A stretch of 64,000 bases of DNA. It comes from Gordonia sp. UBA7599 (lineage in GTDB: Bacteria > Actinomycetota > Actinomycetes > Mycobacteriales > Mycobacteriaceae). The stretch spans positions 25,585 through 89,584 of the forward strand of contig DLKD01000139.1 in NCBI GenBank assembly GCA_002477755.1, in the 5' to 3' direction. The notes below the pieces were generated by a model, which searched no databases, was not told the origin of the DNA, and saw nothing but the letters and a program-made list of their open reading frames with translations. A program made the position numbers and the translations under genes. Shown piece by piece: positions 1 through 64,000 of this stretch. The stretch's first letter is position 1, and every line of letters starts with the position of its first letter.

Positions 1-328
1 ACCAGTAGACGTCCTGCAGATGCAGGAGCAGTGCGAACTCGTCGAGGACCAGGGAGGACCCGACGCCGATCAATATGGCGCTGATCGCCGCCATCGGTGC
101 GGCACCGTGCGCGGCGACCGAGCCGAACCCGCCGCCGATCGTCAAGATGATGCCGGGGATGGAGTGGTGGATGTGGACGCCGCTTGCGACATTGTCATGG
201 AACGGACCCTTGCCGGCCCGGATCAGGCGGGTGATGGTGCGCGTGATGACGAAGGTGGTGAGGAAGGCGATGAACAGCAGCGTTAGTGGCAGTCGGCCGG
301 GTGCGGTGAAGTTGTCGACGACGCTCAT
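1..328 (-). CDS. Integral membrane protein, partial
   Basis: The reading frame runs off the left edge, so about 109 N-terminal residues are visible. It begins MSVVDNFTAPGRLPLTLLF, with a membrane segment around residues 15-30. A histidine-rich HIHH-x-x-PG motif follows near residues 56-61, and then more hydrophobic stretches rich in Gly and Ala. The ATG overlaps the stop of the upstream CoA-binding gene (ATGA), so the two are probably co-translated. Function is unknown. Similar uncharacterised actinobacterial integral membrane proteins exist, but I cannot assign a transport or enzymatic role. Confidence 0.7.
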   Translation of the reverse strand, partial: MSVVDNFTAPGRLPLTLLFIAFLTTFVITRTITRLIRAGKGPFHDNVASGVHIHHSIPGIILTIGGGFGSVAAHGAAPMAAISAILIGVGSSLVLDEFALLLHLQDVYW

Positions 329-753
329 CGGCGCGCAACGATCCCGCTTCTGCGTTGTTCGATGATCAGGCAGCGGTCCTCGACGTAGGCCATCCCGGCA
401 TCCGCGGCGATTGCGCGCGCCTCGGGCGAGGTGATCCCCAGTTGCAGCCACAGTGCCGTGGCACCCGCCTCGGCTGCGGCGCGTGCCACGGCCGCGCAGT
501 CTGCTGACGGTCGGAACACGTCGACGAGGCCGACCTGTTCGGGGATGTCGGCGATGCTCCGGTACACCGGCTCGCCGACGATTTCCTCGGCGTGCGGGTT
601 GACCGGGATGATCCGCCACCCGTGCTGCTGCATATAGGCGGGCACCTCATTGGCAGCTTTGGCGGGATCGGCGCTCGCGCCGACGACGGTGATCGTGTCG
701 TAGGCCGTCAGAATCTTCTCGACGATGGCATCGGTCGCGGCGCGGTCGGTCAT
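325..753 (-). CDS. CoA-binding domain protein (YccU-like)
   Basis: This 142-residue protein is a single Rossmann-type CoA-binding domain. Residues 22-32 read TVVGASADPAK, the nucleotide-binding loop. HGWRIIPVNPHAEEI and PEQVGLVDVFRPS follow, matching the YccU/CoA-binding family, whose members are normally 130-150 residues. The family binds CoA-like nucleotides. Its physiological role is not settled, though relatives form the N-terminal domain of succinyl-CoA synthetase-type enzymes. The stop overlaps the start of the downstream membrane gene by four bases, which indicates an operon. It is cytoplasmic, with no signal peptide. Confidence 0.85.
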   Translation of the reverse strand: MTDRAATDAIVEKILTAYDTITVVGASADPAKAANEVPAYMQQHGWRIIPVNPHAEEIVGEPVYRSIADIPEQVGLVDVFRPSADCAAVARAAAEAGATALWLQLGITSPEARAIAADAGMAYVEDRCLIIEQRRSGIVARR

Positions 754-763
754 ACTCGCCAGC

Positions 764-1399
764 CTACGGGCTCAGGCTGCCGATCAGATTGATCACGAGG
801 GCGAGGATCACGGTCCCGAACAAGAAGGAGAGCAGGGCGTGGATGAGGGCGGCCCGCCGCATCGTCGCCCCGGACAGCGCGGTGTCGGAGACGGTGAATC
901 CCATCCCGATGGTGAATGCCACGTAGGCGAAGTCGGTGAACACCGGCGGTTCATCCTGGTTGAAGTCGATACCGCCGATCGGGTTGGTGAAGTACAGGCG
1001 CGAGTAGTAGCCGGCGAACAACGTGTGGATTGCGGTCCAGGACGTCACGACCGCGACGATCGTCCCGAACACCATCCACGGGTCGCCGTGACGGAACAGC
1101 ACCACGATGACACTGGTGAGGCTGAAGAGCGTCGCGATCACGACGATGACCACGGCCCACGGGGTGGTGATGTCGCGCCGTTGCGCGTGTGCCTCGGTCT
1201 CCTCGGCATCCATCGGTCCCAGTGCCACCCAGGTGAGGATGATCAGAACCGTGGCCGCAGCGATCCAGAATGACAGCCGCACCTCGACGCGCCATCCGAT
1301 CCACAGCCCGACCGCGATAAGGCCGCCGATCGCTGCCGAGTACAGGACCCGGCCCAGCGCTGAGAGGTTGCGCAGGCGTTGTACGGCGGCGGTCGACAT
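764..1399 (-). CDS. DUF1345 family membrane protein
   Basis: This 211-residue polytopic protein has about six hydrophobic segments, including IGGLIAVGLWIGW near the start, VVIVVIATLFSLTSVIVVLF in the middle and a long C-terminal helix ending in LVINLIGSLSP. The motif DFAYVAFTIGMGFTVSDTAL is characteristic of DUF1345. The reading frame is open further upstream into the neighbouring gene, but ATG at 1399 gives the expected family length and lies just after the SRAP gene stop. Function is unknown. It lies 2 bases from the SRAP gene and 10 from the CoA-binding gene, so all four minus-strand genes may be one transcript. Confidence 0.8.
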   Translation of the reverse strand: MSTAAVQRLRNLSALGRVLYSAAIGGLIAVGLWIGWRVEVRLSFWIAAATVLIILTWVALGPMDAEETEAHAQRRDITTPWAVVIVVIATLFSLTSVIVVLFRHGDPWMVFGTIVAVVTSWTAIHTLFAGYYSRLYFTNPIGGIDFNQDEPPVFTDFAYVAFTIGMGFTVSDTALSGATMRRAALIHALLSFLFGTVILALVINLIGSLSP

Positions 1400-1401
1400 G
1401 C

Positions 1402-2130
1402 TCACGAGACCGGATCCAACAACTGTGGCCCGTTGTTGGCCACCCGGTTCACCAGCGGCGCCACCTCGCGGATCTCGATGGCCTGCGCCAATTCCAGCGC
1501 GGGCGGCGCGAGAAGCGCGGGCGACGCCGGCGCGTCGGGATCGAGCCACTGCTCCCACCACTGCACCGGCATGATCAGCGGCATTCGGTCGTGCACCTGC
1601 TGCAGCGGGCCGACAGCGTCGGTGGTCAGGATGGTGCAGCTCAACAGCGGAGGGTCGTCGGGTGCGCCGTCTTTCGCGCGCCATGCCGACCACAACCCGC
1701 CCATGAACAGCCGCGTGCCGTCGGCCGGGGACATGAAGTAGGGGACCTTTATCGCCTTCCCGTCGTCGTCGACGGCTTTACGCCACTCATACCAACCATC
1801 CATCGGCACGAGGCACCGCTTGTTCTTGACTGCCGCGCGGAACGACGCCTTCTCCGCGGCGGTCTCGGCGCGCGCGTTGAACAGCGAACTCTTGCCGATC
1901 TCCTTGGCCCACGGCGGGATCAGGCCCCACCGCATGGCACGGATCCGCCGCGTTGCCTCGGAATCGGGATCCTCGCGTGCATGCCGTTCGACGACGGTCA
2001 GGATCGTCGTCGTCGGCGCAACGTTGTAGTTCTCCCAGTCCTTCTCGAGGGTGACCGGCACCTCGTTGACGGCGTCGATCTCCGCGGCGAGCTTCGCCGG
2101 ATCCGTGGTCACCGCATACCGTCCGCACAT
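1402..2130 (-). CDS. SOS response-associated peptidase, SRAP/YedK
   Basis: This 242-residue protein starts Met-Cys-Gly-Arg-Tyr, the SRAP signature in which Cys2 becomes the N-terminal nucleophile after Met removal. It also has NARAETAAEKASFRAA, the WYEW segment and HDRMPLIM, where the His and neighbouring residues complete the active site. HMCES/YedK proteins form a thiazolidine DNA-protein crosslink with abasic sites in single-stranded DNA and so protect them from cleavage. The length is normal. It diverges from sigH across about 250 bases. No LexA-type box was recognised in that gap by eye. Confidence 0.93.
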   Translation of the reverse strand: MCGRYAVTTDPAKLAAEIDAVNEVPVTLEKDWENYNVAPTTTILTVVERHAREDPDSEATRRIRAMRWGLIPPWAKEIGKSSLFNARAETAAEKASFRAAVKNKRCLVPMDGWYEWRKAVDDDGKAIKVPYFMSPADGTRLFMGGLWSAWRAKDGAPDDPPLLSCTILTTDAVGPLQQVHDRMPLIMPVQWWEQWLDPDAPASPALLAPPALELAQAIEIREVAPLVNRVANNGPQLLDPVS

Positions 2131-2161
2131 GGCTCCATGCTAGGCAGATGCCCCGACACCG

Positions 2162-2187
2162 GGAATGCTGACCGACTGCGACGCGTT
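2162..2187 (+). promoter_or_regulatory. SigH/SigR-type promoter upstream of sigH
   Basis: GGAAT at 2162-2166 is followed by exactly 18 bases and GTT at 2185-2187. This matches the SigR/SigH consensus GGAAT-N18-GTT. It points towards sigH, whose family is known to autoregulate this way. Transcription would start near 2195, leaving a leader of about 190 bases before the preferred TTG start. The rest of 2131-2382 shows no other feature I can support. Confidence 0.65.
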
Positions 2188-2382
2188 GACATCTCGCAGA
2201 AGGCGCGGCGATGACGCGGAACGGCAACAGGTGGCGGTGCAGAGGTGACGACGGTGTCATGCACGACGGCGGACCCGGTCGGGTGGACCGCGGACCCGGT
2301 GGCGCAGCGTACAATTTTCGGCTCGGTAGACTTGGGCAAGCGTCTGGTGGATCTGCGCCCGGCGCGAACCGAAAGGACCGAC

Positions 2383-3066
2383 TTGACCGAAGCGGCCACC
2401 GATCAGCCCGACGAGCAACCGACGCCCGAGACCGACGCCGATGAGCGCGTCGAGACCGACGAGGAGCGCACCGCGCGGTTCGAGCGCGACGCACTGCCGC
2501 TGCTCGACCAGCTCTATGGTGCCGCGCTGCGCATGACGCGCAACCCCGCCGACGCCGAAGACCTCGTCCAGGAGACCTACATCAAGGCGTTCTCGGCGTT
2601 CTCGTCCTTCCGCGACGGCACCAATCTCAAAGCGTGGCTGTACCGGATCCTGACGAACACCTACATCAACAGCTACCGGAAGAAGCAGCGACAGCCAGCG
2701 CAGTACCCGACCGACGAGATCACCGACTGGCAGCTCGCGCAGACCGCCGAGCACAGTTCGACGGGTCTGCGATCGGCGGAGATCGAGGCGCTTGACGCGC
2801 TTCCCGACGACGAGATCAAAGAGGCCCTGCAGGCGCTGCCCGAGGATTTCCGCATGGCGGTGTACTACGCCGACGTCGAGGGGCTGCCGTACAAGGAGAT
2901 TGCCGAGATCATGGACACTCCCATCGGTACCGTGATGTCGCGGCTGCACCGGGGTCGGCGCCAGTTGCGCGACCTGCTCGCCGATGTGGCGCGCGAACGG
3001 GGTTTCAATCGGGGCGACGGGGTCAAGCGGGATGACAAGGCCGCGGAGACGGAGGCGGCACTGTGA
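2383..3066 (+). CDS. sigH: RNA polymerase sigma factor SigH (ECF, redox/heat stress)
   Basis: This ECF sigma factor is about 227 residues from the TTG start, with a GAAAGGA ribosome site at 2371-2377. Region 2 contains [29 protein letters not shown]. The conserved [24 protein letters not shown] follows. Region 4 carries [32 protein letters not shown], nearly identical to mycobacterial SigH. It directs transcription of thioredoxin, mycothiol and protein-quality genes after thiol oxidation. Its stop overlaps the rshA start (GTGA). The frame is open 46 codons further to GTG 2245, so a longer product is possible, like SigR' of Streptomyces. Confidence 0.95.
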
Positions 3067-3410
3067 GCGAGCACGATCCCGAGTTCGAGGCGCTCGACTG
3101 CACGAATGTCCTCGCCGACGTCTGGCTGCTGCTGGACAACGAGTGCGACGCCGGTGCGCGCGCACGGTTGCAGGAGCACCTCGACCGCTGCCCGTCGTGC
3201 TTGGCGCAGTACGGCATCGAGCGCCAGATCAAGGAATTGATCGGGCGCAAGTGTGGCGGCGATCGGGCACCGCAGGGCTTGGCGGACCGGCTGCGCGTGC
3301 AGTTCCGCCAATCGACGGTCATCACGGCGAGCTCGGACGGTCAATCGGTGACGCACACCCGGGTCACGCACACGACCGTGGAAACAGAAAACCCGGGCGA
3401 CCGGCGATAG
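3063..3410 (+). CDS. rshA: Zinc-associated anti-sigma factor RshA/RsrA
   Basis: This 115-residue ZAS-family anti-sigma factor has the key motif H39-x3-C43-x2-C46 (HLDRCPSC) preceded by Cys13. These are the four residues that bind zinc in RsrA and form the redox-sensitive disulfide. Reduced, zinc-bound protein sequesters SigH. Oxidation ejects zinc and frees the sigma factor. The GTG start overlaps the sigH stop by four bases, so the two are made in step. The C-terminal tail rich in Thr and Val is not conserved in ways I recognise. The family is often annotated as mycothiol system anti-sigma factor. Confidence 0.93.
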
Positions 3411-3448
3411 CACCGGCGGCACCCGGGTTCGATCCGAGGTATCGGATC
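3390..3448. terminator. Convergent hairpins between rshA and bL37
   Basis: Two inverted repeats lie where the genes converge. AACCCGGG (3390-3397) pairs with CCCGGGTT (3422-3429). GATCCGA (3431-3437) pairs perfectly with TCGGATC (3442-3448) across a 4-base loop. Neither has a clear U-tract, so the terminator call is tentative. Confidence 0.35.
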
Positions 3449-3521
3449 AGGCGTTCGGCCGCTTGCCGTGGTTGGCGGCGTTCTTCTTGCGAGCGCGCTT
3501 CTTGCGTCCACGCTTACCCAT
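3447..3521 (-). CDS. Small ribosomal protein bL37 (24 aa)
   Basis: This is a 24-codon gene reading MGKRGRKKRARKKNAANHGK and ending RPNA. It is almost entirely Lys, Arg and small residues. It matches the short basic protein bL37 found on the large subunit of mycobacterial ribosomes, both in length and in the C-terminal NHGKRPNA. A good purine-rich ribosome site (GGAGAAGGAGAG in the minus sense) sits about 7 bases before the ATG. Such genes are usually skipped for their size. It is convergent with rshA and divergent from the biotinyl protein gene. Confidence 0.85.
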   Translation of the reverse strand: MGKRGRKKRARKKNAANHGKRPNA

Positions 3522-3601
3522 TGGGACTCTCCTTCTCCGGTGGTAACCCGCCCATTGTTCCATGCTGCCCACCGCAATCGGAAAACGGTTACCGTTGGCA
3601 C

Positions 3602-3817
3602 ATGCCTGAAGACGTTGTTGCCGAGATCGTGGCCACTGTTCTCGAGGTGCGTGTCGCCGACGGCCAGTCTGTCGACGTCGGCGACACGCTGGTCCTGCTC
3701 GAGTCGATGAAGATGGAGATCCCCGTCCTCGCCGAGGACGCCGGGGTGCTCGACGAGGTCAAGGTCGCCGTCGACGACGTCATCCAGGCCGGCGACATCA
3801 TCGCGACCTACAAGTAG
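3602..3817 (+). CDS. Biotinyl/lipoyl attachment mini-protein (TB7.3-like)
   Basis: This 71-residue protein is a stand-alone biotinyl domain. The ESMKM motif is at residues 34-38, with Lys37 the expected biotinylation site. The two half-barrels (VVAEIVATVLEV and GVLDEVKVAVDD) are complete. It corresponds to the M. tuberculosis biotinylated protein TB7.3 in the same position next to pdtaS. Its carboxylase partner is not known. The pdtaS start follows after 5 bases, so the two are likely cotranscribed. Because it has no catalytic domain, it could serve a carboxylase encoded elsewhere. Confidence 0.92.
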   Translation: MPEDVVAEIVATVLEVRVADGQSVDVGDTLVLLESMKMEIPVLAEDAGVLDEVKVAVDDVIQAGDIIATYK

Positions 3818-3822
3818 TCGGC

Positions 3823-5364
3823 TTGTCGACCCTTTCCGACCTCCTCGCCGCCCATACCGGGCTGTCTGCCGAACAGGGCGGGCACCTGCAGCGCCTCGTC
3901 GGGGAATGGCAGCTGCTCGCCGACCTCTCGTTCGCCGATCTGCTGCTTTCCGTCCCCGAGGCGACACTCCCGGAATCGTCGGTCCCGGAATCGCCGCCGG
4001 GTTTCCTGACTGTGGCACAGTGCCGACCCAACACGGCTGCGACGGTCCTACCCGTCGACGAGGTCGCCCACGAGGTCGACGAGGACAGTGCCGGGGTGCT
4101 GCGGTCGGCGATGGCCCGGCCGGCGATCCTCATCGACTCCGGCACCACACACGCCGGCGAGTCCATACGCCGCGACCTCACCCCGGTCCGCTACGACGGT
4201 GAGGTGATCGCTGTGCTCACCAGGGCGGTCGCCGACGCCGCGCACCGCGTGCCGTCGCCGCTCGAGCGCGCCTATCACGCATCGGCCGACGACCTGTACC
4301 AAATGGTCGCCGACGGGACCTTTCCGCCCGACGAGGGGACCGAGGCCGGATTGTCGACGCCGCGCGCGGGCGACGGTTTCGTGCGGATCGATGCCAACGG
4401 CCTCGTCCGATACGCGAGTCCCAACGCGCTGTCGGCCTTCCACCGGATGGGCTTCAACAGTGATCTGACGGGGGAGCGGTTGGCCGAGGTGCTCGCCGAC
4501 CTCGTCACCGATGCCTTCGGCGCCCAGGACGCCGCCGGAATGATTCGGCTCGCCGCGTCGGGTCCCGCCGTGGATCCCGGAGCCGAGTTGCCCGTGTTGC
4601 GCATGGAGGTGGACTCCCGGCGTGCGACGGTCCTGGTGCGCGCCGTCCCGCTGCGACCGCGGGGAGTCGCGACCGGGGCTATCGTGCTGATTCGCGACGT
4701 CACCGAGGTCAAGCGCCGCGACCGTGCCCTGATCAGCAAGGACGCGACGATCCGCGAGATCCATCACCGGGTGAAGAACAACCTGCAGAGCGTCTCAGCC
4801 CTGCTGCGCCTGCAGGCGCGGCGGACGGTGAACCCGGAGGCGCGGACCGCGCTCACCGAGGCGGTCCGGCGCGTGGCGTCCATCGCCCTGGTCCACGAAT
4901 TCCTGTCCGGCAGCGTCGACGAGGAGGTCGACGTCGACGAGGTCGTGCGCCGTCTGCTGCCCGTCCTGGTCGACGCAACGAGTGCCAGTGCCGGACACGT
5001 GCGGGTCGACGTCGACGGCCGCTTCGGGGTGCTGCCCGCCGAGCTGGCGATGCCACTGGTGATGGTGCTCACCGAGCTCATCCAGAACTCCGTCGAGCAC
5101 GGTTTCGCCGATGGGCGCGCCGGGCGGATCGAAGTCACCGCGCAGCGCGGCCTTCGCGACCTGACGATTGTGGTCCGCGACGACGGGGAGGGGATCGCCG
5201 ACGACTTCGACGTCGAACGCAGTGGGCACCTCGGGCTGCAGATCGTGCAGACGCTCGTCCAGATCGACCTGGGTGGCACAGTGGAATTCGGCAACGCCGA
5301 GGATGGTGGCGCATCGGTGCGGGTGGTCGTCCCGCTCACCGGACTGAAGGGCTCGCGGGACTGA
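3823..5364 (+). CDS. pdtaS: Sensor histidine kinase PdtaS
   Basis: This 513-residue cytosolic sensor kinase has no membrane segment. Residues 1-150 form a GAF-like sensor region, and a PAS domain covers about 180-290. A HisKA_2 dimerisation region has the phospho-acceptor motif IREIHHRVKNNLQS (His about 314-315). A HATPase domain has ELIQNSVEHGFADG and DDGEGI. In mycobacteria PdtaS phosphorylates the ANTAR antiterminator PdtaR, which is encoded elsewhere and is also absent here. The start is TTG at 3823, right after the biotinyl protein stop. It ends before a strong bidirectional terminator. Confidence 0.92.
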   Translation: MSTLSDLLAAHTGLSAEQGGHLQRLVGEWQLLADLSFADLLLSVPEATLPESSVPESPPGFLTVAQCRPNTAATVLPVDEVAHEVDEDSAGVLRSAMARPAILIDSGTTHAGESIRRDLTPVRYDGEVIAVLTRAVADAAHRVPSPLERAYHASADDLYQMVADGTFPPDEGTEAGLSTPRAGDGFVRIDANGLVRYASPNALSAFHRMGFNSDLTGERLAEVLADLVTDAFGAQDAAGMIRLAASGPAVDPGAELPVLRMEVDSRRATVLVRAVPLRPRGVATGAIVLIRDVTEVKRRDRALISKDATIREIHHRVKNNLQSVSALLRLQARRTVNPEARTALTEAVRRVASIALVHEFLSGSVDEEVDVDEVVRRLLPVLVDATSASAGHVRVDVDGRFGVLPAELAMPLVMVLTELIQNSVEHGFADGRAGRIEVTAQRGLRDLTIVVRDDGEGIADDFDVERSGHLGLQIVQTLVQIDLGGTVEFGNAEDGGASVRVVVPLTGLKGSRD

Positions 5365-5402
5365 GACGCCCTGGGCGACTACAAGGACTCGGGAGACCAA
5401 CG

Positions 5403-5438
5403 AAGAGCCCCGGACACCCGATGGTGTCCGGGGCTCTT
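5403..5438. terminator. Bidirectional intrinsic terminator (pdtaS/whiB1)
   Basis: A perfect 16-bp stem (AAGAGCCCCGGACACC at 5403-5418 with its complement at 5423-5438) closes a 4-base loop. It is flanked by A/T-rich bases on both sides. It lies between the convergent pdtaS and whiB1 stops and can serve both. Confidence 0.9.
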
Positions 5439-5448
5439 CTGAAGCGGT

Positions 5449-5703
5449 TTAGACGCTGCTGCGGGTGCGGGTGCGCGCGTTGCGGCGCTTGAGCGCGCGG
5501 CGCTCGTCCTCGCTCATGCCGCCCCAGACGCCGGCGTCCTGGCCGGAGTCGAGTGCCCAGGTCAGGCACTCGGCGGTCACCGGGCAGCGGTTGCAGACAA
5601 GCTTTGCGTCAGCGATCTGCGCGATGGCCGGTCCACTGGTCCCCACAGGGAAGAACAGCTCCGGGTCTTCGTCACGACAGATAGCCTTGTGGCGCCAATC
5701 CAT
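5449..5703 (-). CDS. whiB1: Transcriptional regulator WhiB1
   Basis: This 84-residue WhiB-family iron-sulfur protein has cluster ligands Cys9, Cys37, Cys40 and Cys46, followed by the GVWGG turn (residues 58-62) and a basic C-terminus (RRALKRRNARTRTR). WhiB1 is an essential actinobacterial regulator that binds the primary sigma factor through its [4Fe-4S] cluster and reacts with nitric oxide. The ribosome site GAGGAG lies 10 bases before the ATG. A CRP-type palindrome lies about 130 bases upstream, in line with cAMP control of whiB1 in mycobacteria. Confidence 0.95.
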   Translation of the reverse strand: MDWRHKAICRDEDPELFFPVGTSGPAIAQIADAKLVCNRCPVTAECLTWALDSGQDAGVWGGMSEDERRALKRRNARTRTRSSV

Positions 5704-5832
5704 TTCTTCAAATCTCCTCTTACGCGCGCCGATGCGCGCCCGTCAAAGCCTCGTCGGGCGTCGGCTGGTGTTTTTCCTTTTGGCTGTTGTCACGGGCGGG
5801 CTACTGGAGAGTAACTGACGCTCGTGGGTCCT

Positions 5833-5848
5833 TGTGAATACTTTCACG
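5833..5848. promoter_or_regulatory. CRP/Cmr-type binding site upstream of whiB1
   Basis: TGTGA-N6-TCACG matches the CRP consensus TGTGA-N6-TCACA at nine of ten positions. It lies in the gap between whiB1 and the lipid kinase gene. CRP control of whiB1 is established in M. tuberculosis, which supports the call. The exact promoter was not resolved. Confidence 0.65.
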
Positions 5849-5892
5849 AATCCGGATTAAGTCAAGAGGCTTTCGTTAACACGTGTGCAACG

Positions 5893-6861
5893 TCACTGTG
5901 CATCCGGGGTCGATTCCGGGGGTGCAACGACCGCCAACGCGTCGTCGCGGTACCCGCACTCCAGCGTCGTGCGCTCCCCGGCGTAGTCACCGTCGATCTG
6001 TACGGGCAGCGGCACAGGGGCCGCGAGCGCGACTGCAGACACGTCGTCGTCGCGGAACACGTGGCCCGCGTGCGGGTCCGCGCCGGTCAGCAGCCGCGTC
6101 GCGAGCGGCAGATTGCGTGCAACACCCATCGTCGACGACGCAAAGATTCCCAGCCCACCCGAGAGCGAGGTGCCCGGGTTTGTCTCGATCACCTGGCCGC
6201 CCAGGTAGGTCCATGGCGTGGTGTTGAGTACAAACGCGAAACTCGTATTGGGCAGCGTGTGCGACGACCCGTCGCGGTCGGTGACGGTGACACTGAATCG
6301 CTGCTGGTCGGTGCGGTGGCGCAGGAACGTGACCACCGTCGTGAAAAAGTAGCGGCCCGGAGTCGCGGCCTTGCCCCGGTGGCGCTTCTCCTCCATCGCT
6401 GCGACGACCCGGGCATCGATGCCCATGCCGCAGTTGAACAGGAACCAGCGGCCGTCGGCGATGCCCAGGTTGACCGAGCGGTTCGCGCCGGACTCGAGCA
6501 GCTCGATCAGCTGGGCGGTGGCCATCAGCGGATCGGCGTCGATGCCCAGCGCCCGGGCGAAGACATTGGCACTGCCACCGGGGATGATGCCCAGACGGGG
6601 CAGCGTCGCGGGACGGGGGTCGGCCGGGCTGCCGAGCAATCCGTTGACGACCTCGTTCACCGACCCGTCACCGCCGTGCACGACGATGGCGTCGTAGCCA
6701 CCGTCGTGCAGTGCCCGTCGTGCCAACTCCTCGGCGTGGCCGCGGTGCGTGGTCTGCTCGACCGTGAGGTCCATCCGGGAGCCCAGCGTGTGCGCCAAGG
6801 TGTCGCGGCCCGCGGGGGTGGTCGCGGTGGCGTAGGGGTTGACGATGAGCAAGGCGCGCAC
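5893..6861 (-). CDS. Diacylglycerol kinase-like lipid kinase
   Basis: This 322-residue protein has the DAGK catalytic domain fold. The N-terminus is MRALLIVNPYATATT, with the NP turn. VVHGGDGSVNEVVNGLL forms the GGDG nucleotide loop. LGIIPGGSANVFARALGI follows, and ALECGYRDDALAV-like strands close the C-terminal half. The family phosphorylates diacylglycerol or related lipids at the inner face of the membrane. In mycobacteria relatives act on phosphatidylinositol-type precursors, but the substrate here is not shown. The GTG at 6861 is chosen because the family starts directly at the RALLIVNP strand. The frame upstream is open but not conserved. Confidence 0.85.
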   Translation of the reverse strand: MRALLIVNPYATATTPAGRDTLAHTLGSRMDLTVEQTTHRGHAEELARRALHDGGYDAIVVHGGDGSVNEVVNGLLGSPADPRPATLPRLGIIPGGSANVFARALGIDADPLMATAQLIELLESGANRSVNLGIADGRWFLFNCGMGIDARVVAAMEEKRHRGKAATPGRYFFTTVVTFLRHRTDQQRFSVTVTDRDGSSHTLPNTSFAFVLNTTPWTYLGGQVIETNPGTSLSGGLGIFASSTMGVARNLPLATRLLTGADPHAGHVFRDDDVSAVALAAPVPLPVQIDGDYAGERTTLECGYRDDALAVVAPPESTPDAQ

Positions 6862-6924
6862 GGAACACCACCCTACGTGCGAGCCACCCGCACCGTACGG
6901 CAGTGTGGGCAATACGCTTGAGCC

Positions 6925-7344
6925 ATGTATTCGGCTAGCGTTCCGCGTTCGATCCGATGGGCCGGGTTCTCCGTCGCACTCCAGGGCGGTATCGGCCTTC
7001 TCGCCGCTGCCATCCTGGTAATCCGCGCTCTGGGGGGCCACCACGAGGACTTCGCCAGCGGCTACGGATTGGCCCTGTGGTGCGCGCTGATCGGCCTCGG
7101 CGTACTCGTCGGTGGTATCGGCCTTCTGCGCGGGAAGCGGTGGGGACGTGGCATAGGGGTCGTCGCCCAGCTGCTGCTACTGCCCGTCGCGTACGCGCTG
7201 TTGACCGACAGCCATCAGCCGTTCCTCGGTGTGCCGCTGGGGTTCTGGGCCCTGGGCACTTTGGTCGCGCTGTTCTCCCGCGACGCGCTGGAGTGGGCCG
7301 CGGGCGACCCTCCGCCCGACGCCGGGCCATCCGAGGAGCGGTGA
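6925..7344 (+). CDS. Four-helix membrane protein
   Basis: This 139-residue protein has four hydrophobic stretches (about residues 10-30, 45-65, 75-95 and 98-115) and a short acidic, proline-rich tail. It resembles the uncharacterised membrane protein that follows the lipid kinase gene in mycobacteria. Its stop overlaps the GTG start of the downstream TauE-like transporter (GTGA), so they form a two-gene operon. No catalytic motif is visible, and the function is unknown. Confidence 0.8.
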   Translation: MYSASVPRSIRWAGFSVALQGGIGLLAAAILVIRALGGHHEDFASGYGLALWCALIGLGVLVGGIGLLRGKRWGRGIGVVAQLLLLPVAYALLTDSHQPFLGVPLGFWALGTLVALFSRDALEWAAGDPPPDAGPSEER

Positions 7345-8087
7345 CACTCGCCGACCTGGCACTGCTCGTCGCCGCCGGTTTCGCCGCCGGCGTCGTCGGC
7401 TACGTCACCGGTCTCGCATCGATCCTGAGCTATCCGGCGTTGCTCGTCGTCGGTCTGCCGCCTGTGACGGCCAACGTGACCAACACGGTGGCGCTCGTCG
7501 CGGTGGGGGTCGGGAGCTTTGCCAAGTCCGGTCGTGAACTGCTCGACGGCGACGGCGGCAAGTTGCTGGCCAGGTCCGGGGCGGTCGCGCTGGTCGGCGG
7601 CGCGGTTGGCGCGGGCATCCTGTTGGTCGCCCCGGACAAGGTGTTCGTCTTCGTCGTCCCGTACCTGGTGGCGCTGGCCTCGATCGCACTGCTCCTGCAA
7701 CCGAGGTTGCGGGAGCGGATGGCCGGTAATGACGCGCACCCGGCGTGGTGGATGCTCGGGGTGTTTGTGGTGTCGGTCTACGGCGGCTACTTCGGCGCCG
7801 GTGCTGGTGTCATGTTCGTGGCCATGGCCATGGTGTTGTCGAATCTGCCGCTGTGGCGGGCGACCCTGCTCAAGTCAGCGCTCCTGGGAATCGCGAACGC
7901 CGTCGCAGCCGTGGCATTCATCGTCTTCTCGCACGTCCACTGGCCCGCGGCGGTGGCAATGGGCGTCGGCTGCCTGCTCGGTGGTTGGGCGGGTCCGCCC
8001 ATCGTCGCGCGTCTCCCGGCGACTCCGTTGCGGATCGCCATCGGCATCGGCGGTCTAGGGCTGGCATTCTGGCTCGCGCTGCGTTGA
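7341..8087 (+). CDS. Sulfite exporter TauE/SafE family protein
   Basis: This 248-residue polytopic protein has around eight membrane segments. It holds two copies of the TauE/SafE glycine-rich signature: AAGVVGYVTGLASILSYPALLVVGLPPVTANVTNTVAL in the first half and YGGYFGAGAGVMFVAMAMVLSNLPL in the second. The family exports small oxyanions or sulfonates such as sulfite or sulfoacetate. The substrate cannot be read from sequence. The GTG at 7341 overlaps the stop of the preceding membrane gene. Although the frame is open upstream, that part only shadows the neighbour. Confidence 0.88.
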   Translation: MTLADLALLVAAGFAAGVVGYVTGLASILSYPALLVVGLPPVTANVTNTVALVAVGVGSFAKSGRELLDGDGGKLLARSGAVALVGGAVGAGILLVAPDKVFVFVVPYLVALASIALLLQPRLRERMAGNDAHPAWWMLGVFVVSVYGGYFGAGAGVMFVAMAMVLSNLPLWRATLLKSALLGIANAVAAVAFIVFSHVHWPAAVAMGVGCLLGGWAGPPIVARLPATPLRIAIGIGGLGLAFWLALR

Positions 8088-8158
8088 CGGACTCTGCCTT
8101 GACGGGCTCTGGGCTGACTGGCGGAGCCGGTCTGTGCAAAGGACCGTAAGGTAAGCGC

Positions 8159-8953
8159 ATGACCACCATCGTCGCGATCGCCAACCAGAAGGGTGGCGTT
8201 GCCAAGACCACCACGACCGTCTCGCTCGGGGCCGCACTGGCCGACCTGGATGTGTCGGTGCTCGTCGTCGACCTCGATCCGCAGGGCTGCCTCACGTTCT
8301 CGCTGGGCCACGACCCCGACCAGCTGCAGGTATCGGTCCACGACGTGCTGCTGGGTGAGGAGGAGATCGCCGACGCCCTGTTGACCACCGATGACGGGGT
8401 GACGCTGCTGCCCGCCACCATCGACCTGGCCGGCGCCGAGGCCCTACTGCTGATGCGCCCGGGCCGTGAATACGCGCTGAAGCGGGCGTTGGCCGAGGTC
8501 GGCGAAGATTTCGACGTCATCCTGGTCGACTGCCCGCCGTCGCTGGGCGTGCTCACCCTCAACGGGCTGACCGCGGCCGATTCGGTAATGGTGCCCCTGC
8601 AGTGCGAGACGCTCGCCCACCGAGGCGTCGGACAGCTGTTGCGCACGGTGACCGAGGTGCAGCAGATCACCAACCCGAACCTGGACCTGCTGGGTGCGAT
8701 CGCCACGATCTACGACGCGCGCACCACCCACAGCCGCGACGTGCTCGCCGACGTCGCCGACCGCTACGACCTCTCGGTGATCAACCCGCCGATCCCGCGG
8801 ACCGTGCGTTTCGCCGAGGCGTCGGCATCGGGCGTGTCGGTGTTGCGCGGCCGCAAGAACAAGGGCGCCGTCGCGTATCGGGAACTGGCCGAGAATCTGT
8901 GGAAGCACTGGTCCACCGGAGCCCCGCTAGAGACTTTCGCCCTGGATCTGTAG
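8159..8953 (+). CDS. ParA/Soj-like ATPase
   Basis: This 264-residue P-loop ATPase of the ParA/MinD superfamily has the deviant Walker A motif KGGVAKTTT (residues 11-19), the A' motif VVDLDPQG and the Walker B-like DVILVDCPPSLG. It has no DNA-binding N-terminal extension and no parB gene beside it. It is the equivalent of the orphan soj-like gene found next to rhlE in mycobacteria, not of the chromosomal parA near the origin. Orphan members often position cellular cargo. The cargo here is unknown. Confidence 0.9.
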   Translation: MTTIVAIANQKGGVAKTTTTVSLGAALADLDVSVLVVDLDPQGCLTFSLGHDPDQLQVSVHDVLLGEEEIADALLTTDDGVTLLPATIDLAGAEALLLMRPGREYALKRALAEVGEDFDVILVDCPPSLGVLTLNGLTAADSVMVPLQCETLAHRGVGQLLRTVTEVQQITNPNLDLLGAIATIYDARTTHSRDVLADVADRYDLSVINPPIPRTVRFAEASASGVSVLRGRKNKGAVAYRELAENLWKHWSTGAPLETFALDL

Positions 8954-8968
8954 CCGAATCGGCGCAGG

Positions 8969-10219
8969 TCAGGGGCCATAGACGGCGAGGGTGTCGCCGC
9001 GCTGCTCCACCACCGCATCTCCGAGCGCGGCGGGCACTATCGCCTGCGCGGCGTCGTGCGTTTCCCGCGCCACCGCCAGGTGACCGGTGCGTTGACCCGT
9101 GGCGGCGTCGACGACGAGATAGCCCGCGTCGTCGGGGATCAGCATCCGTGCGCCGATGGCTACACCGGGCCCGCGCGTGCCCGTGGCTGTGAACACCGGC
9201 CGCATCGACAAGCCGTCGAGGACGACGGTGTCGTGTCCGGTCCACACCGACGCCAGGCCGTCGGCGGTCACCGGCACCGAGCCAGCGGGCAGTGCCGCGC
9301 CCCCCGGGACGCGGTAGCGGCCGGTTTCGGCCCCGTCGGAGTTGAACACGCGGACCGCTGGAGGAATCGGTTCGGGGGAGTTGGCGCCGCCGTCGTAGAC
9401 CGCGATGTTCGTATCCGACATGGCGATGACGACGGGCGCGGCGAAGGCGGTGCCGCTGGTGATCACCGTCGAGCCGTACGACGGGATCTTCTCCTCTTTG
9501 TCGAGCAGGGCGCCGATCACGGTGAGGCGGAAACCCGGATCGCCGTCGCAGTGTTCGATCACGGCCACGCGATCACCCGCTGTCATGCCTGATTTCAACC
9601 GGCAGCCACGACCGTCGCGCCGTCCCATATCCGGCTTCACGCGCGCGTCGATCCGGCCGTACTCGACTCCGCGCACGAGGTTGGAGCCCCAGGTCTCCAG
9701 CCGGGTCGGACCGATACCCAGGACGTAGCCGCCGTCCGATTGCAGGTCGAGGGTGGCGTCGGCGTCGGAACTGCGAGTGCCCCGCCGCACGCCTCGGTTC
9801 GCGTCGATCGCGGTGACCTCACCGCATCCGCGCGGGTTGCGATAGGCCACCAGTGCAGTCGGAGTGGTCGGGTACCAGGCGGCGAGCAGTGCGCAGATCG
9901 GCAGCGGCCGCCGGTACTGCCAGAGCACCGCTCCCGAGCGGGGGTCATGGGCGACCACGGCGCCGTCGTGGGCGGTCAGGACGACGGCGTCGGTGACCTG
10001 CGGGGATCGGGTGGCCGCGGACTTGGCGCTCCACCGGTGCAGCAACCGTGCCGGGACGTCGGCGGGGTAGGCCAGCGTCGTCGGGGTCACCGTTGCCGGG
10101 ATGAGCGTGGTGCGCCGCGCAGAACTCGAGTGCCAGGTGAGGACGGCGGCGACGACGACCACGACGACGATCGCCGCTGACACGGCGAAGTCGACGGGAC
10201 GTCGTCGCAGCGGTTGCAT
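8969..10219 (-). CDS. Membrane-anchored beta-propeller-like protein (Rv3212-like)
   Basis: This 416-residue protein has one N-terminal membrane anchor (residues 11-28, a long Val/Ala run) and an extracytoplasmic region. That region holds repeated short strands of the type VVAHDPRSGAVLWQYRRP and TVVLDGLSMRPVFTATG, as in PQQ-like or quinoprotein propellers. Several Cys residues (near GRGCRLKSG and EHCDGDPGF) may form disulfides outside the cell. It lies 11 bases after the rhlE stop, an arrangement also seen in mycobacteria. The function is unknown. Confidence 0.8.
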   Translation of the reverse strand: MQPLRRRPVDFAVSAAIVVVVVVAAVLTWHSSSARRTTLIPATVTPTTLAYPADVPARLLHRWSAKSAATRSPQVTDAVVLTAHDGAVVAHDPRSGAVLWQYRRPLPICALLAAWYPTTPTALVAYRNPRGCGEVTAIDANRGVRRGTRSSDADATLDLQSDGGYVLGIGPTRLETWGSNLVRGVEYGRIDARVKPDMGRRDGRGCRLKSGMTAGDRVAVIEHCDGDPGFRLTVIGALLDKEEKIPSYGSTVITSGTAFAAPVVIAMSDTNIAVYDGGANSPEPIPPAVRVFNSDGAETGRYRVPGGAALPAGSVPVTADGLASVWTGHDTVVLDGLSMRPVFTATGTRGPGVAIGARMLIPDDAGYLVVDAATGQRTGHLAVARETHDAAQAIVPAALGDAVVEQRGDTLAVYGP

Positions 10220-10230
10220 CCGGGGGGTGC

Positions 10231-11847
<1,617 letters not shown>

Positions 11848-12048
11848 ATGTGGTTGTCCAAAGCCTCTCGGAATGCCTCGCGCGCACCGGTGGCCTGGCC
11901 TGCTCCGCTGACCCGTCGGCTCCCCGAGTGGGGGCGCGGGTGGAGAGATGCGCGCACAATAGTCGGCGCCGCGGTCCGGCTGTCCGGTGCGGTGCCGTCC
12001 ACCAGTGTACTTGGTCGGCCGTACCAGACCCGCCTACCATCGGTTGTC

Positions 12049-12690
12049 ATGGACGAAAGCCCGGGCATCGCCAAGCTCTACTCCGTTCTGATCGCCGGCG
12101 AGTATGCCGCGCACAGCCGGTTGATCACCGAGCTGGGAATGGCGCCCGACGTCGATTCGCGAATCGCAATGGGGCGTCTGGCGGCCTCGGAGATGAACCA
12201 CTTCGACGAGTTGGCGGCCGAGCTGGTCAAGCGCGACATCGACCCCGTCGCGGCAGTGCTGCGCTACGTCGACGTGTTCGACCGCTACCACGGCACTACC
12301 AATCCGAAGACTTGGGACGAGGCCATGGTGAAGGCCTACGTCGGCGACGGCTTGGCGGCCGACTTCTATCGAGAACTGGCCGGGGTGCTGCCGGCCGACG
12401 CGCGCGACGTCGTGTCGACGGTGATGTCGGAGACCGGCAACTCGCAGTTCGCGCGGGATTGGGTGCGCTCGCGGGTCACCGCGGATCCCGCGCTGCGCTG
12501 GCCGCTGACGCTGTGGGGCCGACGGCTCTTGGGTGAGGCGATCACGCACGCGCAATGGGTGCTTGCGGCCGAGGAGGACGTCACCGACCTGCTCTTCTCG
12601 AGTACTACCGACCTTGCCGCCGTCTCGCGCTTCTTCGACACCGTCACCGAACTCCACGCCCAGCGCATGGCGGACCTGGGCCTGGGGTAG
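12049..12690 (+). CDS. Ferritin-like fold protein (MiaE-like)
   Basis: This 213-residue protein is mostly alpha-helical with diiron-type spacing: an early Glu in LIAGEYAAHSRL, then EMNHFDEL, and later QWVLAAEEDVT. The layout resembles the ferritin-like domain of the tRNA hydroxylase MiaE and its uncharacterised actinobacterial relative beside rhlE. The internal ATG at 12049 is used because conservation begins at MDESPGIAKLYSVL. Earlier in-frame codons overlap the rhlE promoter region. Activity on tRNA is not shown for this branch. The gap 11848-12048 shows no other feature I recognise. Confidence 0.8.
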   Translation: MDESPGIAKLYSVLIAGEYAAHSRLITELGMAPDVDSRIAMGRLAASEMNHFDELAAELVKRDIDPVAAVLRYVDVFDRYHGTTNPKTWDEAMVKAYVGDGLAADFYRELAGVLPADARDVVSTVMSETGNSQFARDWVRSRVTADPALRWPLTLWGRRLLGEAITHAQWVLAAEEDVTDLLFSSTTDLAAVSRFFDTVTELHAQRMADLGLG

Positions 12691-12765
12691 TCCCGGGCTT
12701 CCGCTGTCGGCGAAACCACCGCCGCGCATCGCCGTGCGCCCTTCGGTCTGGGCTAGGCTCTAGCC

Positions 12766-12999
12766 ATGAGCGTGGAAGTCAAGATCGGCATCGTCGACAG
12801 CCCCCGTGAACTGTCCGTGCAGGTGGCCGATGACAGTGAGAAGACGTTCGAGTCGGTGGCGTCGGCATTGAGCGGCAAGGCCGATCTGCTGACGCTGGTC
12901 GATGACCGCGGGTCGCGGTTCCTCATCCCGTCGTCGAAGATCGCCTACGCCGAGGTCGGCAGCGCCGAGGTGCGCCGCGTCGGCTTCGGCTCCAAGTAG
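12766..12999 (+). CDS. DUF3107 protein (TB9.4-like)
   Basis: This 77-residue protein matches DUF3107. It starts MSVEVKIGIVDSPRELSVQV, has the central FESVASALSGKADLLTLVDDRGSRFLIPSSKIAYAEVGS, and ends in a short basic tail. It is the counterpart of the small TB9.4 protein in M. tuberculosis and is confined to Actinomycetota. The function is unknown, and the fold is probably beta-rich. It is convergent with the TetR gene. No hairpin was seen in the 26-base gap. Confidence 0.88.
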   Translation: MSVEVKIGIVDSPRELSVQVADDSEKTFESVASALSGKADLLTLVDDRGSRFLIPSSKIAYAEVGSAEVRRVGFGSK

Positions 13000-13025
13000 C
13001 GATCAGAGCCAAACAGCCGCCTGGA

Positions 13026-13661
13026 TCAGTGGGCCTTCTCGACGTTCTGATTCGGAACGTGTGACAGGCCGCCCCACAGCAGCGCGACGGTGGTCTCCAC
13101 CGCGACGTCCTTCTCCACCGGCCGGTGCGCGTCGATCCAATACCGCGCGTTGACCTGGCTGGCGCCGACGAGACCGGCCGCCAGCATCCGCGAGCGGTAG
13201 GGGTCGTAGCCCGAGTCGTGCATGACTAGCTCGTAGATGGCGTCGACACACGCCTCGATCGCGCCCTCGACACGTTTGATGACGGCGGGATCCTTGGCAT
13301 CTGAGGTGAAGATCAGCCGGTAGCCGGAGTTGTCCAGGTCGACGAAGTCGAAGAAGGCCTCCACGGCCGCCCGGACGCGCTGCCGGTTGTCGGTGCTCGC
13401 GCGCAGCGCCCCGTTGATGGCGGTCACCAGTTTCTCGGCGTGGGAGTCGACGACGGCGGTGTAGAGATCCAGTTTCGAGGGGAAGTGCTGGTAGAGGACG
13501 GGCTTGGATACGCCTGCGTGGATGGCGATTTCATCCATCCCAGCCGAGTGGTAGCCACGCTCGACGAAGATCTCGCTGGCGGCGTCGAGGAGCTGCAAAC
13601 GGCGGGCGCTCCGGGGCAGTCGGACGCCGTTGCGTCCCGCGGAAGTCTGACTAGAAGTCAT
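13026..13661 (-). CDS. TetR family transcriptional regulator (Rv3208-like)
   Basis: This 211-residue TetR-type repressor has a helix-turn-helix covering about residues 20-65 (LLDAASEIFVERGYHSAGMDEIAIHAGVSKPVLYQHFPSKLDLYTAV). Its ligand domain contains VDLDNSGYRLIFTSDAKDP. It is the conserved mycobacterial Rv3208-type regulator, and its position between TB9.4 and the DUF3152 gene is kept. The effector and target genes are unknown. It is transcribed divergently from the DUF3152-moeZ operon across 102 bases, so that operon is a plausible target. Confidence 0.88.
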   Translation of the reverse strand: MTSSQTSAGRNGVRLPRSARRLQLLDAASEIFVERGYHSAGMDEIAIHAGVSKPVLYQHFPSKLDLYTAVVDSHAEKLVTAINGALRASTDNRQRVRAAVEAFFDFVDLDNSGYRLIFTSDAKDPAVIKRVEGAIEACVDAIYELVMHDSGYDPYRSRMLAAGLVGASQVNARYWIDAHRPVEKDVAVETTVALLWGGLSHVPNQNVEKAH

Positions 13662-13687
13662 GCCTGAAGCCTACTCCGGAGGACGCG

Positions 13688-13713
13688 GGAAGCTTTTCGG
13701 TAGCCTGGGCGTT
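13688..13713 (+). promoter_or_regulatory. Candidate SigH promoter for DUF3152-moeZ
   Basis: GGAAG (13688-13692), exactly 18 bases, then GTT (13711-13713). The -35 differs from the best consensus GGAAT only in the last base. Transcription would begin near 13720, about 45 bases before the DUF3152 start. It is supported by two closer matches elsewhere in the window, but is weaker than they are. Confidence 0.45.
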
Positions 13714-13763
13714 TTACAGGGGCCTTACATGGAATCTCGTGGGGCCTGTGAGAAAGTTAACGC

Positions 13764-14795
13764 GTGAACCGATCCGACGACGGCCGTTCCGGCGCCCCTC
13801 GCCCCACCCCGCGCGAGCGTGGGCGCGGGCACGCTGGCGAACCGCCGTCGGGCGGCTATTCGGTTCCCCGCGCGCGGCCGGGCCAACCGTTGAGCGCGGA
13901 CTGGGATCCGCCGACGGGAGCAGAGCCGGACGCAGTCGGACGCGGGGCAATCGTCGATTTCGTGAAGACCTACGGGTGGCGCGCTTATGCCATCCCGGTG
14001 CTGGCGGTGCTCACCGTGGTGCTGGTCGTCATGACCGTGCGAGGCGGCCAGGCCGACGGGGCCTCCGACAATGCTTCACCCGACGGTGGTCGCAACACCG
14101 CGGTCGGGAAGGAGTCCGCTCCGATCGGTGCCCCCACCGCAAACATCCCCGAGGCGTCGTTGCCGGTCGGTGCGCTGCCTCCCGGCGGTGCCTTCACCCG
14201 CGACGGGAAGAAGTCATTCCACGTCGTCCCGACGAGGGTGTCGACGCGGTACGGGACCGGCAAGCAGCTTTACACCTACACCGTCGAGGTGGAGAACGGG
14301 CTCAACCCCGTCGACTTCTCCGGCGACAAGGCCTTCGCGTCGATGGTCGACGCGACCCTGGCCAACAAGAAGAGTTGGCACGGCGGCGGCAAAGTGTCGT
14401 TCAAGCGGGTGAAGGCCGGGGAGAACCCGGACCTGCGGATCTCGTTGACCTCGACGAACACCACTCGTGAACTGTGCGGATATCAGATCAAGCTGCAGAC
14501 GTCGTGCTTCTACCCGCCGACGCGGCAGGTGCTCATCAACGAGGCCCGGTGGGTACGGGGCGCAATCTCCTTCGCCGGTGACACGCACAGCTATCGCCAA
14601 TACCTGATCAATCACGAGGTCGGTCACGGCATTGGCTACGAGGCCCACGAACCGTGCAAGCACGAGGGGGCGCTGGCGCCGATCATGATGCAGCAGTCCT
14701 TCGGGACGAGTAACCGCGACATCATGGCACTGGACCCCGATATGAACGCCAACCCCGCGTTGACCTGCCGACCGAATCCGTGGCCCTTCCCATGA
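13764..14795 (+). CDS. DUF3152 membrane-anchored zincin-like protein
   Basis: This 343-residue protein has a disordered, Arg/Pro-rich cytosolic segment (residues 1-70), one membrane helix (about 76-94, IPVLAVLTVVLVVMTV) and an extracellular DUF3152 domain. That domain holds INHEVGHGIGYEAHEPC, a HExxH-like metalloprotease motif followed by a further His. A Cys pair (ELCGYQIKLQTSCFYPP) may form a disulfide. The GTG start at 13764 gives the family layout. It ends in an ATGA overlap with moeZ. It is presumably a surface peptidase, but no substrate is known. Confidence 0.85.
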   Translation: MNRSDDGRSGAPRPTPRERGRGHAGEPPSGGYSVPRARPGQPLSADWDPPTGAEPDAVGRGAIVDFVKTYGWRAYAIPVLAVLTVVLVVMTVRGGQADGASDNASPDGGRNTAVGKESAPIGAPTANIPEASLPVGALPPGGAFTRDGKKSFHVVPTRVSTRYGTGKQLYTYTVEVENGLNPVDFSGDKAFASMVDATLANKKSWHGGGKVSFKRVKAGENPDLRISLTSTNTTRELCGYQIKLQTSCFYPPTRQVLINEARWVRGAISFAGDTHSYRQYLINHEVGHGIGYEAHEPCKHEGALAPIMMQQSFGTSNRDIMALDPDMNANPALTCRPNPWPFP

Positions 14796-15964
14796 CGCTC
14801 CCACCGCTGGTCGAGCCAGCCGCGGAACTCACCCGCGAGGAGGTCGCCCGGTACAGCCGCCACCTGATCATCCCCGACGTCGGGATGGCCGGGCAGAAGC
14901 GCTTGAAGAACGCCAAGGTTCTCGTCATCGGTGCCGGTGGGCTCGGCTCACCGACACTGATGTACCTCGCCGCCGCGGGCGTCGGGACGATCGGCATCGT
15001 CGACTTCGACGTCGTCGACGAGTCCAATCTGCAGCGACAGGTGATCCACGGGCAGTCCGACATCGGCATCGCGAAGGCGCAGTCGGCGCGCAACTCGATG
15101 CTCGAGATCAATCCGCTGATCACTGTGCACACCCATGAGTTCGCGCTCAGCAACGAGAACGCTGTCGAGTTGTTCGCGCAATACGACCTCATCCTCGACG
15201 GCGCCGACAACTTCGCCACGCGCTACCTCGTCAACGACGCGGCCATCCTCGCCGGAAAACCCTACGTGTGGGGCTCGATCTACCGCTTCGAAGGCCAGGT
15301 GTCGGTCTTCTGGGCCGATGCGCCCGACGGACAGGGCATCAACTACCGGGACCTGTACCCGCAAGCCCCGCCGCCGGGCATGGTGCCCTCATGCGCCGAG
15401 GGCGGTGTCCTCGGCATTCTGTGCGCGACGATCGGCTCGATCATGGGCACCGAGGCGGTGAAGCTCATCTGCGGCATCGGCGAGACACTCCTCGGTCGCC
15501 TGATGGTGTACGACGCGCTTGAGATGACGTTCCGGACGGTGCGGATCCGCAAGGACCCCGACGGTGCGAAGGTCACCGCGCTCATCGACTACGACGACTT
15601 CTGCGGCGTCGTGTCCGACGAGGCCCAGGCGGCCGCCGCCGGTTCGACGCTCACACCGGCTGAACTGGCTGCACGACTGCAGGGCGGGTCGTCGGTCGCG
15701 CTCATCGACGTGCGCGAACCGGTCGAGTGGGACATCGTCCACCTCCCTGGCGCCGAACTCATCCCGAAGGGTGAGTTCGAGGCCGGCGATGGCCTCGGGA
15801 AGGTCCCCCAGGACCGGCCGGTGGTCCTGTACTGCCGGACCGGGGTGCGATCGGCCGAGGTCCTCGCATTGTTGAAGCGGGCCGGGTTCGCCGATGCGAC
15901 GCACCTGCAGGGCGGGATCACCGCCTGGGCGCACCAGGTCGATCCGACCATGCCGGTCTACTAG
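14792..15964 (+). CDS. moeZ: Adenylyltransferase/sulfurtransferase MoeZ
   Basis: This 390-residue fusion has a ThiF/MoeB adenylating domain (residues 1-270, with VLVIGAGGLGSPTLMYLAAAGVG and DGADNFATRYLVNDA) and a C-terminal rhodanese domain with active loop CRTGVRS. In actinobacteria MoeZ adenylates and thiocarboxylates sulfur-carrier proteins such as CysO, MoaD and ThiS-type partners for cysteine, molybdopterin and thio-metabolite synthesis. I prefer the ATG at 14792, which overlaps the DUF3152 stop, over 14780. A candidate SigH promoter lies before the operon, which fits a thiol-stress role. Confidence 0.93.
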   Translation: MTLPPLVEPAAELTREEVARYSRHLIIPDVGMAGQKRLKNAKVLVIGAGGLGSPTLMYLAAAGVGTIGIVDFDVVDESNLQRQVIHGQSDIGIAKAQSARNSMLEINPLITVHTHEFALSNENAVELFAQYDLILDGADNFATRYLVNDAAILAGKPYVWGSIYRFEGQVSVFWADAPDGQGINYRDLYPQAPPPGMVPSCAEGGVLGILCATIGSIMGTEAVKLICGIGETLLGRLMVYDALEMTFRTVRIRKDPDGAKVTALIDYDDFCGVVSDEAQAAAAGSTLTPAELAARLQGGSSVALIDVREPVEWDIVHLPGAELIPKGEFEAGDGLGKVPQDRPVVLYCRTGVRSAEVLALLKRAGFADATHLQGGITAWAHQVDPTMPVY

Positions 15965-15989
15965 GAGTCGGAGAGTCCCAAAGCCCGGG

Positions 15990-16847
15990 TTAGACGCGCA
16001 GGCGGACCAGGTCGACGACCCGCATCAGGCCCGGCAGCGCGCCCGCGGTTGAACGCGGGTGCAGCGCGTGGACGGCCAGTCGGAACATCGTGGCGCGCAG
16101 CAGCATCTGCCCCCACTCCGGCTGATCGGCCCAGCGGTCGAGCAGGTTCTCGTCGGCGCCGCCCCACGCCAGTGCATCCACCGCGACGACCGCCGCCGCC
16201 CAGGATGCCGGACGCCAGTAGGGGACGAGGTCGGTGATGCCGGGTGCTGCGGCACCGGCGAACAGGACGGTGCCGAACAGGTCGCCGTGCACGATCTGCG
16301 ACGGTGAGGTCGTCGGCCGACGCAGTCCGGCCAGCGTCTTGAGCGCGTTGAGGCTGGCGATGCCGTCGTCGGTGACCGGCTCGAGCATTCCGGCCGCGCG
16401 CGCGGTGCGCATCGGAGGCTCCTCCCACGCGGCGCGGTCGGCGGCGGTAAACACGTCGACGTCGGTGTGGGGCGGCGCGGGCGGTTGCGTGAGGAACCGC
16501 GGTCGCTCCAGGTGCGCGAGGGCCGCGTGCAGGCGTTCGGCCACCTGTAGAACCTCGTCGAAGCGGGGCTCGGGTGACCCGGCGATATAGGTGTCGGCGC
16601 GCCACCCGGAGATGACGTAGCGGCCGTCGGTGGCGCGGAACGGCCGGGCGATGCGCAGGCCGTCGACGAAGAGGTTCTCGCGCGTCGCAGCCGACCAGGC
16701 GGCGCGCGCGTGGTCGGGGACCATGGACAGGACGACCTCGCCGACGCGCCAACCGCCCACCCACTGGTCGCCCATCGCGATGGGCGGGTGAGCCGTCAGC
16801 CCGAACGTCCGCAACACATGTTCGGGTGGCTCGATTGGGGTGGTCAC
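15990..16847 (-). CDS. Aminoglycoside phosphotransferase-like protein (TIGR02569 type)
   Basis: This 285-residue cytosolic protein has a kinase-like (APH) layout. The motif QIVHGDLFGTVLFAG resembles the APH catalytic loop HGDLxxxN with the Asn missing, and ITDLVPYWRP takes the place of the DFD-type metal site. It matches an actinobacteria-only family kept between moeZ and the MGMT-like gene in mycobacteria. The altered active-site residues make ordinary antibiotic phosphotransfer unlikely. The start is GTG 16847 (MTTPIEPPEHVL). Confidence 0.78.
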   Translation of the reverse strand: MTTPIEPPEHVLRTFGLTAHPPIAMGDQWVGGWRVGEVVLSMVPDHARAAWSAATRENLFVDGLRIARPFRATDGRYVISGWRADTYIAGSPEPRFDEVLQVAERLHAALAHLERPRFLTQPPAPPHTDVDVFTAADRAAWEEPPMRTARAAGMLEPVTDDGIASLNALKTLAGLRRPTTSPSQIVHGDLFGTVLFAGAAAPGITDLVPYWRPASWAAAVVAVDALAWGGADENLLDRWADQPEWGQMLLRATMFRLAVHALHPRSTAGALPGLMRVVDLVRLRV

Positions 16848-16906
16848 GCCCCAAAGATTACCGAGGTGGCCGACTGATTCGGGGCAGCGACACTGTGCCG
16901 AGGGAG

Positions 16907-17293
16907 TTAGTGGCGGCGGTCCTCCCGCATCCGTTCCAGGTCGTCGTCCCTGGGGGCCGCTCCGCGTAGTTGCTGCAGTTCACGCTGGCTGTCGAGCTCG
17001 GGCGTCCACCGACAGTCGCGCAGGAGGACGCGACCGTCGACGATGGGGACGCCGTCGTCGGCGAGCAGGTCGAGCTGCAGTTGTGCCTTGTGGGCGGCGG
17101 GCCGGCCACCGGCGCCGATCACCCGGTGCCAGGGCAGGTCGGCGGAATCGGTGCGCATGATCCAGCCGACGATGCGCGGGCTCGACAGCCCGGCTGCGGT
17201 CGCGAGGTCGCCGTAGGTGGTGACGCTCCCGCGCGGGATCGCCGCTACGAACGCGCGGACGCGCTCGACGTCGTCGTCGGTGACCTTGCCCAC
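16907..17293 (-). CDS. MGMT-like alkyltransferase-like (ATL) protein
   Basis: This 128-residue protein carries the O6-alkylguanine DNA-binding domain, with VTTYGDLATAAGLSSPRIVGWIMR containing the Arg finger helix. The catalytic PCHRV motif is PWHRV here. Replacement of Cys by Trp is the hallmark of ATL proteins, which bind O6-alkylguanine without repairing it and hand the lesion to nucleotide excision repair. The ending is variable and charged. It is followed closely by lipV on the same strand. Confidence 0.9.
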   Translation of the reverse strand: MGKVTDDDVERVRAFVAAIPRGSVTTYGDLATAAGLSSPRIVGWIMRTDSADLPWHRVIGAGGRPAAHKAQLQLDLLADDGVPIVDGRVLLRDCRWTPELDSQRELQQLRGAAPRDDDLERMREDRRH

Positions 17294-17300
17294 GGCTCGA

Positions 17301-18101
17301 TTATCCTCGGCCGACCGCCGCGCGGACCAGATCGGCGACTAGGCCGGGTTCCAGGAACGGGACCATGTGCTCGCAATCGGCGTGGTGGATGCGCACCGAA
17401 TCGGCGCGTTCGTTGGCGCAGGCGGCGAGGAAGGCGGCGTCGATGAACGGCGGGTCGACGCGGTCGGCGATGACGATGTCGGTCGGTAGCCCGGGCGGCG
17501 GCAACTGCGCCGGGGTCGCCATCTCGCTCCATGCCACCGCGGCGGCGGGCTGGCTCACGCGCCAGGCGAACCGCCCGGCCGGCAGCCCTACCTGCTCCGA
17601 GGGCCGCAGGTGCACGGCGATCTCCTCGTCGAGAATCGCATCGGGCACCGCCGCCCAGCCCTCGGCGCGCTTGGCGCTGTATGCCGCCTCGGGCGACGGG
17701 TAGGTCCAGTTCGCCATGCCGTTGGTGGCGACGTCGAGGGCGCGAGAAGGATCAAGTCCCTGCGCCGGGTCGAGGAGCACGAGGGCCGTGATGCGGTCGG
17801 GGAGACGCTGGGCAAGCCGGATCGCCAGCGCGCCGCCGAACGAGTGGGCGACGATCGTGAGCGGTCGACCCAGGTCGACGACGAGGAGTTCGAGGGCGTC
17901 CAGATGGGCGTCGTAGGACCACGGCGGCTCCCACGACGACGAGCCGTGGCCCAACAGATCGGGTGCGACGATCCGATGGTCGGGAAGGTCCGCGGCCAGC
18001 GGTGCCCACCGTCGCCCGTGTCCGGTGAGCCCGTGCAGGGCCAGCACGAGAGGGGCGTCGGGGGAGTCGGGGCCGAAGGTCTCAAGGTGCAGTGCGCTCA
18101 T
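17301..18101 (-). CDS. lipV: Alpha/beta hydrolase LipV-like
   Basis: This 266-residue alpha/beta hydrolase has an oxyanion loop ALHGLTGHGRRW, a nucleophile elbow VAHSFGGALAIRLA (Ser), an acid in DIVIADRVDPP and a C-terminal His in HHADCEHMVPFLEPG. The triad is complete. In M. tuberculosis the positional equivalent is LipV, a short-to-medium-chain esterase. I use ATG 18101, where the family begins (MSALHLETFGPDSPDAP). Open frame further upstream runs antisense to adnA and is not real. It lies 7 bases after the ATL gene in map order and is divergent from adnA. Confidence 0.88.
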   Translation of the reverse strand: MSALHLETFGPDSPDAPLVLALHGLTGHGRRWAPLAADLPDHRIVAPDLLGHGSSSWEPPWSYDAHLDALELLVVDLGRPLTIVAHSFGGALAIRLAQRLPDRITALVLLDPAQGLDPSRALDVATNGMANWTYPSPEAAYSAKRAEGWAAVPDAILDEEIAVHLRPSEQVGLPAGRFAWRVSQPAAAVAWSEMATPAQLPPPGLPTDIVIADRVDPPFIDAAFLAACANERADSVRIHHADCEHMVPFLEPGLVADLVRAAVGRG

Positions 18102-18173
18102 GGTGGCACCGACTGTAGTGACCACCGCGCGATCCCGCGCGAGGGTGTCCGACCGGCGTGATTCGATAGGGGC

Positions 18174-21100
18174 ATGGTCCGCAGCCCGGCTCAGCGCCCT
18201 CTCGTGCGCACGACGCTGGTCGGCGCGGCGGCGCTGCCCGAAGCGGTGCGGGAGTGGCCGCCCGCCGTTTCGCGGTTGATCGAGACGCCGGTGCTGGCGG
18301 ATCCGGAACAGCCGTGGCGGCCCTATCGCGTCCACGGTGGCCCGGGCACCGGCAAGACCTCGGTGATCGTCGATGCAGCGGTCGCGCGGCTCACCGATCC
18401 CGCCGTCGATCCCGAATCGGTCCTGGTCCTGGCGGCGAGTCGTCGCGCCGGCGTCGCGCTGCGTGAGCAGATCACCCGACGGGTGCTCGCTGCTGGCGGC
18501 TCGCACGCGACGGCCGCACGCGAGCCGCTCGTACGGACTGTCCACTCCTATGCGTTTGCGGTGCTGCGCCTGCAGGCCCAGGCCCACGACAACCCTCCGC
18601 CGCGCCTGATCACCGGGTCCGAGCAGGACGTGGTGCTGCGCGAATTGCTCGCCGGCGACGTCGCCGACGGCGCACCCGGCTGGCCCGAGGCACTGCGTCC
18701 GGCGCTGCTGACCGAGGGCTTCGCACAGGCGTTGCGCGATTTGCTGATGCGCGCGGCCGAACGCGGTGCCGGACCCGAGGAGCTCATGCGGTTGGGTCGG
18801 GCCCACCGTCGTCCCGAGTGGGTCGCGGCCGGACAGATGTACGCCCAGTACGAGCAGACGATGTTGTTGCGCGGATCGGTCGGCGTCGCCTCGCCGCAGG
18901 CCAGTGCACCCGCCGTCGATGCCGCCGAGCTGATCGGCTCGGCGCTGTCGGTGTTCGCCACCGACCCGGATCTGCTCGACGGGCAGCGTGCCCGGATCCG
19001 CCATGTCCTCGTCGATGACGCCCAGCACCTTGACCCGCAAGCCGCCTGGTTGATCCGGCTGATCGGAACGGGCGCCGAATCGACGATCATCACCGCCGAC
19101 ACCGACCAGTCGGTCTTCGGATTCCGCGGTGCCTCGCCCCGGTTTGCCGACGACCTCGTCGACGCGGGATCGGCGTGTGACATCGTGCTGGACCGCGACT
19201 TTCGCGCCGCCGGTCCGATCAACGCGGTGGGCGCCGCACTGGCCGCACGGCTGCCCGGCGCACGGCCGCACCCGTACCCGTGCCCCGTCTCCGACGATGG
19301 TGCCGACGAGGATGTGGACCCGGCCTCGGCGTCGGTGAAGGTGTACGCGTCGGCGGCCAAGGAGGCGACCGCCGTCGCCGATCTACTGCGCCGCGCCCAC
19401 CTCTTCGATGACGTGCCGTGGTCGTCGATGGCGGTGGTCGTCCGGTCGGTCCCGCGTGCACTGCCGGCGCTGCGGCGCGCCTTCCGCTCGGCCGGGGTCC
19501 CCGTCGTGACCCCCGCATCGGATCTGCCGTTGCACCGCCAGCGCGCCGTCGCGGCATTCGGATCGGCCCTGCTGGCCGCCGATGGCCAGGAGCTCGAACC
19601 CGAGGCAGTAATCAGCCTGCTCACCGGCCCGATCGGCGGTGCCGACCCGGCCGCGTTGCGACGGTTGCGCCGCGGTGTGCGGCGCGTCGACGACTCCGTC
19701 GATTCGATCGCCGCGCTGTCGGCCGCCATCGCCGACGACGCCGCAGCGGCGCGTTACGACGACGAGCTCGGCGACGCCGAGGCCCGGCCGCTGCGTCGGG
19801 TTCGCACCGTGGTGGGTGCCGCACGCGCGGCCATCGCCGCGCGCAACGGTGTCGAGATGGTCCTCTGGGAGGCCTGGCAGGCCTCGGGCCTCGAGCACCG
19901 GTGGTCACCCGCGGCGCTGCGGGGCGGACCGGGCGGGGAACAGGCCGACCGCGACCTCGACGCAATGCTCGCGCTGTTCGAAGCGGCCGAATCATTCGCC
20001 GACAACCTGCCCAGCGCCAGTGTCACCGCCTTCGTCGAGCACATCGCCGCCTTGGCCGTCCCACGCGACTCGCGCGCGCAAGCGGTGCGCGATGAGGCCG
20101 TCACGATCTGCTCGGCCCATGCTGCCGTCGGGCGCGAATGGGACGTGGTCGCGGTGCCCGGCGTGCTCGACGGTCTGTGGCCCTCGTTGCGCCCTCGCGG
20201 TTCCATCCTGTCCACTGGCGCTCTCGTGGACCTTCTCGACGGAATCGACCCCGAGGCCGTTGACACCGTCGCGCGCGGCGCCGTCGCCCTCGCCGACGAG
20301 CGGCGGCTGCTCCTGGTCGCCTGCTCGCGGGCACGTCGCCGGTTGCTCGTCAGCGCCGTCGAGGACGGCAGCGGCGAGGCGGCGCCGTCCCGGTTCATCG
20401 GGGAGATCGCCGCACTGCTCGGCCAGGCCGCCGAGTCCGACGCCGACGAGCCCGAGGTCCTCGCGGTCGATCCCGGCATCGACCGCGTGTTGGCCCTGCC
20501 GTCGCTGGTCGCGGCACTGCGCGCCGAGGTGCTCGCCGGCGTCGACGGCGAGGAGCCGACACCGCGAGCGGTGGCGGCCGCAGACCTGCTAGCGCGGCTG
20601 GCCGACCTCGACATCCCGGGCGCGCACCCGCGGGAATGGTTCGGACTCGCCGAAGCAAGTACCGACGACCCGTTGTGGGTGCCCGCCGACGGGCCCCGGC
20701 GGCTCTCCCCGTCGAACATCGAGTCGTTGACGCGTTGTTCGCTGCGGTGGGTGCTCGAGGGCAACGGCGGACGTGACGGCGACCAGGCGCCCGCCATCAC
20801 CGGCACGCTCGTCCATACGCTGGTGCAGGCGCTGGCCGGCGAGATCACCCCCGACGAGGCGACCGCCGCGCTGCGCGGCATCTGGGACCGCGTCGACACC
20901 GGGGCCGACTGGTTCTCCAGGCGCGAGCTCGACCGTGCCGAGAAGATGCTCGACAACTTCCGCGCCTGGTTGAGCGCCTCACGTGACGAGTTGAGCGCGG
21001 TGGGCACCGAGGTCCCCGTGGATGCCGAGCTAGCACCCGAACCCGGTTCCGACGAGCCCTCGGCGGCTGTCGGCGTGCGAATCGTCGGACGCATCGACCG

Positions 21101-21497
21101 GCTCGAGGCCGATCACACCGGCCGGCCCGTCGTCGTCGACGTGAAGACCGGCAAGACCGTGCCGAGCAAGGAGGTCGCCGCACAGCACCCGCAACTGGCG
21201 GCCTATCAGCTCGCGCTGCACCTGGGTGGAGTCGACGGCTTTCCCGCTGGCGTACAGCCCGGCGGGGGAGAACTGGTGTACGTAGCCAGCCCCAACAACA
21301 CCACCGGCGCGGCGGTGCGAGAGCAGCAGCCGCTGACACCCGAACTGATCGACCAGTGGAAGCTGATCCTGCGCTCCGCTGCGCACGCCAGCATCGGGCC
21401 GGTATTCACCGCCACCCACAACGATGGGTGCGGACACTGCGGACTGGTCACCTCGTGCCCGGCTCAGCTGACGGGGCGGAGCGTCGTCGATGACTGA
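18174..21497 (+). CDS. adnA: Helicase-nuclease subunit AdnA
   Basis: This 1107-residue subunit of the mycobacterial-type AdnAB motor-nuclease resects double-strand breaks. An N-terminal UvrD-like motor has Walker A GGPGTGKTS (about residue 56). Its Walker B reads VDDAQHLD instead of the usual DExxD. The C-terminal RecB-type nuclease has GRIDRLEADHTGRPVVVDVKTGKT (about residue 985). Cys in ESLTRCSLRW together with CGHCGLVTSC would hold the Fe-S cluster. The degenerate Walker B agrees with AdnA being the subordinate motor. The adnB start overlaps its stop by 8 bases. Confidence 0.93.
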   Translation: MVRSPAQRPLVRTTLVGAAALPEAVREWPPAVSRLIETPVLADPEQPWRPYRVHGGPGTGKTSVIVDAAVARLTDPAVDPESVLVLAASRRAGVALREQITRRVLAAGGSHATAAREPLVRTVHSYAFAVLRLQAQAHDNPPPRLITGSEQDVVLRELLAGDVADGAPGWPEALRPALLTEGFAQALRDLLMRAAERGAGPEELMRLGRAHRRPEWVAAGQMYAQYEQTMLLRGSVGVASPQASAPAVDAAELIGSALSVFATDPDLLDGQRARIRHVLVDDAQHLDPQAAWLIRLIGTGAESTIITADTDQSVFGFRGASPRFADDLVDAGSACDIVLDRDFRAAGPINAVGAALAARLPGARPHPYPCPVSDDGADEDVDPASASVKVYASAAKEATAVADLLRRAHLFDDVPWSSMAVVVRSVPRALPALRRAFRSAGVPVVTPASDLPLHRQRAVAAFGSALLAADGQELEPEAVISLLTGPIGGADPAALRRLRRGVRRVDDSVDSIAALSAAIADDAAAARYDDELGDAEARPLRRVRTVVGAARAAIAARNGVEMVLWEAWQASGLEHRWSPAALRGGPGGEQADRDLDAMLALFEAAESFADNLPSASVTAFVEHIAALAVPRDSRAQAVRDEAVTICSAHAAVGREWDVVAVPGVLDGLWPSLRPRGSILSTGALVDLLDGIDPEAVDTVARGAVALADERRLLLVACSRARRRLLVSAVEDGSGEAAPSRFIGEIAALLGQAAESDADEPEVLAVDPGIDRVLALPSLVAALRAEVLAGVDGEEPTPRAVAAADLLARLADLDIPGAHPREWFGLAEASTDDPLWVPADGPRRLSPSNIESLTRCSLRWVLEGNGGRDGDQAPAITGTLVHTLVQALAGEITPDEATAALRGIWDRVDTGADWFSRRELDRAEKMLDNFRAWLSASRDELSAVGTEVPVDAELAPEPGSDEPSAAVGVRIVGRIDRLEADHTGRPVVVDVKTGKTVPSKEVAAQHPQLAAYQLALHLGGVDGFPAGVQPGGGELVYVASPNNTTGAAVREQQPLTPELIDQWKLILRSAAHASIGPVFTATHNDGCGHCGLVTSCPAQLTGRSVVDD

Positions 21498-24400
21498 ACC
21501 GATTCGCGAGTTGATCCCCGCCACCAGCATCGCCGGCGCGCTCGACCTGCCGCGGCCCACGCCTGAACAGGTCGCTGTTATCGAAGCACCCCTCGAACCG
21601 GTCCTCGTCGTCGCGGGTGCGGGAGCGGGCAAGACCGAGACCATGGCCGCCCGCGTCGTCTGGCTCGTCGTCAACCGCTTCGTCGGGCCCGAGGAGGTCC
21701 TGGGGTTGACCTTCACCCGCAAGGCCGCCAGCGAGCTGGGTGCGAGGATCCGGCGACGCCTCGCGGCCCTTGCGGGTGCGCCAGTGCTCGCGCAATGGGA
21801 TCCCGACGGGTCGCTGCGCACGCGACTGGCCGCCGCCGACCCCGAGATCAGCACCTACCACGCCTATGCGGGTCGCTTGATCGCCGACTACGGACTGCTC
21901 CTGCCGGTCGAGCCGTCGTCGACACTGCTGAGCGAGACCGAGCTGTGGCAACTGGCGTTCTCGGTGGTCGCAAACTATCCGGGCGACCTGCAGACCCGCA
22001 AGGTGCCCACCGGCGTCACCGAGACCGTGCTCAAGCTCTACTCCGACGCCGCCGAACACCTTGTCGGACTCGACGACATCGCCGATGCCGCCCAGGAGTT
22101 CTACGACCTCATCGACACGCTCCCGAAAGGGAAGGGGCAGAACGAGCAACCGTCAGCCAAGATGCGGGGATATCAGGCCGTCATCGACGAGCGGCGGGCG
22201 CTGTTGCCATTGGTCGCCGAACTGGCCGCACGGATGCGCGAACAGAGCGCCCTCGACTTCGGCTCGCAGATGTCGCTGGCCGCGCGACTGGTCGTCGGGC
22301 ATCCGGAAGTCGTCGCCGCCGAGCGGGCGACGGTGCGCGCAGTCCTGCTCGACGAGTACCAGGACACCGGGCACTCGCAGCGGGTCCTGTTGCGCGCGTT
22401 GTTCGGTGGGGGAGCACCCGTCGCCGTCACCGCGGTCGGCGATCCGATCCAATCGATCTACGGCTGGCGCGGTGCGTCGGCGGCCAACCTGCCACGCTTC
22501 GCCACCGACTTCCCCCGACCCGATGCCAGCCCGGCCAGGCGGCTGGAACTGCTCACCAGCTGGCGCAACGCCGCCCACGCGTTGCGGTTGGCCAACGCCG
22601 CGTCGGACGAACTGCGTCGCCGCGGGGTACCTGTCTCAGTGCTGCGCCCGCGACCCGATGCCCCCCTCGGCACGGTGACGATGGCGATGACCGAGACGGT
22701 GCTCGACGAGCGGAAATGGATCGCCCAACAGATCGCGGCGCACTACAGCGCCGCGGCCGATGAGGGCCAGGCACCCCCGACGACGGCGATCCTGGTGCGC
22801 CGCAACGAGGATTCCGCCCCACTGGCCGTCGAGTTGGAGGCGCTCGGCATCCCGGCCGAGGTCGTAGGCATCGGCGGGCTGCTGCACGTGCCGGAGGTCG
22901 CCGACGTCATCGCGACACTACGGCTCATGGCAGACCCGATGGCGGGCACCGCCGCGATGCGTCTGCTCACCGGGCCGCGCTGGCAACTCGGTGCCGCCGA
23001 CCTGGCCGCGCTGTGGCGGCGGGCGCGCGAACTGGCCGCAAGCAATCGGGCCGCGCAACTGCCGCTGGACACCCCCGAGCAGTTGGCCGCGGCGCTGGCG
23101 GCGACGGTGCCCGACGAACTCGTCGACGACGCCGGGATTGCCGACGCGCTCGTCGACGCCGGTGACGCGTCGCGATACAGCGAGCAGGGCTACGGGCGCA
23201 TCCGGCGGCTCGGCGCCCAACTCGACGCGCTGCGCCGGCGCATCGGCCAGCCCCTGCCGGAGCTGGTCGCCGACGTCGAGGAGACGATCGGTGTGGGCGT
23301 CGAGGCACAGATCCGTGCGCACCGCATGCGGGGCGCCACCACCGGGCGAGAACACCTCGACGCCTTCGCCGCCTACGTCTCCGACTACGCCGATAAACCG
23401 GGGGCGACGCTGCCGGGCTTGCTGGCCTTCCTCGACACCGCCGCGACGATCGAGAAGGGACTAGAACCCGGCCGGGTCGAGGTCGCCGAGCAGCGCGTGC
23501 AGATCCTCACCGTGCATGCGGCGAAGGGCCTCGAGTGGGACGTCGTCGCGATCCCGCATGTGTGCGGCGGCATCTTCCCGAGCGGGCGGTCGGACGGGAC
23601 GTGGCTGGGTAGTGCACGCGAGCTGCCCGCACAGTTGCGCGGTGATCTCGCCGACCCGAGCGCCACCGACGGTGCGGGCGAGGGATTCCCTCGGCTCGAG
23701 GTATCTGGCGCCACCGACCGCAAGGAACTCGAGGTGGCCGTCGAGGAGCACAAGGAGGCGATCGCAGCGCGACGCCTCGAAGAGGATCGCCGACTACTGT
23801 ATGTCGCCCTCACCCGCGCCAAGGAGTCGCTACTCATCAGCGCGCACCACTGGTCGATGGGTTCATCCAAGCCGCGGGCCGTCTCCGAGTTCTACGCCGA
23901 ACTCGCCACCGTCGTCGCGCAGGCGGTCGCCGACCCGGCCGTCGACTCGGAGGGACTCGTCGTCGACATCGACGTCCCCGTCCCCGACGACGGCACCCCG
24001 AATCCGCTGGCCGCCCATGTCATCAGCGCACAGTGGCCCGCCGACCGTCTCGGGCCGCGGCGCGAACCAGCCGACCGAGCAGCGGCACTGGTCGCGCAAC
24101 GCTTGACCGCGCGGGCGCAGCCGTCACTGTTCGACGACGAAGGCGCCGCCCAAGAGCAACCCCCCGTCGACGCCGACGTGCAGATGTGGCGGGCCGAGGT
24201 CGACGTCCTGCTGGACGAACACGCGCAGGCCAACCGGGCCGGCGTCGACGTCGAACTGCCGGCGCACCTGTCGGTGAGCCAACTCGTCGATCTGCGCGCG
24301 GATGCGGGCACCTTCGCCCAGCGACTGCGCCGACCGGTGCCGTTCAAGCCGAACGCGCTGGCGCGCCGCGGTACCGCTTTCCACGCGTGGGTGGAGCGTC

Positions 24401-24885
24401 GCTTCGGTGCGACGCGGTTGCTCGACATCGACGAACTGCCCGGCGCGGCCGACGAGACGGCGGTGCCCGACGAGGACCTGGCCCTGCTGATCGCGCGGTT
24501 CTCCGCGTCGCGCTGGGCCAACCGCACGCCGATCGAGGTCGAGGTGCCATTCGAGACGGTGATCGGTCCCACGGTCATCCGCGGGCGCATCGACGCGGTG
24601 TTCACCGAGCCCGACGTCGACGGTGAGCCGCGGTGGATCGTCGTCGACTGGAAGACCGGGGCACCGCCCGAAGCGAGCCAGCGCGAGTCCGTCGACATCC
24701 AGCTCGCGGCATACCGCATCGCCTGGGCGAAGCTCGTCGGCGCACGGCCCGACCAGGTGCGCGCCGCCTTCCACTATGTGCGCCCCGACGTCACGCTGGA
24801 GCCCACCGACCTGCCCGACGCTGTCGCGCTGGCCGCGTTGCTGACCCGCGGTCCAGCTCGAAGCGGTGCTAGATTCCCACAGTGA
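21490..24885 (+). CDS. adnB: Helicase-nuclease subunit AdnB
   Basis: This 1131-residue lead motor of AdnAB has Walker A AGAGAGKTET (about residue 41), motif Ia LGLTFTRKAASELG, motif II LLDEYQDTGHSQ, motif III GDPIQSIYGWRGA and motif VI LLYVALTRAKESL. The C-terminal nuclease has EVPFETVIGPTVIRGRIDAVF and IVVDWKTGAPP (about residue 1050). Compared with AdnA, all ATPase motifs are canonical, so this subunit should drive unwinding. It ends about 50 bases before the potassium channel gene, and the three may share a transcript. Confidence 0.94.
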   Translation: MTEPIRELIPATSIAGALDLPRPTPEQVAVIEAPLEPVLVVAGAGAGKTETMAARVVWLVVNRFVGPEEVLGLTFTRKAASELGARIRRRLAALAGAPVLAQWDPDGSLRTRLAAADPEISTYHAYAGRLIADYGLLLPVEPSSTLLSETELWQLAFSVVANYPGDLQTRKVPTGVTETVLKLYSDAAEHLVGLDDIADAAQEFYDLIDTLPKGKGQNEQPSAKMRGYQAVIDERRALLPLVAELAARMREQSALDFGSQMSLAARLVVGHPEVVAAERATVRAVLLDEYQDTGHSQRVLLRALFGGGAPVAVTAVGDPIQSIYGWRGASAANLPRFATDFPRPDASPARRLELLTSWRNAAHALRLANAASDELRRRGVPVSVLRPRPDAPLGTVTMAMTETVLDERKWIAQQIAAHYSAAADEGQAPPTTAILVRRNEDSAPLAVELEALGIPAEVVGIGGLLHVPEVADVIATLRLMADPMAGTAAMRLLTGPRWQLGAADLAALWRRARELAASNRAAQLPLDTPEQLAAALAATVPDELVDDAGIADALVDAGDASRYSEQGYGRIRRLGAQLDALRRRIGQPLPELVADVEETIGVGVEAQIRAHRMRGATTGREHLDAFAAYVSDYADKPGATLPGLLAFLDTAATIEKGLEPGRVEVAEQRVQILTVHAAKGLEWDVVAIPHVCGGIFPSGRSDGTWLGSARELPAQLRGDLADPSATDGAGEGFPRLEVSGATDRKELEVAVEEHKEAIAARRLEEDRRLLYVALTRAKESLLISAHHWSMGSSKPRAVSEFYAELATVVAQAVADPAVDSEGLVVDIDVPVPDDGTPNPLAAHVISAQWPADRLGPRREPADRAAALVAQRLTARAQPSLFDDEGAAQEQPPVDADVQMWRAEVDVLLDEHAQANRAGVDVELPAHLSVSQLVDLRADAGTFAQRLRRPVPFKPNALARRGTAFHAWVERRFGATRLLDIDELPGAADETAVPDEDLALLIARFSASRWANRTPIEVEVPFETVIGPTVIRGRIDAVFTEPDVDGEPRWIVVDWKTGAPPEASQRESVDIQLAAYRIAWAKLVGARPDQVRAAFHYVRPDVTLEPTDLPDAVALAALLTRGPARSGARFPQ

Positions 24886-24934
24886 CCATCGCTGACGGGA
24901 CGATCGCCGACGGCCCGCTGACCGGAGCGCGCCG

Positions 24935-26008
24935 ATGAAGAACCGGCTGCGCCGCGGGCGCGGGAGCGCGCTGGCGACCAGCCCGGAGTATGCCCTGGTC
25001 AACATCGTGCGCATCCCCGACGCGCAGATGAGCCCCGGCCGGGCGATCGGGCGTCGCATCCTGTTCGCGCTGCTGGCGCTCATGTTCACGTCGGTGGTCG
25101 TGTTCATCGACCGGTCGGGATACCGCGACGTCCAGGGCAGCCCGCTGTCCTTCCTCGACTCGGTGTACTACTCGGCGGTGACCCTGTCGACGACCGGCTA
25201 CGGCGACATCACGCCGGTCTCGCCGGAGGCGCGGCTGGTGAACATCATCGTCATCACCCCGCTGCGCGTGCTCTTCCTGATCGTCCTGATCGGTACCACC
25301 CTGGAGGTGTTGACCGAACGGTCGCGACAGGCGCTGCGGATCCAACGCTGGAGGTCTACCTTGCGCAACCACACAGTCGTCGTCGGCTATGGCACGAAAG
25401 GCCAGACCGCGGTCGACGCGATGCTCGGCGACGGTGTGAAACCGTCGGAGATCGTCGTCGTCGATCCGTCTCAGGCCGCGCTCGACGTCGCCGAGGCCAA
25501 TGGCCTGGTCACCGTGCGCGGCGATGCCACCAAATCCGACGTGCTGCGCCTGGCCGGTGCGGCGCACGCCGCGAGCATCATCATCGCGACCAGTCGCGAC
25601 GACACCGCGGTGCTGACCACGCTGTCGGCACGCGAGATGAACAAGACGGCCACCATCGTCGCGTCCATCCGGGAGTCGGAGAACACCCACGTGATGAAAC
25701 AGTCGGGTGCGAACTCGGTGGTCGTGACCTCCGAGACCGCGGGTCGGCTCCTGGGGATCGCGACGCAGACGCCCAGCGTCGTCGAGGTCTTCGAAGACCT
25801 GCTGACCCCCGACGAGGGGTATGCGATCGCCGAGCGGATCGTCGATCCGACGGAGGTGGGCGGCTCGCCGGCCCACACCGTCGACATCGTTCTCGGCGTC
25901 GTGCGCGACGGCAAGCTGTACCGCGTCGGCGAGCCGGAGGTCGAGTCCATCGAGCTGGGCGACCGGTTGCTGTACGTGCGCCGTGGACCCGCAGACAAAG
26001 ACCGCTGA
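24935..26008 (+). CDS. Potassium channel with RCK domain
   Basis: This 357-residue two-helix potassium channel subunit has TM1 around residues 45-62 and a pore helix and filter at SAVTLSTTGYGDITPV, with TTGYGD the K+ selectivity filter. TM2 is VNIIVITPLRVLFLIVLIGTTLEVL. The RCK region from about residue 145 has a Rossmann N-part (VVVGYGTKGQTAVDAML) and a C-terminal TrkA_C-like part. Channels of this type open on ligand or ion binding to the cytosolic ring. GGAG lies 9 bases before the ATG. The same gene order, adnB-channel-nudC, is kept in mycobacteria. Confidence 0.93.
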   Translation: MKNRLRRGRGSALATSPEYALVNIVRIPDAQMSPGRAIGRRILFALLALMFTSVVVFIDRSGYRDVQGSPLSFLDSVYYSAVTLSTTGYGDITPVSPEARLVNIIVITPLRVLFLIVLIGTTLEVLTERSRQALRIQRWRSTLRNHTVVVGYGTKGQTAVDAMLGDGVKPSEIVVVDPSQAALDVAEANGLVTVRGDATKSDVLRLAGAAHAASIIIATSRDDTAVLTTLSAREMNKTATIVASIRESENTHVMKQSGANSVVVTSETAGRLLGIATQTPSVVEVFEDLLTPDEGYAIAERIVDPTEVGGSPAHTVDIVLGVVRDGKLYRVGEPEVESIELGDRLLYVRRGPADKDR

Positions 26009-26012
26009 CCCC

Positions 26013-26951
26013 ATGTCATTCGAGACACAGTCGTTCGAACTGCCGCAGCCGCCATTGTTCTCCCGGTCGACCATCGACCGGGCGGGCGAGCTCCGCGGAA
26101 ACCACGGTGCCGCGACGGTGGGCTGGGATCATGCCCGGGTGCTGCTGATCGACGGGTCGGGCCGGTTCGGCGTCGATGAGGCACAGGGCGGGTTGCGCTG
26201 GTTGCCGGGTCCGCAGGTCGCCGACGGTCCGCCCGACGACGCGGTCCTGCTCGGCGTCGACGAGGAGGCGATGCTGTGGGCGCGCCGCGTCCCCGAGATC
26301 GCCGAACCGATCGCCGACGCTCGGATGGCCGGGCACCACCTGGGTGCCGACGACGCTGGTCTGTTGGTGACCGCTCTCGGGATGCTCAACTGGACCGACA
26401 ACGCGGAGTTCTCCCCGACAACCGGGGCGCCGACGAGGATCGAGAAGTCCGGGTGGGTGCGCCGCGACCGGTCGTGTGGGCGCGAGGAATTCCCGCGCAC
26501 CGATCCGGCGATTATCACCGTCGTGCACGACGGCGGCGACCGGATCCTGCTCGGCCGCCAGGCGATGTGGCCCGACAAGTGGTATTCGACGCTGGCCGGG
26601 TTCGTCGAGCCGGGGGAGTCGCTGGAGCAGTGCGTGATCCGCGAGGTTCGCGAGGAAGTGGGCATCACCGTCACGCAGCCCCGCTATCTGGGCAGCCAGC
26701 CGTGGCCGTTCCCGCGCTCGTTGATGATCGGGTTCGCCGCCCTGGGCGATCCCGACGAGCCGCTGGCCTTCCTCGACGGCGAGATCGCCGATGCACAGTG
26801 GTTCACGCGTGAACAGGTGCGCACGGCGCTGTCGGGCGCCGAGTGGACCGATCCGGTCAACGGCGACGACGCCCCGCCCGCCCCGCTGCGGCTACCGGGC
26901 TCGGTCTCGATCGCCCGGGCGATGGTCGAGGCCTGGGCCGCCGCCGACTAG
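26013..26951 (+). CDS. nudC: NADH pyrophosphatase NudC, zinc ribbon degenerate
   Basis: This 312-residue Nudix hydrolase has a full Nudix box (GFVEPGESLEQCVIREVREEVGI). The SQPWPFPRSLM motif marks NADH pyrophosphatases that cut NAD(H) and can remove NAD or dephospho-CoA caps from RNA. The zinc ribbon that normally precedes the domain (FCxxCG, then CxxC) is eroded: NAEFSPTTGAPT has no Cys, and only one Cys remains in DRSCGREEFPR. So three of the four ligands are gone. The ATG at 26013 is 4 bases after the channel stop. Earlier in-frame codons lie inside that gene. Confidence 0.92.
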   Translation: MSFETQSFELPQPPLFSRSTIDRAGELRGNHGAATVGWDHARVLLIDGSGRFGVDEAQGGLRWLPGPQVADGPPDDAVLLGVDEEAMLWARRVPEIAEPIADARMAGHHLGADDAGLLVTALGMLNWTDNAEFSPTTGAPTRIEKSGWVRRDRSCGREEFPRTDPAIITVVHDGGDRILLGRQAMWPDKWYSTLAGFVEPGESLEQCVIREVREEVGITVTQPRYLGSQPWPFPRSLMIGFAALGDPDEPLAFLDGEIADAQWFTREQVRTALSGAEWTDPVNGDDAPPAPLRLPGSVSIARAMVEAWAAAD

Positions 26952-26954
26952 GCG

Positions 26955-26980
26955 GGAACAGGTTCGACGGCCGCGGTGTT
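26955..26980 (+). promoter_or_regulatory. SigH-type promoter upstream of mycoredoxin
   Basis: GGAAC (26955-26959), exactly 18 bases, then GTT (26978-26980). This is a clean match to the SigH/SigR consensus, placed right after the nudC stop. The start point would fall about 2-3 bases before the mrx1 ATG, giving a nearly leaderless transcript. Confidence 0.7.
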
Positions 26981-26989
26981 GTTCCAATC

Positions 26990-27241
26990 ATGAGTACCGA
27001 CGCTCCGGCATTGACGATGTACACCACCACCTGGTGCGGTTACTGCAACCGCCTCAAGACCGGGCTGAAGAGCCTCGGCGTGACGTGGGACGAGGTGAAC
27101 ATCGAGGAGGATCCGGCGGCCGCCGACTTCGTCGGCAGTGTCAACAACGGCAACCACGTCGTCCCGACGATCAAGTACGCCGACGGCACCACCGCGACGA
27201 ACCCGTCGATCGTGGACGTCCGCAAGAAGCTGGGCCTGTAA
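26990..27241 (+). CDS. mrx1: Mycoredoxin Mrx1
   Basis: This 83-residue glutaredoxin-like protein has active site C16-G-Y-C19 and the conserved cis-Pro segment HVVPTIKYADG. Mycoredoxins use mycothiol to reduce protein-mycothiol mixed disulfides, the actinobacterial counterpart of glutaredoxin. The internal ATG at 26990 is chosen because the family begins at MSTDAPALTMYTTTWCGYC. The upstream open frame is within nudC. A SigH-type promoter ends 10 bases before the start codon, so expression should rise with disulfide stress together with sigH. uvrD2 follows. Confidence 0.95.
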   Translation: MSTDAPALTMYTTTWCGYCNRLKTGLKSLGVTWDEVNIEEDPAAADFVGSVNNGNHVVPTIKYADGTTATNPSIVDVRKKLGL

Positions 27242-27272
27242 GGCTCGTCCGGCACCCGACCAACCCGACGCG

Positions 27273-29408
27273 ATGTCGGGGGCGGGTGGAATAGTGGTCG
27301 GCGTGGTGGACCATCTCGCAGATCTCGACCCGGAGCAACTCGCCGCGGTGACCGCACCGCGCGGGCCGGTCTGCGTGCTCGCCGGGGCCGGGACGGGTAA
27401 GACGCGCACCATCACCAGACGCATCGCCCACCTCGTCGAAGGCGGTCAGGTGAACCCCGACCAGGTACTCGCGGTGACCTTCACTGCCCGAGCCGCCGGC
27501 GAGATGCGCTCCCGACTGCGGGAATTGGGCGTTTCGGGTGCGGGATCCTCGGGGGTCCAGGCCCAGACCTTCCACGCTGCGGCACTGCGCCAACTGCGCT
27601 ACTTCTGGCCGCGCGCCATCGGCGACACCCGGTGGGAACTGATCGACTCCAAGCTCCCAATCGTCGGACGTGCGGCCCGTCGGGCCCGACTGGCGACGAC
27701 GACGGAAATGCTGCGCGATCTGGCGTCGGAGATCGAATGGGCCAAAGCCAGCCTGATCGGTCCGAGCGGCTACGCCGCCGCCGCGGTCGATGCGGGGCGC
27801 GACCTACCAGCGCCGGTCGAGCAGGTGGCACAGGTGTTCGCGGCCTATGAGGCGGCGAAGGTCACCGACGACGGCGATCGGCTCTTCGACTTCGACGACC
27901 TGCTGATCTACACCACCCAGATCCTCACCGACGATGCAGGACTCGCTGAGGAGTTCCGCTCGCGCTACCGGTGTTTCGTCGTAGACGAGTATCAAGACGT
28001 CACCCCGGTGCAGCACGGGCTCCTCAAGGCGTGGCTCGGCGACCGCGACGACCTCACCGTCGTCGGCGACGCAAACCAGACGATTTACACCTTCGCCGGC
28101 GCACAGGCGAGCTTCCTGCTCAACTTCTCTCGCGAATACCCGCAAGCGCAGGTCGTGCGTCTGGTGCGGGACTACCGTTCCACGCCCGAGGTCGTCGACC
28201 TCGCCAACCGAGTGATCGGCGCCGCGCGTGGTCGGGCGGCGGGAACCCGACTCGAACTCGTCGGCCAACGGCCACCCGGGCCGATGCCGCGTTTCGCCGA
28301 GTACCCCGATGAGCCGGCCGAGGCGGCGGCCACGGTGGCCGACATCGGCAAACTGATCGCCGAAGGTGTGCCGGCGTCGGAGATCGCGGTGCTCTACCGC
28401 GTGAACGCCCAGTCGCAGGTCTACGAGGAGGCGCTGACGCAGGCGCAGATCCCATATCAGATCCGAGGCGGCGACGCGTTCTTCGCGCGCACCGAGATCC
28501 GCCAGGCGCTGCGCGAGATCACCGCGGCCGCGCGGACCGCCGACGCCGCGGCGGGGGAGGATCTGATCGATACGCTGCGGGTGCTGCTGTTCCCGCTGGG
28601 CCTGACCCCCGACGAGCCGTCGGGCGCCGAGGCCAAGTCGCGCTGGGCGTCATTGAGCGCACTCGTCGAGTTGGCGGAGGACCTCCGCACCCACGACTCG
28701 GAGCTGAGTTTGGGGGGCCTGGCCTCCGAGTTGGCCTCGAGGTCGGCGGCGGGACACCCGCCGACGATGAACGGCGTCACGCTGTCCTCGCTGCACGCGG
28801 CCAAAGGGTTGGAGTGGGATGCGGTGTTCCTGGTCGGCCTCACCGATGGCGCCGTACCGATCTCCCATGCCATCGACGCCTCGGCAGAGGCAGTCGAGGA
28901 GGAGCGCCGCCTCTTCTATGTGGGGGTGACGCGCGCCCGTGAGCACCTGCGCCTGTCCTGGGCGCTGGCCCGTAATGAGGGCGGTCGGCGGGGACGGCGG
29001 AAGTCGCGGTTCCTCGTCGGCCTACTCCCGACCTGCGAGCGGTGCTCGTCGAACCTGATGGGCTCGCGCGCGCTGGCATCGGGGCTGTGCGACTCGTGTG
29101 CCGGTGTGCCGCGCGGGTCCGCTTCGGCGCGCTCGGGCGTGGCCGCGCGGGCCGCGACCATGCCGCTGGCCCCCGCCGATGCGGCGCTGTTCGACAGTCT
29201 GCGGCAATGGCGTGCAGCCGAGGCGAATCGTGAGAAGAAGCCGGCGTTCACGGTGTTCGCCGACAAGACCTTGCGCGAGATCGCGACCAGCCGACCGGCG
29301 GGCCTGCACGAGCTCAAACGGGTCAGCGGCGTGGGGCCGGCGAAGCTGGAGCGTTACGGCGATGCGGTCGTCGCCATCGTCGCTTCGGCCGCGGTCCCCG
29401 CGACGTAG
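27273..29408 (+). CDS. uvrD2: ATP-dependent DNA helicase UvrD2
   Basis: This is a superfamily 1 helicase of about 711 residues with Walker A AGAGTGKTRT, motif Ia AVTFTARAAGEMRSRL, motif II VVDEYQDVTPVQ, motif III GDANQTIYTFAGA and motif VI FYVGVTRAREHL. The C-terminal third has the UvrD2-specific tetracysteine module (CERCSSN then GLCDSC) and an HRDC domain (LHELKRVSGVGPAKLERYGDAV). The start is uncertain: ATG 27273 has no clear ribosome site, and GTG codons at 27294, 27303 and 27306 are alternatives. Conservation begins at DLDPEQ. In mycobacteria UvrD2 is essential through its motor domain. Confidence 0.92.
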   Translation: MSGAGGIVVGVVDHLADLDPEQLAAVTAPRGPVCVLAGAGTGKTRTITRRIAHLVEGGQVNPDQVLAVTFTARAAGEMRSRLRELGVSGAGSSGVQAQTFHAAALRQLRYFWPRAIGDTRWELIDSKLPIVGRAARRARLATTTEMLRDLASEIEWAKASLIGPSGYAAAAVDAGRDLPAPVEQVAQVFAAYEAAKVTDDGDRLFDFDDLLIYTTQILTDDAGLAEEFRSRYRCFVVDEYQDVTPVQHGLLKAWLGDRDDLTVVGDANQTIYTFAGAQASFLLNFSREYPQAQVVRLVRDYRSTPEVVDLANRVIGAARGRAAGTRLELVGQRPPGPMPRFAEYPDEPAEAAATVADIGKLIAEGVPASEIAVLYRVNAQSQVYEEALTQAQIPYQIRGGDAFFARTEIRQALREITAAARTADAAAGEDLIDTLRVLLFPLGLTPDEPSGAEAKSRWASLSALVELAEDLRTHDSELSLGGLASELASRSAAGHPPTMNGVTLSSLHAAKGLEWDAVFLVGLTDGAVPISHAIDASAEAVEEERRLFYVGVTRAREHLRLSWALARNEGGRRGRRKSRFLVGLLPTCERCSSNLMGSRALASGLCDSCAGVPRGSASARSGVAARAATMPLAPADAALFDSLRQWRAAEANREKKPAFTVFADKTLREIATSRPAGLHELKRVSGVGPAKLERYGDAVVAIVASAAVPAT

Positions 29409-29424
29409 CGGCAAAACCGCAGGT

Positions 29425-29463
29425 AGAAAATAAGTTGTGCCCGTGCAGAGGCCGTCGTAGGCT
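29425..29463 (+). promoter_or_regulatory. whiB7 autoregulated promoter
   Basis: An AT-rich element (AGAAAATAA, 29425-29433) sits directly before -35 TTGTGC (29435-29440). A 17-base spacer follows, then -10 TAGGCT (29458-29463). This AT-rich box plus SigA-type promoter is the arrangement at which WhiB7, bound to the primary sigma factor, activates its own gene through its AT-hook. Confidence 0.75.
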
Positions 29464-29531
29464 GGGCAAGTCAACTTAGTGGGGACGATCCCCGCTGTGT
29501 CCGCGATTCGAGACGGAAGGAGTGCGGACCC

Positions 29532-29696
29532 GTGAGCTCGATCAATCACTTCGGCCATGCCGTAGCTGCGACGCGACCGTGGGCGCTGCATTCATTGCCC
29601 AAATCCGTCTTCATCGAAGGCGACAAGTCGATCGCAACCGTGGCGCAGCGAGCGCTTCGGCGATTCTCCGTACCGGATCATCCAAGGGTGACGTAG
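29532..29696 (+). CDS. whiB7 leader ORF (54 aa)
   Basis: This is a 54-codon reading frame from GTG 29532 to TAG 29694-29696, starting MSSINHFGHAVAATRPWALH and ending PDHPRVT. GGAAGGAG at 29516-29523 is a strong ribosome site 8 bases before the start. It lies between the whiB7 promoter and an intrinsic terminator. Leader ORFs in this position are known in mycobacteria and Streptomyces to sense stalled translation. It is better read as a regulatory peptide than as a functional protein. No protein family is recognised. Confidence 0.7.
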   Translation: MSSINHFGHAVAATRPWALHSLPKSVFIEGDKSIATVAQRALRRFSVPDHPRVT

Positions 29697-29711
29697 TTCC
29701 AACCGCCCTTC

Positions 29712-29757
29712 CGGCCACGGTGAATCGCGACAGCGAAGACCGTGGCCGTTTTCTTTT
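29712..29757 (+). terminator. Intrinsic attenuator before whiB7
   Basis: A perfect 10-bp stem, CGGCCACGGT (29712-29721) with ACCGTGGCCG (29739-29748), is followed at once by TTTTCTTTT. It lies 15 bases after the leader ORF stop and 33 bases before the whiB7 ATG, so most transcripts would end here. A competing pairing of 29668-29677 with 29710-29720 would break it. Confidence 0.85.
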
Positions 29758-29790
29758 CCCTCGATCCCCGTACACAGCCTGGAGACTCTG

Positions 29791-30075
29791 ATGACTTGCC
29801 TGACTGATTTCACCGGTACCCCGCCCATACCCGGCCTCGCCTCCCTGGGGCTTCCGTGCCGGGAGGCCGACGCCGACCTGTGGTTCGCCGAGGCCCCCGC
29901 CGACCTGGAGATGGCGAAGGCACTCTGCCGGGGCTGCCCGTTGCAGCGGGAGTGCCTGGAGACCGCCATCGAGCGCGCCGAACCGTGGGGCGTCTGGGGC
30001 GGCGAGATCTTCGACCGCGGCCAGATCGTGGCCCGCAAGCGACCTCGTGGCCGCCCCCGCAAGGTTGCGGGATGA
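29791..30075 (+). CDS. whiB7: Transcriptional activator WhiB7 (antibiotic resistance)
   Basis: This 94-residue WhiB protein has cluster ligands Cys23, Cys46, Cys49 and Cys55, the loop EPWGVWGGE, and the WhiB7-specific C-terminal AT-hook RGRPRK (residues 86-91). It binds the primary sigma factor and AT-rich promoter DNA and induces intrinsic resistance to ribosome-targeting drugs such as macrolides, tetracyclines and lincosamides. GGAG lies 6 bases before the ATG. Expression is controlled by its own promoter and by the leader attenuator. It is followed by a strong terminator and by a convergent aarF gene. Confidence 0.97.
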   Translation: MTCLTDFTGTPPIPGLASLGLPCREADADLWFAEAPADLEMAKALCRGCPLQRECLETAIERAEPWGVWGGEIFDRGQIVARKRPRGRPRKVAG

Positions 30076-30079
30076 ACAA

Positions 30080-30115
30080 GCCCGGCAAGCATTTGCTTGC
30101 CGGGCTCGTTCTTTT
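30080..30115 (+). terminator. Intrinsic terminator after whiB7
   Basis: A 12-bp perfect stem, GCCCGGCAAGCA (30080-30091) with TGCTTGCCGGGC (30094-30105), is followed by TCGTTCTTTT. It begins five bases after the whiB7 stop. The reverse strand could also end aarF transcripts, but lacks a U-run. Confidence 0.9.
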
Positions 30116-30141
30116 GTTGATCCTCGACCTACCGGTCGACG

Positions 30142-31455
30142 TCAGTCGATGCCGGGCACCCATTCGGTCATGATCGCCCGGTACGGGGCGTAGGCCTCCA
30201 GCTGCGCGGCGATGCCCACGCACCCGAGCAGCACCCGGAACACCATCACGAAGTTCTTCGGCACGTTCAGGTTGCGCGACGTCTTGTACACGTCGCCCCG
30301 CAGGTCGGTGGCGTTGCCGGCGGCGCGCTGCAACCACTGGCGGGTGAAGTGGAACTCGTCGGTGTAAAGCGGATCGACGAACGGCTTGAGGTAGGCCTCG
30401 AGGTCGTCGGGAGTCACCTTCGCTGCATGGCTGGGTCGGATGAAGTCCGTGGCCACCAGCAGATCGCGCAGTTCGTCGTAGCTGCGGTCGCGTGCCAGCT
30501 TGAAGATCGGCCCGGTCTCCGGCGGCAACCCATCGGGGTAGACGCCGACGGCACCGAAGTCGAGGACGCCGAAGCGGCCGTCGTCGGCGATGAAGAAGTT
30601 GCCCGGGTGCGGGTCGCCGTGCAGCAAGCCGACCCGGTAGGGCGACGAAATCTCGAACTCGGCCATCCGCGCGGCGGCCGCGTTGCGCTCCTCCTGGCTG
30701 CCCTCGGTGATCAGGCGCGACAGCGGGATGCCGTTCACCCATTCGGACACCACGACCTTCGGTGCGCTGGCCACGACCTTGGGCACGAGGAAGTTGGGAT
30801 CACCGTCGAAGGCCTTCGCGAAGGCGCGCTGGTGCTCGGCTTCGCCCAGGTAGTCGAGCTCGGCGTCGGTACGGTCGATCAGTTCGTCGACCATCGCCTT
30901 GACGTCGGTGCCGGGGGAGAGCTTCTGGATGAGGCCGGACATGCGCCCGAGGGTCTTGAGGTCGGCCCGCAGCGCGTGGTCGGCGCCGGGGTACTGGACC
31001 TTGACCGCGACGTCGCGACCGTCGGACCACACCGCGCGGTGCACCTGGCCGATGCTCGCCGCGGCGGCGGGAGTGTCGTCGAATTCCCGGAAGCGCTCGC
31101 GCCACTTGGTGCCCAGCTGCTGGTCGAGCACCGCATGGACCTTGTCGGCCGGCAGCGGCGGCGCCTCGGCCTGCAGTTTGGTCAGTGCGTCGCGGAAGGG
31201 CTCACCGAACTCCTCGGGAATACCCGCTTCCATGATCGACAGCGCCTGACCGACCTTCATCGCGCCGCCCTTGAGCTCGCCGAGAACGGAGAACAGCTGC
31301 TCGGCCGTCTTCTCCATCAGCTCCTGGGTGACCTCATCTTTGCTCTTGCCGGCAATGCGCTTGCCCAAGCCCCCGACGGCGCGCCCTGCGACGCCGATTG
31401 GAAGTGCTGCCAACTTTGCGTTCCGGCGCCCCGACCCCCGTGTGATATCGCTCAT
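30142..31455 (-). CDS. ABC1/AarF/UbiB-family atypical kinase
   Basis: This 437-residue ABC1 (UbiB-like) kinase has the KxGQ motif (ELKGGAMKVGQALSIMEAG), an alanine-rich nucleotide loop AAAASIGQVHRA, a Lys in VAVKVQYPG, the ExD region and catalytic LLHGDPHPGNFFI with LDFGAVG. The family has ATPase or lipid-related kinase activity and often supports quinone or isoprenoid handling. In M. tuberculosis the protein beside whiB7 is needed for macrolide tolerance and belongs to the WhiB7 response. The ATG at 31455 is used. Codons further upstream are not conserved. Confidence 0.9.
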   Translation of the reverse strand: MSDITRGSGRRNAKLAALPIGVAGRAVGGLGKRIAGKSKDEVTQELMEKTAEQLFSVLGELKGGAMKVGQALSIMEAGIPEEFGEPFRDALTKLQAEAPPLPADKVHAVLDQQLGTKWRERFREFDDTPAAAASIGQVHRAVWSDGRDVAVKVQYPGADHALRADLKTLGRMSGLIQKLSPGTDVKAMVDELIDRTDAELDYLGEAEHQRAFAKAFDGDPNFLVPKVVASAPKVVVSEWVNGIPLSRLITEGSQEERNAAAARMAEFEISSPYRVGLLHGDPHPGNFFIADDGRFGVLDFGAVGVYPDGLPPETGPIFKLARDRSYDELRDLLVATDFIRPSHAAKVTPDDLEAYLKPFVDPLYTDEFHFTRQWLQRAAGNATDLRGDVYKTSRNLNVPKNFVMVFRVLLGCVGIAAQLEAYAPYRAIMTEWVPGID

Positions 31456-31495
31456 GCGGCAAGGATAGTCGACTGGATCGGAGCCTGGACCGGAG

Positions 31496-32356
31496 CTACG
31501 CACGACGGCCGTGAGCGCCGCATCCGCAGAGCGGATGGGCCGGCCATTCCTTGTGCCGTAGACGCACCGGCCGGGCATGGATCTCGACTGTGCGGTCGAC
31601 GAGGTCGGGTTGGGCCACAGGCGTGGAACCACCGTCGGTGCGCGGAGCGAGACCGGCGCTGACCTGCTCGATTTGCTCGAGTGCCACTCCGACGGTGAGG
31701 CCGGTGACCGCGTGTCCGGCGACCCCGGACCGGTTGACCAGCTGGGCGCACAGGAGCGGCCACTGCGGATCGAGGGTGGTCCGGTGGTGGTCGGCGCAGC
31801 GCAGGCAACTCGACCGTCCGGGCAGGACGAGCGGTCCGACGACGCCCACCCCGTCGCGCAGAAGCACCGAAAGGTGCGGGATCCGCCGGCGCATCAGGTC
31901 ATCGACGAGGACGGGGTCGTGGTGGGCGTAGTCGGTGAGGACGACCAGCGTGGGGCTTGGCGTCGGCGCCCGCCAGGGGCGGGCGCGTGGGGCGGCGCTG
32001 AGGGCTACGGGATAGCCGGCGGCGGTCATCGCGGTGTCGAGGCCGTCGCGCAACGGTCCGGCGCCGTGGAGATGGATCCGCAGCTGCGACAGCGACCCGG
32101 CGTCCGATGCGCCGACGGTCCGCAGTCGCGTCACGATCGCGTCGAAGTCCGCACGCCCCAGACCCACCTCGTCGCACCGCTGCGCGATCAGAAGCTCGAA
32201 CTGGGGTTGGTCGAGCAGATGGAGCAGATCGGCGACTGCCCGTGCACTGACCTCCGGCGGCAGGTCGACGAGAACGCTGCGCTCGGGATCGCAGCCGAGT
32301 TGCAGCTGGTTGGCACCGCGCACGAGCACGGGGGAGAGTACCGCGGTCCTGGCCAT
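31496..32356 (-). CDS. TOMM cyclodehydratase-like / ThiF-family protein (Rv3196-like)
   Basis: This protein of about 286 residues resembles precursor-binding partners of azole-forming (TOMM) cyclodehydratases. The late region has PGRSSCLRCADHHRTTLDPQWPLL and a C-terminal HPLCGCGAHGRRA; the two Cys pairs can bind zinc. The first half holds a winged-helix-like region (LLDQPQFELLIAQRCDEVGL). No YcaO or precursor peptide gene is nearby, so the classical pathway is not complete here. The same orphan occurs in mycobacteria. ATG 32356 is preferred, and GTG 32413 is the longer option. Confidence 0.7.
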   Translation of the reverse strand: MARTAVLSPVLVRGANQLQLGCDPERSVLVDLPPEVSARAVADLLHLLDQPQFELLIAQRCDEVGLGRADFDAIVTRLRTVGASDAGSLSQLRIHLHGAGPLRDGLDTAMTAAGYPVALSAAPRARPWRAPTPSPTLVVLTDYAHHDPVLVDDLMRRRIPHLSVLLRDGVGVVGPLVLPGRSSCLRCADHHRTTLDPQWPLLCAQLVNRSGVAGHAVTGLTVGVALEQIEQVSAGLAPRTDGGSTPVAQPDLVDRTVEIHARPVRLRHKEWPAHPLCGCGAHGRRA

Positions 32357-32446
32357 GGTCACAGTTTGCTGCCCGTGGTGCGGTTCAGTCAGCGCACGAA
32401 GGAGGTTTTCCACAGGTGAACGCAGTGCCTGACCTGGTTGTAAGTG

Positions 32447-33892
32447 CTAATTCCCGGATTCGTCGGTGTCGGTGTCGCCGGCGGCCTCTTCGTCGGCGAT
32501 CACCTGACGGAGCGCTTCGAGTGGATCCGTGTCATCCCCGGCTGCGATGCTGGCGATGAAAGCGGCCGGAGCGTCCAAGTCGCTGCTGTCGGGCAGGAGG
32601 TCCGGGTGGTCCCACACCCGGTCGCGGGTGGTGACGTCGGTGGCTTGCAGGAGTCCGTCCCACAGCGCGGCCGCCTCGCGCACGCGGCGGGGGCGCAACT
32701 CCAGGCCCACGAGCGTCGCGAAGGCCTGCTCGGCCGGACCGCCGGAGGCGCGTCGGCGCCGCATCGTCTCGGTGAGGGCCGCGGTGGCCGGGATGCGATC
32801 ACCCAGGGCCCGGGTCACCACGTGCTCGACCCAGCCCTCGATGAGGGCCAGCAGCGTCTCCAGCCGGTCCAGGGCGGCCTTCTGCTCGTCGGTGGTGGTC
32901 GGCTCGAACGACGCAGCCGAGCCGAGCAACTCCTCGATCCGACCCGGATTCGCCATCAGCTCCTCCGGGTTGATCCCCTCGCCGAACGCCTCGCTCAGTC
33001 CGCCGAGGTCGACGGTGATGCCCGCCGCGTACTGCTCGACGGAGGAGAGCAGCCGCTGACGCAACCACGCGACATGGGTGAACAGGCGCACGTGTGCGGC
33101 TTCGCGTGCGGCGAGGTAGACGATGATCTCCTGGGCGGGCAGGTCGAGACCGTCGGCGAACGAGGCGATCGCCTCGGGCAGCAGCACGGCGGTTCCCGCT
33201 GGTGCGAGCGGCAGCCCGATGTCGGTCCCGGTCAGCACCTCCGTCGCCAGCTTGCCCAGGCCCTGGCCCAACTGGGCGCCGAACACCGAGCCCGACATCT
33301 GGCCCATGATCCCCATCATCGGGCCGGCGAATGCCGCGGCCTCTTCGGGCAACCCGTCGGCCCAGGCCTGCGAGAGCCGCCGCGCGAGCGGGTCGCAGAG
33401 CTTGGACCACGTCGGCAGCGACTCCTCGAGCCACTGCACCGGCGTCCAGGCAACCGAGTTGGTCACGCCACTGGGCAATGCGCTCGCGTCGTCGAGCCAC
33501 ATCTGGGCCAGGTGCACCGCGTCGGCCACCGCACTTGTCTCTTTGTCGAGGACCGGCGTGAAGTCGCCGATCTCCTGGCGGGCGAGCTGCTTGGCCAGTT
33601 CGTAGTTCACCGGCGCGCCCGCGCCTGCCCCGGTGCTCCCTGAGCCCATGGCGCTGAACATGGTGCCGAGCTGGGAGAACAGCTGCCCGATCATCTCGGG
33701 GTTGAGCTGGGAGGGGTCGAAACCGGCGCCGAGGGCCCCGAACTGCGACGGGTCGAAGGACGACGGGTCGATGTTGAAGCCGAAGGGGTTCGAACCGGCC
33801 GACCCGCCGGAGTCGGCGGGCTTGTCCTTGCCGTCGTCGCCACCGTCGCGGTCGGGGTCGTTGCCGGAGAAGCCGAACGGGAGATCGCTCAT
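32447..33892 (-). CDS. Zinc-dependent metalloprotease-like protein (DUF2342)
   Basis: This 481-residue protein begins with a Gly/Ser/Asp-rich disordered segment carrying FGF repeats (residues 1-90). A helical DUF2342 domain follows, with the zincin-like motif YLAAREAAHVRLFTHVAWLR (HxxxF variant) and acidic residues around GINPEELMANPGR. The family is called zincin-like or F420-associated and is restricted to actinobacteria. Protease activity has not been seen in the sequence itself. It is divergent from the PDZ-Lon protease gene, with the two starts about 35 bases apart. Confidence 0.82.
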   Translation of the reverse strand: MSDLPFGFSGNDPDRDGGDDGKDKPADSGGSAGSNPFGFNIDPSSFDPSQFGALGAGFDPSQLNPEMIGQLFSQLGTMFSAMGSGSTGAGAGAPVNYELAKQLARQEIGDFTPVLDKETSAVADAVHLAQMWLDDASALPSGVTNSVAWTPVQWLEESLPTWSKLCDPLARRLSQAWADGLPEEAAAFAGPMMGIMGQMSGSVFGAQLGQGLGKLATEVLTGTDIGLPLAPAGTAVLLPEAIASFADGLDLPAQEIIVYLAAREAAHVRLFTHVAWLRQRLLSSVEQYAAGITVDLGGLSEAFGEGINPEELMANPGRIEELLGSAASFEPTTTDEQKAALDRLETLLALIEGWVEHVVTRALGDRIPATAALTETMRRRRASGGPAEQAFATLVGLELRPRRVREAAALWDGLLQATDVTTRDRVWDHPDLLPDSSDLDAPAAFIASIAAGDDTDPLEALRQVIADEEAAGDTDTDESGN

Positions 33893-33926
33893 GGCTCCAC
33901 CGTACCGACCTATTACGCTGGCGCAG

Positions 33927-35033
33927 GTGAACGCTTCCGTCGGCTACCGCCGAATACTGACCCTCGCGGTGTCTGTGCTGCTGCTGGGCTTGTTCGTGTT
34001 CCTCGGCAACAACGTGCAGGTGCCGTACGTGGCGCTCGGCCCGGGGTTGACCGTGAACACCCTCGGCGACGTGCGCATCTCCGACGGCAAGGCGCCCGAC
34101 GGCAAGCCGCTGGAGCGCACCGTGCCCGTCGTCGAGGTGAAGGGCGTCCCCACCGACCCCGTGGACGGTCACTTGAACCTGACCACGGTGTCGGTCATCG
34201 ACGGACTCTCGCTGTTCGACGCCCTGGGGCGATGGGCGTCGCGCAAGTACTCCCTGGTCCCGCGTGAGACCCAGTACCCGCCGGGGCGCTCCACCGACGA
34301 GGTGCGCGAGCAGAATGCCGCCCAGATGTCCGGTTCGGAGCTGACCGCGCAGGCCGCGGCACTGCGACAGTTGAACCGTCCGACACGGCTGATCATCCAA
34401 TCGGTGGGCTCCGACGGCCCGGCCAACGGGGTGCTGCGCACCGACGACGAGGTGCGGGCCGTAGCCGGTACCCCGGTCGCCACCGTCGAGCAGATGCAGA
34501 CGGCGGTCCGCGCGCACAAGCCGGGTGAGCGGATCGACCTCGACATCGTGCGGGCGGGCGCCCCGATGCGGGTGACGGTGACGCTCGGCAAGGTCGAGGG
34601 GACAGACCGGGCCGGGACCACCAAGACGATCACCTATCTGGGCGTCACCCCGGTCGTCGTCAACGCCGACCCGGCGATGAAGATCACGATGAACGTCGGC
34701 GATATCGGCGGGCCGTCGGCCGGTTTGATGCTGTCGCTGGCGCTCGTCGACAAGCTGACGCCGGGCAGTCTTACCGGCGGCAAGTTCATCGCCGGCACCG
34801 GCACGATCACCGACGATGGCAAGGTCGGCCCGATCGGCGGGATCACCCACAAGATGGAGGGTGCCCGCGAGAAGGGCGCCACGGTCTTCCTCGTGCCGGC
34901 CGACAACTGCCGCGAGGCGCTGACCGACGTGCCCGACGGGCTCACACTCGTCAAGGTCGAGACCCTGCCCGGCGCGATCGACGCGCTGAACAACGTGGTG
35001 GCGGGCAAGGCGGCCCCGAGCTGCACCCGCTAG
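33927..35033 (+). CDS. PDZ and Lon-type (S16) membrane protease
   Basis: This 368-residue protein has one N-terminal anchor (residues 9-27), a PDZ domain in the middle (LIIQSVGSDGPANGVLRTDDEVRAVAGTPV) and a C-terminal Lon-like proteolytic domain. The catalytic Ser lies in GGPSAGLMLSLALVD and the Lys in DGKVGPIGGITHKM. The active site faces outside the cell. It matches the mycobacterial gene in the same place. GTG 33927 is chosen. ATG 33891 is in frame and would add 12 residues overlapping the divergent gene. The substrate is unknown. Confidence 0.92.
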   Translation: MNASVGYRRILTLAVSVLLLGLFVFLGNNVQVPYVALGPGLTVNTLGDVRISDGKAPDGKPLERTVPVVEVKGVPTDPVDGHLNLTTVSVIDGLSLFDALGRWASRKYSLVPRETQYPPGRSTDEVREQNAAQMSGSELTAQAAALRQLNRPTRLIIQSVGSDGPANGVLRTDDEVRAVAGTPVATVEQMQTAVRAHKPGERIDLDIVRAGAPMRVTVTLGKVEGTDRAGTTKTITYLGVTPVVVNADPAMKITMNVGDIGGPSAGLMLSLALVDKLTPGSLTGGKFIAGTGTITDDGKVGPIGGITHKMEGAREKGATVFLVPADNCREALTDVPDGLTLVKVETLPGAIDALNNVVAGKAAPSCTR

Positions 35034-35060
35034 CGACCCGCTATTGCGGGCCGGGAACGG

Positions 35061-36011
35061 TCAACGCCGGATGGATGCGGCGATCCGGTCGGCGATGACG
35101 GCGCGCCCTGCCTTGTTGAGGTGGAACGGGATTTCCCCGGGTGGCGCGGTCCGGCCGTAGTACCAAGGCTGGCGCGAACACGCATCGTGACCGCGGTCGG
35201 AGATGTCGATGAACTTCCCGCCGACGGCCTCGGTCTCCTTGCGCAGCCGTGCATTGGCCTCGTCGAACATGGCGCGGAACCACTTGGAGTCGGCGGAGCG
35301 CAGCTGAACCCCGCGGCAGCCGTGTGATCCGAACATGCCCCCGATCCCGACGGTGAAGAGCTGGGCCTGCGGGACGCGCGCGCGCACCGCGCGCAGGGTG
35401 GTTGCGGACTGAAGGGTCATCTTCTGCATGCCCTTGGCCCGCCGGGCCTTCTGGGCCGGGTTCAACCGGCAATTCGGGTTGACCATGATGTTGCATTTCG
35501 ACAGCATCGTGGACCATCCCAAGTCGTTTCCGCCCATGCTGATGGTGACCAGCTGTGCATCGCGCGGGACGTGCCGTAGTTGCGGGTCGATCAAGGTCGT
35601 CGAGCCCAGCGATCCCAGTGAGCCCGACGACGAGCCCAGCGAGCCCATGGAGTTTGACGAGCCCAAGGGTCTCACCTGTGGGTAGTAACGCAGGTGGGCG
35701 CTCTCGGCACCGACGCAGGCGAGGTTGATGAAGGTGCGCGGATGGATCTTGTCGCGCAGTAGCGATGGGTAGTTGTCGTCGGACCGCCGGCACGGGTTGA
35801 GTTGGTAGTCGACGGTGAGGGCCGGTGACCCGGCGGCTGCGCGTGAGTCGCCCATCGCGACGTAGGTCCCGTGCGTGTAGAGCTCCCCGGTGGGCAGGAC
35901 CCGGGCAGGCGGAGCGGCGGCGACAGATGAGTCCACCGTCGCGAGTAGTGCGACCAGCGCCATTGGCACGGCGAATCGGGCGAACCGGGCATAACCCGTC
36001 CGGTAATTCAT
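35061..36011 (-). CDS. Secreted SGNH/GDSL lipase-like hydrolase
   Basis: This 316-residue protein has a signal peptide (residues 1-31, ending AAA). The SGNH blocks are block I YVAMGDSRAAAGS, block II with LACVGAES, block III SMGGNDLGW and block V with FHLNKAG. All catalytic positions seem present. A low-complexity insert (about residues 118-138) made of Gly, Ser, Leu and Met lies between blocks. Related secreted SGNH proteins are esterases or lipases of mycolic-acid bacteria. The DNA before the ATG is AT-rich and probably holds its promoter. It is not part of the mycobacterial block. Confidence 0.85.
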   Translation of the reverse strand: MNYRTGYARFARFAVPMALVALLATVDSSVAAAPPARVLPTGELYTHGTYVAMGDSRAAAGSPALTVDYQLNPCRRSDDNYPSLLRDKIHPRTFINLACVGAESAHLRYYPQVRPLGSSNSMGSLGSSSGSLGSLGSTTLIDPQLRHVPRDAQLVTISMGGNDLGWSTMLSKCNIMVNPNCRLNPAQKARRAKGMQKMTLQSATTLRAVRARVPQAQLFTVGIGGMFGSHGCRGVQLRSADSKWFRAMFDEANARLRKETEAVGGKFIDISDRGHDACSRQPWYYGRTAPPGEIPFHLNKAGRAVIADRIAASIRR

Positions 36012-36079
36012 CCGTATATATCTATCAGAGAAATTTGCTGTGGTAACAATCCGGTCTCATTTGGTGCAGGTCGAAGGTC

Positions 36080-36697
36080 TCAGTAATCCTGCTCAGCGTC
36101 GAGGGTGGCCGCCAGCGCTTCGAGGATTCCCGGCGCGAGATCGGGGTGCGACAACAGCTCCAACCGTCCGGGCGTCTCGGCGTCAGCGGAGTCGCGCAGC
36201 TGCAGTAGGGCCAGGCGGGATCCGTCGCGAAGAGCGCCGGCGATGAGGCGGGCCTGTTGTTGGCCGGGGTGGCTGCGAGCGGTGTCGCGGGCCGCCGCGT
36301 CGGCGGCCTCGGGGTCGGCGAGCAGCGGGACGAATGCCTCGTCGAGGTCGTCGGAGGCCTGGGGCGGCAGCACGATGATCTCCTGGACCAGGGCGCACCC
36401 GGCTACCGCAGCCGGCCACGACGTAGTGGCCAGGACGTGTTCGAGTTCCTCGGCCTGCGTCTGCGGGTCGTCGGACAGGGGCAACTGCTCCTGGGCGATG
36501 GGGGAGAGTTCGGAGTCGTCGTGTTCGTCGACGAGGTCGGGATCGGTCTGGGCGAGCACCCCGGTCGGCACGAGCGCGAACAGCATCGGCGGCTGGCCCC
36601 AATCGGCGGCGTCGACGAACTCGGTGACGTCGCGCAGGGCCAAACCGAGCGCGTCGGGGGACAGGAGTGGATCGGTCACCGCTCCATCATTGCCCAC
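36080..36697 (-). CDS. PPA1309 family protein
   Basis: This 205-residue acidic cytosolic protein starts GTG 36697 (or GTG 36679, giving VTDPLLSPDALGLAL). Conserved blocks of the PPA1309 family are visible: WGQPPMLFALVPTGVL, then the region QEIIVLPP and the end DLAPGILEALAATL. The family occurs only in Actinomycetota, next to the UPF0182 gene as here. The function is unknown. It is divergently transcribed from the UPF0182 gene, whose putative -10 TAAGGT is at 36728-36733. Confidence 0.8.
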   Translation of the reverse strand: MGNDGAVTDPLLSPDALGLALRDVTEFVDAADWGQPPMLFALVPTGVLAQTDPDLVDEHDDSELSPIAQEQLPLSDDPQTQAEELEHVLATTSWPAAVAGCALVQEIIVLPPQASDDLDEAFVPLLADPEAADAAARDTARSHPGQQQARLIAGALRDGSRLALLQLRDSADAETPGRLELLSHPDLAPGILEALAATLDAEQDY

Positions 36698-36802
36698 CGG
36701 GAACTAACCGGCGCCGCCAGACGTGGATAAGGTGGATGTGAATCGGACATGCGCCCGCCGGCGATCGCGGCGTCGGGTGTGACAGACGGAAACGAGTGGC
36801 CT

Positions 36803-39787
36803 GTGACTACCCCAACCCTGCCGACGCTGACACGCCGCGGCAAGACTCTGATCGGTGTCGGCGTCGCAGTCCTCGCGCTGTTGCTCGTCGGGCCCCGACT
36901 GGTGGGCATCACGACGGACTGGTTGTGGTTCAGCGACCTCGGCTACCGGTCGACCTATTCGACGATTCTGTGGACGCGCGTCGTGGTCTTCCTCGTCGTC
37001 ACGCTGGTCGTCGCGGCGATCATCTTCGCGGCGGTCTACACGGCCTACCGCAGTCGTCCCATCGTCGTCAGTTCGTTCGGTCCGTCGGACCCGCTGTCGA
37101 ACTACCGCGCCGCGGTGTCCCTGCGTCCGCGGCTCTTCGCGCTGCTGCCCGCCCTGGCGTTCGGCATTATCGCCGGGCTCGTCGCCCAGGCCTCGTGGTC
37201 GACGGTGCAGATGTTCCTGCACGGTGAGAAGTTCGGTGTCAAGGACCCGCAGTTCGGCATCGACATCGGTTTCTACGCGTTCGACCTGGCCTTCTACCGC
37301 ATGGTTCTGTCCATCCTGATCATGTCGGTGATCATCGCGTTCATCGCCTCCTTGGCGACCCACTACGTGTTCGGCGGGATCCGACTGGGCGGCAACGGTG
37401 TACCCGGTGGTTTGACGACGGCCGCGCGTATCCAGCTCGCTGTGATCGCCGGCTCGTTCCTTCTACTGAAGGCTGTCGGCTACTGGTTGGACCGCTACAG
37501 CCTGCTCTCCAGCGACCGCCGCGCGGAGATCTTCACCGGTGCCGGTTACACCGACATCAACGCGGTACTGCCGTCCAAGCTGATTCTGATGTCCATCGCG
37601 GTCATCTGCGCGGTGGCCTTCTTCGCCGGCGCGGTGCTGCGCGACCTGCGGATCCCAGCGCTGGCGACGGCGCTGATGCTGCTGTCGTCGCTGTTGATCG
37701 GCATGGGTTGGCCGGCCGTGATGGAGCAGTTCTCGGTCAAGCCCAACGCCATGCAGAAGGAAGCCGAGTTCATCGCGCGCAACATCGCGGCGACTCGGCA
37801 CGCCTACAAGATCGACGCGCCGACGGTCACCTACACGCCGAACTGGACAGCGGTCCCGCCCGATCCGGCCGTCGTCAACTCCGACGTCAAGACGCTCTCG
37901 AACATCCGCCTGCTCGACCCGAACGTCGTCGAGCCGGCCTTTGCGCAGCGCAATCGGCTGCGCAACTTCTACGGCTTCCCGAGTCAGTTGGCGATCGACC
38001 GGTACAAGGTCGACGGGCAGTCGCGCGACTTCATCGTCGCGGCTCGTGAACTGGACCCGGCGCGGTTGTCGGGCAACCAGCGCGACTGGATCAACAGCCA
38101 CACCGTGTTCACCCACGGCAACGGCTTCATCGCCGCGCAAGCCAACACCGTTGACTCCGCGGCGTCGACGGCCGACAGCGACAGCGGCGGCCTTCCCGTC
38201 TTCCACGTCAGCGACCTGGAGACCATCAAGTCGCCCGACTACGCGAAGAACGCGCCCATCCGGGTCACCCAGCCGCGGATCTACTTCGGTGAGCTCATCG
38301 CCAAGCAGCGGCCCGACTACGCGATCGTCGGTTCGGACAGCGGCCCCAAGGAGTACGACGAAGAGGGCAAGACCTACACCTACACCGGTGGGTCGGGTGT
38401 CGCCCTGGGCAACTGGTTCAGCCGGTTGCTCTATTCGATCAAGTACGCCGAGCGGAACATCCTGCTCTCGTCGGTGATCAACGAGAACTCGAAGATCCTC
38501 TACAACCGCGACCCCCGGGACCGCGTGAAGAGCGTCGCCCCGTGGCTCACCGTCGACTCGAAGACTTACCCCGCGGTGATGGCCGACGGGTCGATCAAGT
38601 GGATCGTCGACGGCTACACGACGCTCGACCGCTACCCGTATGCACAGCCGACGTCGCTGCAGAACGCGACGACCGACGTGCGGACTTTGACAGCCGGGCA
38701 GACCGCGCGCGTGCAGGTCGACCGCGACGTCTCCTACGTCCGCAACTCGGTCAAGGCGACCGTCGACGCCTACACCGGCAAGGTCGAACTCTTCCAGGTC
38801 GACGGCGACGACCCGGTGCTCAAGACGTGGATGAAAGTCTTCCCGGGCACGGTGAAGCCCCTCGCCGATTTCGAGAAGCGCGAGGACCTGCGCCAGCACG
38901 TGCGCTACCCCGAGGACCTGTTCAAGATCCAGCGCGCGCTGCTGGCCCGCTATCACGTCGACGATCCCACCGAGTTCTTCCGGGGCAGCGACTTCTGGTC
39001 CATCCCGGCGGACCCGACGGCCGATCAGACCGTCGCGGCACCGGTGCCCGCGAACGAGGGACCGCTGTCGCGCCAGACTGCGCCGACGCCGGAGGTGCAG
39101 GCGCCGTACTACTTCACCGCGGCGGCACCCGGTGACCTGCAGCGCTCGGAGTTCCAGCTCACGACCGTCCTCACGGTCCTGAAGAACCCGTATCTCGCGG
39201 CCTATGTGACCGCCTCGTCGGATCCGGACACCTACGGCAAGCTGACCGTCAAGGTGCTCCCGGTGAATCGGCAGTTCATCGGTCCGCGGCAAGCCCAGGA
39301 CAAGATGAAGAACGCCACCGCCAACGAGCGCAAGCTGCTCGAGGGCACCGTGGACACCACGTTCGGCAACCTGTTGACGCTGCCGGTCGGCAAGAACGGC
39401 GTTCTCTACGTCGAGCCGCTGTACACGCAGTCGAAGAACGCGGACTCGGCGGTGCCGAAGCTGTACCGGATGATGGTGTCCTACAACGACAAGGTCGCGT
39501 TCGCGCCGACGCTGGCCGGTGCGCTGCGGCAGGTGGGCATCGACCCGGCTTCGGTGACCCCGCCCGAGCACGGCGCGGGAGCCCCGCCAGAGGGTGCCCC
39601 GCAGGCGCCGGTCAACGCGGCTGCGCCGCCGACCCCGTCGGCGGCCCGTGACGCAGCGGTGGCCGAGTTGAACTCGGCGCTCGACCAATTGCGGACGGCG
39701 CAGCAGTCGGGTGATTTCAAGGCATACGGCGAAGCGCTCGACCGCGTGAAGAAGGCGGTCGACCGCTACCAGTCGCTGCCTCGGTGA
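36803..39787 (+). CDS. UPF0182 family large membrane protein
   Basis: This protein of about 994 residues has around seven membrane helices in the first 330 residues (TLIGVGVAVLALLLVGPRL up to TALMLLSSLLIGMGWPAVMEQF). A large outer domain follows, with RDFIVAARELDPARL, RIYFGELIAKQRPDYAIVG and YPEDLFKIQRALLARYHV. A proline-rich linker and a C-terminal helix (AAVAELNSALDQLRTAQQSGDFKAYGEALDRV) end it. The family is conserved in actinobacteria and cyanobacteria and is uncharacterised. GTG 36803 matches the mycobacterial start (PTLTRRGKTLI). ATG 36749 is an alternative. Confidence 0.9.
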   Translation: MTTPTLPTLTRRGKTLIGVGVAVLALLLVGPRLVGITTDWLWFSDLGYRSTYSTILWTRVVVFLVVTLVVAAIIFAAVYTAYRSRPIVVSSFGPSDPLSNYRAAVSLRPRLFALLPALAFGIIAGLVAQASWSTVQMFLHGEKFGVKDPQFGIDIGFYAFDLAFYRMVLSILIMSVIIAFIASLATHYVFGGIRLGGNGVPGGLTTAARIQLAVIAGSFLLLKAVGYWLDRYSLLSSDRRAEIFTGAGYTDINAVLPSKLILMSIAVICAVAFFAGAVLRDLRIPALATALMLLSSLLIGMGWPAVMEQFSVKPNAMQKEAEFIARNIAATRHAYKIDAPTVTYTPNWTAVPPDPAVVNSDVKTLSNIRLLDPNVVEPAFAQRNRLRNFYGFPSQLAIDRYKVDGQSRDFIVAARELDPARLSGNQRDWINSHTVFTHGNGFIAAQANTVDSAASTADSDSGGLPVFHVSDLETIKSPDYAKNAPIRVTQPRIYFGELIAKQRPDYAIVGSDSGPKEYDEEGKTYTYTGGSGVALGNWFSRLLYSIKYAERNILLSSVINENSKILYNRDPRDRVKSVAPWLTVDSKTYPAVMADGSIKWIVDGYTTLDRYPYAQPTSLQNATTDVRTLTAGQTARVQVDRDVSYVRNSVKATVDAYTGKVELFQVDGDDPVLKTWMKVFPGTVKPLADFEKREDLRQHVRYPEDLFKIQRALLARYHVDDPTEFFRGSDFWSIPADPTADQTVAAPVPANEGPLSRQTAPTPEVQAPYYFTAAAPGDLQRSEFQLTTVLTVLKNPYLAAYVTASSDPDTYGKLTVKVLPVNRQFIGPRQAQDKMKNATANERKLLEGTVDTTFGNLLTLPVGKNGVLYVEPLYTQSKNADSAVPKLYRMMVSYNDKVAFAPTLAGALRQVGIDPASVTPPEHGAGAPPEGAPQAPVNAAAPPTPSAARDAAVAELNSALDQLRTAQQSGDFKAYGEALDRVKKAVDRYQSLPR

Positions 39788-39802
39788 GTTAGCGCGCGGT
39801 GA

Positions 39803-40093
39803 TCAGCCGCCGCGGTATTCGTCGAGGTAGCGGTGCGTTTCGATCTCGGTGTTCTCAGGCCGGACCGGACCGTGGTGTGCGTGTTTGGCGACCATGCGGA
39901 ACGCCGTGATCGCACAGACGAACAGGACCAGCGCAGCGATGCCGAATCCCACCGATACGGCATTCCCGCCGGCCAGTGCGACGAGCCACAGCCCGGCGCA
40001 CGCGATTCCGGCGATCGTGCAGCAGAACGCGACAACGCTCATCGGGTGATTGCCATGCGATTCGTGGTGATGCACCACGTGGGTGGTTGCCAT
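39803..40093 (-). CDS. Small two-helix membrane protein, His-rich N-terminus
   Basis: This 96-residue protein has a histidine-rich start (THVVHHHESHGNHPMSV) and two membrane helices (about residues 20-42 and 48-66). Its charged cytosolic tail ends in YLDEYRGG. It resembles small actinobacterial HGxxP-type membrane proteins. Two ATGs are adjacent. AGGAGG lies 5 bases before the second (40093) and only 2 before the first (40096), so the second is preferred. A perfect CRP palindrome and a TAAAAT -10 lie upstream. The function is unknown. Confidence 0.75.
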   Translation of the reverse strand: MATTHVVHHHESHGNHPMSVVAFCCTIAGIACAGLWLVALAGGNAVSVGFGIAALVLFVCAITAFRMVAKHAHHGPVRPENTEIETHRYLDEYRGG

Positions 40094-40141
40094 CATGACC
40101 TCCTAGCTAGACCATTCGGGCAACCTTGATTTTACGCCGGG

Positions 40142-40157
40142 TGTGACTGGAGTCACA
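40142..40157. promoter_or_regulatory. Perfect CRP-type palindrome
   Basis: TGTGA-CTGGAG-TCACA fits the CRP consensus TGTGA-N6-TCACA at all ten fixed positions. It lies about 50 bases before the small membrane gene and overlaps where the -35 of its TAAAAT promoter (40129-40134, minus) would be. That suggests repression, as inference only. Confidence 0.65.
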
Positions 40158-40161
40158 TGGG

Positions 40162-41202
40162 TCAACAGTCCCTGGCTTCTGCAAGGTCGGCCTTCGGGAG
40201 GAGGCGGATGACAGTTTCGAGAGGGGCCGTTTGTCCAGTTCTCAGAGCCGTGATGATCTTTCGTCGATCGGCCGGTTCTACGTAGCGGGACAAGAGTCCG
40301 GCTATCTCAGCGCCGGTCTGATCATCGAGATTGGCGAGCCTGCGTTCGCGCTTCGTGCCAGGTCGTGGTGTCTTGAACTCAGTGCCGAAAGTCTCGTACT
40401 TGGCCTGCCGGGCAATCCGACCTAGGACGACCCGAAGGGGGCGGGTGAGCTGGACCGATTCGTCAACCGAAGGCAACGATTGGAGAGTCCGATTCAGTAG
40501 GAGGGCCCACGTTGCTGCGTACTGCTCGGCCGCCGGAAGCGCGGACGGGTGGGCGCTCCCAAGGTCGTTTACCAGCCGGTCGCACTCATCGCGGAGCACG
40601 AGGACCATCCCAACGAGCTGGTCGTCGGTGAAGGTCTTCATCTTCTCGGCGTTTTCGGCGATGACAATGTCGAAACCGTCGCGCTTGAACTTGTCGAGTT
40701 CGAAACCGTCGTGTTCGCGGAAGTCTGCTGCGTCCGCCGCATCCGCATCGGCGATATCGGCCTCGATGGAGGCTGTTCTGGCTGCTCTGTCAGAGACGGT
40801 TGTCATGTCAGCTCGTCCACTCACTCGTTGAAGCTCGGCGACGAGGGCCTCCAAGCCTCGGTCGTCCTCGCCGTTCCAGTCGAACCATTGGGTTGTGCTG
40901 AAGAAGTACATGAGACCGTCGGCGTCCGCTGTCTCAAGCCGCACTGGGAAGTATGGGATCTGGAACTGGTCGGCGAGGGTCACCTCTCGCGATACGTGCC
41001 GGCTCTGATCGCTTTCTCGACAGAACAAAACGGTGACAGCGTCAGCGCTCCTGACCGCCCTGGTTATCGCCTTGGGCCAACTTTGGCCGGGTGCAATATC
41101 GCGGTGCGCGAGAAACGTGGCGATCCCCTCGGTTTCGAGTAGTTCAGCGAATCGAACCGCTTCGGCTCGTCGTGCAGTCGCATAGCTGATGAACACCGCC
41201 AT
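40162..41202 (-). CDS. TIR domain protein
   Basis: This 346-residue protein has an N-terminal TIR domain (about residues 1-130). MAVFISYATARRAEAVRFAELL is the first strand and helix, GQSWPKAITRAVRSADAVTVLFC follows, and SRHVSREV places Glu73 as the candidate NAD-cleaving residue. An acidic Asp/Ala linker (about 140-165) follows. The helical C-terminal region of about 180 residues belongs to no family I know. A GAAAGGAAG ribosome site precedes ATG 41202. Bacterial TIR proteins are often NAD-depleting effectors of phage defence. Here no sensor gene accompanies it. The gene interrupts the core block. Confidence 0.82.
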   Translation of the reverse strand: MAVFISYATARRAEAVRFAELLETEGIATFLAHRDIAPGQSWPKAITRAVRSADAVTVLFCRESDQSRHVSREVTLADQFQIPYFPVRLETADADGLMYFFSTTQWFDWNGEDDRGLEALVAELQRVSGRADMTTVSDRAARTASIEADIADADAADAADFREHDGFELDKFKRDGFDIVIAENAEKMKTFTDDQLVGMVLVLRDECDRLVNDLGSAHPSALPAAEQYAATWALLLNRTLQSLPSVDESVQLTRPLRVVLGRIARQAKYETFGTEFKTPRPGTKRERRLANLDDQTGAEIAGLLSRYVEPADRRKIITALRTGQTAPLETVIRLLPKADLAEARDC

Positions 41203-41396
41203 CGGGGCTTCCTTTCGCCGCCTCTCGAACTCGGTCGGCGCCGAGAGCCGAACGATCTGACACCCGACTCTAGCGGTCTCCCATTGGCGCTTCTGAGTAC
41301 ATCGCCTTGCCCAGTTCTCGGGGACTTTCGACTCCGTTCCAACGGGATTAACGTTCTCGTCGAAACGGACCCCCTTGGTCGTCTTACACTCGTCCA

Positions 41397-42380
41397 ATGG
41401 CGCCTGATCCCACCACCGGAACCACCCAACATTCGGCCGCATTTGACGAGGACTACGAGATGGCCGACCCCGGTCAGATCGACGTGACCCCCGAGATCGA
41501 CGAGCTCGCGGAGTTGCAGCGCGCCGCGGGCAAGAAGGTCGACGACGACGCGCCCGATGCGCCGTGGCGCCACAACTATCCGCACGCCAAGAAGATGTCG
41601 CGCCGGGCCTACGAGCGCGAGAAGCGCCGCCTGCAGATCGAGCTGCTCAAGCTCCAGGCGTGGGTCAAGGAGACCGGTCAGAAGATCGTGATCGTCTTCG
41701 AGGGCCGTGACGCAGCCGGCAAAGGTGGTTCGATCAAGCGTTTCACCGAACACATGAACCCCCGTGGCGCGCGCGTCGTCGCCCTGGAGAAGCCGACCGA
41801 GCGTGAGCTGACGCAGTGGTACTTCCAGCGCTACATCCAGCACCTTCCGGCCGCCGGCGAGATCGTCATGTTCGACCGCTCCTGGTACAACCGCGCTGGC
41901 GTCGAGCGCGTCATGGGCTACTGCACTCCGCACCAGTACCTGGAGTTCACCCGGTCGGCTCCGGAGTTCGAGCAAATGCTGGTCAACTCGGGCATCCACC
42001 TCGTCAAGTTCTGGTTCTCCGTCGGCCGCGCCGAGCAACACGCCCGGTTCGTGTCCCGCTCCACCGACAAGGTCAAGCAGTGGAAGCTGTCGCCCACCGA
42101 CCTTGCCTCGCTGGACAAGTGGGACGCCTACACCGAGGCCAAGGAGGCGATGTTCTTCTACACCGACACGCCTCAAGCGCCGTGGACGGTGGTCAAGTCC
42201 AATGACAAGAAGCGCGCGCGCATCGAGGCCATGCGTTGGGTGCTCTCCCAGTTCGACTACCCGAACAAGGATGTCCACGTCGTCGGCAAGCCGGACTCCA
42301 AGGTCATCGGCTCGCCGAAGGATGTCTACGACGAGGGGGAGGGCCCCTCGACCAGCTTCCCCGTCGTCGACCCCTCCTGA
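41397..42380 (+). CDS. ppk2: Polyphosphate kinase 2
   Basis: This 327-residue PPK2-family enzyme has Walker A FEGRDAAGKGGSIKRF, the lid and Walker B regions TQWYFQRYIQHLP and EIVMFDRSWYNRAGVERVMGY, and WKLSPTDLASLDKWDAYTEAKE towards the end. The family transfers phosphate between polyphosphate and nucleoside di- or triphosphates. In mycobacteria PPK2 mainly makes GTP from GDP. The N-terminal 60 residues are variable, so ATG 41460 is an alternative start. The C-terminal 35 residues extend past the usual core. The gap 41203-41396 shows no supported feature. Confidence 0.93.
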   Translation: MAPDPTTGTTQHSAAFDEDYEMADPGQIDVTPEIDELAELQRAAGKKVDDDAPDAPWRHNYPHAKKMSRRAYEREKRRLQIELLKLQAWVKETGQKIVIVFEGRDAAGKGGSIKRFTEHMNPRGARVVALEKPTERELTQWYFQRYIQHLPAAGEIVMFDRSWYNRAGVERVMGYCTPHQYLEFTRSAPEFEQMLVNSGIHLVKFWFSVGRAEQHARFVSRSTDKVKQWKLSPTDLASLDKWDAYTEAKEAMFFYTDTPQAPWTVVKSNDKKRARIEAMRWVLSQFDYPNKDVHVVGKPDSKVIGSPKDVYDEGEGPSTSFPVVDPS

Positions 42381-42397
42381 GTCCTAGCCTGGGCTGT

Positions 42398-43096
42398 TCA
42401 TCCTTGAGCTGCGCTGACACCGGCGAACGCGCGCGGCACGGCCGCCATCTGTCCTTGGCCGATCCACGTCGGTAGTTGGCGTCGCACTGTCGTGTCGGCG
42501 ACGATGGTGATTCGCTCGGTTGCCAGCGCGCTCGCCCAATCGGCGTCGCCACGCCAGAGCTGGGTCAGTGTGCGCAGGTCGGTCTGCACCGCGGCGTCGA
42601 GGTCGTAGCCGGGGTCGAAGTCGCACACCTCGACGTCATCGGAGTTCACCACCAGCCACCAGCGGCCGGCTTTGCCGGTGACGTCGCTGAAGTCGAAGGC
42701 CACCGTCGTTCGACTGCGAGGCCACGCGTCGACGTCGAGCTTGCGTCGCATGTCCCAGAACAGCAGGTGGGGGTCGAGGTCGGTGTCGCCGAGCTCGCCG
42801 ATCCACTTCATGCCCCATCGGCTCAGCGTCTCGACGACCTCCCACAGCTCGGCGCCCTTGTCGGTGAGTGCGTAGCGCGACCGACCGTCGACGACAGACC
42901 GTGTCACGACCCCAGCCCGTTCGAGCCGCTTGAGCCGTTTGGTGAGCAGCGCTGGCGACATTTTGGGCAGACCCCGCCGCAGTTCGTTGAAGTGCCTGCT
43001 CCCGAGGAGCAACTCGCGTACGACGAGGACGGTCCACCGCTCGTCGAGAACCTCCATCGACTTCGCGACGGGGCAGAACTGGCCGTAGGTCGCCAT
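42398..43096 (-). CDS. HxlR family regulator with C-terminal SCP2-like domain
   Basis: This 232-residue protein has an N-terminal winged helix of the HxlR type (residues 1-100: FCPVAKSMEVLDERWTVLVVRELLLGSRHFNELRRGLPKMSPALLTKRLKRLE). A C-terminal domain (about 115-225) has the look of SCP2-like sterol-binding folds, with RWWLVVNSDDVEVCDFDPGYDLDAAV. HxlR regulators often respond to small reactive molecules. It is divergent from a methyltransferase gene across 168 bases that hold a direct repeat. ATG 43096 fits the family. Upstream frame is a shadow of the methyltransferase. Confidence 0.87.
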   Translation of the reverse strand: MATYGQFCPVAKSMEVLDERWTVLVVRELLLGSRHFNELRRGLPKMSPALLTKRLKRLERAGVVTRSVVDGRSRYALTDKGAELWEVVETLSRWGMKWIGELGDTDLDPHLLFWDMRRKLDVDAWPRSRTTVAFDFSDVTGKAGRWWLVVNSDDVEVCDFDPGYDLDAAVQTDLRTLTQLWRGDADWASALATERITIVADTTVRRQLPTWIGQGQMAAVPRAFAGVSAAQG

Positions 43097-43150
43097 GGTG
43101 GCTCCTCTCACTCCCGTTCCAGTACACGCCGGGCAGAGCGGGAAGGCTAG

Positions 43151-43184
43151 TACAGATTGTGAACTGCGATCGCTACAGATCGTG
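43151..43184. promoter_or_regulatory. Direct repeat, candidate HxlR operator
   Basis: TACAGATTGTG (43151-43161) and TACAGATCGTG (43174-43184) are near-identical direct repeats spaced 23 bases start to start, about two helical turns. They lie between the divergent HxlR and methyltransferase genes. This is a candidate operator, not proven. Confidence 0.45.
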
Positions 43185-43264
43185 GTCTGGAAGCGGTGGT
43201 CGCCGTCGACCGAGACTCGAGGCAGGTCCAGAAAGACTGGACCGGTCGAACAAGGAGAACCATC

Positions 43265-44107
43265 ATGACCACCACGACCACCACCACAGAGTCCCCGTCG
43301 GCGGACGCCGCCGACCGCGAGTTGAAGGCGCGCCATCGTGCCCTCTGGGCGTCGGGGGACTATCCGGCCGTTGCCGATGTGATCGCACCGCTGGGACCGC
43401 ATCTCATCGATGCACTGGGCGTCGACGGCGACGTCGACCTCCTCGACGTCGGGGCGGGCGCGGGCAACGCGTCGTTCCCAGCCGCACGCCGCGGCGCACG
43501 CGTCGTCGCGTCGGACCTCACGCCCGAACTGCTCGACGTCGGGCGTGCGCGGTCCCAACGGGAGGGGCTCGACATCGATTGGCAGGTCGCCGACGCCGAG
43601 CGCTTGCCCTATCGCGACGATTCCTTCGACGTCGTGACGTCGTGCGTCGGGGTGATGTTCGCGCCGCACCACGCGCAGGCGGCTGATGAACTCGTCCGCG
43701 TCTGCCGTCCGGACGGGCGGATCGGCCTCATCAACTGGACGCCGGCCGGCTTCATCGGGGAGCTGTTCACGACCATGAAGCCATTCGCCCCGGCACCGCC
43801 GCCCGGTGCGTCGGCCCCGCCGCTGTGGGGCTCGCCGTCGCATGTGCGCGAGTTGTTCGGAGCCGACGTCGACGTCAGCGGTACCACCGAGCGATTGCGC
43901 GTGGACCGCTTCGCCACCGGGGAGGAGTTTCGCGACTTCTTCAAGACGACCTATGGGCCGACGATCGCTGCCTATCGCAACATCGCCGACGACCACGAGC
44001 GCGTCGCACATCTCGACTGGGCCATCGCCGAGTTGGCGGAGCGCTATCTCGCCAGCGGGGTCATGGAATGGGAATACCTGCTGGTCGTAGCCACATTGCG
44101 TCGCTAG
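43265..44107 (+). CDS. Class I SAM-dependent methyltransferase
   Basis: This 280-residue methyltransferase starts with a Thr-rich stretch (seven Thr in a row). Motif I is DLLDVGAGAGNASFPAARRGARVVASD, motif II follows with VADAERLPYRDDSFDVVTSCVGVMF, and then VCRPDGRIGLINWTPAGF. This is the UbiE/Methyltransf_11 pattern. The acceptor is unknown. Its divergent HxlR partner suggests an inducible response to a xenobiotic or reactive compound. AAGGAGAA (43252-43259) precedes ATG 43265. The SGNH gene follows on the same strand. Confidence 0.88.
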   Translation: MTTTTTTTESPSADAADRELKARHRALWASGDYPAVADVIAPLGPHLIDALGVDGDVDLLDVGAGAGNASFPAARRGARVVASDLTPELLDVGRARSQREGLDIDWQVADAERLPYRDDSFDVVTSCVGVMFAPHHAQAADELVRVCRPDGRIGLINWTPAGFIGELFTTMKPFAPAPPPGASAPPLWGSPSHVRELFGADVDVSGTTERLRVDRFATGEEFRDFFKTTYGPTIAAYRNIADDHERVAHLDWAIAELAERYLASGVMEWEYLLVVATLRR

Positions 44108-44180
44108 GTCCACCACTCTGTGACCGAATCGACCGCATGTTGGCGAGCGTCGTCGGATGGGGCGCTTTTAGAATCGGAAC

Positions 44181-44960
44181 GTGCGGTACTCGCGTTTCGT
44201 CGCCATTGGTGACTCTCAAACGGAGGGGATGGGCGACCCGCACCCGGACTATGAGTGCCGGGGGTGGGCCGACCGTCTCGCCGAGCGCATGGCTGCCCTC
44301 AACCCCGAGCTGACCTACGCGAATCTGGCGATCCGGGGCAAGAACACCCGTCAGGCACTCGAAGAACAGTTGGACTCAGCACTGGCCATGGAGCCAGATC
44401 TTGTCGCGGCGCCGTTGGGTATGAACGACGTCATCGGAAGCGGTGATCTGACGGGGCAGGTGCGATCCGACCTAGACGAGATCTACGGCCGGCTCACCGA
44501 CTCGGGTGCCACCGTCATCGTCTCGACCTATCCCGACGTGACGCGCACCATCCCGCTCGGGCATCGGCTCGAAGGTCGGCTGCAGACGATCAACGCGTTG
44601 ATGCGCGAGTTCGCGCATCGCTACGGCTTGGTCCTCGTCGACCTGCACTCGGCGCCGGTGCTGACTGACCTGCGGGCATGGTCCACCGATCGCCTGCACG
44701 CCTCATCGTTGGGTCACCAGCGGCTTGCCGACGGCGCCGCCCACGCCCTGGGCCTTCCCGGGGCGTCCCCGACCTGGGGTGATCCGATGCCCGACCTTCC
44801 GGATCTGCATCCGGTGGCGCGGGTCGTGCGCGACGTGCGATGGGCGGTCGAGTTCTTCACCCCGTGGGCGATCCGCCGGATCCGCGGGGTCTCGCTGGGC
44901 GACGGCCGCAGCCCGAAGCGACCGGAATTGACGCCCGTCGTCGCCCCAGTCCACTGCTAA
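44181..44960 (+). CDS. SGNH/GDSL hydrolase (cytosolic)
   Basis: This 259-residue SGNH hydrolase has no signal peptide. It starts MRYSRFVAIGDSQTEGMGD (block I Ser). The other blocks are block II in LAIRGKNTRQ, block III PLGMNDVIGSG and block V WSTDRLHASSLGHQRLA with catalytic Asp and His. It is the common actinobacterial intracellular esterase type. GTG 44181 is the only suitable start. The C-terminal 60 residues hold a Trp-rich, Arg-rich tail (RRIRGVSLGDGR). It ends before an exceptionally long inverted repeat. Confidence 0.88.
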   Translation: MRYSRFVAIGDSQTEGMGDPHPDYECRGWADRLAERMAALNPELTYANLAIRGKNTRQALEEQLDSALAMEPDLVAAPLGMNDVIGSGDLTGQVRSDLDEIYGRLTDSGATVIVSTYPDVTRTIPLGHRLEGRLQTINALMREFAHRYGLVLVDLHSAPVLTDLRAWSTDRLHASSLGHQRLADGAAHALGLPGASPTWGDPMPDLPDLHPVARVVRDVRWAVEFFTPWAIRRIRGVSLGDGRSPKRPELTPVVAPVHC

Positions 44961-44964
44961 CGAC

Positions 44965-45013
44965 GATCAGCCTGGTGTTTGCGCCGGTTTCCGGAACAAA
45001 CACCAGGCTGATC
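44965..45013. terminator. Long inverted-repeat terminator
   Basis: A perfect 17-bp stem, GATCAGCCTGGTGTTTG (44965-44981) with its complement at 44997-45013. The 15-base loop can itself fold (CCGG-TTT-CCGG). It sits between the convergent SGNH hydrolase and MarR genes and overlaps the last base pair of the MarR stop. There is no U-run, so efficiency is uncertain. Confidence 0.75.
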
Positions 45014-45476
45014 ACCGTCGAGCGTTCTCCGGATCGAGTGCGTCGAGCAATTCCTGCATGATTGCGCACGCCTCCTCGAAGCGCTGTGCCCCGACGATGC
45101 CAGCCCACTGCTGCTCGATGTGTGCGACGCGTTGGCCCGCGTCGCGCATGAGCTGCTGACCACGCTCGGTGAGGACGATGAGTTTGGCCCGACCGTCCGT
45201 GGGATCGGGGCGGCGGTCGAGGTAGCCGAGCGACACGAGCTCGTTCACGAGTTCCGACGTCGCTGCGAGGCTGAGTTGAGCACGGGCGGCGAGGTCGGTG
45301 AGGCGGATGTCGCCGGTGGCGATGTTGCCGAAGATCTGCATGTGCGCTTCGCGGATGTCGCCGTAGCCGAGATCGGCCCGCGGGGCAGCGAGCTCGACCC
45401 GGAACTCGTGCAGCAGTCGGACGAGCAGCTGTCCGATCGCCTGGCGGTCCTCCGATGGAACCCTTGACGTCTCCAT
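45012..45476 (-). CDS. MarR family transcriptional regulator
   Basis: This 154-residue MarR protein has a winged helix at about residues 55-105 (GDIRLTDLAARAQLSLAATSELVNELVSLGYLDRRPDPTDGRAKLIVLTERGQQLM), with flanking dimerisation helices at both ends. It is divergent from an alpha/beta hydrolase-like gene. The 64-base gap holds a perfect 11-bp palindrome that starts 14 bases upstream of its start codon. Autoregulation and control of the neighbour are likely by family precedent. Confidence 0.9.
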   Translation of the reverse strand: METSRVPSEDRQAIGQLLVRLLHEFRVELAAPRADLGYGDIREAHMQIFGNIATGDIRLTDLAARAQLSLAATSELVNELVSLGYLDRRPDPTDGRAKLIVLTERGQQLMRDAGQRVAHIEQQWAGIVGAQRFEEACAIMQELLDALDPENARR

Positions 45477-45489
45477 GGCTCAGTAGGAT

Positions 45490-45521
45490 ACTTCGGAATC
45501 AGAAGTTTCGGATTCCGAAGT
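45490..45521. promoter_or_regulatory. Palindromic operator between marR and hydrolase-like gene
   Basis: ACTTCGGAATC (45490-45500) is perfectly complementary to GATTCCGAAGT (45511-45521), with a 10-base spacer. It is the only strong symmetry in the divergent gap, and it is placed to block both start regions. This is the expected geometry of a MarR operator. Confidence 0.75.
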
Positions 45522-45540
45522 AGTTTGCGTGGTGGTGACG

Positions 45541-46344
45541 ATGGTCGAATTGGTGCCGACAAGTGTGGGCCGCTTGTGTGTGACTGACAACGGACGGGGG
45601 CCGGCCACGGTCTTCTGGCACAGCCTCTTTGTCGACCAGCGGTCGTGGGAACCGGTCCTGGAGGAACTCGGTCCGGGCCGGCGCACCATCCTCATCGATG
45701 CGCCGAACCATGGTCGAAGCGAGTCGGTCGACCACGACTTCACCATCGAGGATTGCGCGGCTGCGGCCGTCGACGTGCTCGACCACTTGGGGATCTCCGA
45801 ACCGGTGGACTGGGTCGGCAACGCCCTCGGTGGTCACGTGGGGATCGCTCTGGCTGCCTCACACCCCGACCGGGTGCGTCAGCTGGTGACCATCGGCGCA
45901 CCGGTCGAGGCATTCGGCGCGATGGAGAAGTGGGGAAGGATCATCCCGCTGGTCGGGTTGTACCGAGCCTTCGGTCCCAGGGCCGTCGACGGTATCCTCA
46001 CCAAGGCGCTGCTGGGTCCAGACGCCGTTGCCGCACAACCGGATCGGGCTGGCGCCGTGATGGAGGCCTTCCGTCGCGCAGATCGGCCGGCGATGCTGCG
46101 CGCGATGCGCTGCTTGATGCTGAAGCGCCGTTCGTTGCGCACCGAGATCACCCGGATCACGGCTCCCACCCTGTTCCTGGTCGCCGAGGGTGGGCAAGAG
46201 GGATGGACCATCGCCGACGCGGAGGCTGCGGCGGCAACGATGAGCAATGCCACTGCCGAAACCCTGCCGGGCACGGGCAACGTCGGGCCGTTGGTGGTCG
46301 CCCCCGGCCAGATCGCCCAACGATTGCGCCAGGCGCTCGACTAG
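45541..46344 (+). CDS. Alpha/beta hydrolase-fold protein lacking Ser and His
   Basis: This 267-residue protein has the alpha/beta hydrolase fold, with FWHSLFVDQRSWEPVLEEL, then LIDAPNHGRSE, then DWVGNALGGHVGIAL. The nucleophile elbow reads G-N-A-L-G-G, so Ala95 replaces the usual Ser. The end reads GTGNVGPL where the catalytic His is expected, so Asn247 replaces it. Two triad members are therefore missing. It may be a binding protein or use another chemistry. It is probably under the divergent MarR regulator. ATG 45541 is used, and GTG 45529 is in frame. Confidence 0.85.
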   Translation: MVELVPTSVGRLCVTDNGRGPATVFWHSLFVDQRSWEPVLEELGPGRRTILIDAPNHGRSESVDHDFTIEDCAAAAVDVLDHLGISEPVDWVGNALGGHVGIALAASHPDRVRQLVTIGAPVEAFGAMEKWGRIIPLVGLYRAFGPRAVDGILTKALLGPDAVAAQPDRAGAVMEAFRRADRPAMLRAMRCLMLKRRSLRTEITRITAPTLFLVAEGGQEGWTIADAEAAAATMSNATAETLPGTGNVGPLVVAPGQIAQRLRQALD

Positions 46345-46391
46345 GCAGCGCTTGCGATCGGTTTCCGAGCACGAACGCTTGCTGATCCCGA

Positions 46392-48566
46392 CTAGACCGG
46401 CTCGAATCGCACCGGCACCGCCGACATGATCGGCATCCGCGTGATCGGGTCGAGTGTCGCCTCGGTGCTCAGCAGCTTCGACACCGCCGCGAAGCGGACG
46501 TCACCCTCGCCGACGACCCGTCCGCCGAATCCGTGCGACACCGAGACCACGCCGCGCCGCAGCGTCGGATCAGTATCGACGACGACGTCGATCGCGCCGT
46601 GCTCCGAGCGCAGCCTCATCACGTCGCCGGGGCGGGCGTCCATCGCCGCCAGGTCATCGGGGTGCAACTGCACCGGATTGCCGTCGGCGGTCTTGGGTAC
46701 TTCGTGGACCATGCTGTTGTAGACCTTGCCGTTGCGCCGGCAGATCATCAGGTGCGTGAAAGCCCCGTCGGGTCCGAAGGCGCCCTCGGTGCCGGCGTCG
46801 TGGGCGAGAAGCTGGTCGATCTCGTCGGCCACGTCGTCTCCGAAGACGTTGAAGCGATCGTCCATCCCCTCGAACTTGGGGATCACCTGCACATTCGAGT
46901 ACTGGTCGTACACCTTGCCGCCGTCGTGGCTCACGATGTCGTCGAGCGGAATCCGCGTCGAACCCTCGGGGTACAGCTTGGCGAAGATGCCCGACGGGGA
47001 TTCGGCGTCCAACAGGCCCAGCGGTCCGCCCGCCAACTCGATCGGTGTGCCCAGCCGCTGCGCCAGCTCGGCCAGGTAGACCCACTCCTCGCGCGCGTCG
47101 CCGGGCGGGTCGATGACGCGATCGGCGAACTGTACAAACGGCTGGTTGTAGAGATAGTCGTTGTACGCCGTCATCTCGGGACGCTCAAGGCCGTAGCTGG
47201 CCGGTAGGACGTAGTCGGCCAACTCGACCGTGTCGGTGTGGCGCACGTCGATGCACACCAGCAGATCCAGGTCTTCGAGCGCGCGACGCGTCTTATCGTT
47301 GTCGGGCCACGACGTCATGGGATTGCCGCCGACGACGATCAGTGCGCGGATCTGCCCGTCGCCGGACGTCAGGATCTCGTCGGCGAGCGTGCTCGTCGGC
47401 ATCTCCTGGTACAGCTGGTGCGCGCCGTGCAGCCGCGACCGCAGCGTGTTGGCTGCCGGGTTGATGTTGTCGGGCATGAAGGCGCGCGGCACCACCGCCG
47501 CGATCGCCGGTAGGTCGGGCATCAACAGCGCCAGGGTTTCGTGGACGTCGCCGGCGCGGTTCACCCGGCCGCACAGGGCGTTGATGGATGCGATCAGGTG
47601 CTCGGTGATGTTGCCGTGCGGGCCCATGTCCGGGCCGGTCGCGCTGCTCACGGTGCCGCGCGGGCCCGCAGCGAACAGCGCGGTTGCGGCCTCGATGTCG
47701 CTGCGGGCCAAGCCCGTGCGCGCCGCGACGTAGTCGAGTGTGAACGGCTCGACGGCCGCGCGCAGCTCGTCGACGCCGGTCACGAACTCGGCGCAGAACT
47801 CGGTGTCGACCATCTCCTCGTCGAGCATCATCCGCACCATGCCGGCCAGCAGGACGGCGTCCTGCCCGGGACGGATCTGCAGGTGCAGATCGGCCAGCGC
47901 CGCGGTCTGAGTGCGGCGGGGGTCGACGACGATGAGCTTGAGGCCGCGGGCCTGTGCCTCTCGGATTGCTTTGGGACGCCACCCGGGCGGCGCCCCGGGC
48001 ACGTTGAGGCTCGAGACGACGACGTTGTTGCCGATCGACATCGCCACGTCCGACGACTCGAAGTCGTGCACCCCGCCGGCCCAGACGCCGACCCGTCCGG
48101 CTGCGGTGATCTTTGCGGGCTGGTCGATCGTCAGCGATGAATAGAACTGGTGCGACCCGATGCCCTTGAGGAAGGCGTGCGCCGTTGGCAGCAGCGTCGT
48201 CTTGAAGGTGGCGCCGTTGCCGCAGTACAGCGCGATCGACGTCGGGCCGTGCGCGGCGCTGATTGCGGCCAACCGTGCCGCGATCTCGTCGAGGATCGTC
48301 GACGGATCGTCGGCGACGAGTTCACCGTCGACGCGTCGCATCGTCGCGGTCAGGCGGTTGGGCGCGGTGAGCAGGTGGTGGAACTGTCGGCCCTTGGTGC
48401 AGCTGAAGCCGCGGCTCATCGGATTGTCGGGGTCGGGGCGCATCTCGACCACGCGGCCGTCGTCGACGACCGCCTCGAAACCGCAGAAGGCGCTGCAGAT
48501 CGAGCAGAACGTCTTCTTGACGGTGGTCCCGGTTGAGGCGACTGTGGGCTGGGTCACAACGGACAT
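46392..48566 (-). CDS. Molybdopterin oxidoreductase
   Basis: This 724-residue enzyme of the DMSO reductase superfamily has an N-terminal [4Fe-4S] motif Cys21-x2-Cys24-x3-Cys28-x27-Cys56, followed by the KGR segment. Molybdopterin regions include GNNVVVSSLNVPGAPPG, VVDPRRTQTAALADLHLQIRPGQDAVLL and GGNPMTSWPDNDKTRRAL. A C-terminal molydop-binding domain ends it. It is free-standing with no electron-transfer or membrane subunit beside it, like the assimilatory-type or Rv0197-like oxidoreductases. The substrate is not identifiable. No Tat signal is seen, so it is cytosolic. Confidence 0.88.
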   Translation of the reverse strand: MSVVTQPTVASTGTTVKKTFCSICSAFCGFEAVVDDGRVVEMRPDPDNPMSRGFSCTKGRQFHHLLTAPNRLTATMRRVDGELVADDPSTILDEIAARLAAISAAHGPTSIALYCGNGATFKTTLLPTAHAFLKGIGSHQFYSSLTIDQPAKITAAGRVGVWAGGVHDFESSDVAMSIGNNVVVSSLNVPGAPPGWRPKAIREAQARGLKLIVVDPRRTQTAALADLHLQIRPGQDAVLLAGMVRMMLDEEMVDTEFCAEFVTGVDELRAAVEPFTLDYVAARTGLARSDIEAATALFAAGPRGTVSSATGPDMGPHGNITEHLIASINALCGRVNRAGDVHETLALLMPDLPAIAAVVPRAFMPDNINPAANTLRSRLHGAHQLYQEMPTSTLADEILTSGDGQIRALIVVGGNPMTSWPDNDKTRRALEDLDLLVCIDVRHTDTVELADYVLPASYGLERPEMTAYNDYLYNQPFVQFADRVIDPPGDAREEWVYLAELAQRLGTPIELAGGPLGLLDAESPSGIFAKLYPEGSTRIPLDDIVSHDGGKVYDQYSNVQVIPKFEGMDDRFNVFGDDVADEIDQLLAHDAGTEGAFGPDGAFTHLMICRRNGKVYNSMVHEVPKTADGNPVQLHPDDLAAMDARPGDVMRLRSEHGAIDVVVDTDPTLRRGVVSVSHGFGGRVVGEGDVRFAAVSKLLSTEATLDPITRMPIMSAVPVRFEPV

Positions 48567-48591
48567 GGGTTGAACCTACCCGGTTCGTCTC

Positions 48592-49470
48592 TCAGGTGCG
48601 TCGCGCAGGTGTGACGAGGATGACCAGCGCCAGGGCGAGCAGCGCCATGCCGGTCCAGCCGCGTACCCCCAGGTGCTCGTGGAGGATCACGACGGCGAGC
48701 AGCGTCGCGACGGCGGGTTCGACGAGGGTGATCGTCGTCGCGGTTGTCGCGTCGACCCCGGCGAGACCCCGGCTGAACAACACGTAGCCGAGGAACATCG
48801 GCACGATCGCCAGGTAGACCAGTACGAGCCAGGCAGTCGTGGGAATGCTGGCGGTCAGCGTTAGCCCAATAACGGCGATCGGCGCCAGGATCACTCCGCC
48901 GAGTCCGAGCACCGCGCCGGTGGCCGCGCCGCGCGGGACGTGTCGGTTCATCAGCCGGCGCAGGGTCCAGGAGTATCCGGCGTAGGTGGCGCCGGCCACC
49001 AGTCCAAGCGCCACGCCGAGCGGGACCGACGACCCAGGGCCGTCCGAGTTCTCGGTCAGGCACAGGGCAGTACTACCCGCGATTCCGACGAGACAGGCGA
49101 TCATCCATCGAACCGTCAGCGCGCGGTCGTCGAGGACGCGTTCGATGACTGCCGAGGCCATGGGCGCCGAGGCCAGTGAGACCACCGTGCCCAGTGCGAC
49201 ACCGCCGACGCGCATCGACGAGTAGAACGCCAACGGATAGACGGCCGCGCACAGTGCACCGACGACGGTGACGGCGGTGTTGCGCCGCAGATCGCCCTGG
49301 TTCGCGCGCATGGCCTCGGAATTCGCGACGATCTGCAGAAGGCCGCCGCCGCCCATTGCCACCGCGCCGATCACCAACGGGCTCACCGTCGGTGCGTAGG
49401 CCGCCGCCAGCCCCGTCGTGCCCCACAAAACGGCGGCCGCGAACACGGAGGCGGCGGGGGAGCGGGTCAA
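48592..49470 (-). CDS. EamA/DMT family transporter
   Basis: This 292-residue protein has about ten membrane helices in two EamA repeats (VFAAAVLWGTTGLAAAYAPT at the start and PLGVALGLVAGATYAGYSWTLRRL halfway). The ending GYVLFSRGLAGVDATTATTITLVEPAVATLLAVVILHEHLG is the typical DMT signature. The start is TTG at 49470, overlapping the stop of the VOC gene (TTGA). It is the last gene of a four-gene operon led by an adenylate cyclase. The transported molecule is unknown, but family members export amino acids and metabolites. Confidence 0.87.
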   Translation of the reverse strand: MTRSPAASVFAAAVLWGTTGLAAAYAPTVSPLVIGAVAMGGGGLLQIVANSEAMRANQGDLRRNTAVTVVGALCAAVYPLAFYSSMRVGGVALGTVVSLASAPMASAVIERVLDDRALTVRWMIACLVGIAGSTALCLTENSDGPGSSVPLGVALGLVAGATYAGYSWTLRRLMNRHVPRGAATGAVLGLGGVILAPIAVIGLTLTASIPTTAWLVLVYLAIVPMFLGYVLFSRGLAGVDATTATTITLVEPAVATLLAVVILHEHLGVRGWTGMALLALALVILVTPARRT

Positions 49471-49877
49471 AGGTTCCAGATCCGCGGCTCGGCGAACTCG
49501 AGTGAGTTCCCCGAGGGGTCGCGGAAGTAGATCGAGCGGCCGCCCATGGGCCATACGAAGTCGGCTTCGATGTCGACGCCGGCCGTGGTGAGCCGCGCTT
49601 TCCACTGGTCGATTTCCTCGGCGCTGGCGGCGAAACACAGGTGACCCTCGCCGGTCATACCGTGCGGAGGGACGGGTACACGTGCGCCCGGAGCGGGCGG
49701 CACCCGGGTGGCGTCGGCGTTGAAGAGGAGCACGACTCCCGGCCCGCATCGGAAGAAGACGTGGCGGCCGGGTTCGGCGAGGATCTTCTCCATCCCCAGT
49801 ACCTCGGCGTAGAACTGCGCCGCTGCGTCGAGGTCGGTGACGTAGAGCGCGGATTCCAGAACGGCCGAGGGTCTCAT
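49467..49877 (-). CDS. VOC family (glyoxalase/dioxygenase-like) protein
   Basis: This 136-residue protein carries one vicinal-oxygen-chelate domain. It starts LESALYVTDLDAAAQFYAEVLGME and ends FVWPMGGRSIYFRDPSGNSLEFAEPRIW. The His in GEGHLCFAA and the Glu in SLEFAEP are candidate metal ligands, but the first-strand metal ligand is not obvious. The family includes glyoxalases, fosfomycin-resistance proteins and dioxygenases. Its ATG overlaps the stop of the upstream membrane gene (ATGA), and its stop overlaps the TTG start of the DMT transporter. Confidence 0.87.
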   Translation of the reverse strand: MRPSAVLESALYVTDLDAAAQFYAEVLGMEKILAEPGRHVFFRCGPGVVLLFNADATRVPPAPGARVPVPPHGMTGEGHLCFAASAEEIDQWKARLTTAGVDIEADFVWPMGGRSIYFRDPSGNSLEFAEPRIWNL

Positions 49878-50743
49878 TGCGGCTGAGTATAGGTCGGCGA
49901 ACCGTCGTTCCGGTGTGCGGTGAACCCCGCAGGGCCCGACTCTTCGACGGTGAACCCGCGGGCGGTGAGGTGCTCGGTGAAGAACGCGGCACTGAGCTTG
50001 TCGGTGAGTCGCACCCCATGCTGGACCGAGTAGACCCGATGCTGGGGGAGGACGAGCTTCGGTTCGCCGCGCGCACCGTCGAAGGTGATCGTCGTGCCGT
50101 CGGCGGTCGCCGTCGTGAAGCGTTGCGGCTGCAGCGAGCGCCAGCCGTCGCGGACCTTGGTGCGCACCTCGCCGAAGTCGTCGACGAGGAATCGCTTCCC
50201 ACGGTGGCGCAGCGGGATCAGGTTGTACCAGAGCAGAAGTAGGCCGGGGATCAGGAGGATTGCGAGGGCGTAGGCGCGCGTCTTCTCGAGCTCCGCGTCG
50301 TAGAAGCCTTTGGTGAAGATCTCGGCGAACCATCCTTCGATGAAGACGCCGATGTCGGTGAGGACATCGCCGACGTCGGCGCGGCCCGACGACAGGTCGT
50401 AGACGATGGCGCCGGTCGCGCCCACGCCCGCGACCGTCAGTAGGGCGCCCACCAGCACCCACGCCCAATTGGTGCGCGAGGAGAACTCGCCACGGACCTG
50501 CGCTGGCGAGGTCAGGTCGACCTTGTGCGGGCCCATCGGTTTGGCCAGGCACCACACGGTGATCGCGACGGCGACGGCCAGGGCGAGAAATTCCAGGCCG
50601 CCGAACGAGGTGCTGTCCGACTTCCAGATCGCGACGCCGAGGAAGGCCAACCAGGCGATCCAGCGGAGACCGCGCTGCAGCCCTGACGGTCGGCGCTTCA
50701 CGTTTGCGGCATCTTCGGTGCGTCGATTCGTCGAGTCGCTCAT
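49874..50743 (-). CDS. Membrane protein of unknown function
   Basis: This 289-residue protein has about four membrane segments (residues 27-44, 50-68, 92-115 and 160-178). They are separated by cytosolic or outer loops, including an amphipathic stretch DVGDVLTDIGVFIEGWFAEIFTKGFYDAELEK. The C-terminal 100 residues are soluble and mixed alpha/beta. No family is recognised. Its start overlaps the stop of the adenylate cyclase gene (ATGA), so it is co-translated with a cAMP-making enzyme and may be regulated by it or modulate it. Confidence 0.75.
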   Translation of the reverse strand: MSDSTNRRTEDAANVKRRPSGLQRGLRWIAWLAFLGVAIWKSDSTSFGGLEFLALAVAVAITVWCLAKPMGPHKVDLTSPAQVRGEFSSRTNWAWVLVGALLTVAGVGATGAIVYDLSSGRADVGDVLTDIGVFIEGWFAEIFTKGFYDAELEKTRAYALAILLIPGLLLLWYNLIPLRHRGKRFLVDDFGEVRTKVRDGWRSLQPQRFTTATADGTTITFDGARGEPKLVLPQHRVYSVQHGVRLTDKLSAAFFTEHLTARGFTVEESGPAGFTAHRNDGSPTYTQPQ

Positions 50744-51978
50744 ATGGCGGGCTCCGTTCGACGGTCGAGGAGGAACCACGTGTGCTGATCGTCTTTGCCT
50801 TTGACGGTGACGGTGCCGCGCTCTTCGAAGTCGAAATCGTTCGCCAATTCGTCGCGGACCTGTGAGGTCACCTGGATGCGGCCGGGAACACCGGTCGACT
50901 CCATGCGGGAGGCGAGGTTCACCGCATCGCCCCACACGTCGAAGAAAAACTTCTTCGATCCCACAACACCGGCCACCACGGGTCCGTCGGCGATACCGAT
51001 GCGCAGCGGCATGGCGTGACCGTCGGCATCGTGCAGGTCGGCACAGACCTCGCTCATGTCCAGGGCGAAGCGGGCCAGGGCCTGCAGGTGGTCGGGTCGT
51101 GGGTCGGGCACACCGCTGACCACCATGTACGAGTCGCCGGTCGTCTTGATCTTCTCCAACCCGTGGGTTTCGACGAGGGCGTCGAGCTCGGTGTAGAGGC
51201 GGTCGAGGAAGCGCACGACCTCCGGTGCCGACGTGTGGCTCGACATCTCGGTGAAGCCGGCGATGTCGGCGAACAGGATCGACGCGTCGGCGTAGTCGTC
51301 GGCGATCTCGGCGCGGTCGGGCTGTTTGAGACGTTCGACGACGGTGCGCGGCAAGATGTTGTCCAGCAGTGCCTCCGACCGCTCGTACTCCTCCTCGAGT
51401 GCGGCCTCGGCCCGCTGGATCTCGAGGAGGCCGTAGCCGACGATGCCCGCAGCCAGCATGCCAGCCGTGATCGCGTTGACGACATACCCGGCATCGAGGA
51501 GCCATTGGGGCGCGGTGCCGGTGTCGGCCGCGACCGCGAAGTGCAGGATGATCACCGCCGACGCGCAGATCACCAGCACGCCGACCGACGTCCAGATCCT
51601 CTTGATCCCGACGACCATCGGTGCCGCGGCGGCCATGACGAAGAAGTAGGACTGCAGGCCGGCATCGGTGCCAAGGAGGACGGTGAGGACGCAGAGGCTG
51701 GTAGTCCCGACGAGGACGAACGCCGCTGCAGGCACCAGTGGTCCGAAGCGTCGCAGGGAGGGGATCGACGCCAGGCTGATTGCCATCATGAAGTTGATCA
51801 GCACCACCGGCCCCGGACCGCCTCCGAACAGCGACACGGTGGCGAAACAGAAGCTGACCACCGCCGATGAGTAGGAGGCCAGTGACACCACGCGCTGCCC
51901 ACGGACGTCGACGTCCGATGCCAGTGGCGCACTGGTTCCCATCAGGCACGATTCGCGCAGATCAGCGGTGCTGGGCAC
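50740..51978 (-). CDS. Class III adenylate cyclase, membrane-bound
   Basis: This 412-residue protein has six N-terminal membrane helices (about residues 25-180), a short coiled linker rich in Glu (EIQRAEAALEEEYERSEALL), then a class III cyclase domain. Metal sites are in ASILFADIAGFTEMSS and TTGDSYMV. The adenine-selecting Lys in EKIKTTGD and the Asp in FFFDVWGDAVNLASRMES, with the transition-state Asn and Arg, are all present. So the product should be cAMP. GTG 51978 is chosen because a TAGGCT -10 lies exactly 7 bases before it, giving a leaderless message. Confidence 0.9.
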   Translation of the reverse strand: MPSTADLRESCLMGTSAPLASDVDVRGQRVVSLASYSSAVVSFCFATVSLFGGGPGPVVLINFMMAISLASIPSLRRFGPLVPAAAFVLVGTTSLCVLTVLLGTDAGLQSYFFVMAAAAPMVVGIKRIWTSVGVLVICASAVIILHFAVAADTGTAPQWLLDAGYVVNAITAGMLAAGIVGYGLLEIQRAEAALEEEYERSEALLDNILPRTVVERLKQPDRAEIADDYADASILFADIAGFTEMSSHTSAPEVVRFLDRLYTELDALVETHGLEKIKTTGDSYMVVSGVPDPRPDHLQALARFALDMSEVCADLHDADGHAMPLRIGIADGPVVAGVVGSKKFFFDVWGDAVNLASRMESTGVPGRIQVTSQVRDELANDFDFEERGTVTVKGKDDQHTWFLLDRRTEPAI

Positions 51979-51985
51979 GAATGTG

Positions 51986-51991
51986 AGCCTA
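51986..51991 (-). promoter_or_regulatory. Candidate -10 for a leaderless cyclase transcript
   Basis: The minus-strand hexamer TAGGCT lies 7 bases before GTG 51978, so transcription would begin at the start codon. Leaderless genes are common in this order. No convincing -35 was found. Confidence 0.4.
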
Positions 51992-52111
51992 ACAGTGAGA
52001 CCCAGGTTGATCGGTTGACATGCGATCGTGATGCCGTGCAGGTTGGCATGCGCTGGGCAATCGGTCCAGAGTCGACCTCGTCGGCGCCAATGGCTGACGT
52101 CGCGGGTAGGC

Positions 52112-52320
52112 ATCACGCCGTCAGAACGCGCCGCGCTCGCACTCACCGAGGAAATCACCCAATTGGCCGGTCCGGTACCCGGGGTGCCGGACCACGTATG
52201 GGAAGCCGCCGCCGAGCACTTCACGGACCGTCAGCTCGCAGGCCTCGTCCTTGCGATCGCCACCATCAACGCATGGAACCGGATCATGGTCGCCACCGGA
52301 CAGATCACGGGGAGTGGATC
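52112..52320 (+). pseudogene. Remnant of an AhpD-like carboxymuconolactone decarboxylase family gene
   Basis: A 70-codon stretch reads ITPSERAALALTEEITQLAG, then VPDHVWEAAAEHFTDRQLAG and LVLAIATINAWNRIMVATGQ. This is the conserved C-terminal part of AhpD-like proteins. The N-terminal half with the redox CxxC is absent, and no start or ribosome site precedes it. The frame also runs past the natural end of the family. It sits in the 387-base gap between the cyclase and Fic genes, and the rest of that gap shows only the cyclase promoter. Confidence 0.7.
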
Positions 52321-52365
52321 GAGGAGGTCATCCGTGAAGATCGTTCGCGAGGTTGACGGCTGGAT

Positions 52366-53160
52366 TCACCCGTTGGCTGCCGCCTCGCGCGTCGTCACCA
52401 GCGGCGCGAGGAGGTCAGCAAAGGGGGTCGGGTCGGGGCCGGCCAACGTGGCACCGACCATTGACGCCCGCGATGCGGCGATCCAGTCGGTGCGGGTGAC
52501 GCGGTCCAGCGCGAGCCATCGGCCGCCTCGCTGGGCAATCAACTGCAAGATCAGCGTTCCAGCTCGGCCATTGCCTTCCCGAAACGGGTGTACGGCGTTG
52601 TAGTCGGCGTAGATCCTCGCCAACCGATAGGCGAGCGCCGTTGGACCATATCCGTCGGCACAAGCGAACGCCTCGTCGACGTCCCGCGCCGTGCGTGCGA
52701 GGCCGGTCGACAGCTGCGGGACGGTGGCAAACTCCACGTCGCCCTTGGTCACCCTGGTGATGCGTGGTTCACCGGCCCACGGGTAGATGTCGGCGAAGAT
52801 CGCTCGGTGCGCGTCACACACCGAGAGCGACGACGGCGGATTCTTGAGCAGGCCCACAGTCCGACCCGCGCTGATCGCGTGCTCGGCTGCGGCCAGCAAG
52901 GGAGCCTCCGTTAGACCGAGGTTGTTCACCAGGACCGAGGTCCCCGGGACTAGATAAGGTCGCCGCCGCGCGAATACGGTACGCCGCGGCGGTTGCTCCT
53001 CGCGGTAACGACGGCGGCACCAGCCCAGGAACTGCGGCACGGTGAGCGTTCCGTGCGCCAACTCATCGAGGACTGCAATCTGCTCGTCGTCGGGCCGCCA
53101 TCCTTCCAACCGCTGTGCGGCCAGGGCCCACGCCGATTCCGGTGCGAGCTGAGCGGTCAC
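52366..53160 (-). CDS. Fic family protein
   Basis: This 264-residue protein has a complete Fic motif, HPFREGNGRAG (catalytic His and the GNGR loop). An upstream flap region contains NPPSSLSVCDAHRAIFADIYPWAGEPRI. Fic enzymes transfer AMP or other phosphate-linked groups from nucleotides to hydroxyl side chains. No obvious inhibitory helix motif ([S/T]xxxE[G/N]) was identified. The GTG start at 53160 overlaps the stop of the nucleotidyltransferase gene (GTGA). It is the last gene of the urea/guanidine operon, which is an unusual place for a Fic protein. There is no antitoxin-like partner. Confidence 0.88.
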   Translation of the reverse strand: MTAQLAPESAWALAAQRLEGWRPDDEQIAVLDELAHGTLTVPQFLGWCRRRYREEQPPRRTVFARRRPYLVPGTSVLVNNLGLTEAPLLAAAEHAISAGRTVGLLKNPPSSLSVCDAHRAIFADIYPWAGEPRITRVTKGDVEFATVPQLSTGLARTARDVDEAFACADGYGPTALAYRLARIYADYNAVHPFREGNGRAGTLILQLIAQRGGRWLALDRVTRTDWIAASRASMVGATLAGPDPTPFADLLAPLVTTREAAANG

Positions 53161-54161
53161 AGCAGCCGCCACTGGTAACGAACCACCCGCTGTGCGCGCA
53201 GCACTTCTCGGCCGGCGCTACGCAGCGCGGCGCGGTCGTGTGGAGCCAGTTCACCGAGCGTCACGATGTCCCAGGCTGAGCGCGGCGTCTTCTCCCACCT
53301 CCTGCTGCGCAGTGTCCACCGAAGCACCGTCGTCGCGCGGTATGCCTGCACCAGTCCGTCCCAGTCGATGTCGGTCAGTTGCTCGTCGACCACCGAGAGT
53401 CGGTCGGTCGTCGCGCTCGCCGCCGAGTCGGCCAGCACCGCTTTCAACCGCGCGAGCCGGACTATCGGGTCGATCACCGCCTGTTTGATATCGACTGAAT
53501 CGCGGCGGCCGGTAAGCACCGCCAGTCGAGCGGGGACCACCTCCCGCGACGCCGTGGCGTCCTGCGCCATTGCGCTGCCTAGTTCGCGGTGACGTGCGGC
53601 AGCCTCGCGCATCCACAGCTTCGGGTCGTCGCCGGTCGTCGCTGCCGTCTCACCGACCGCGCACGAGTCCAACATCAGCCCAGCCATGACGACGCCACGG
53701 TCGGTCTGCGGGGCCTGCGCCCACCGGTCGGTGGCGGCCACCCACTCCTCACGCGTTCGGCAACATCGGGCCCGGCTTGCGGTCGCACCGTTGCTATCGC
53801 CGGCCAAGCCGCCATTTTCGAGCAGCTCGTGCACCCGCGCAGCCTGGGCGAACACCTCGTTGCGGCGATCGTTGGGCCCGTCCGCGTCGAATACCGCCAG
53901 CGTCTCCACATCCGCCCCCGGCAGCGCCTCGCCGCGTCCGCAACTGCCGGTCACGAACCAGTGCCATCGCACCCCCTCGGGGGGACCGACGAGATCGACG
54001 GCCCGGTCCGCAGCTACGCGCACCAGCCCCGACCACCAGAGTGCGGCCACCTCCGGCCCGGCGCGCGGCGGCGGCGCCGCGCGCACCTGACCGATCGCGG
54101 TGACCAGCTCGTCGGCTGTGCGAGCGCCCCGGATAGCTACCAGATGATCGTCGAGCGTCAT
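53157..54161 (-). CDS. DUF294-type nucleotidyltransferase (GlnD-like)
   Basis: This 334-residue protein is cytosolic. The nucleotidyltransferase core has FVTGSCGRGEALPGADVETL, a GS-x-GR loop with the acidic pair in Asp-Val-Glu instead of the usual Asp-Gln-Asp. The C-terminal half matches DUF294_C, with RRDSVDIKQAVIDPIVRLARLKAVLA, then TTDRLSVVDEQL and VQAYRATTVLRWTLR. Unlike longer relatives it has no CBS or cAMP-binding domains. Such proteins are thought to nucleotidylate proteins like GlnD does. Its start overlaps the allophanate hydrolase stop by one base (TGATG). Confidence 0.8.
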   Translation of the reverse strand: MTLDDHLVAIRGARTADELVTAIGQVRAAPPPRAGPEVAALWWSGLVRVAADRAVDLVGPPEGVRWHWFVTGSCGRGEALPGADVETLAVFDADGPNDRRNEVFAQAARVHELLENGGLAGDSNGATASRARCCRTREEWVAATDRWAQAPQTDRGVVMAGLMLDSCAVGETAATTGDDPKLWMREAAARHRELGSAMAQDATASREVVPARLAVLTGRRDSVDIKQAVIDPIVRLARLKAVLADSAASATTDRLSVVDEQLTDIDWDGLVQAYRATTVLRWTLRSRRWEKTPRSAWDIVTLGELAPHDRAALRSAGREVLRAQRVVRYQWRLL

Positions 54162-55834
54162 CACCAACGGTCCCGGTCCAGCGGCACACCGGCCCCTGCC
54201 GCGTCGGCGGCACAACCGAAGCCGACCACCCACTGTCCGTCGGACAATTCAACCTTGCCGAGCATCATCGGCTCGGGCAGGGCGGCCAGAAACTCGCCAA
54301 GTGCAGCGGGGGAGAGGGTCCATGTCTGCCCGACGATGGCTCGGCCCCGTTCCGGATCGCGGATCAAGCCGGGTTTGGGCGGAACCGTGTCCAGTGCAAC
54401 GAGCCGATAGGACGGCGCGGTTGTGACTTCTCGGGTCCACCGAGCACCCCGTCCTGCCAGCTCGTGCTCCAGCGGACCGCCGCGCATGTGTGCCCCGAAC
54501 ACGGCGAGCTCGGTGTGCGTTGCCGCTGATTCCACCCAGGTCGGCCCGGTGAGCTCGGGGTCTACGAATCTCCGCGCCAGATCCAGGACCACAGCATCGG
54601 CGCGCCGTTTACCCAGGAACGTGATACCGAACTCCGCTGCAGTCCCATCCGCCTCGTCAACCGTTCCGGCGGGCACGGCCACCCCGCACAAGTCGAAGAG
54701 ATTGCAGAAGTTGGTGTACGTGCCCATGCGCGAGTTCACGCCGACCGGATCGGCGGCCACCTGCGCGATCGTCGGGTGTAGTGGCGCGGTCGGCACCAGC
54801 AGGGCATCGGCATCTCCCCAGATCCGCATGGCCTGGTCCCGCAGTTCGGTCAACCGTCGTCGGGCCCTCAACAGGCCGACCGCGCTGAACCGGTTCGCCG
54901 CGCCGATGATTCCGCCGACAGTCGGATCGATACCCGCCGTCTGATCGGAGACCGCTGCGTCGAGGAAATCCCCGACCGCGTCGTAGCGCTGGGCGACCAG
55001 AGCGTCGTCGTAGAGCAGTCGTGCTGCCTCGATGAATGGGCCGAGGTCGATTCGGCGCACCGTCATTCCCGCGGCTTCTGCGGCGGCGACGGCGCGCTCG
55101 AAGGCGTTTCGCCAGTCGGCGTCTAGTTCGGGCAGCTCTGCGGGCACGGCGATCGCCGGCGCGGCCGGGGCGGCAAAGCAGGTCGAGACATCGAAGGCGA
55201 CCGGTCCGGGCGCGTCGACCATCGCGGACATGGCCGCATCGGCATCCTCCAGCGTCCGCGCGAAGATCGTCACGGTGTCGTAGTCGGCACACGCCGGAAC
55301 CACGCCCTCGGTGCTGAGGAGGCCGACGGTCGGTTTGATACCGATGACACCCTGTAGGGCGGCGGGGATGCGGCCCGACCCAGCGGTGTCTGTCCCGATC
55401 GCGATGTCTGCCAGGCCGAGCGCAACCGCGACCGCCGAGCCCGAGCTCGATCCGCCGGAGATGCGGTCGGGCCGTCGGGAATCGGGCACCGCGCCGTACG
55501 GGCTTCGCGTGCCGACCAGTCCGGTGGCGAATTGGTCGAGGTTGGTTTTGCCGAGTACTACCGCGCCGGCCGTCCGCAAGGCCGCGACGACTGGCGCGTC
55601 TGCCTCGGGGAGGTAGCTGTACCCAGGGCAGGCTGCGGTTGTCGCGAGCCCGGCGACATCGACGTTGTCTTTGACCGCCAGGATGACCCCGGCGAGCGGT
55701 CCGGCCTGCGCTATCGACCACTCGTAGTCGGCGGCCACCGCTGCCTGATCTCGCAGGCTAATGAACACTCCGGGGTGCTCTTCGATTGCCGCAAAAATGT
55801 CGTCTACTCGCGCCTGGGCGATGGTGGCGCTCAC
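54161..55834 (-). CDS. atzF: Allophanate hydrolase
   Basis: This 557-residue amidase-signature enzyme has the catalytic Lys in AVKDNVDVAG, the cis-Ser in RISGGSSSGSAVAVALG and the nucleophilic Ser in GTDTAGSGRIPAAL. A C-terminal allophanate hydrolase domain (about residues 430-557, starting TELAVFGAHMRGGPLEHEL) releases the second ammonia. It turns allophanate into two ammonia and two CO2, the final step of both urea carboxylase and guanidine carboxylase pathways. The GTG at 55834 overlaps the carboxyltransferase stop. The length is normal, so it should be active. Confidence 0.93.
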   Translation of the reverse strand: MSATIAQARVDDIFAAIEEHPGVFISLRDQAAVAADYEWSIAQAGPLAGVILAVKDNVDVAGLATTAACPGYSYLPEADAPVVAALRTAGAVVLGKTNLDQFATGLVGTRSPYGAVPDSRRPDRISGGSSSGSAVAVALGLADIAIGTDTAGSGRIPAALQGVIGIKPTVGLLSTEGVVPACADYDTVTIFARTLEDADAAMSAMVDAPGPVAFDVSTCFAAPAAPAIAVPAELPELDADWRNAFERAVAAAEAAGMTVRRIDLGPFIEAARLLYDDALVAQRYDAVGDFLDAAVSDQTAGIDPTVGGIIGAANRFSAVGLLRARRRLTELRDQAMRIWGDADALLVPTAPLHPTIAQVAADPVGVNSRMGTYTNFCNLFDLCGVAVPAGTVDEADGTAAEFGITFLGKRRADAVVLDLARRFVDPELTGPTWVESAATHTELAVFGAHMRGGPLEHELAGRGARWTREVTTAPSYRLVALDTVPPKPGLIRDPERGRAIVGQTWTLSPAALGEFLAALPEPMMLGKVELSDGQWVVGFGCAADAAGAGVPLDRDRW

Positions 55835-57831
55835 GAGGACGCCCCTTCTTTGATCCCAAATTCTCCCCGCTCCGACCAGCGGCGTCGTTCCTCTTCGCGC
55901 GCCTGAACCATCACCGCTCGCTTGGCGGCGATGTCGGCCGCGTTTGCATCCAAGAAGCGCTGATGCTCGGCCAACGAGAAGCTGCCGTCAACGATCCGGA
56001 TGCTTTCTCCGCGGCCGGCGGCGACATCGGCTCGCATGTCGAGAAGCTCTTCGGCGCCAACCGGATACCACCGGATCTTATCGAAGAAGCGCAGCAGCCA
56101 TGGATGCTCAGGGTCAAAGCCCGGGGTCGGCAGCGGATGCCGGTGGTTCCACACCTGCGTAGTGCGCCCGACAAACTGGTAACCGCCCGGACCCTCCATG
56201 CCGTACACACAGAGGTAGGCGCCGCCGATACCGACCGCGTTCTCCGGGGTCCAGGTTCGGGCCGGGTTGTATTTGGTGGTCACCAAGCGGTGACGGGGGT
56301 CGAGCGGAACCGCCACCGGCGCCCCGAGGTAGACATCACCGAGACCAAGAACCAAATAGCTGGCGTCGAAGACGGTGCGGTACACGTCGTCGACCGAATC
56401 CAGACCGTTCATCCGCCGGATGAACTCGATATTCCACGGGCACCACGGTGCGTCCGACCGCACACCCAGCATGTAGCGCTTGATCGCTTCACGCGTCGAA
56501 GGGTCGTCCCACGACAGCGGCAGTTCGACGGTGCGGCTCGGCACCACCAGGTCGTCGGCGGCGGGCAGTTGCGCCTCGCATTCGACAAGCCAATCGAGCA
56601 TCGACCGTTGGGTCCACACGTCGGGGTCGCCTTTGACCTGGAGTGAACGGATGCCCGGTGTGAGGTCGATCAGGCCACGCGGCGCCTCAGCCGCGATGCG
56701 CTCGGCCAACGCATGGACCCGTGCCCGCAGCGTCAGGTCGAGGGTCTGCTCGCCGTACTCGACGAGGATGTTGTCGTCGCCGGAGCGGCGGTACGTCACC
56801 TTGGTGCCGTCGGCCGTGTCGCCGATGTGCAAGACCCCGTTGTCGTCGTCGCCACCGGTCGACAGGACATGTGCGACGCTCGCGCGACGCCCGAGTCCGA
56901 CCTGCGACAGTGAGGCCGACTCGGCGGTACGTACCGGGACGAAGCGCACGGTATCGCCCGGTTTGAGTTGACCCAGCTTCCAGCGCTCTGCGGTCACCAA
57001 CGTCACCGGGCAGACGAATCCGCCGAGGCTCGGCCCGTCCGGGCCGAGCAGGATCGGAGTGTCGCCGGTGAAGTCGAGGGCGCCCACCGAGTACGCGTTG
57101 TCGTGGATGTTCGACGGGTGCAGCCCGGCTTCGCCGCCGTCGCTGCGCGCCCAGCGCGGCTGCGGCCCCACCAGCCGCACACCGGTGCGGTCGGAATTGA
57201 AATGGACCTCGTAGTCGGTACCGAGCAGGTCGTCGATGTCCTCGGGGGTGAAGAATTCAGGTGCGCCGTGCGGGCCGATGGTGACCGCGAGACGCCAGTG
57301 ATTGGTGAGTGCAGGCTGCTCGTCGAACAGGATTCGCCGTGGCGGTGTGGATGACTCGAGACCTGCCGAGGTCAGCTCGTCGCCGTCGCGCAGCGCCCGG
57401 CCGTGATGTCCGCCGAAACGGCCGAGAGTGAACGTGGCGGCACTGCCGAGGTATTCCTCTGCCTCGATTCCGCCGGCCACCGCGATGTACACCCGCAGCC
57501 CGATCGAACCCACCGCGCCGACATCCAGGACGTCACCAGCGGCGACGGTGATCGGCGCCCACTGTGGAGCGACGCGACCATTCACCGTGACGAGCACCGG
57601 TGCACCGGTCACCGCGACGACCGATGCCTCCTCGAACCGCAGCGTTGGTCCCGTCAGGGTGGCTTCGAGGCCCGTCGCACTCTCGGCATTGCCGACGGCG
57701 AGGTTGGCCAGACGGAACGACAGGTCGTCCATCGGGCCCGACGGCGGGACGCCGACCTTCCAGTAACCGATGCGGCCCGGCCAGTCTTGGACGGTGGTCT
57801 GCGCACCGGCGCGCACCACCGAGATCGTCAT
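55831..57831 (-). CDS. Urea/guanidine carboxylase carboxyltransferase part (no BC, no BCCP)
   Basis: This 666-residue protein holds only the carboxyltransferase domains of urea-amidolyase-type carboxylases. The AHS2/KipA-like part starts ISVVRAGAQTTVQDWPGR. The AHS1/KipI-like part runs from about residue 335 (VTYRRSGDDNILVEYGEQTLDL) through NPARTWTPENAVGIGGAYLCVYG. The end (EERRRWSERGEFGIKEGASS) is where the biotin carrier domain begins in full enzymes. Full urea carboxylases are about 1200 residues with biotin carboxylase first and biotin carrier last. Both are missing here, with clean domain ends and overlapping neighbours on both sides. Confidence 0.88.
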   Translation of the reverse strand: MTISVVRAGAQTTVQDWPGRIGYWKVGVPPSGPMDDLSFRLANLAVGNAESATGLEATLTGPTLRFEEASVVAVTGAPVLVTVNGRVAPQWAPITVAAGDVLDVGAVGSIGLRVYIAVAGGIEAEEYLGSAATFTLGRFGGHHGRALRDGDELTSAGLESSTPPRRILFDEQPALTNHWRLAVTIGPHGAPEFFTPEDIDDLLGTDYEVHFNSDRTGVRLVGPQPRWARSDGGEAGLHPSNIHDNAYSVGALDFTGDTPILLGPDGPSLGGFVCPVTLVTAERWKLGQLKPGDTVRFVPVRTAESASLSQVGLGRRASVAHVLSTGGDDDNGVLHIGDTADGTKVTYRRSGDDNILVEYGEQTLDLTLRARVHALAERIAAEAPRGLIDLTPGIRSLQVKGDPDVWTQRSMLDWLVECEAQLPAADDLVVPSRTVELPLSWDDPSTREAIKRYMLGVRSDAPWCPWNIEFIRRMNGLDSVDDVYRTVFDASYLVLGLGDVYLGAPVAVPLDPRHRLVTTKYNPARTWTPENAVGIGGAYLCVYGMEGPGGYQFVGRTTQVWNHRHPLPTPGFDPEHPWLLRFFDKIRWYPVGAEELLDMRADVAAGRGESIRIVDGSFSLAEHQRFLDANAADIAAKRAVMVQAREEERRRWSERGEFGIKEGASS

Positions 57832-58508
57832 CGCTGGTCCTCTCGCGTCACGATGATGCGCACGGCGGTGGGGTCGAAGCCGTTGCAGGGGTTGTTGATC
57901 TGCGGACAGTTGGAGATCAGCACCAGGGTGTCCACCTCGGCGCGCAGGGCGAGTCGCTTCCCCGGCGCTGACAACCCGTCGACGATCCCAAGTGTTCCGT
58001 CGGGATCCACCGGCACGTTCATGAAGAAGTTGACGTTTCCGACCATGTCGGCTTTGCCGAGTCCGTGGCGCGAGCCTTCGATCAGGAAGTTCTCCACACA
58101 GGCGTGCTGGTGTTTGGTGTGGTGCCCGTAGCGAAGCGTGTTCGACTCCTGTGAGCACGCGCCACCGACGGTGTCGTGGTTGCCCACCTCGTCGGCCACG
58201 ATCGTCACGAGTGGTCGAGACTCTTGGTCCCTCAGCACACTGCCGGTCGTGAGGAAGAGGTTCCCCTGTGCCGCGATGGTGGCCTGGGCGCAATAGCGCG
58301 CCGACGGTCGAGGCGTTCCGGCGACGTCGACGCCGTAGAAGAGGGTGTCCACGGCCTGGTTGCCGTGCAGATCGACGATCGTGAGCACATCGCCGGCGGC
58401 GATGATTCCTGACCACGGTGCGCGTTCCCCTACCTCGGTGTCGAGGATTACGGTGCCGGTTCCGAGCGCCAAGTCTGCGGCGGAGGTTGACGTTGCGGTG
58501 GTGGTCAC
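57828..58508 (-). CDS. DUF1989 protein, urea amidolyase-associated 2 / carboxyguanidine deiminase subunit
   Basis: This 226-residue DUF1989 protein has a central sequence IVDLHGNQAVDTLFYGVD, then GGACSQESNTLRYG with its Cys, and CVENFLIEGSRHGLGKADMVGNVNFFMNVPVDPDGTLGIVDGLS. Pairs of DUF1989 proteins encoded next to urea-carboxylase-like genes have been shown to form a heteromeric carboxyguanidine deiminase, which makes allophanate from carboxyguanidine. So guanidine is a more likely substrate for the operon than urea. The GTG 58508 start overlaps the upstream DUF1989 stop, and its own stop overlaps the carboxyltransferase ATG. Confidence 0.85.
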   Translation of the reverse strand: MTTTATSTSAADLALGTGTVILDTEVGERAPWSGIIAAGDVLTIVDLHGNQAVDTLFYGVDVAGTPRPSARYCAQATIAAQGNLFLTTGSVLRDQESRPLVTIVADEVGNHDTVGGACSQESNTLRYGHHTKHQHACVENFLIEGSRHGLGKADMVGNVNFFMNVPVDPDGTLGIVDGLSAPGKRLALRAEVDTLVLISNCPQINNPCNGFDPTAVRIIVTREDQR

Positions 58509-59353
58509 GACAGTTCCTTTGTGGTGTTCGCGGCGGCGGTCCAGGCGTCCTCAGAGTTGGCGACGGCGCGCTGGAACTCCGGTTCGGTATCGGTGCGGTG
58601 GACGAGGTCGGCGAGGGTATCCGGCGCGCGCCAGGCAAGGACCTCAAGAGGGCCGGTCGCGAATGTTGACGACGGGTCGCACGGGTGAGCGGTGTTGGCG
58701 ATGGCCACGATGCAGGGCAGGTGCAGGATCAGTTCGACGGCTTTGTCGCTGCCTGCCGACCCGATGGATTCCAACGCTCCGTCGTCGGCGACCCGGACAC
58801 CGTGGAAGAACGACACTGGCGAAGGCACGTCGGCGACGCCCAGCCCGTTCTTGGCGGCAGCCAGGATCAGGAGTTCCCGACCGGCGGGGCTGGCGCCGTG
58901 GACGCTGCCGTCGCCGTACTTGGCGGTGTTGTGTGCCAGCGTCGTCGTTCCGCACAGTGCGTCGTGATGCTCGGAGTCATCGGCCACCACTGTGGCGAGC
59001 ACCCGACCCTGATCCGAGAGCAGCGGGTGACCCGCGCCGAGGTATGCCTGCCAAGGCACCTTGACGGTGTCCGCCACGTTCAACCGCTCCCACTGGGCGT
59101 CCGCGCGCCACAGCAGCAGGTTCGCGCAGGCCGATCCGGTCAGGTCGCGCAGTCGAATCCGGGTGCCGCGAGCGAGCACCTTGGTGGTGTAGCGGCCACC
59201 CGGTACGGTCTCCGCCCAGGTCAGCTCCGAGGCGGCAACTCCGTTCGGTGGGCTCGGCCAGTCAGTGGGCGGGACAACCGGCATCGAGTCGGTGATGGTC
59301 CCGGACTGCGCGCGGGCATGTGCGCGCGCGTCGGTGGTGGTGCTGGTGCTCAT
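58505..59353 (-). CDS. DUF1989 protein, urea amidolyase-associated 1 / carboxyguanidine deiminase subunit
   Basis: This 282-residue DUF1989 paralogue of the next gene has a longer N-terminus and a conserved core. The core includes TGSACANLLLWRADAQWERLNVADTVKVPWQAYLGAGHPLLSDQGRVLATVV and HDALCGTTTLAHNTAKYGDGS, with FFHGVRVADDGALESIGSAGSD further on. The conserved Cys and His positions match those of the partner, as expected for a metal-dependent heteromer. It lies directly after the permease gene with a four-base overlap. Which of the two proteins carries the active site cannot be told from sequence. Confidence 0.85.
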   Translation of the reverse strand: MSTSTTTDARAHARAQSGTITDSMPVVPPTDWPSPPNGVAASELTWAETVPGGRYTTKVLARGTRIRLRDLTGSACANLLLWRADAQWERLNVADTVKVPWQAYLGAGHPLLSDQGRVLATVVADDSEHHDALCGTTTLAHNTAKYGDGSVHGASPAGRELLILAAAKNGLGVADVPSPVSFFHGVRVADDGALESIGSAGSDKAVELILHLPCIVAIANTAHPCDPSSTFATGPLEVLAWRAPDTLADLVHRTDTEPEFQRAVANSEDAWTAAANTTKELS

Positions 59354-60936
59354 CGAGACTCCTCGGTGGCGTCGGTGGTGGCGGTCGGGCGAATCAACCG
59401 GTCGCCGTCGGTGACCGGCTTGGGATGAATCCGGTTACGCGGGAAGCAGGCCACCCCGACAAGGACGACAGCCGCGATGGTGATCGGGCCGGCCCACTGC
59501 AGGATCGGCATGGTGCCGTCGGGATTGAAGACTTCGGCGCGCGGCCAGGCGAGGTTGACCACCATGAGCCCGCCGTAGACGACCGCGAGCAGATTCACCA
59601 CGAAGCCGAAGCGGCCGAGCGTGAACAGCTTGTGGCCGTCGGAGTCGACTTCCGGGCCGCCGTGGGGCCAACCCTGAAGGCGGCGGTACAGCATGGGCAG
59701 GGTCACGGCGAGGTAGGCCAGGTAGATCAGCACGATGCAGACGCTGGCCAGGGTGGCGAAGATTGCTGCGTTGCCGACATTGACCAGCAGGATGAGCATG
59801 CACAGCACCCCGATCAGAATCGAGGGCAGGATCGGTGTGCCGGTGCGCTGGTTGACGTGGGCCAGTTGCTTGGAGAACGGCAGCCTGCCATCGCGGGCCA
59901 TCGAGTACATCAGTCGCGAGCAGGCCGTTTGGATTGCCAGGGTGCAGATGAGGACCGCGATCGCGACGTCGGCGAGCAGGACCTTGCCCCAGAATCCACC
60001 GAGGATTGAGTCCAAGACGTAGGGCAGACCGCCGTCGGCCAGTTGCTCGTCGAGGGTGGGCGCCGCCATCAAGGCGCCAAGGATGATCAGGCCGCCGCCG
60101 ATGGCCGAGCAGGTGAGCGCCAGCCGGATGGTGCGCGGGGCGACGCGGCGCGGGTTGTGGGTCTCTTCGGCGAGTTCGCCGGCTGAGCCGAAACCGACCA
60201 TCACGTATGCCGCCATCAGTCCCGAGCAGATGAAGGCCCACACGTAACCGGGCTGCTGGCCGGGTAGTCCGGTATCAAAGACGACGCCGGGGCCGCGTCG
60301 CGCATGGGTGAACAGGGCAAGGATGACTGCCGCGACGCCGATCAGTTCGCAGGTGACGCCGATGCTGTTGACCCGGCTCATCCAGTCGATCCCGATGCAG
60401 TTGATGATGGTGACGAGCACCAGCAGGACTGTGCCGAGCAGGACCGCGTTTGCTGCACCGCTGCTGGTGGTGAGCGTCGGATCGTCGCCGATCACCTGGA
60501 ACCCGCTCCAGATACTCGGCAGCACCACCTGGAGTGCGATCGCTGCCGCCGCGGCCGTCACGATCTGAGCGATCATCATGAACCAGCCGCCGAACCAGCC
60601 GACTACCTCGCCGCCCAGGCGGCGCGACCACTGGTAGATCGCACCGGAGAGCGGATAGCGCGCGGCGATTTCAGCGAAGCACAGAGCCACCATGAATTGG
60701 CCGGCGTAGACGATCACCCAGGTCCAGAAGAAGGCTGGGCCGCCGAAGCCGAATCCGAGGCCGAAGAGCTGGAAGATCGTCGTGAGGATGGAGACGAACG
60801 AAAAGCCCGCGGCGAACGATGCGAACTTGCCGAGCGAGCGGTGCAGCTGCTGGTCGTAGCCGAAGTCGGAGAGGTCGTCGGCATCGGCGCCGCTTCGTGC
60901 CGTGTCCGGCGGTGGCTGCGTGGCGTCAACGGTCAT
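59350..60936 (-). CDS. APC superfamily amino-acid/amine permease
   Basis: This 528-residue permease has about twelve membrane helices. The acidic N-terminal tail leads into LHRSLGKFASFAAGFSFVSILTTIFQLFGLGFGFGGPAFFWTWVIVYAGQ, typical of the APC amino acid/choline subfamily. GFGSAGELAEETHNPRRVAPRTI is the conserved loop. In operons of this kind such permeases import urea- or guanidine-like amines. It is the first gene of a seven-gene unit and starts at ATG 60936 after AAGGAAA. Control is probably by the divergent TetR gene. Confidence 0.9.
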   Translation of the reverse strand: MTVDATQPPPDTARSGADADDLSDFGYDQQLHRSLGKFASFAAGFSFVSILTTIFQLFGLGFGFGGPAFFWTWVIVYAGQFMVALCFAEIAARYPLSGAIYQWSRRLGGEVVGWFGGWFMMIAQIVTAAAAAIALQVVLPSIWSGFQVIGDDPTLTTSSGAANAVLLGTVLLVLVTIINCIGIDWMSRVNSIGVTCELIGVAAVILALFTHARRGPGVVFDTGLPGQQPGYVWAFICSGLMAAYVMVGFGSAGELAEETHNPRRVAPRTIRLALTCSAIGGGLIILGALMAAPTLDEQLADGGLPYVLDSILGGFWGKVLLADVAIAVLICTLAIQTACSRLMYSMARDGRLPFSKQLAHVNQRTGTPILPSILIGVLCMLILLVNVGNAAIFATLASVCIVLIYLAYLAVTLPMLYRRLQGWPHGGPEVDSDGHKLFTLGRFGFVVNLLAVVYGGLMVVNLAWPRAEVFNPDGTMPILQWAGPITIAAVVLVGVACFPRNRIHPKPVTDGDRLIRPTATTDATEESR

Positions 60937-61016
60937 GATGCGGTTTCCTTACTCGTGAGCGGCGCGGTGGTCGCGTCAGTGCACTACAGAGAACTCGGAG
61001 CGCTTTTCTATCAAGT

Positions 61017-61046
61017 GACAGATTTGTTTCTCGTCTGAAAACTGTC
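61017..61046. promoter_or_regulatory. Candidate TetR operator in divergent gap
   Basis: GACAGATTT (61017-61025) and AAAACTGTC (61038-61046) are inverted with one mismatch, centred near 61031. The site lies in the 158-base gap between the permease operon and the TetR gene. The symmetry is moderate, and the call rests mainly on position. Confidence 0.4.
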
Positions 61047-61094
61047 TGCAACGGGCATGTAAACCACCAAGACCGCAGCTCTAGACTTCGCGGT

Positions 61095-61715
61095 ATGAAC
61101 TCCTCCGCAGTGCCTGCGCGGACCGGACCGGGACGCCCGCGCCTGGCGAGCCCGAAGCGAGCCGGAAGTACCGCCAGCGAGGAGATCCTGGACGCCGCCG
61201 CAGAACTATTCACCACGCGCGGATTCACCGCCACGTCGACCAGGATGATCGCCGAGGCCGTCGGTATGCGGCAGGCCTCGCTCTACCACTACTTCGCCAC
61301 CAAAGACGACATGCTCGCCGATCTGCTCGAGGCGACGGTGAGCGGTCCATTGACCTTGGCCCGCGAGTTGTTGGTCGCCGAGGATCCTGCACTCCAGCGT
61401 CTGCTCCGACTCGCTCGCTACGACGTCACCCAGCTCGCCCAGTCTCGCTGGAACTTGGGTGCGCTTTACCTTCTCCCCGAACTCGCCGCCGACAACTTCG
61501 CCGCATTCCGGGCGGCACGCGACGAACTGGCCAATGCCTACGCGTCCCTCGCCGCCGAAACCCTGTCGGACGCCGGCGATCCGCGTCGTCTCCTCCCATT
61601 TCGCCTCGTCGAGTCGATGATCATGATGCGCAGCGACGACCAGCACAGCAACAGCTATAGCGCAGCCGATCTGACCGACACGATTCTCGGGGCCATTTCG
61701 GCCGTGCTCAGGTAG
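61095..61715 (+). CDS. TetR family regulator of the urea/guanidine operon
   Basis: This 206-residue TetR protein has its DNA-binding part at about residues 28-75 (EEILDAAAELFTTRGFTATSTRMIAEAVGMRQASLYHYFATKDDMLADLL) after a basic, Pro-rich start. The ligand part includes LARYDVTQLAQSRWNLGALYLLPELAADNFAAF, similar to TetR proteins beside urea-carboxylase genes. A TAGACT hexamer (61082-61087) lies 7 bases before the ATG, so the transcript is probably leaderless. It faces away from the seven-gene operon and likely represses it until a substrate is present. No guanidine riboswitch was seen upstream of the operon. Confidence 0.87.
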   Translation: MNSSAVPARTGPGRPRLASPKRAGSTASEEILDAAAELFTTRGFTATSTRMIAEAVGMRQASLYHYFATKDDMLADLLEATVSGPLTLARELLVAEDPALQRLLRLARYDVTQLAQSRWNLGALYLLPELAADNFAAFRAARDELANAYASLAAETLSDAGDPRRLLPFRLVESMIMMRSDDQHSNSYSAADLTDTILGAISAVLR

Positions 61716-61800
61716 CCCCAGCGGCGTTGAAGAACATGCGCACCACGGTCGGACTTATCGGTTCAGGTCGCAACCGAACGCAGGACCGGAAGGGTAGACA

Positions 61801-62148
61801 GTGACGAGAGGCAAAGGCGACGAGGTGACCGAACCGATCGGATCGTTCGCGCAGGCGCAGGCGTTGGCGGCGCAGTACCTCCCGAGCGACTGGTATGTAT
61901 CACCGGATGGCTATGAGTTCGGCGGCGGCTATATCGTGTTCGGGGCCCGTATAGCGTTCTGGTATCCGACTCTGCTCGGAGGCGAATCTCACGTGTTCCG
62001 AGTCGGCTGTGACGGGTCGGTGCTCGACACCCAATATCAGCACCTCATCGGCGACATGCGCCGCGGACATCGGGTAGGGGGCTGGTCCGATGTCGACGAG
62101 GACGAGTACGGCGAAGACGAATACGACGAGCTCGACGGCGACGAGTGA
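61801..62148 (+). CDS. Hypothetical acidic protein
   Basis: This 115-residue protein starts GTG 61801, with GGAAGGG about 8 bases upstream. The first 90 residues look folded (FAQAQALAAQYLPSDWYVSPDGYEFGGGYIVFGARIAFWYPTLLGG), and the last 25 are mostly Asp, Glu and Tyr. The fold part resembles small immunity-type proteins of actinobacteria, but no toxin gene is near. I cannot assign a family. The unusually acidic tail suggests binding to a basic partner. Confidence 0.65.
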   Translation: MTRGKGDEVTEPIGSFAQAQALAAQYLPSDWYVSPDGYEFGGGYIVFGARIAFWYPTLLGGESHVFRVGCDGSVLDTQYQHLIGDMRRGHRVGGWSDVDEDEYGEDEYDELDGDE

Positions 62149-62330
62149 CCAGGTTGTGGTGGCAGAAACTGATCTATTCCGACGGTTCGTGGGCGCCCTG
62201 CCAAAACCTACTTGGCTGGTCCGGCAGTCGGGTCGGGCATGGCTTCCACCTCGGGCCGTCTAGGGCGTGGAATCGGCCTGATTCGGCGATTAAGCGACGA
62301 CTAAGAGTGGCGTGAGGCGGCTGTGAGCAT

Positions 62331-62375
62331 GAAAATGGCCCTGACCTCGCACATTGTCTGTGCTGGTCAGGGCCA
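62331..62375 (-). terminator. Intrinsic terminator after tRNA-fMet
   Basis: An 11-bp perfect stem, TGGCCCTGACC with GGTCAGGGCCA (plus-strand arms 62336-62346 and 62365-62375), is followed on the minus strand by TTTTC. It lies 10 bases beyond the tRNA 3' end. The region 62149-62330 shows no gene I recognise. Confidence 0.88.
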
Positions 62376-62384
62376 CTTTCTTAG

Positions 62385-62458
62385 TAGCGGGGACAGGATT
62401 TGAACCTGCGACCTCTGGGTTATGAGCCCAGCGAGCTACCGAGCTGCTCCACCCCGCG
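62385..62458 (-). tRNA. tRNA-fMet (CAT), initiator
   Basis: A 74-base tRNA gene without an encoded CCA end. The acceptor stem is CGCGGGG with CCCCGC, leaving position 1 unpaired (C1 opposite U72). The anticodon CAT sits in loop CTCATAA on stem CTGGG/CCCAG, whose three G-C pairs next to the loop mark initiator tRNAs. The unpaired first position and the G-C run together indicate the formyl-Met initiator, not the elongator. Confidence 0.93.
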
Positions 62459-62609
62459 CTGTGTGGACCACGTTACCGGCGAGTCGTACGCGTGTGCAAA
62501 TCGCTTTCCGGTGAACGCGATCACAAGGGGCGTGACCTGCACGGTTGACTCCGGCCAATGCGGCCGGTGGGGTGGGGTGGTGGCATCCGAATCGCACTGT
62601 GCGAGTGCA

Positions 62610-62855
62610 CCTTCGCCGGGAAGCCGACCGGTCATCGGCACTGCCGCCCTCCTCGACGAGGCCGGCACGGCGCTGACGCGGTCACTGTTGGCGCGCAAGT
62701 ACGGCGTGATGGGCGCACTGGCCGTGCGCTGGCCATGGCAGTCGTACTTCACACCCAGCCGAAGACTGTTCTGCGACATGCTCACCGGAAGTCGGCCGGA
62801 GACCATCGGCATCCGCGTCGACCTCGTCGACGAAGAGTCCGGTGAGAAGGCTTAA
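62610..62855 (+). pseudogene. Remnant of a PPOX-type F420-dependent enzyme
   Basis: The frame ending at TAA 62853-62855 reads PVIGTAALLDEAGTALTRSL, then LARKYGVMGALAV and later SRPETIGIRVDL. This resembles the C-terminal third of pyridoxamine-oxidase-like (PPOX) F420-dependent enzymes, where RKYG and the final GIRV strand are conserved. No start codon with a ribosome site precedes it, and the N-terminal barrel is missing. The frame begins inside the tRNA region on the other strand. It is convergent with the SRPBCC gene and overlaps its stop by four bases. The family call is moderate. Confidence 0.45.
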
Positions 62856-63322
62856 GCGCTCTGCTCGGCGCGGGCCTTGAGGCGCTCCAGGGTGACGCGC
62901 ATGTGCTCCTCGTTGGCACCCACCCGGTCGCGGATCCCGGTCAGCAGGTGGGCCGTGGACTTGAGCAGCGACGAACGGCGGTCCCACATGCTCTCGACGA
63001 CGGTGCAACCGTCGGCGGTGGGGGTGACTTCGTAGCGCCAGCGAGCGATGGGCTGGCCCAGACGGCTGACGTTCCACGCGAAAGCGCGACCGGCCTCGGC
63101 CTCGCTAACGGTGCAGGTGGTGGTCCACCGATGCCAGCCGTTTCGGTTGCTGCCGCGGAACACACTGCCCACCGTCCCGGCATTGCCCTTGGCCCACTTC
63201 ATGGCGGTGACCTCCTCACCGAATTGGGCCATGGTGTCCAGATCGGTGATGAGGCCGTAGACCGTGTCGGCGGGAGCGGCGACGGCGGTCTCGACGGTGA
63301 TGGTGGGTGCTTTATCGGTCAT
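62852..63322 (-). CDS. SRPBCC family (polyketide cyclase-like) protein
   Basis: This 156-residue protein has the START/Bet v1-like fold. TITVETAVAAPADTVYGLITDLDTMAQFGEEVTAMKW is the first strand-helix-helix unit, RWTTTCTVSEAEAGRAFAWNV and RWRYEVTPTADGCTVVESM are the barrel strands, and a long C-terminal helix closes it. Such proteins bind hydrophobic ligands, or act as cyclases or as aromatase-like chaperones. The ligand is unknown. It diverges from a downstream membrane gene, with no shared palindrome detected. Confidence 0.87.
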   Translation of the reverse strand: MTDKAPTITVETAVAAPADTVYGLITDLDTMAQFGEEVTAMKWAKGNAGTVGSVFRGSNRNGWHRWTTTCTVSEAEAGRAFAWNVSRLGQPIARWRYEVTPTADGCTVVESMWDRRSSLLKSTAHLLTGIRDRVGANEEHMRVTLERLKARAEQSA

Positions 63323-63442
63323 CCTGGCACGCTATCAATCCTGTGCCGCGGCTGTGCATCCCTGTGCGCGAGATATGGAGTTGGTGCGCTTCGCCGGAGT
63401 TGCGGGCATTGTGGAAATCGAACTCCACGGAGAGGAAACGCA

Positions 63443-64000
63443 ATGACCGACAAGACCGACGACGCCGACGACAGCGCCGCCGACGCCGCGGCCTCCGCCG
63501 CTGGTGATGCCACGCCGGCAGCCGCCCAGGCCGGTGCCATCCCGCCGCCACCCCCGCCACCGGTGACCGAACCGATCGCAGCGCCCCCGACGACCCCGCT
63601 GACGGGCCATCAGGTTCCGCCGTTGGGTGCTCCTCCGAAGAACAATTGGTGGCGCGACCACCTCTGGACGACGGTGATCGGCGCGTCGTTGCTGACGGGG
63701 ATCGCGGGCCTGGCCGTCGGCTTCGCCATCGCCTACTTCGGTACGTCTGGCCACGACGGCGATCGCCACCACGGCCCCGGCTACCACCACGGCAAGCGGT
63801 GGGACGACCGTGGCCGCCACCACGGCCGGCACGACCGTGACGATTGGTACGACCGGTGGGGACCCGACCGCGGCCCCGGCGGGCGAGACGGCGACTGGGG
63901 TCGGGGCTACTGGGACGACCGTGGTCCCGGCGGACGTGGCAACGAGCAGCCGCCGTGGATGAGGACGCCGCGCCCGACGCCGGGCCAGCAGCCGCAGCCC
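63443..64000 (+). CDS. Single-pass membrane protein, Pro-rich N-terminus and His/Gly-rich tail, partial
   Basis: The frame is open to the right edge, so 186 residues are seen. The N-terminal 55 residues are Ala/Asp then Pro-rich. Residues 70-76 read PKNNWWR, and a single membrane helix follows (about 79-100, TVIGASLLTGIAGLAVGFAIAYF). The outer tail is repetitive and rich in His, Gly, Asp, Arg and Trp (HHGRHDRDDWYDRWG and similar). Such tails may bind metals. AGAGGAAA lies 5 bases before ATG 63443. The protein is unknown and incomplete. Confidence 0.7.
   Translation, partial: MTDKTDDADDSAADAAASAAGDATPAAAQAGAIPPPPPPPVTEPIAAPPTTPLTGHQVPPLGAPPKNNWWRDHLWTTVIGASLLTGIAGLAVGFAIAYFGTSGHDGDRHHGPGYHHGKRWDDRGRHHGRHDRDDWYDRWGPDRGPGGRDGDWGRGYWDDRGPGGRGNEQPPWMRTPRPTPGQQPQP

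Follow-up and report, generated by a model that had tools for sequence, protein, structure and literature searches.

The last two genes of a guanidine operon in the window (the whole stretch of 64,000 nucleotides from Gordonia sp. UBA7599 analysed here) encode a nucleotidyltransferase of the DUF294 family (NTase) and a Fic protein, and this pair adjoins the guanidine operon or its permease gene in 43 of the 46 genomes surveyed. The linkage persists through rearrangements and often includes amtR, and in both proteins the predicted fold and the conserved active-site residues are those of enzymes that nucleotidylate proteins. A pair that travels with the genes by which certain soil bacteria use guanidine, often also with amtR, the gene of their nitrogen repressor, suggests an on/off switch that is so far undescribed. 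We consider it quite possible, though not quite probable, that the two genes form a module for regulating guanidine operons under AmtR control, and that this module acts by reversible protein nucleotidylation (probably with AMP) on a target of the AmtR axis or on the permease. No description of an NTase-Fic pair beside a guanidine operon was found in the open-access literature, a search in which subscription papers were mostly not covered.

The operon and its guanidine genes

All seven genes are located on the minus strand at 52366..60936, as placed by the initial annotation (Table 1). Its description of a seven-gene, fully overlapping operon is borne out, as overlaps were read directly from the sequence at six of six junctions and the families could be assigned by profile matches. 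The NTase/Fic overlap corresponds to a Fic start at 53160; the mechanical ORF list starts Fic at 53172. Such tight overlap is by itself unremarkable, because in Kineococcus, too, the frames of the corresponding AmtR operon are all joined by GTGA or ATGA, according to the available part of PMC4222082. The significance of the pair is its recurrence next to the guanidine operon rather than the gene overlap.

Table 1. Genes of the operon and elements of the upstream region, with their positions in the window
Feature	Position	Strand	Overlap with preceding gene	Basis or remark
amtR, divergent TetR-family nitrogen repressor, upstream	61095..61715	+		best solved match 5e57 'Transcription regulator AmtR', E 1.3e-54
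GlnR-like box GAAAC-N6-GTCAC	61015..61030	-		predicted from sequence
AmtR-like operator CTAT-N6-ACAG	61008..61021	.		one mismatch to CTAT-N6-ATAG; predicted from sequence
APC-type permease, urea/guanidine carboxylase system	59350..60936	-		TIGR03428 850 bits, cut-off 740
UAAP1, DUF1989, carboxyguanidine deiminase subunit by family	58505..59353	-	ATGA	TIGR03425 280 bits, cut-off 206
UAAP2, DUF1989, carboxyguanidine deiminase subunit by family	57828..58508	-	GTGA	TIGR03424 306 bits, cut-off 285
Stand-alone carboxyltransferase (CT), CT_A_B + CT_C_D, guanidine type (Asp in GALDFTG)	55831..57831	-	ATGA	TIGR02712 positions 448-1116/1201 only
Allophanate hydrolase AtzF, amidase + AH_C	54161..55834	-	GTGA	TIGR02713 603 bits, cut-off 511
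NTase, DUF294 + DUF294_C, single GlnE-like module	53157..54161	-	TGATG
Fic, fused N-terminal VbhA-like inhibitory helix (EGW), HPFREGNGR without second Arg	52366..53160	-	GTGA

The carboxyguanidine deiminase pair (UAAP1 and UAAP2) and the allophanate hydrolase all score above the NCBIfam cut-offs. The carboxyltransferase lacks the biotin carboxylase and BCCP parts, since the gene covers only the section of the urea carboxylase model given in Table 1; neither this nor the divergent amtR upstream was noted in the initial annotation. Neither the window nor loci L035-L048 gave a biotin carboxylase match; in genome G005 one is located about 5 kb away from the guanidine operon. In the motif column which we take to decide between the Asp and the Asn type, Asp is present in the window and in all 74 fetched loci fitting the motif pattern (some genomes are counted repeatedly), and the solved urea amidolyase has Asn. 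The rule that this exchange separates guanidine-type from urea-type carboxyltransferases comes from the available part of PMC12186494. Riboswitch control of the operon was set aside, as no guanidine riboswitch was matched by Rfam in positions 52000-62000 of the window.

As far as PMC12186494 is available, the enterobacterial guanidine carboxylase operons are similarly composed of carboxylase, carboxyguanidine deaminase and allophanate hydrolase. They have riboswitch control and an ABC importer, whereas here an AmtR-like site, an APC permease and a split carboxyltransferase are found. By annotation the locus msmeg_2184-2189 of M. smegmatis, which is under AmtR and GlnR, is also alike, with a permease, two unknown frames, a urea carboxylase/amidolyase and an amidase/allophanate hydrolase; the NTase-Fic pair is however unmentioned in the available part of that paper (PMC4222082).

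The nucleotidyltransferase and the Fic protein

The NTase comprises 334 residues with one DUF294 and one DUF294_C domain, and its predicted fold is that of a GlnE-type catalytic module. In contrast to the glutamine synthetase (GS) adenylyltransferase GlnE, it consists of one module instead of two in tandem and is without the central regulatory region; the opposite activity is here perhaps assigned to Fic. In GlnD, HD and ACT domains follow the transferase. Neither was found in the NTase, whose matches at E <= 0.01 were confined to DUF294 and DUF294_C. The likeness to GlnE comes from the fold comparison and not from sequence search: a profile search of the PDB returned only a weak minimal-nucleotidyltransferase match (E 0.058), and an assignment by sequence to a solved GlnD or GlnE relative was rejected. 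Within the motif G-X11-D-X-D, G72 and D84 are kept in 45 of 45 proteins, and the last position is occupied by Asp in 21 and by Glu in 24, including that of the window. The NTase of some relatives also contains CBS domains; adenine nucleotides are common ligands of such domains.

The Fic fold and the catalytic His of HxFx(D/E)GNGR are present, and the core of the model matches VbhT and Fic-1 (predicted fold compared with VIA). A VbhA-like region occupies residues 11-39 of the Fic chain and there is no separate small antitoxin gene. The VbhA match itself is weak (E 6e-5, below the Pfam cut-off); in alignment A1, eight of ten members match VbhA at E <= 0.1. Glu and Gly of the inhibitory motif (S/T)xxxE(G/N) are invariant in all 46 proteins. 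Its Ser/Thr position is Ala in the window and Ser or Thr in only two of the 46. The second Arg of HxFx(D/E)GNGRxxR is Thr in the window and absent in 44 of 45 readable subfamily members. Fic proteins outside the subfamily do not always have this Arg either: the 16 readings from actinobacterial loci L014-L034, among them the pair locus L016, gave nine Arg, five Lys, one Thr and one Ala. It is likewise absent from a Fic remnant (L129) without NTase and helix.

Fic is unlikely to be a plain autoinhibited AMPylator; loss of the Arg/Ser lock could also lead to unrestrained AMPylation by Fic, which counts against the role as eraser considered below. In contrast to the class I Fic toxin-antitoxin systems Fic-1/AntF and VbhT/VbhA, the helix is fused to Fic, the second Arg is missing, the inhibitory motif has lost its Ser/Thr, and a metabolic operon is adjacent. 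FICD and EfFic are two-way enzymes with a built-in Glu, and FICD has a TPR domain. The protein described here differs from them in having no Arg lock and no TPR domain and in its partner NTase gene. PADLOC matched Fic with Fic models only, including the candidate PDC-S04 (E 8.8e-40), and the NTase with none; a role in phage defence was set aside.

The pair among relatives and the AmtR promoter

The initial annotation tied the pair to the guanidine operon and stated that this would be refuted if most relatives had the pair beside unrelated genes. The survey of 46 genomes was the corresponding test; it confirmed the tie and ruled out a chance neighbourhood. The three genomes with the pair away from the operon are G043, G005 and G072, of which the first two are nearest to the window genome on the tree. 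Ten neighbouring genes, taken from these three genomes and two other loci, had no common theme. In 29 of the 46 genomes the pair and the permease are in divergent orientation, and the pair adjoins another operon end in five Rhodococcus genomes with a convergent form, in G397, in G025 and in the window. Rhodococcus erythropolis (L134) is one of the carriers in which the pair adjoins the operon. Mapped on the tree, the arrangements require at least eight changes among seven states, with the linkage kept except in the three away genomes. In G397 there is no NTase beside Fic, even with filters off; the sole NTase match is elsewhere in that genome, within a 637-aa frame.

Two genomes, G419 and G441, keep the pair beside a permease and have no UAAP2 match genome-wide (E <= 1e-60). 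Their fetched 20 kb yielded no match to UAAP1, CT or AtzF, and neither an AmtR match nor an AmtR-like operator was seen there. Conversely, UAAP2 was found in 253 of the 401 genomes of the family, 209 of them without the Fic subfamily. The NTase-Fic module is an accessory to the guanidine operon. In two genera of 37 and 28 genomes, five and ten subfamily matches were obtained, all previously found, and among 394 genomes sampled from the class, matches above 240 bits occurred solely in the family of the window (best outside, 157 bits).

AmtR-like operators with at most one mismatch are present in 26 of 42 upstream regions of the relatives' permeases, compared with 39 of 2745 sequence windows of the same loci. 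GlnR-like boxes, for which we took GAAAC-N6-GTCAC as the form, number 1.83 per 300 bp upstream of the 42 permeases and 0.24 across the same loci. The amtR gene is located within 100 bp of the pair in 15 of 46 genomes, and no AmtR was seen in 18 of 45 fetched relative loci.

Possible targets and alternative readings

In the mechanism that we tentatively favour, the DUF294 protein would be the writer, as a single GlnE-like module, and Fic, with its attached helix, invariant Glu and lost Arg/Ser lock, would be the eraser or a two-way enzyme. Candidates for the modified protein are the permease and, within the AmtR axis, either AmtR or a PII protein such as GlnK; guanidine import and breakdown would then track the nitrogen or energy state. 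The earlier proposal that nucleotidylation adjusts the pathway stands in part: operon linkage, folds, active-site residues and AmtR-like sites are in its favour, but its proposed targets, the carboxyltransferase and the DUF1989 proteins, are disfavoured because G419 and G441 keep the pair with no UAAP2 matched genome-wide and no UAAP1 or CT matched within the fetched 20 kb. AmtR, a PII protein acting on AmtR, or the permease are better candidates.

A more specific version is rather improbable: a two-protein AMPylation switch would pair a GlnE-like writer with an eraser of unrelated fold, the lock-free Fic, and the two would modify AmtR or a PII adaptor reversibly and so supply the signal by which AmtR leaves the guanidine operon. 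As far as the sources describe it, the GlnD-GlnK-AmtR chain of C. glutamicum is similar to this proposal in that one proposed chain of control links nitrogen genes, AmtR and a step of AMPylation. Here, in contrast, genes for a GlnE-like protein and Fic adjoin the AmtR-controlled operon, and the window locus has no recognisable PII gene. The available parts of three papers state that DNA binding by M. smegmatis AmtR is unaffected by the amino acids and urea tested (PMC4222082), that in vitro reconstitution of the adenylylated GlnK-AmtR complex failed (PMC7919409), and that the nitrogen transcription response of M. tuberculosis is not driven by GlnK adenylylation (PMC3612183); the last point makes a PII protein uncertain as target.

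The pair could instead act on the permease or its partner and set guanidine uptake by nucleotidylation, with AmtR uninvolved. This is unlikely as well, even though it agrees with the frequent divergent arrangement and with G419 and G441, where a permease is adjacent but the guanidine enzymes, AmtR and its operator were not detected. It is at odds with the genomes, including the window, in which another operon end adjoins the pair. Distances of the pair also track those of the permease less well (r 0.55-0.58) than those of CT (r 0.93-0.94), in part because unlike permeases were mixed in this comparison, from which G195 and G397 were left out. For Fic and CT r is 0.94, as shared descent would give, and since G195 and G397 were left out and an unlinked control gene was not included, the correlations do no more than agree with shared descent. 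That the pair is a mere bystander, inherited together with its neighbourhood, also fits its absence from most operon-bearing genomes, but is very unlikely, given how rarely the linkage was lost in the course of the rearrangements and that catalytic residues are invariant over long branches. It is similarly unlikely that the NTase modifies a small guanidino compound instead of a protein, as aminoglycoside nucleotidyltransferases do.

Mobile toxin modules are expected in scattered settings, unlike the present pair with its one metabolic operon or permease and the frequent proximity of amtR. It is accordingly doubtful that Fic is an AMPylating, growth-slowing toxin which the NTase and the fused helix restrain or reverse, and that the pair is thereby a module of toxin-antitoxin type lodged within a nitrogen operon. 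The retained inhibitory Glu and an antitoxin-like helix without a gene of its own also argue against a toxin, whereas the matches to VbhT, Fic-1 and PDC-S04 argue for it, as does the lost Arg, which could free AMPylation; the equivalent mutant remains active, according to the available part of PMC13327609.

If a regulatory module of reversible nucleotidylation is indeed encoded here, the two activities of the GS adenylyltransferase would be divided between a nucleotidyltransferase and a Fic protein, and a bacterial Fic would have a metabolic role. What the Arg lock does could be learned from Fic proteins which, like these, have lost it naturally. With a GlnE-like transferase and Fic encoded together with amtR and its operon, the question how AmtR is released outside Corynebacterium becomes directly testable.

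Operon genes and their substrate

The initial annotation had described seven genes that overlap at every junction, and this description was borne out. By family models they encode a urea carboxylase system permease, UAAP1 and UAAP2 (both DUF1989), a carboxyltransferase, an allophanate hydrolase, a DUF294 nucleotidyltransferase (NTase) and a Fic protein. For the neighbouring regulator gene, the solved structures ranked after the best match are entries named AmtR protein; we take 5e57 to be the M. smegmatis protein and the other entries to be from C. glutamicum.

Features of the window in and around the operon
Feature	Position	Orientation	Remark
Seven-gene operon	52366-60936	minus	overlaps of one or four bases at every junction
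Carboxyltransferase gene	55831-57831	minus	without biotin carboxylase and BCCP parts; stands alone in the operon
AmtR-like operator	61008-61021		one mismatch; between permease and amtR
amtR	61095-61715	divergent from permease	best solved match 5e57 'Transcription regulator AmtR', E 1.3e-54
Carrier-like stretch	3605-3814		resembles the biotin/lipoyl carrier region found in two carboxylase alpha subunits (E 7e-8, 1e-4)

The residue ahead of the FTG motif of the carboxyltransferase, which we take to be the column deciding between guanidine and urea, is Asn in the solved urea amidolyase and Asp in the window. Asp was also found in 74 of 74 fetched loci matching the motif pattern, some genomes being counted more than once. 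The review PMC12186494 gives Asp for guanidine carboxylases where urea carboxylases have Asn. Taking this Asp together with the DUF1989 pair and the allophanate hydrolase, guanidine breakdown is the best reading of the operon core.

Neither the window nor loci L035-L048 gave a biotin carboxylase match; the genome of the window, which is 93.9% complete, contains five such genes. G065, an operon-bearing relative assembled in a single contig, carries no more than two in its whole genome, and in G005 one is located about 5 kb from the operon. The carboxyltransferase likely works with a shared carboxylase subunit.

Linkage of the NTase-Fic pair to the operon and its spread

A Fic profile from ten members was searched against 401 genomes drawn from the family of the window. 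The resulting subfamily comprises 46 genomes including that of the window, 45 of them at 241 bits or above. G195, a partial match of 194 bits which adjoins an NTase and the operon, was counted in, and the best match outside the subfamily reached 185 bits. In the 14-20 kb fetched around the 45 non-window members and in the window, 45 of the 46 Fic genes are directly preceded by the NTase (G397 is without it), and the operon or its permease adjoins the pair in 43 (exceptions G043, G005 and G072).

Mostly the pair is divergent from the permease (29/46). It is convergent with the carboxyltransferase in six genomes, upstream on the same strand in four, beside a lone permease in two, divergent from UAAP1 in one and away from the operon in three. 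Only in the window does it stand at the operon end, a cotranscribed arrangement that is a single case among the 46. These seven states, assigned by us from the neighbourhood data, require a minimum of 8 changes on the tree of the joined pair (least possible 6); the linkage has thus outlived several rearrangements. Fic and NTase distances track carboxyltransferase distances (r 0.93-0.94, computed without G195 and G397 and with no unlinked control gene).

Among the best 80 loci of a separate Fic scan, 11 belong to the subfamily, ten of them with an NTase and an adjoining operon or permease; the eleventh, L129, is a remnant. The two surveys overlap in six records taken as the same (Mycobacterium sp. 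URHD0025, Rhodococcus qingshengii, Rhodococcus sp. IEGM 1409, R. erythropolis, Dietzia massiliensis and D. natronolimnaea), and their counts are not additive.

Profile matches at L265 (G372) point to an additional Fic fragment that overlaps the NTase region, with a further NTase-like match 8.7 kb onward on the opposite strand. The genome of the window itself carries three Fic-like matches (L002, L004, L005) within 9 kb of contig C99 (121937-130682). CBS domains occur at the N-terminus of the NTases of L041, L262, L272, L275, L287, L288 and L297, and none were found in those of the window, L263 and L266.

At E <= 1e-60, UAAP2 was detected in 253 of the 401 genomes, among them 44 of the 46 with the Fic subfamily (Fisher p 1e-7, not corrected for relatedness); the other 209 UAAP2 genomes are without the subfamily. 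At this threshold G419 and G441 gave no UAAP2 match. Their NTase-Fic pairs (L280, L281) are divergent from a lone permease, which is 53-54% identical to the permease of the window and has no AmtR-like operator upstream; no UAAP1, carboxyltransferase or AtzF match was found in the 20 kb fetched there. From these 209 genomes and these two pairs, the module is judged to be accessory, present in a minority of genomes and able to do without UAAP2 in G419 and G441.

Fic active site

All 46 members share the catalytic His and the helix motif Glu-Gly-Trp. Of the 45 members readable at the second Arg of the Fic motif, 44 have another residue there (Thr 32, Ala 9, Asn, Val and Ser one each), and only two of 46 retain the Ser/Thr that opens the inhibitory motif. 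Among the other loci in the best 80 of the Fic scan, which is biased to the HPFREGNG form, 60 of 69 keep this Arg; in 16 motif readings from actinobacterial loci L014-L034 it is present in only nine, with Lys in five.

In PMC13327609, on Fic-1/AntF, the residue at the second-Arg position is described to bind Ser and Glu of the inhibitor, and its Ala mutant still AMPylates. Glu loss abolishes deAMPylation and Ser loss leaves part of it; among the Fic-1 mutants covered there only the His mutant had lost deAMPylation. Need of the Glu for deAMPylation is likewise stated in the EfFic and FICD studies (PMC6408439, PMC8373988). The subfamily thus retains the residues reported essential for deAMPylation and drops the lock formed by the second Arg and the Ser/Thr.

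The only member with both Ser and second Arg is G397 (L296), which is also the only one without a neighbouring NTase gene. As a kept lock goes with a missing NTase only once, within one clade, this is a hint and not a test. The Fic remnant of Mycolicibacterium frederiksbergense (L129), which is without inhibitory helix and NTase, carries Thr at the second-Arg position.

AmtR and a putative nucleotidylation switch

NTase-Fic-amtR cassettes divergent from the permease occur in 15 of the 46 genomes, with amtR on the strand of Fic and no more than 100 bases after it. In four more genomes amtR lies 0.8-8.3 kb after Fic, and nine, the window among them, have it at another place next to the operon; 18 of the 45 loci fetched gave no AmtR match. 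Of 42 loci, 26 have an AmtR-like operator with at most one mismatch in the 320 bases upstream of the permease, compared to 39 among 2745 windows taken from these loci. GlnR-like boxes, counted in a form which we assume for them, are 7.7x denser upstream of the permease than across these loci overall. For the M. smegmatis operon, a counterpart by annotation, PMC4222082 describes repression by AmtR and induction by GlnR, and AmtR binding unchanged by urea and amino acids.

The initial annotation had proposed that the pair tunes the pathway or ammonium assimilation by nucleotidylation. This is judged right in kind, but the carboxyltransferase and the DUF1989 proteins are disfavoured as targets, since the pair is kept in G419 and G441. 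The best reading is a switch in which the GlnE-like NTase would be the writer and Fic the eraser, or in which the two would be enzymes of opposing tendency; its target, nucleotide and direction we infer, all from sequence and predicted structure. Such a switch would control how far the permease, or a protein belonging to the AmtR axis, is nucleotidylated.
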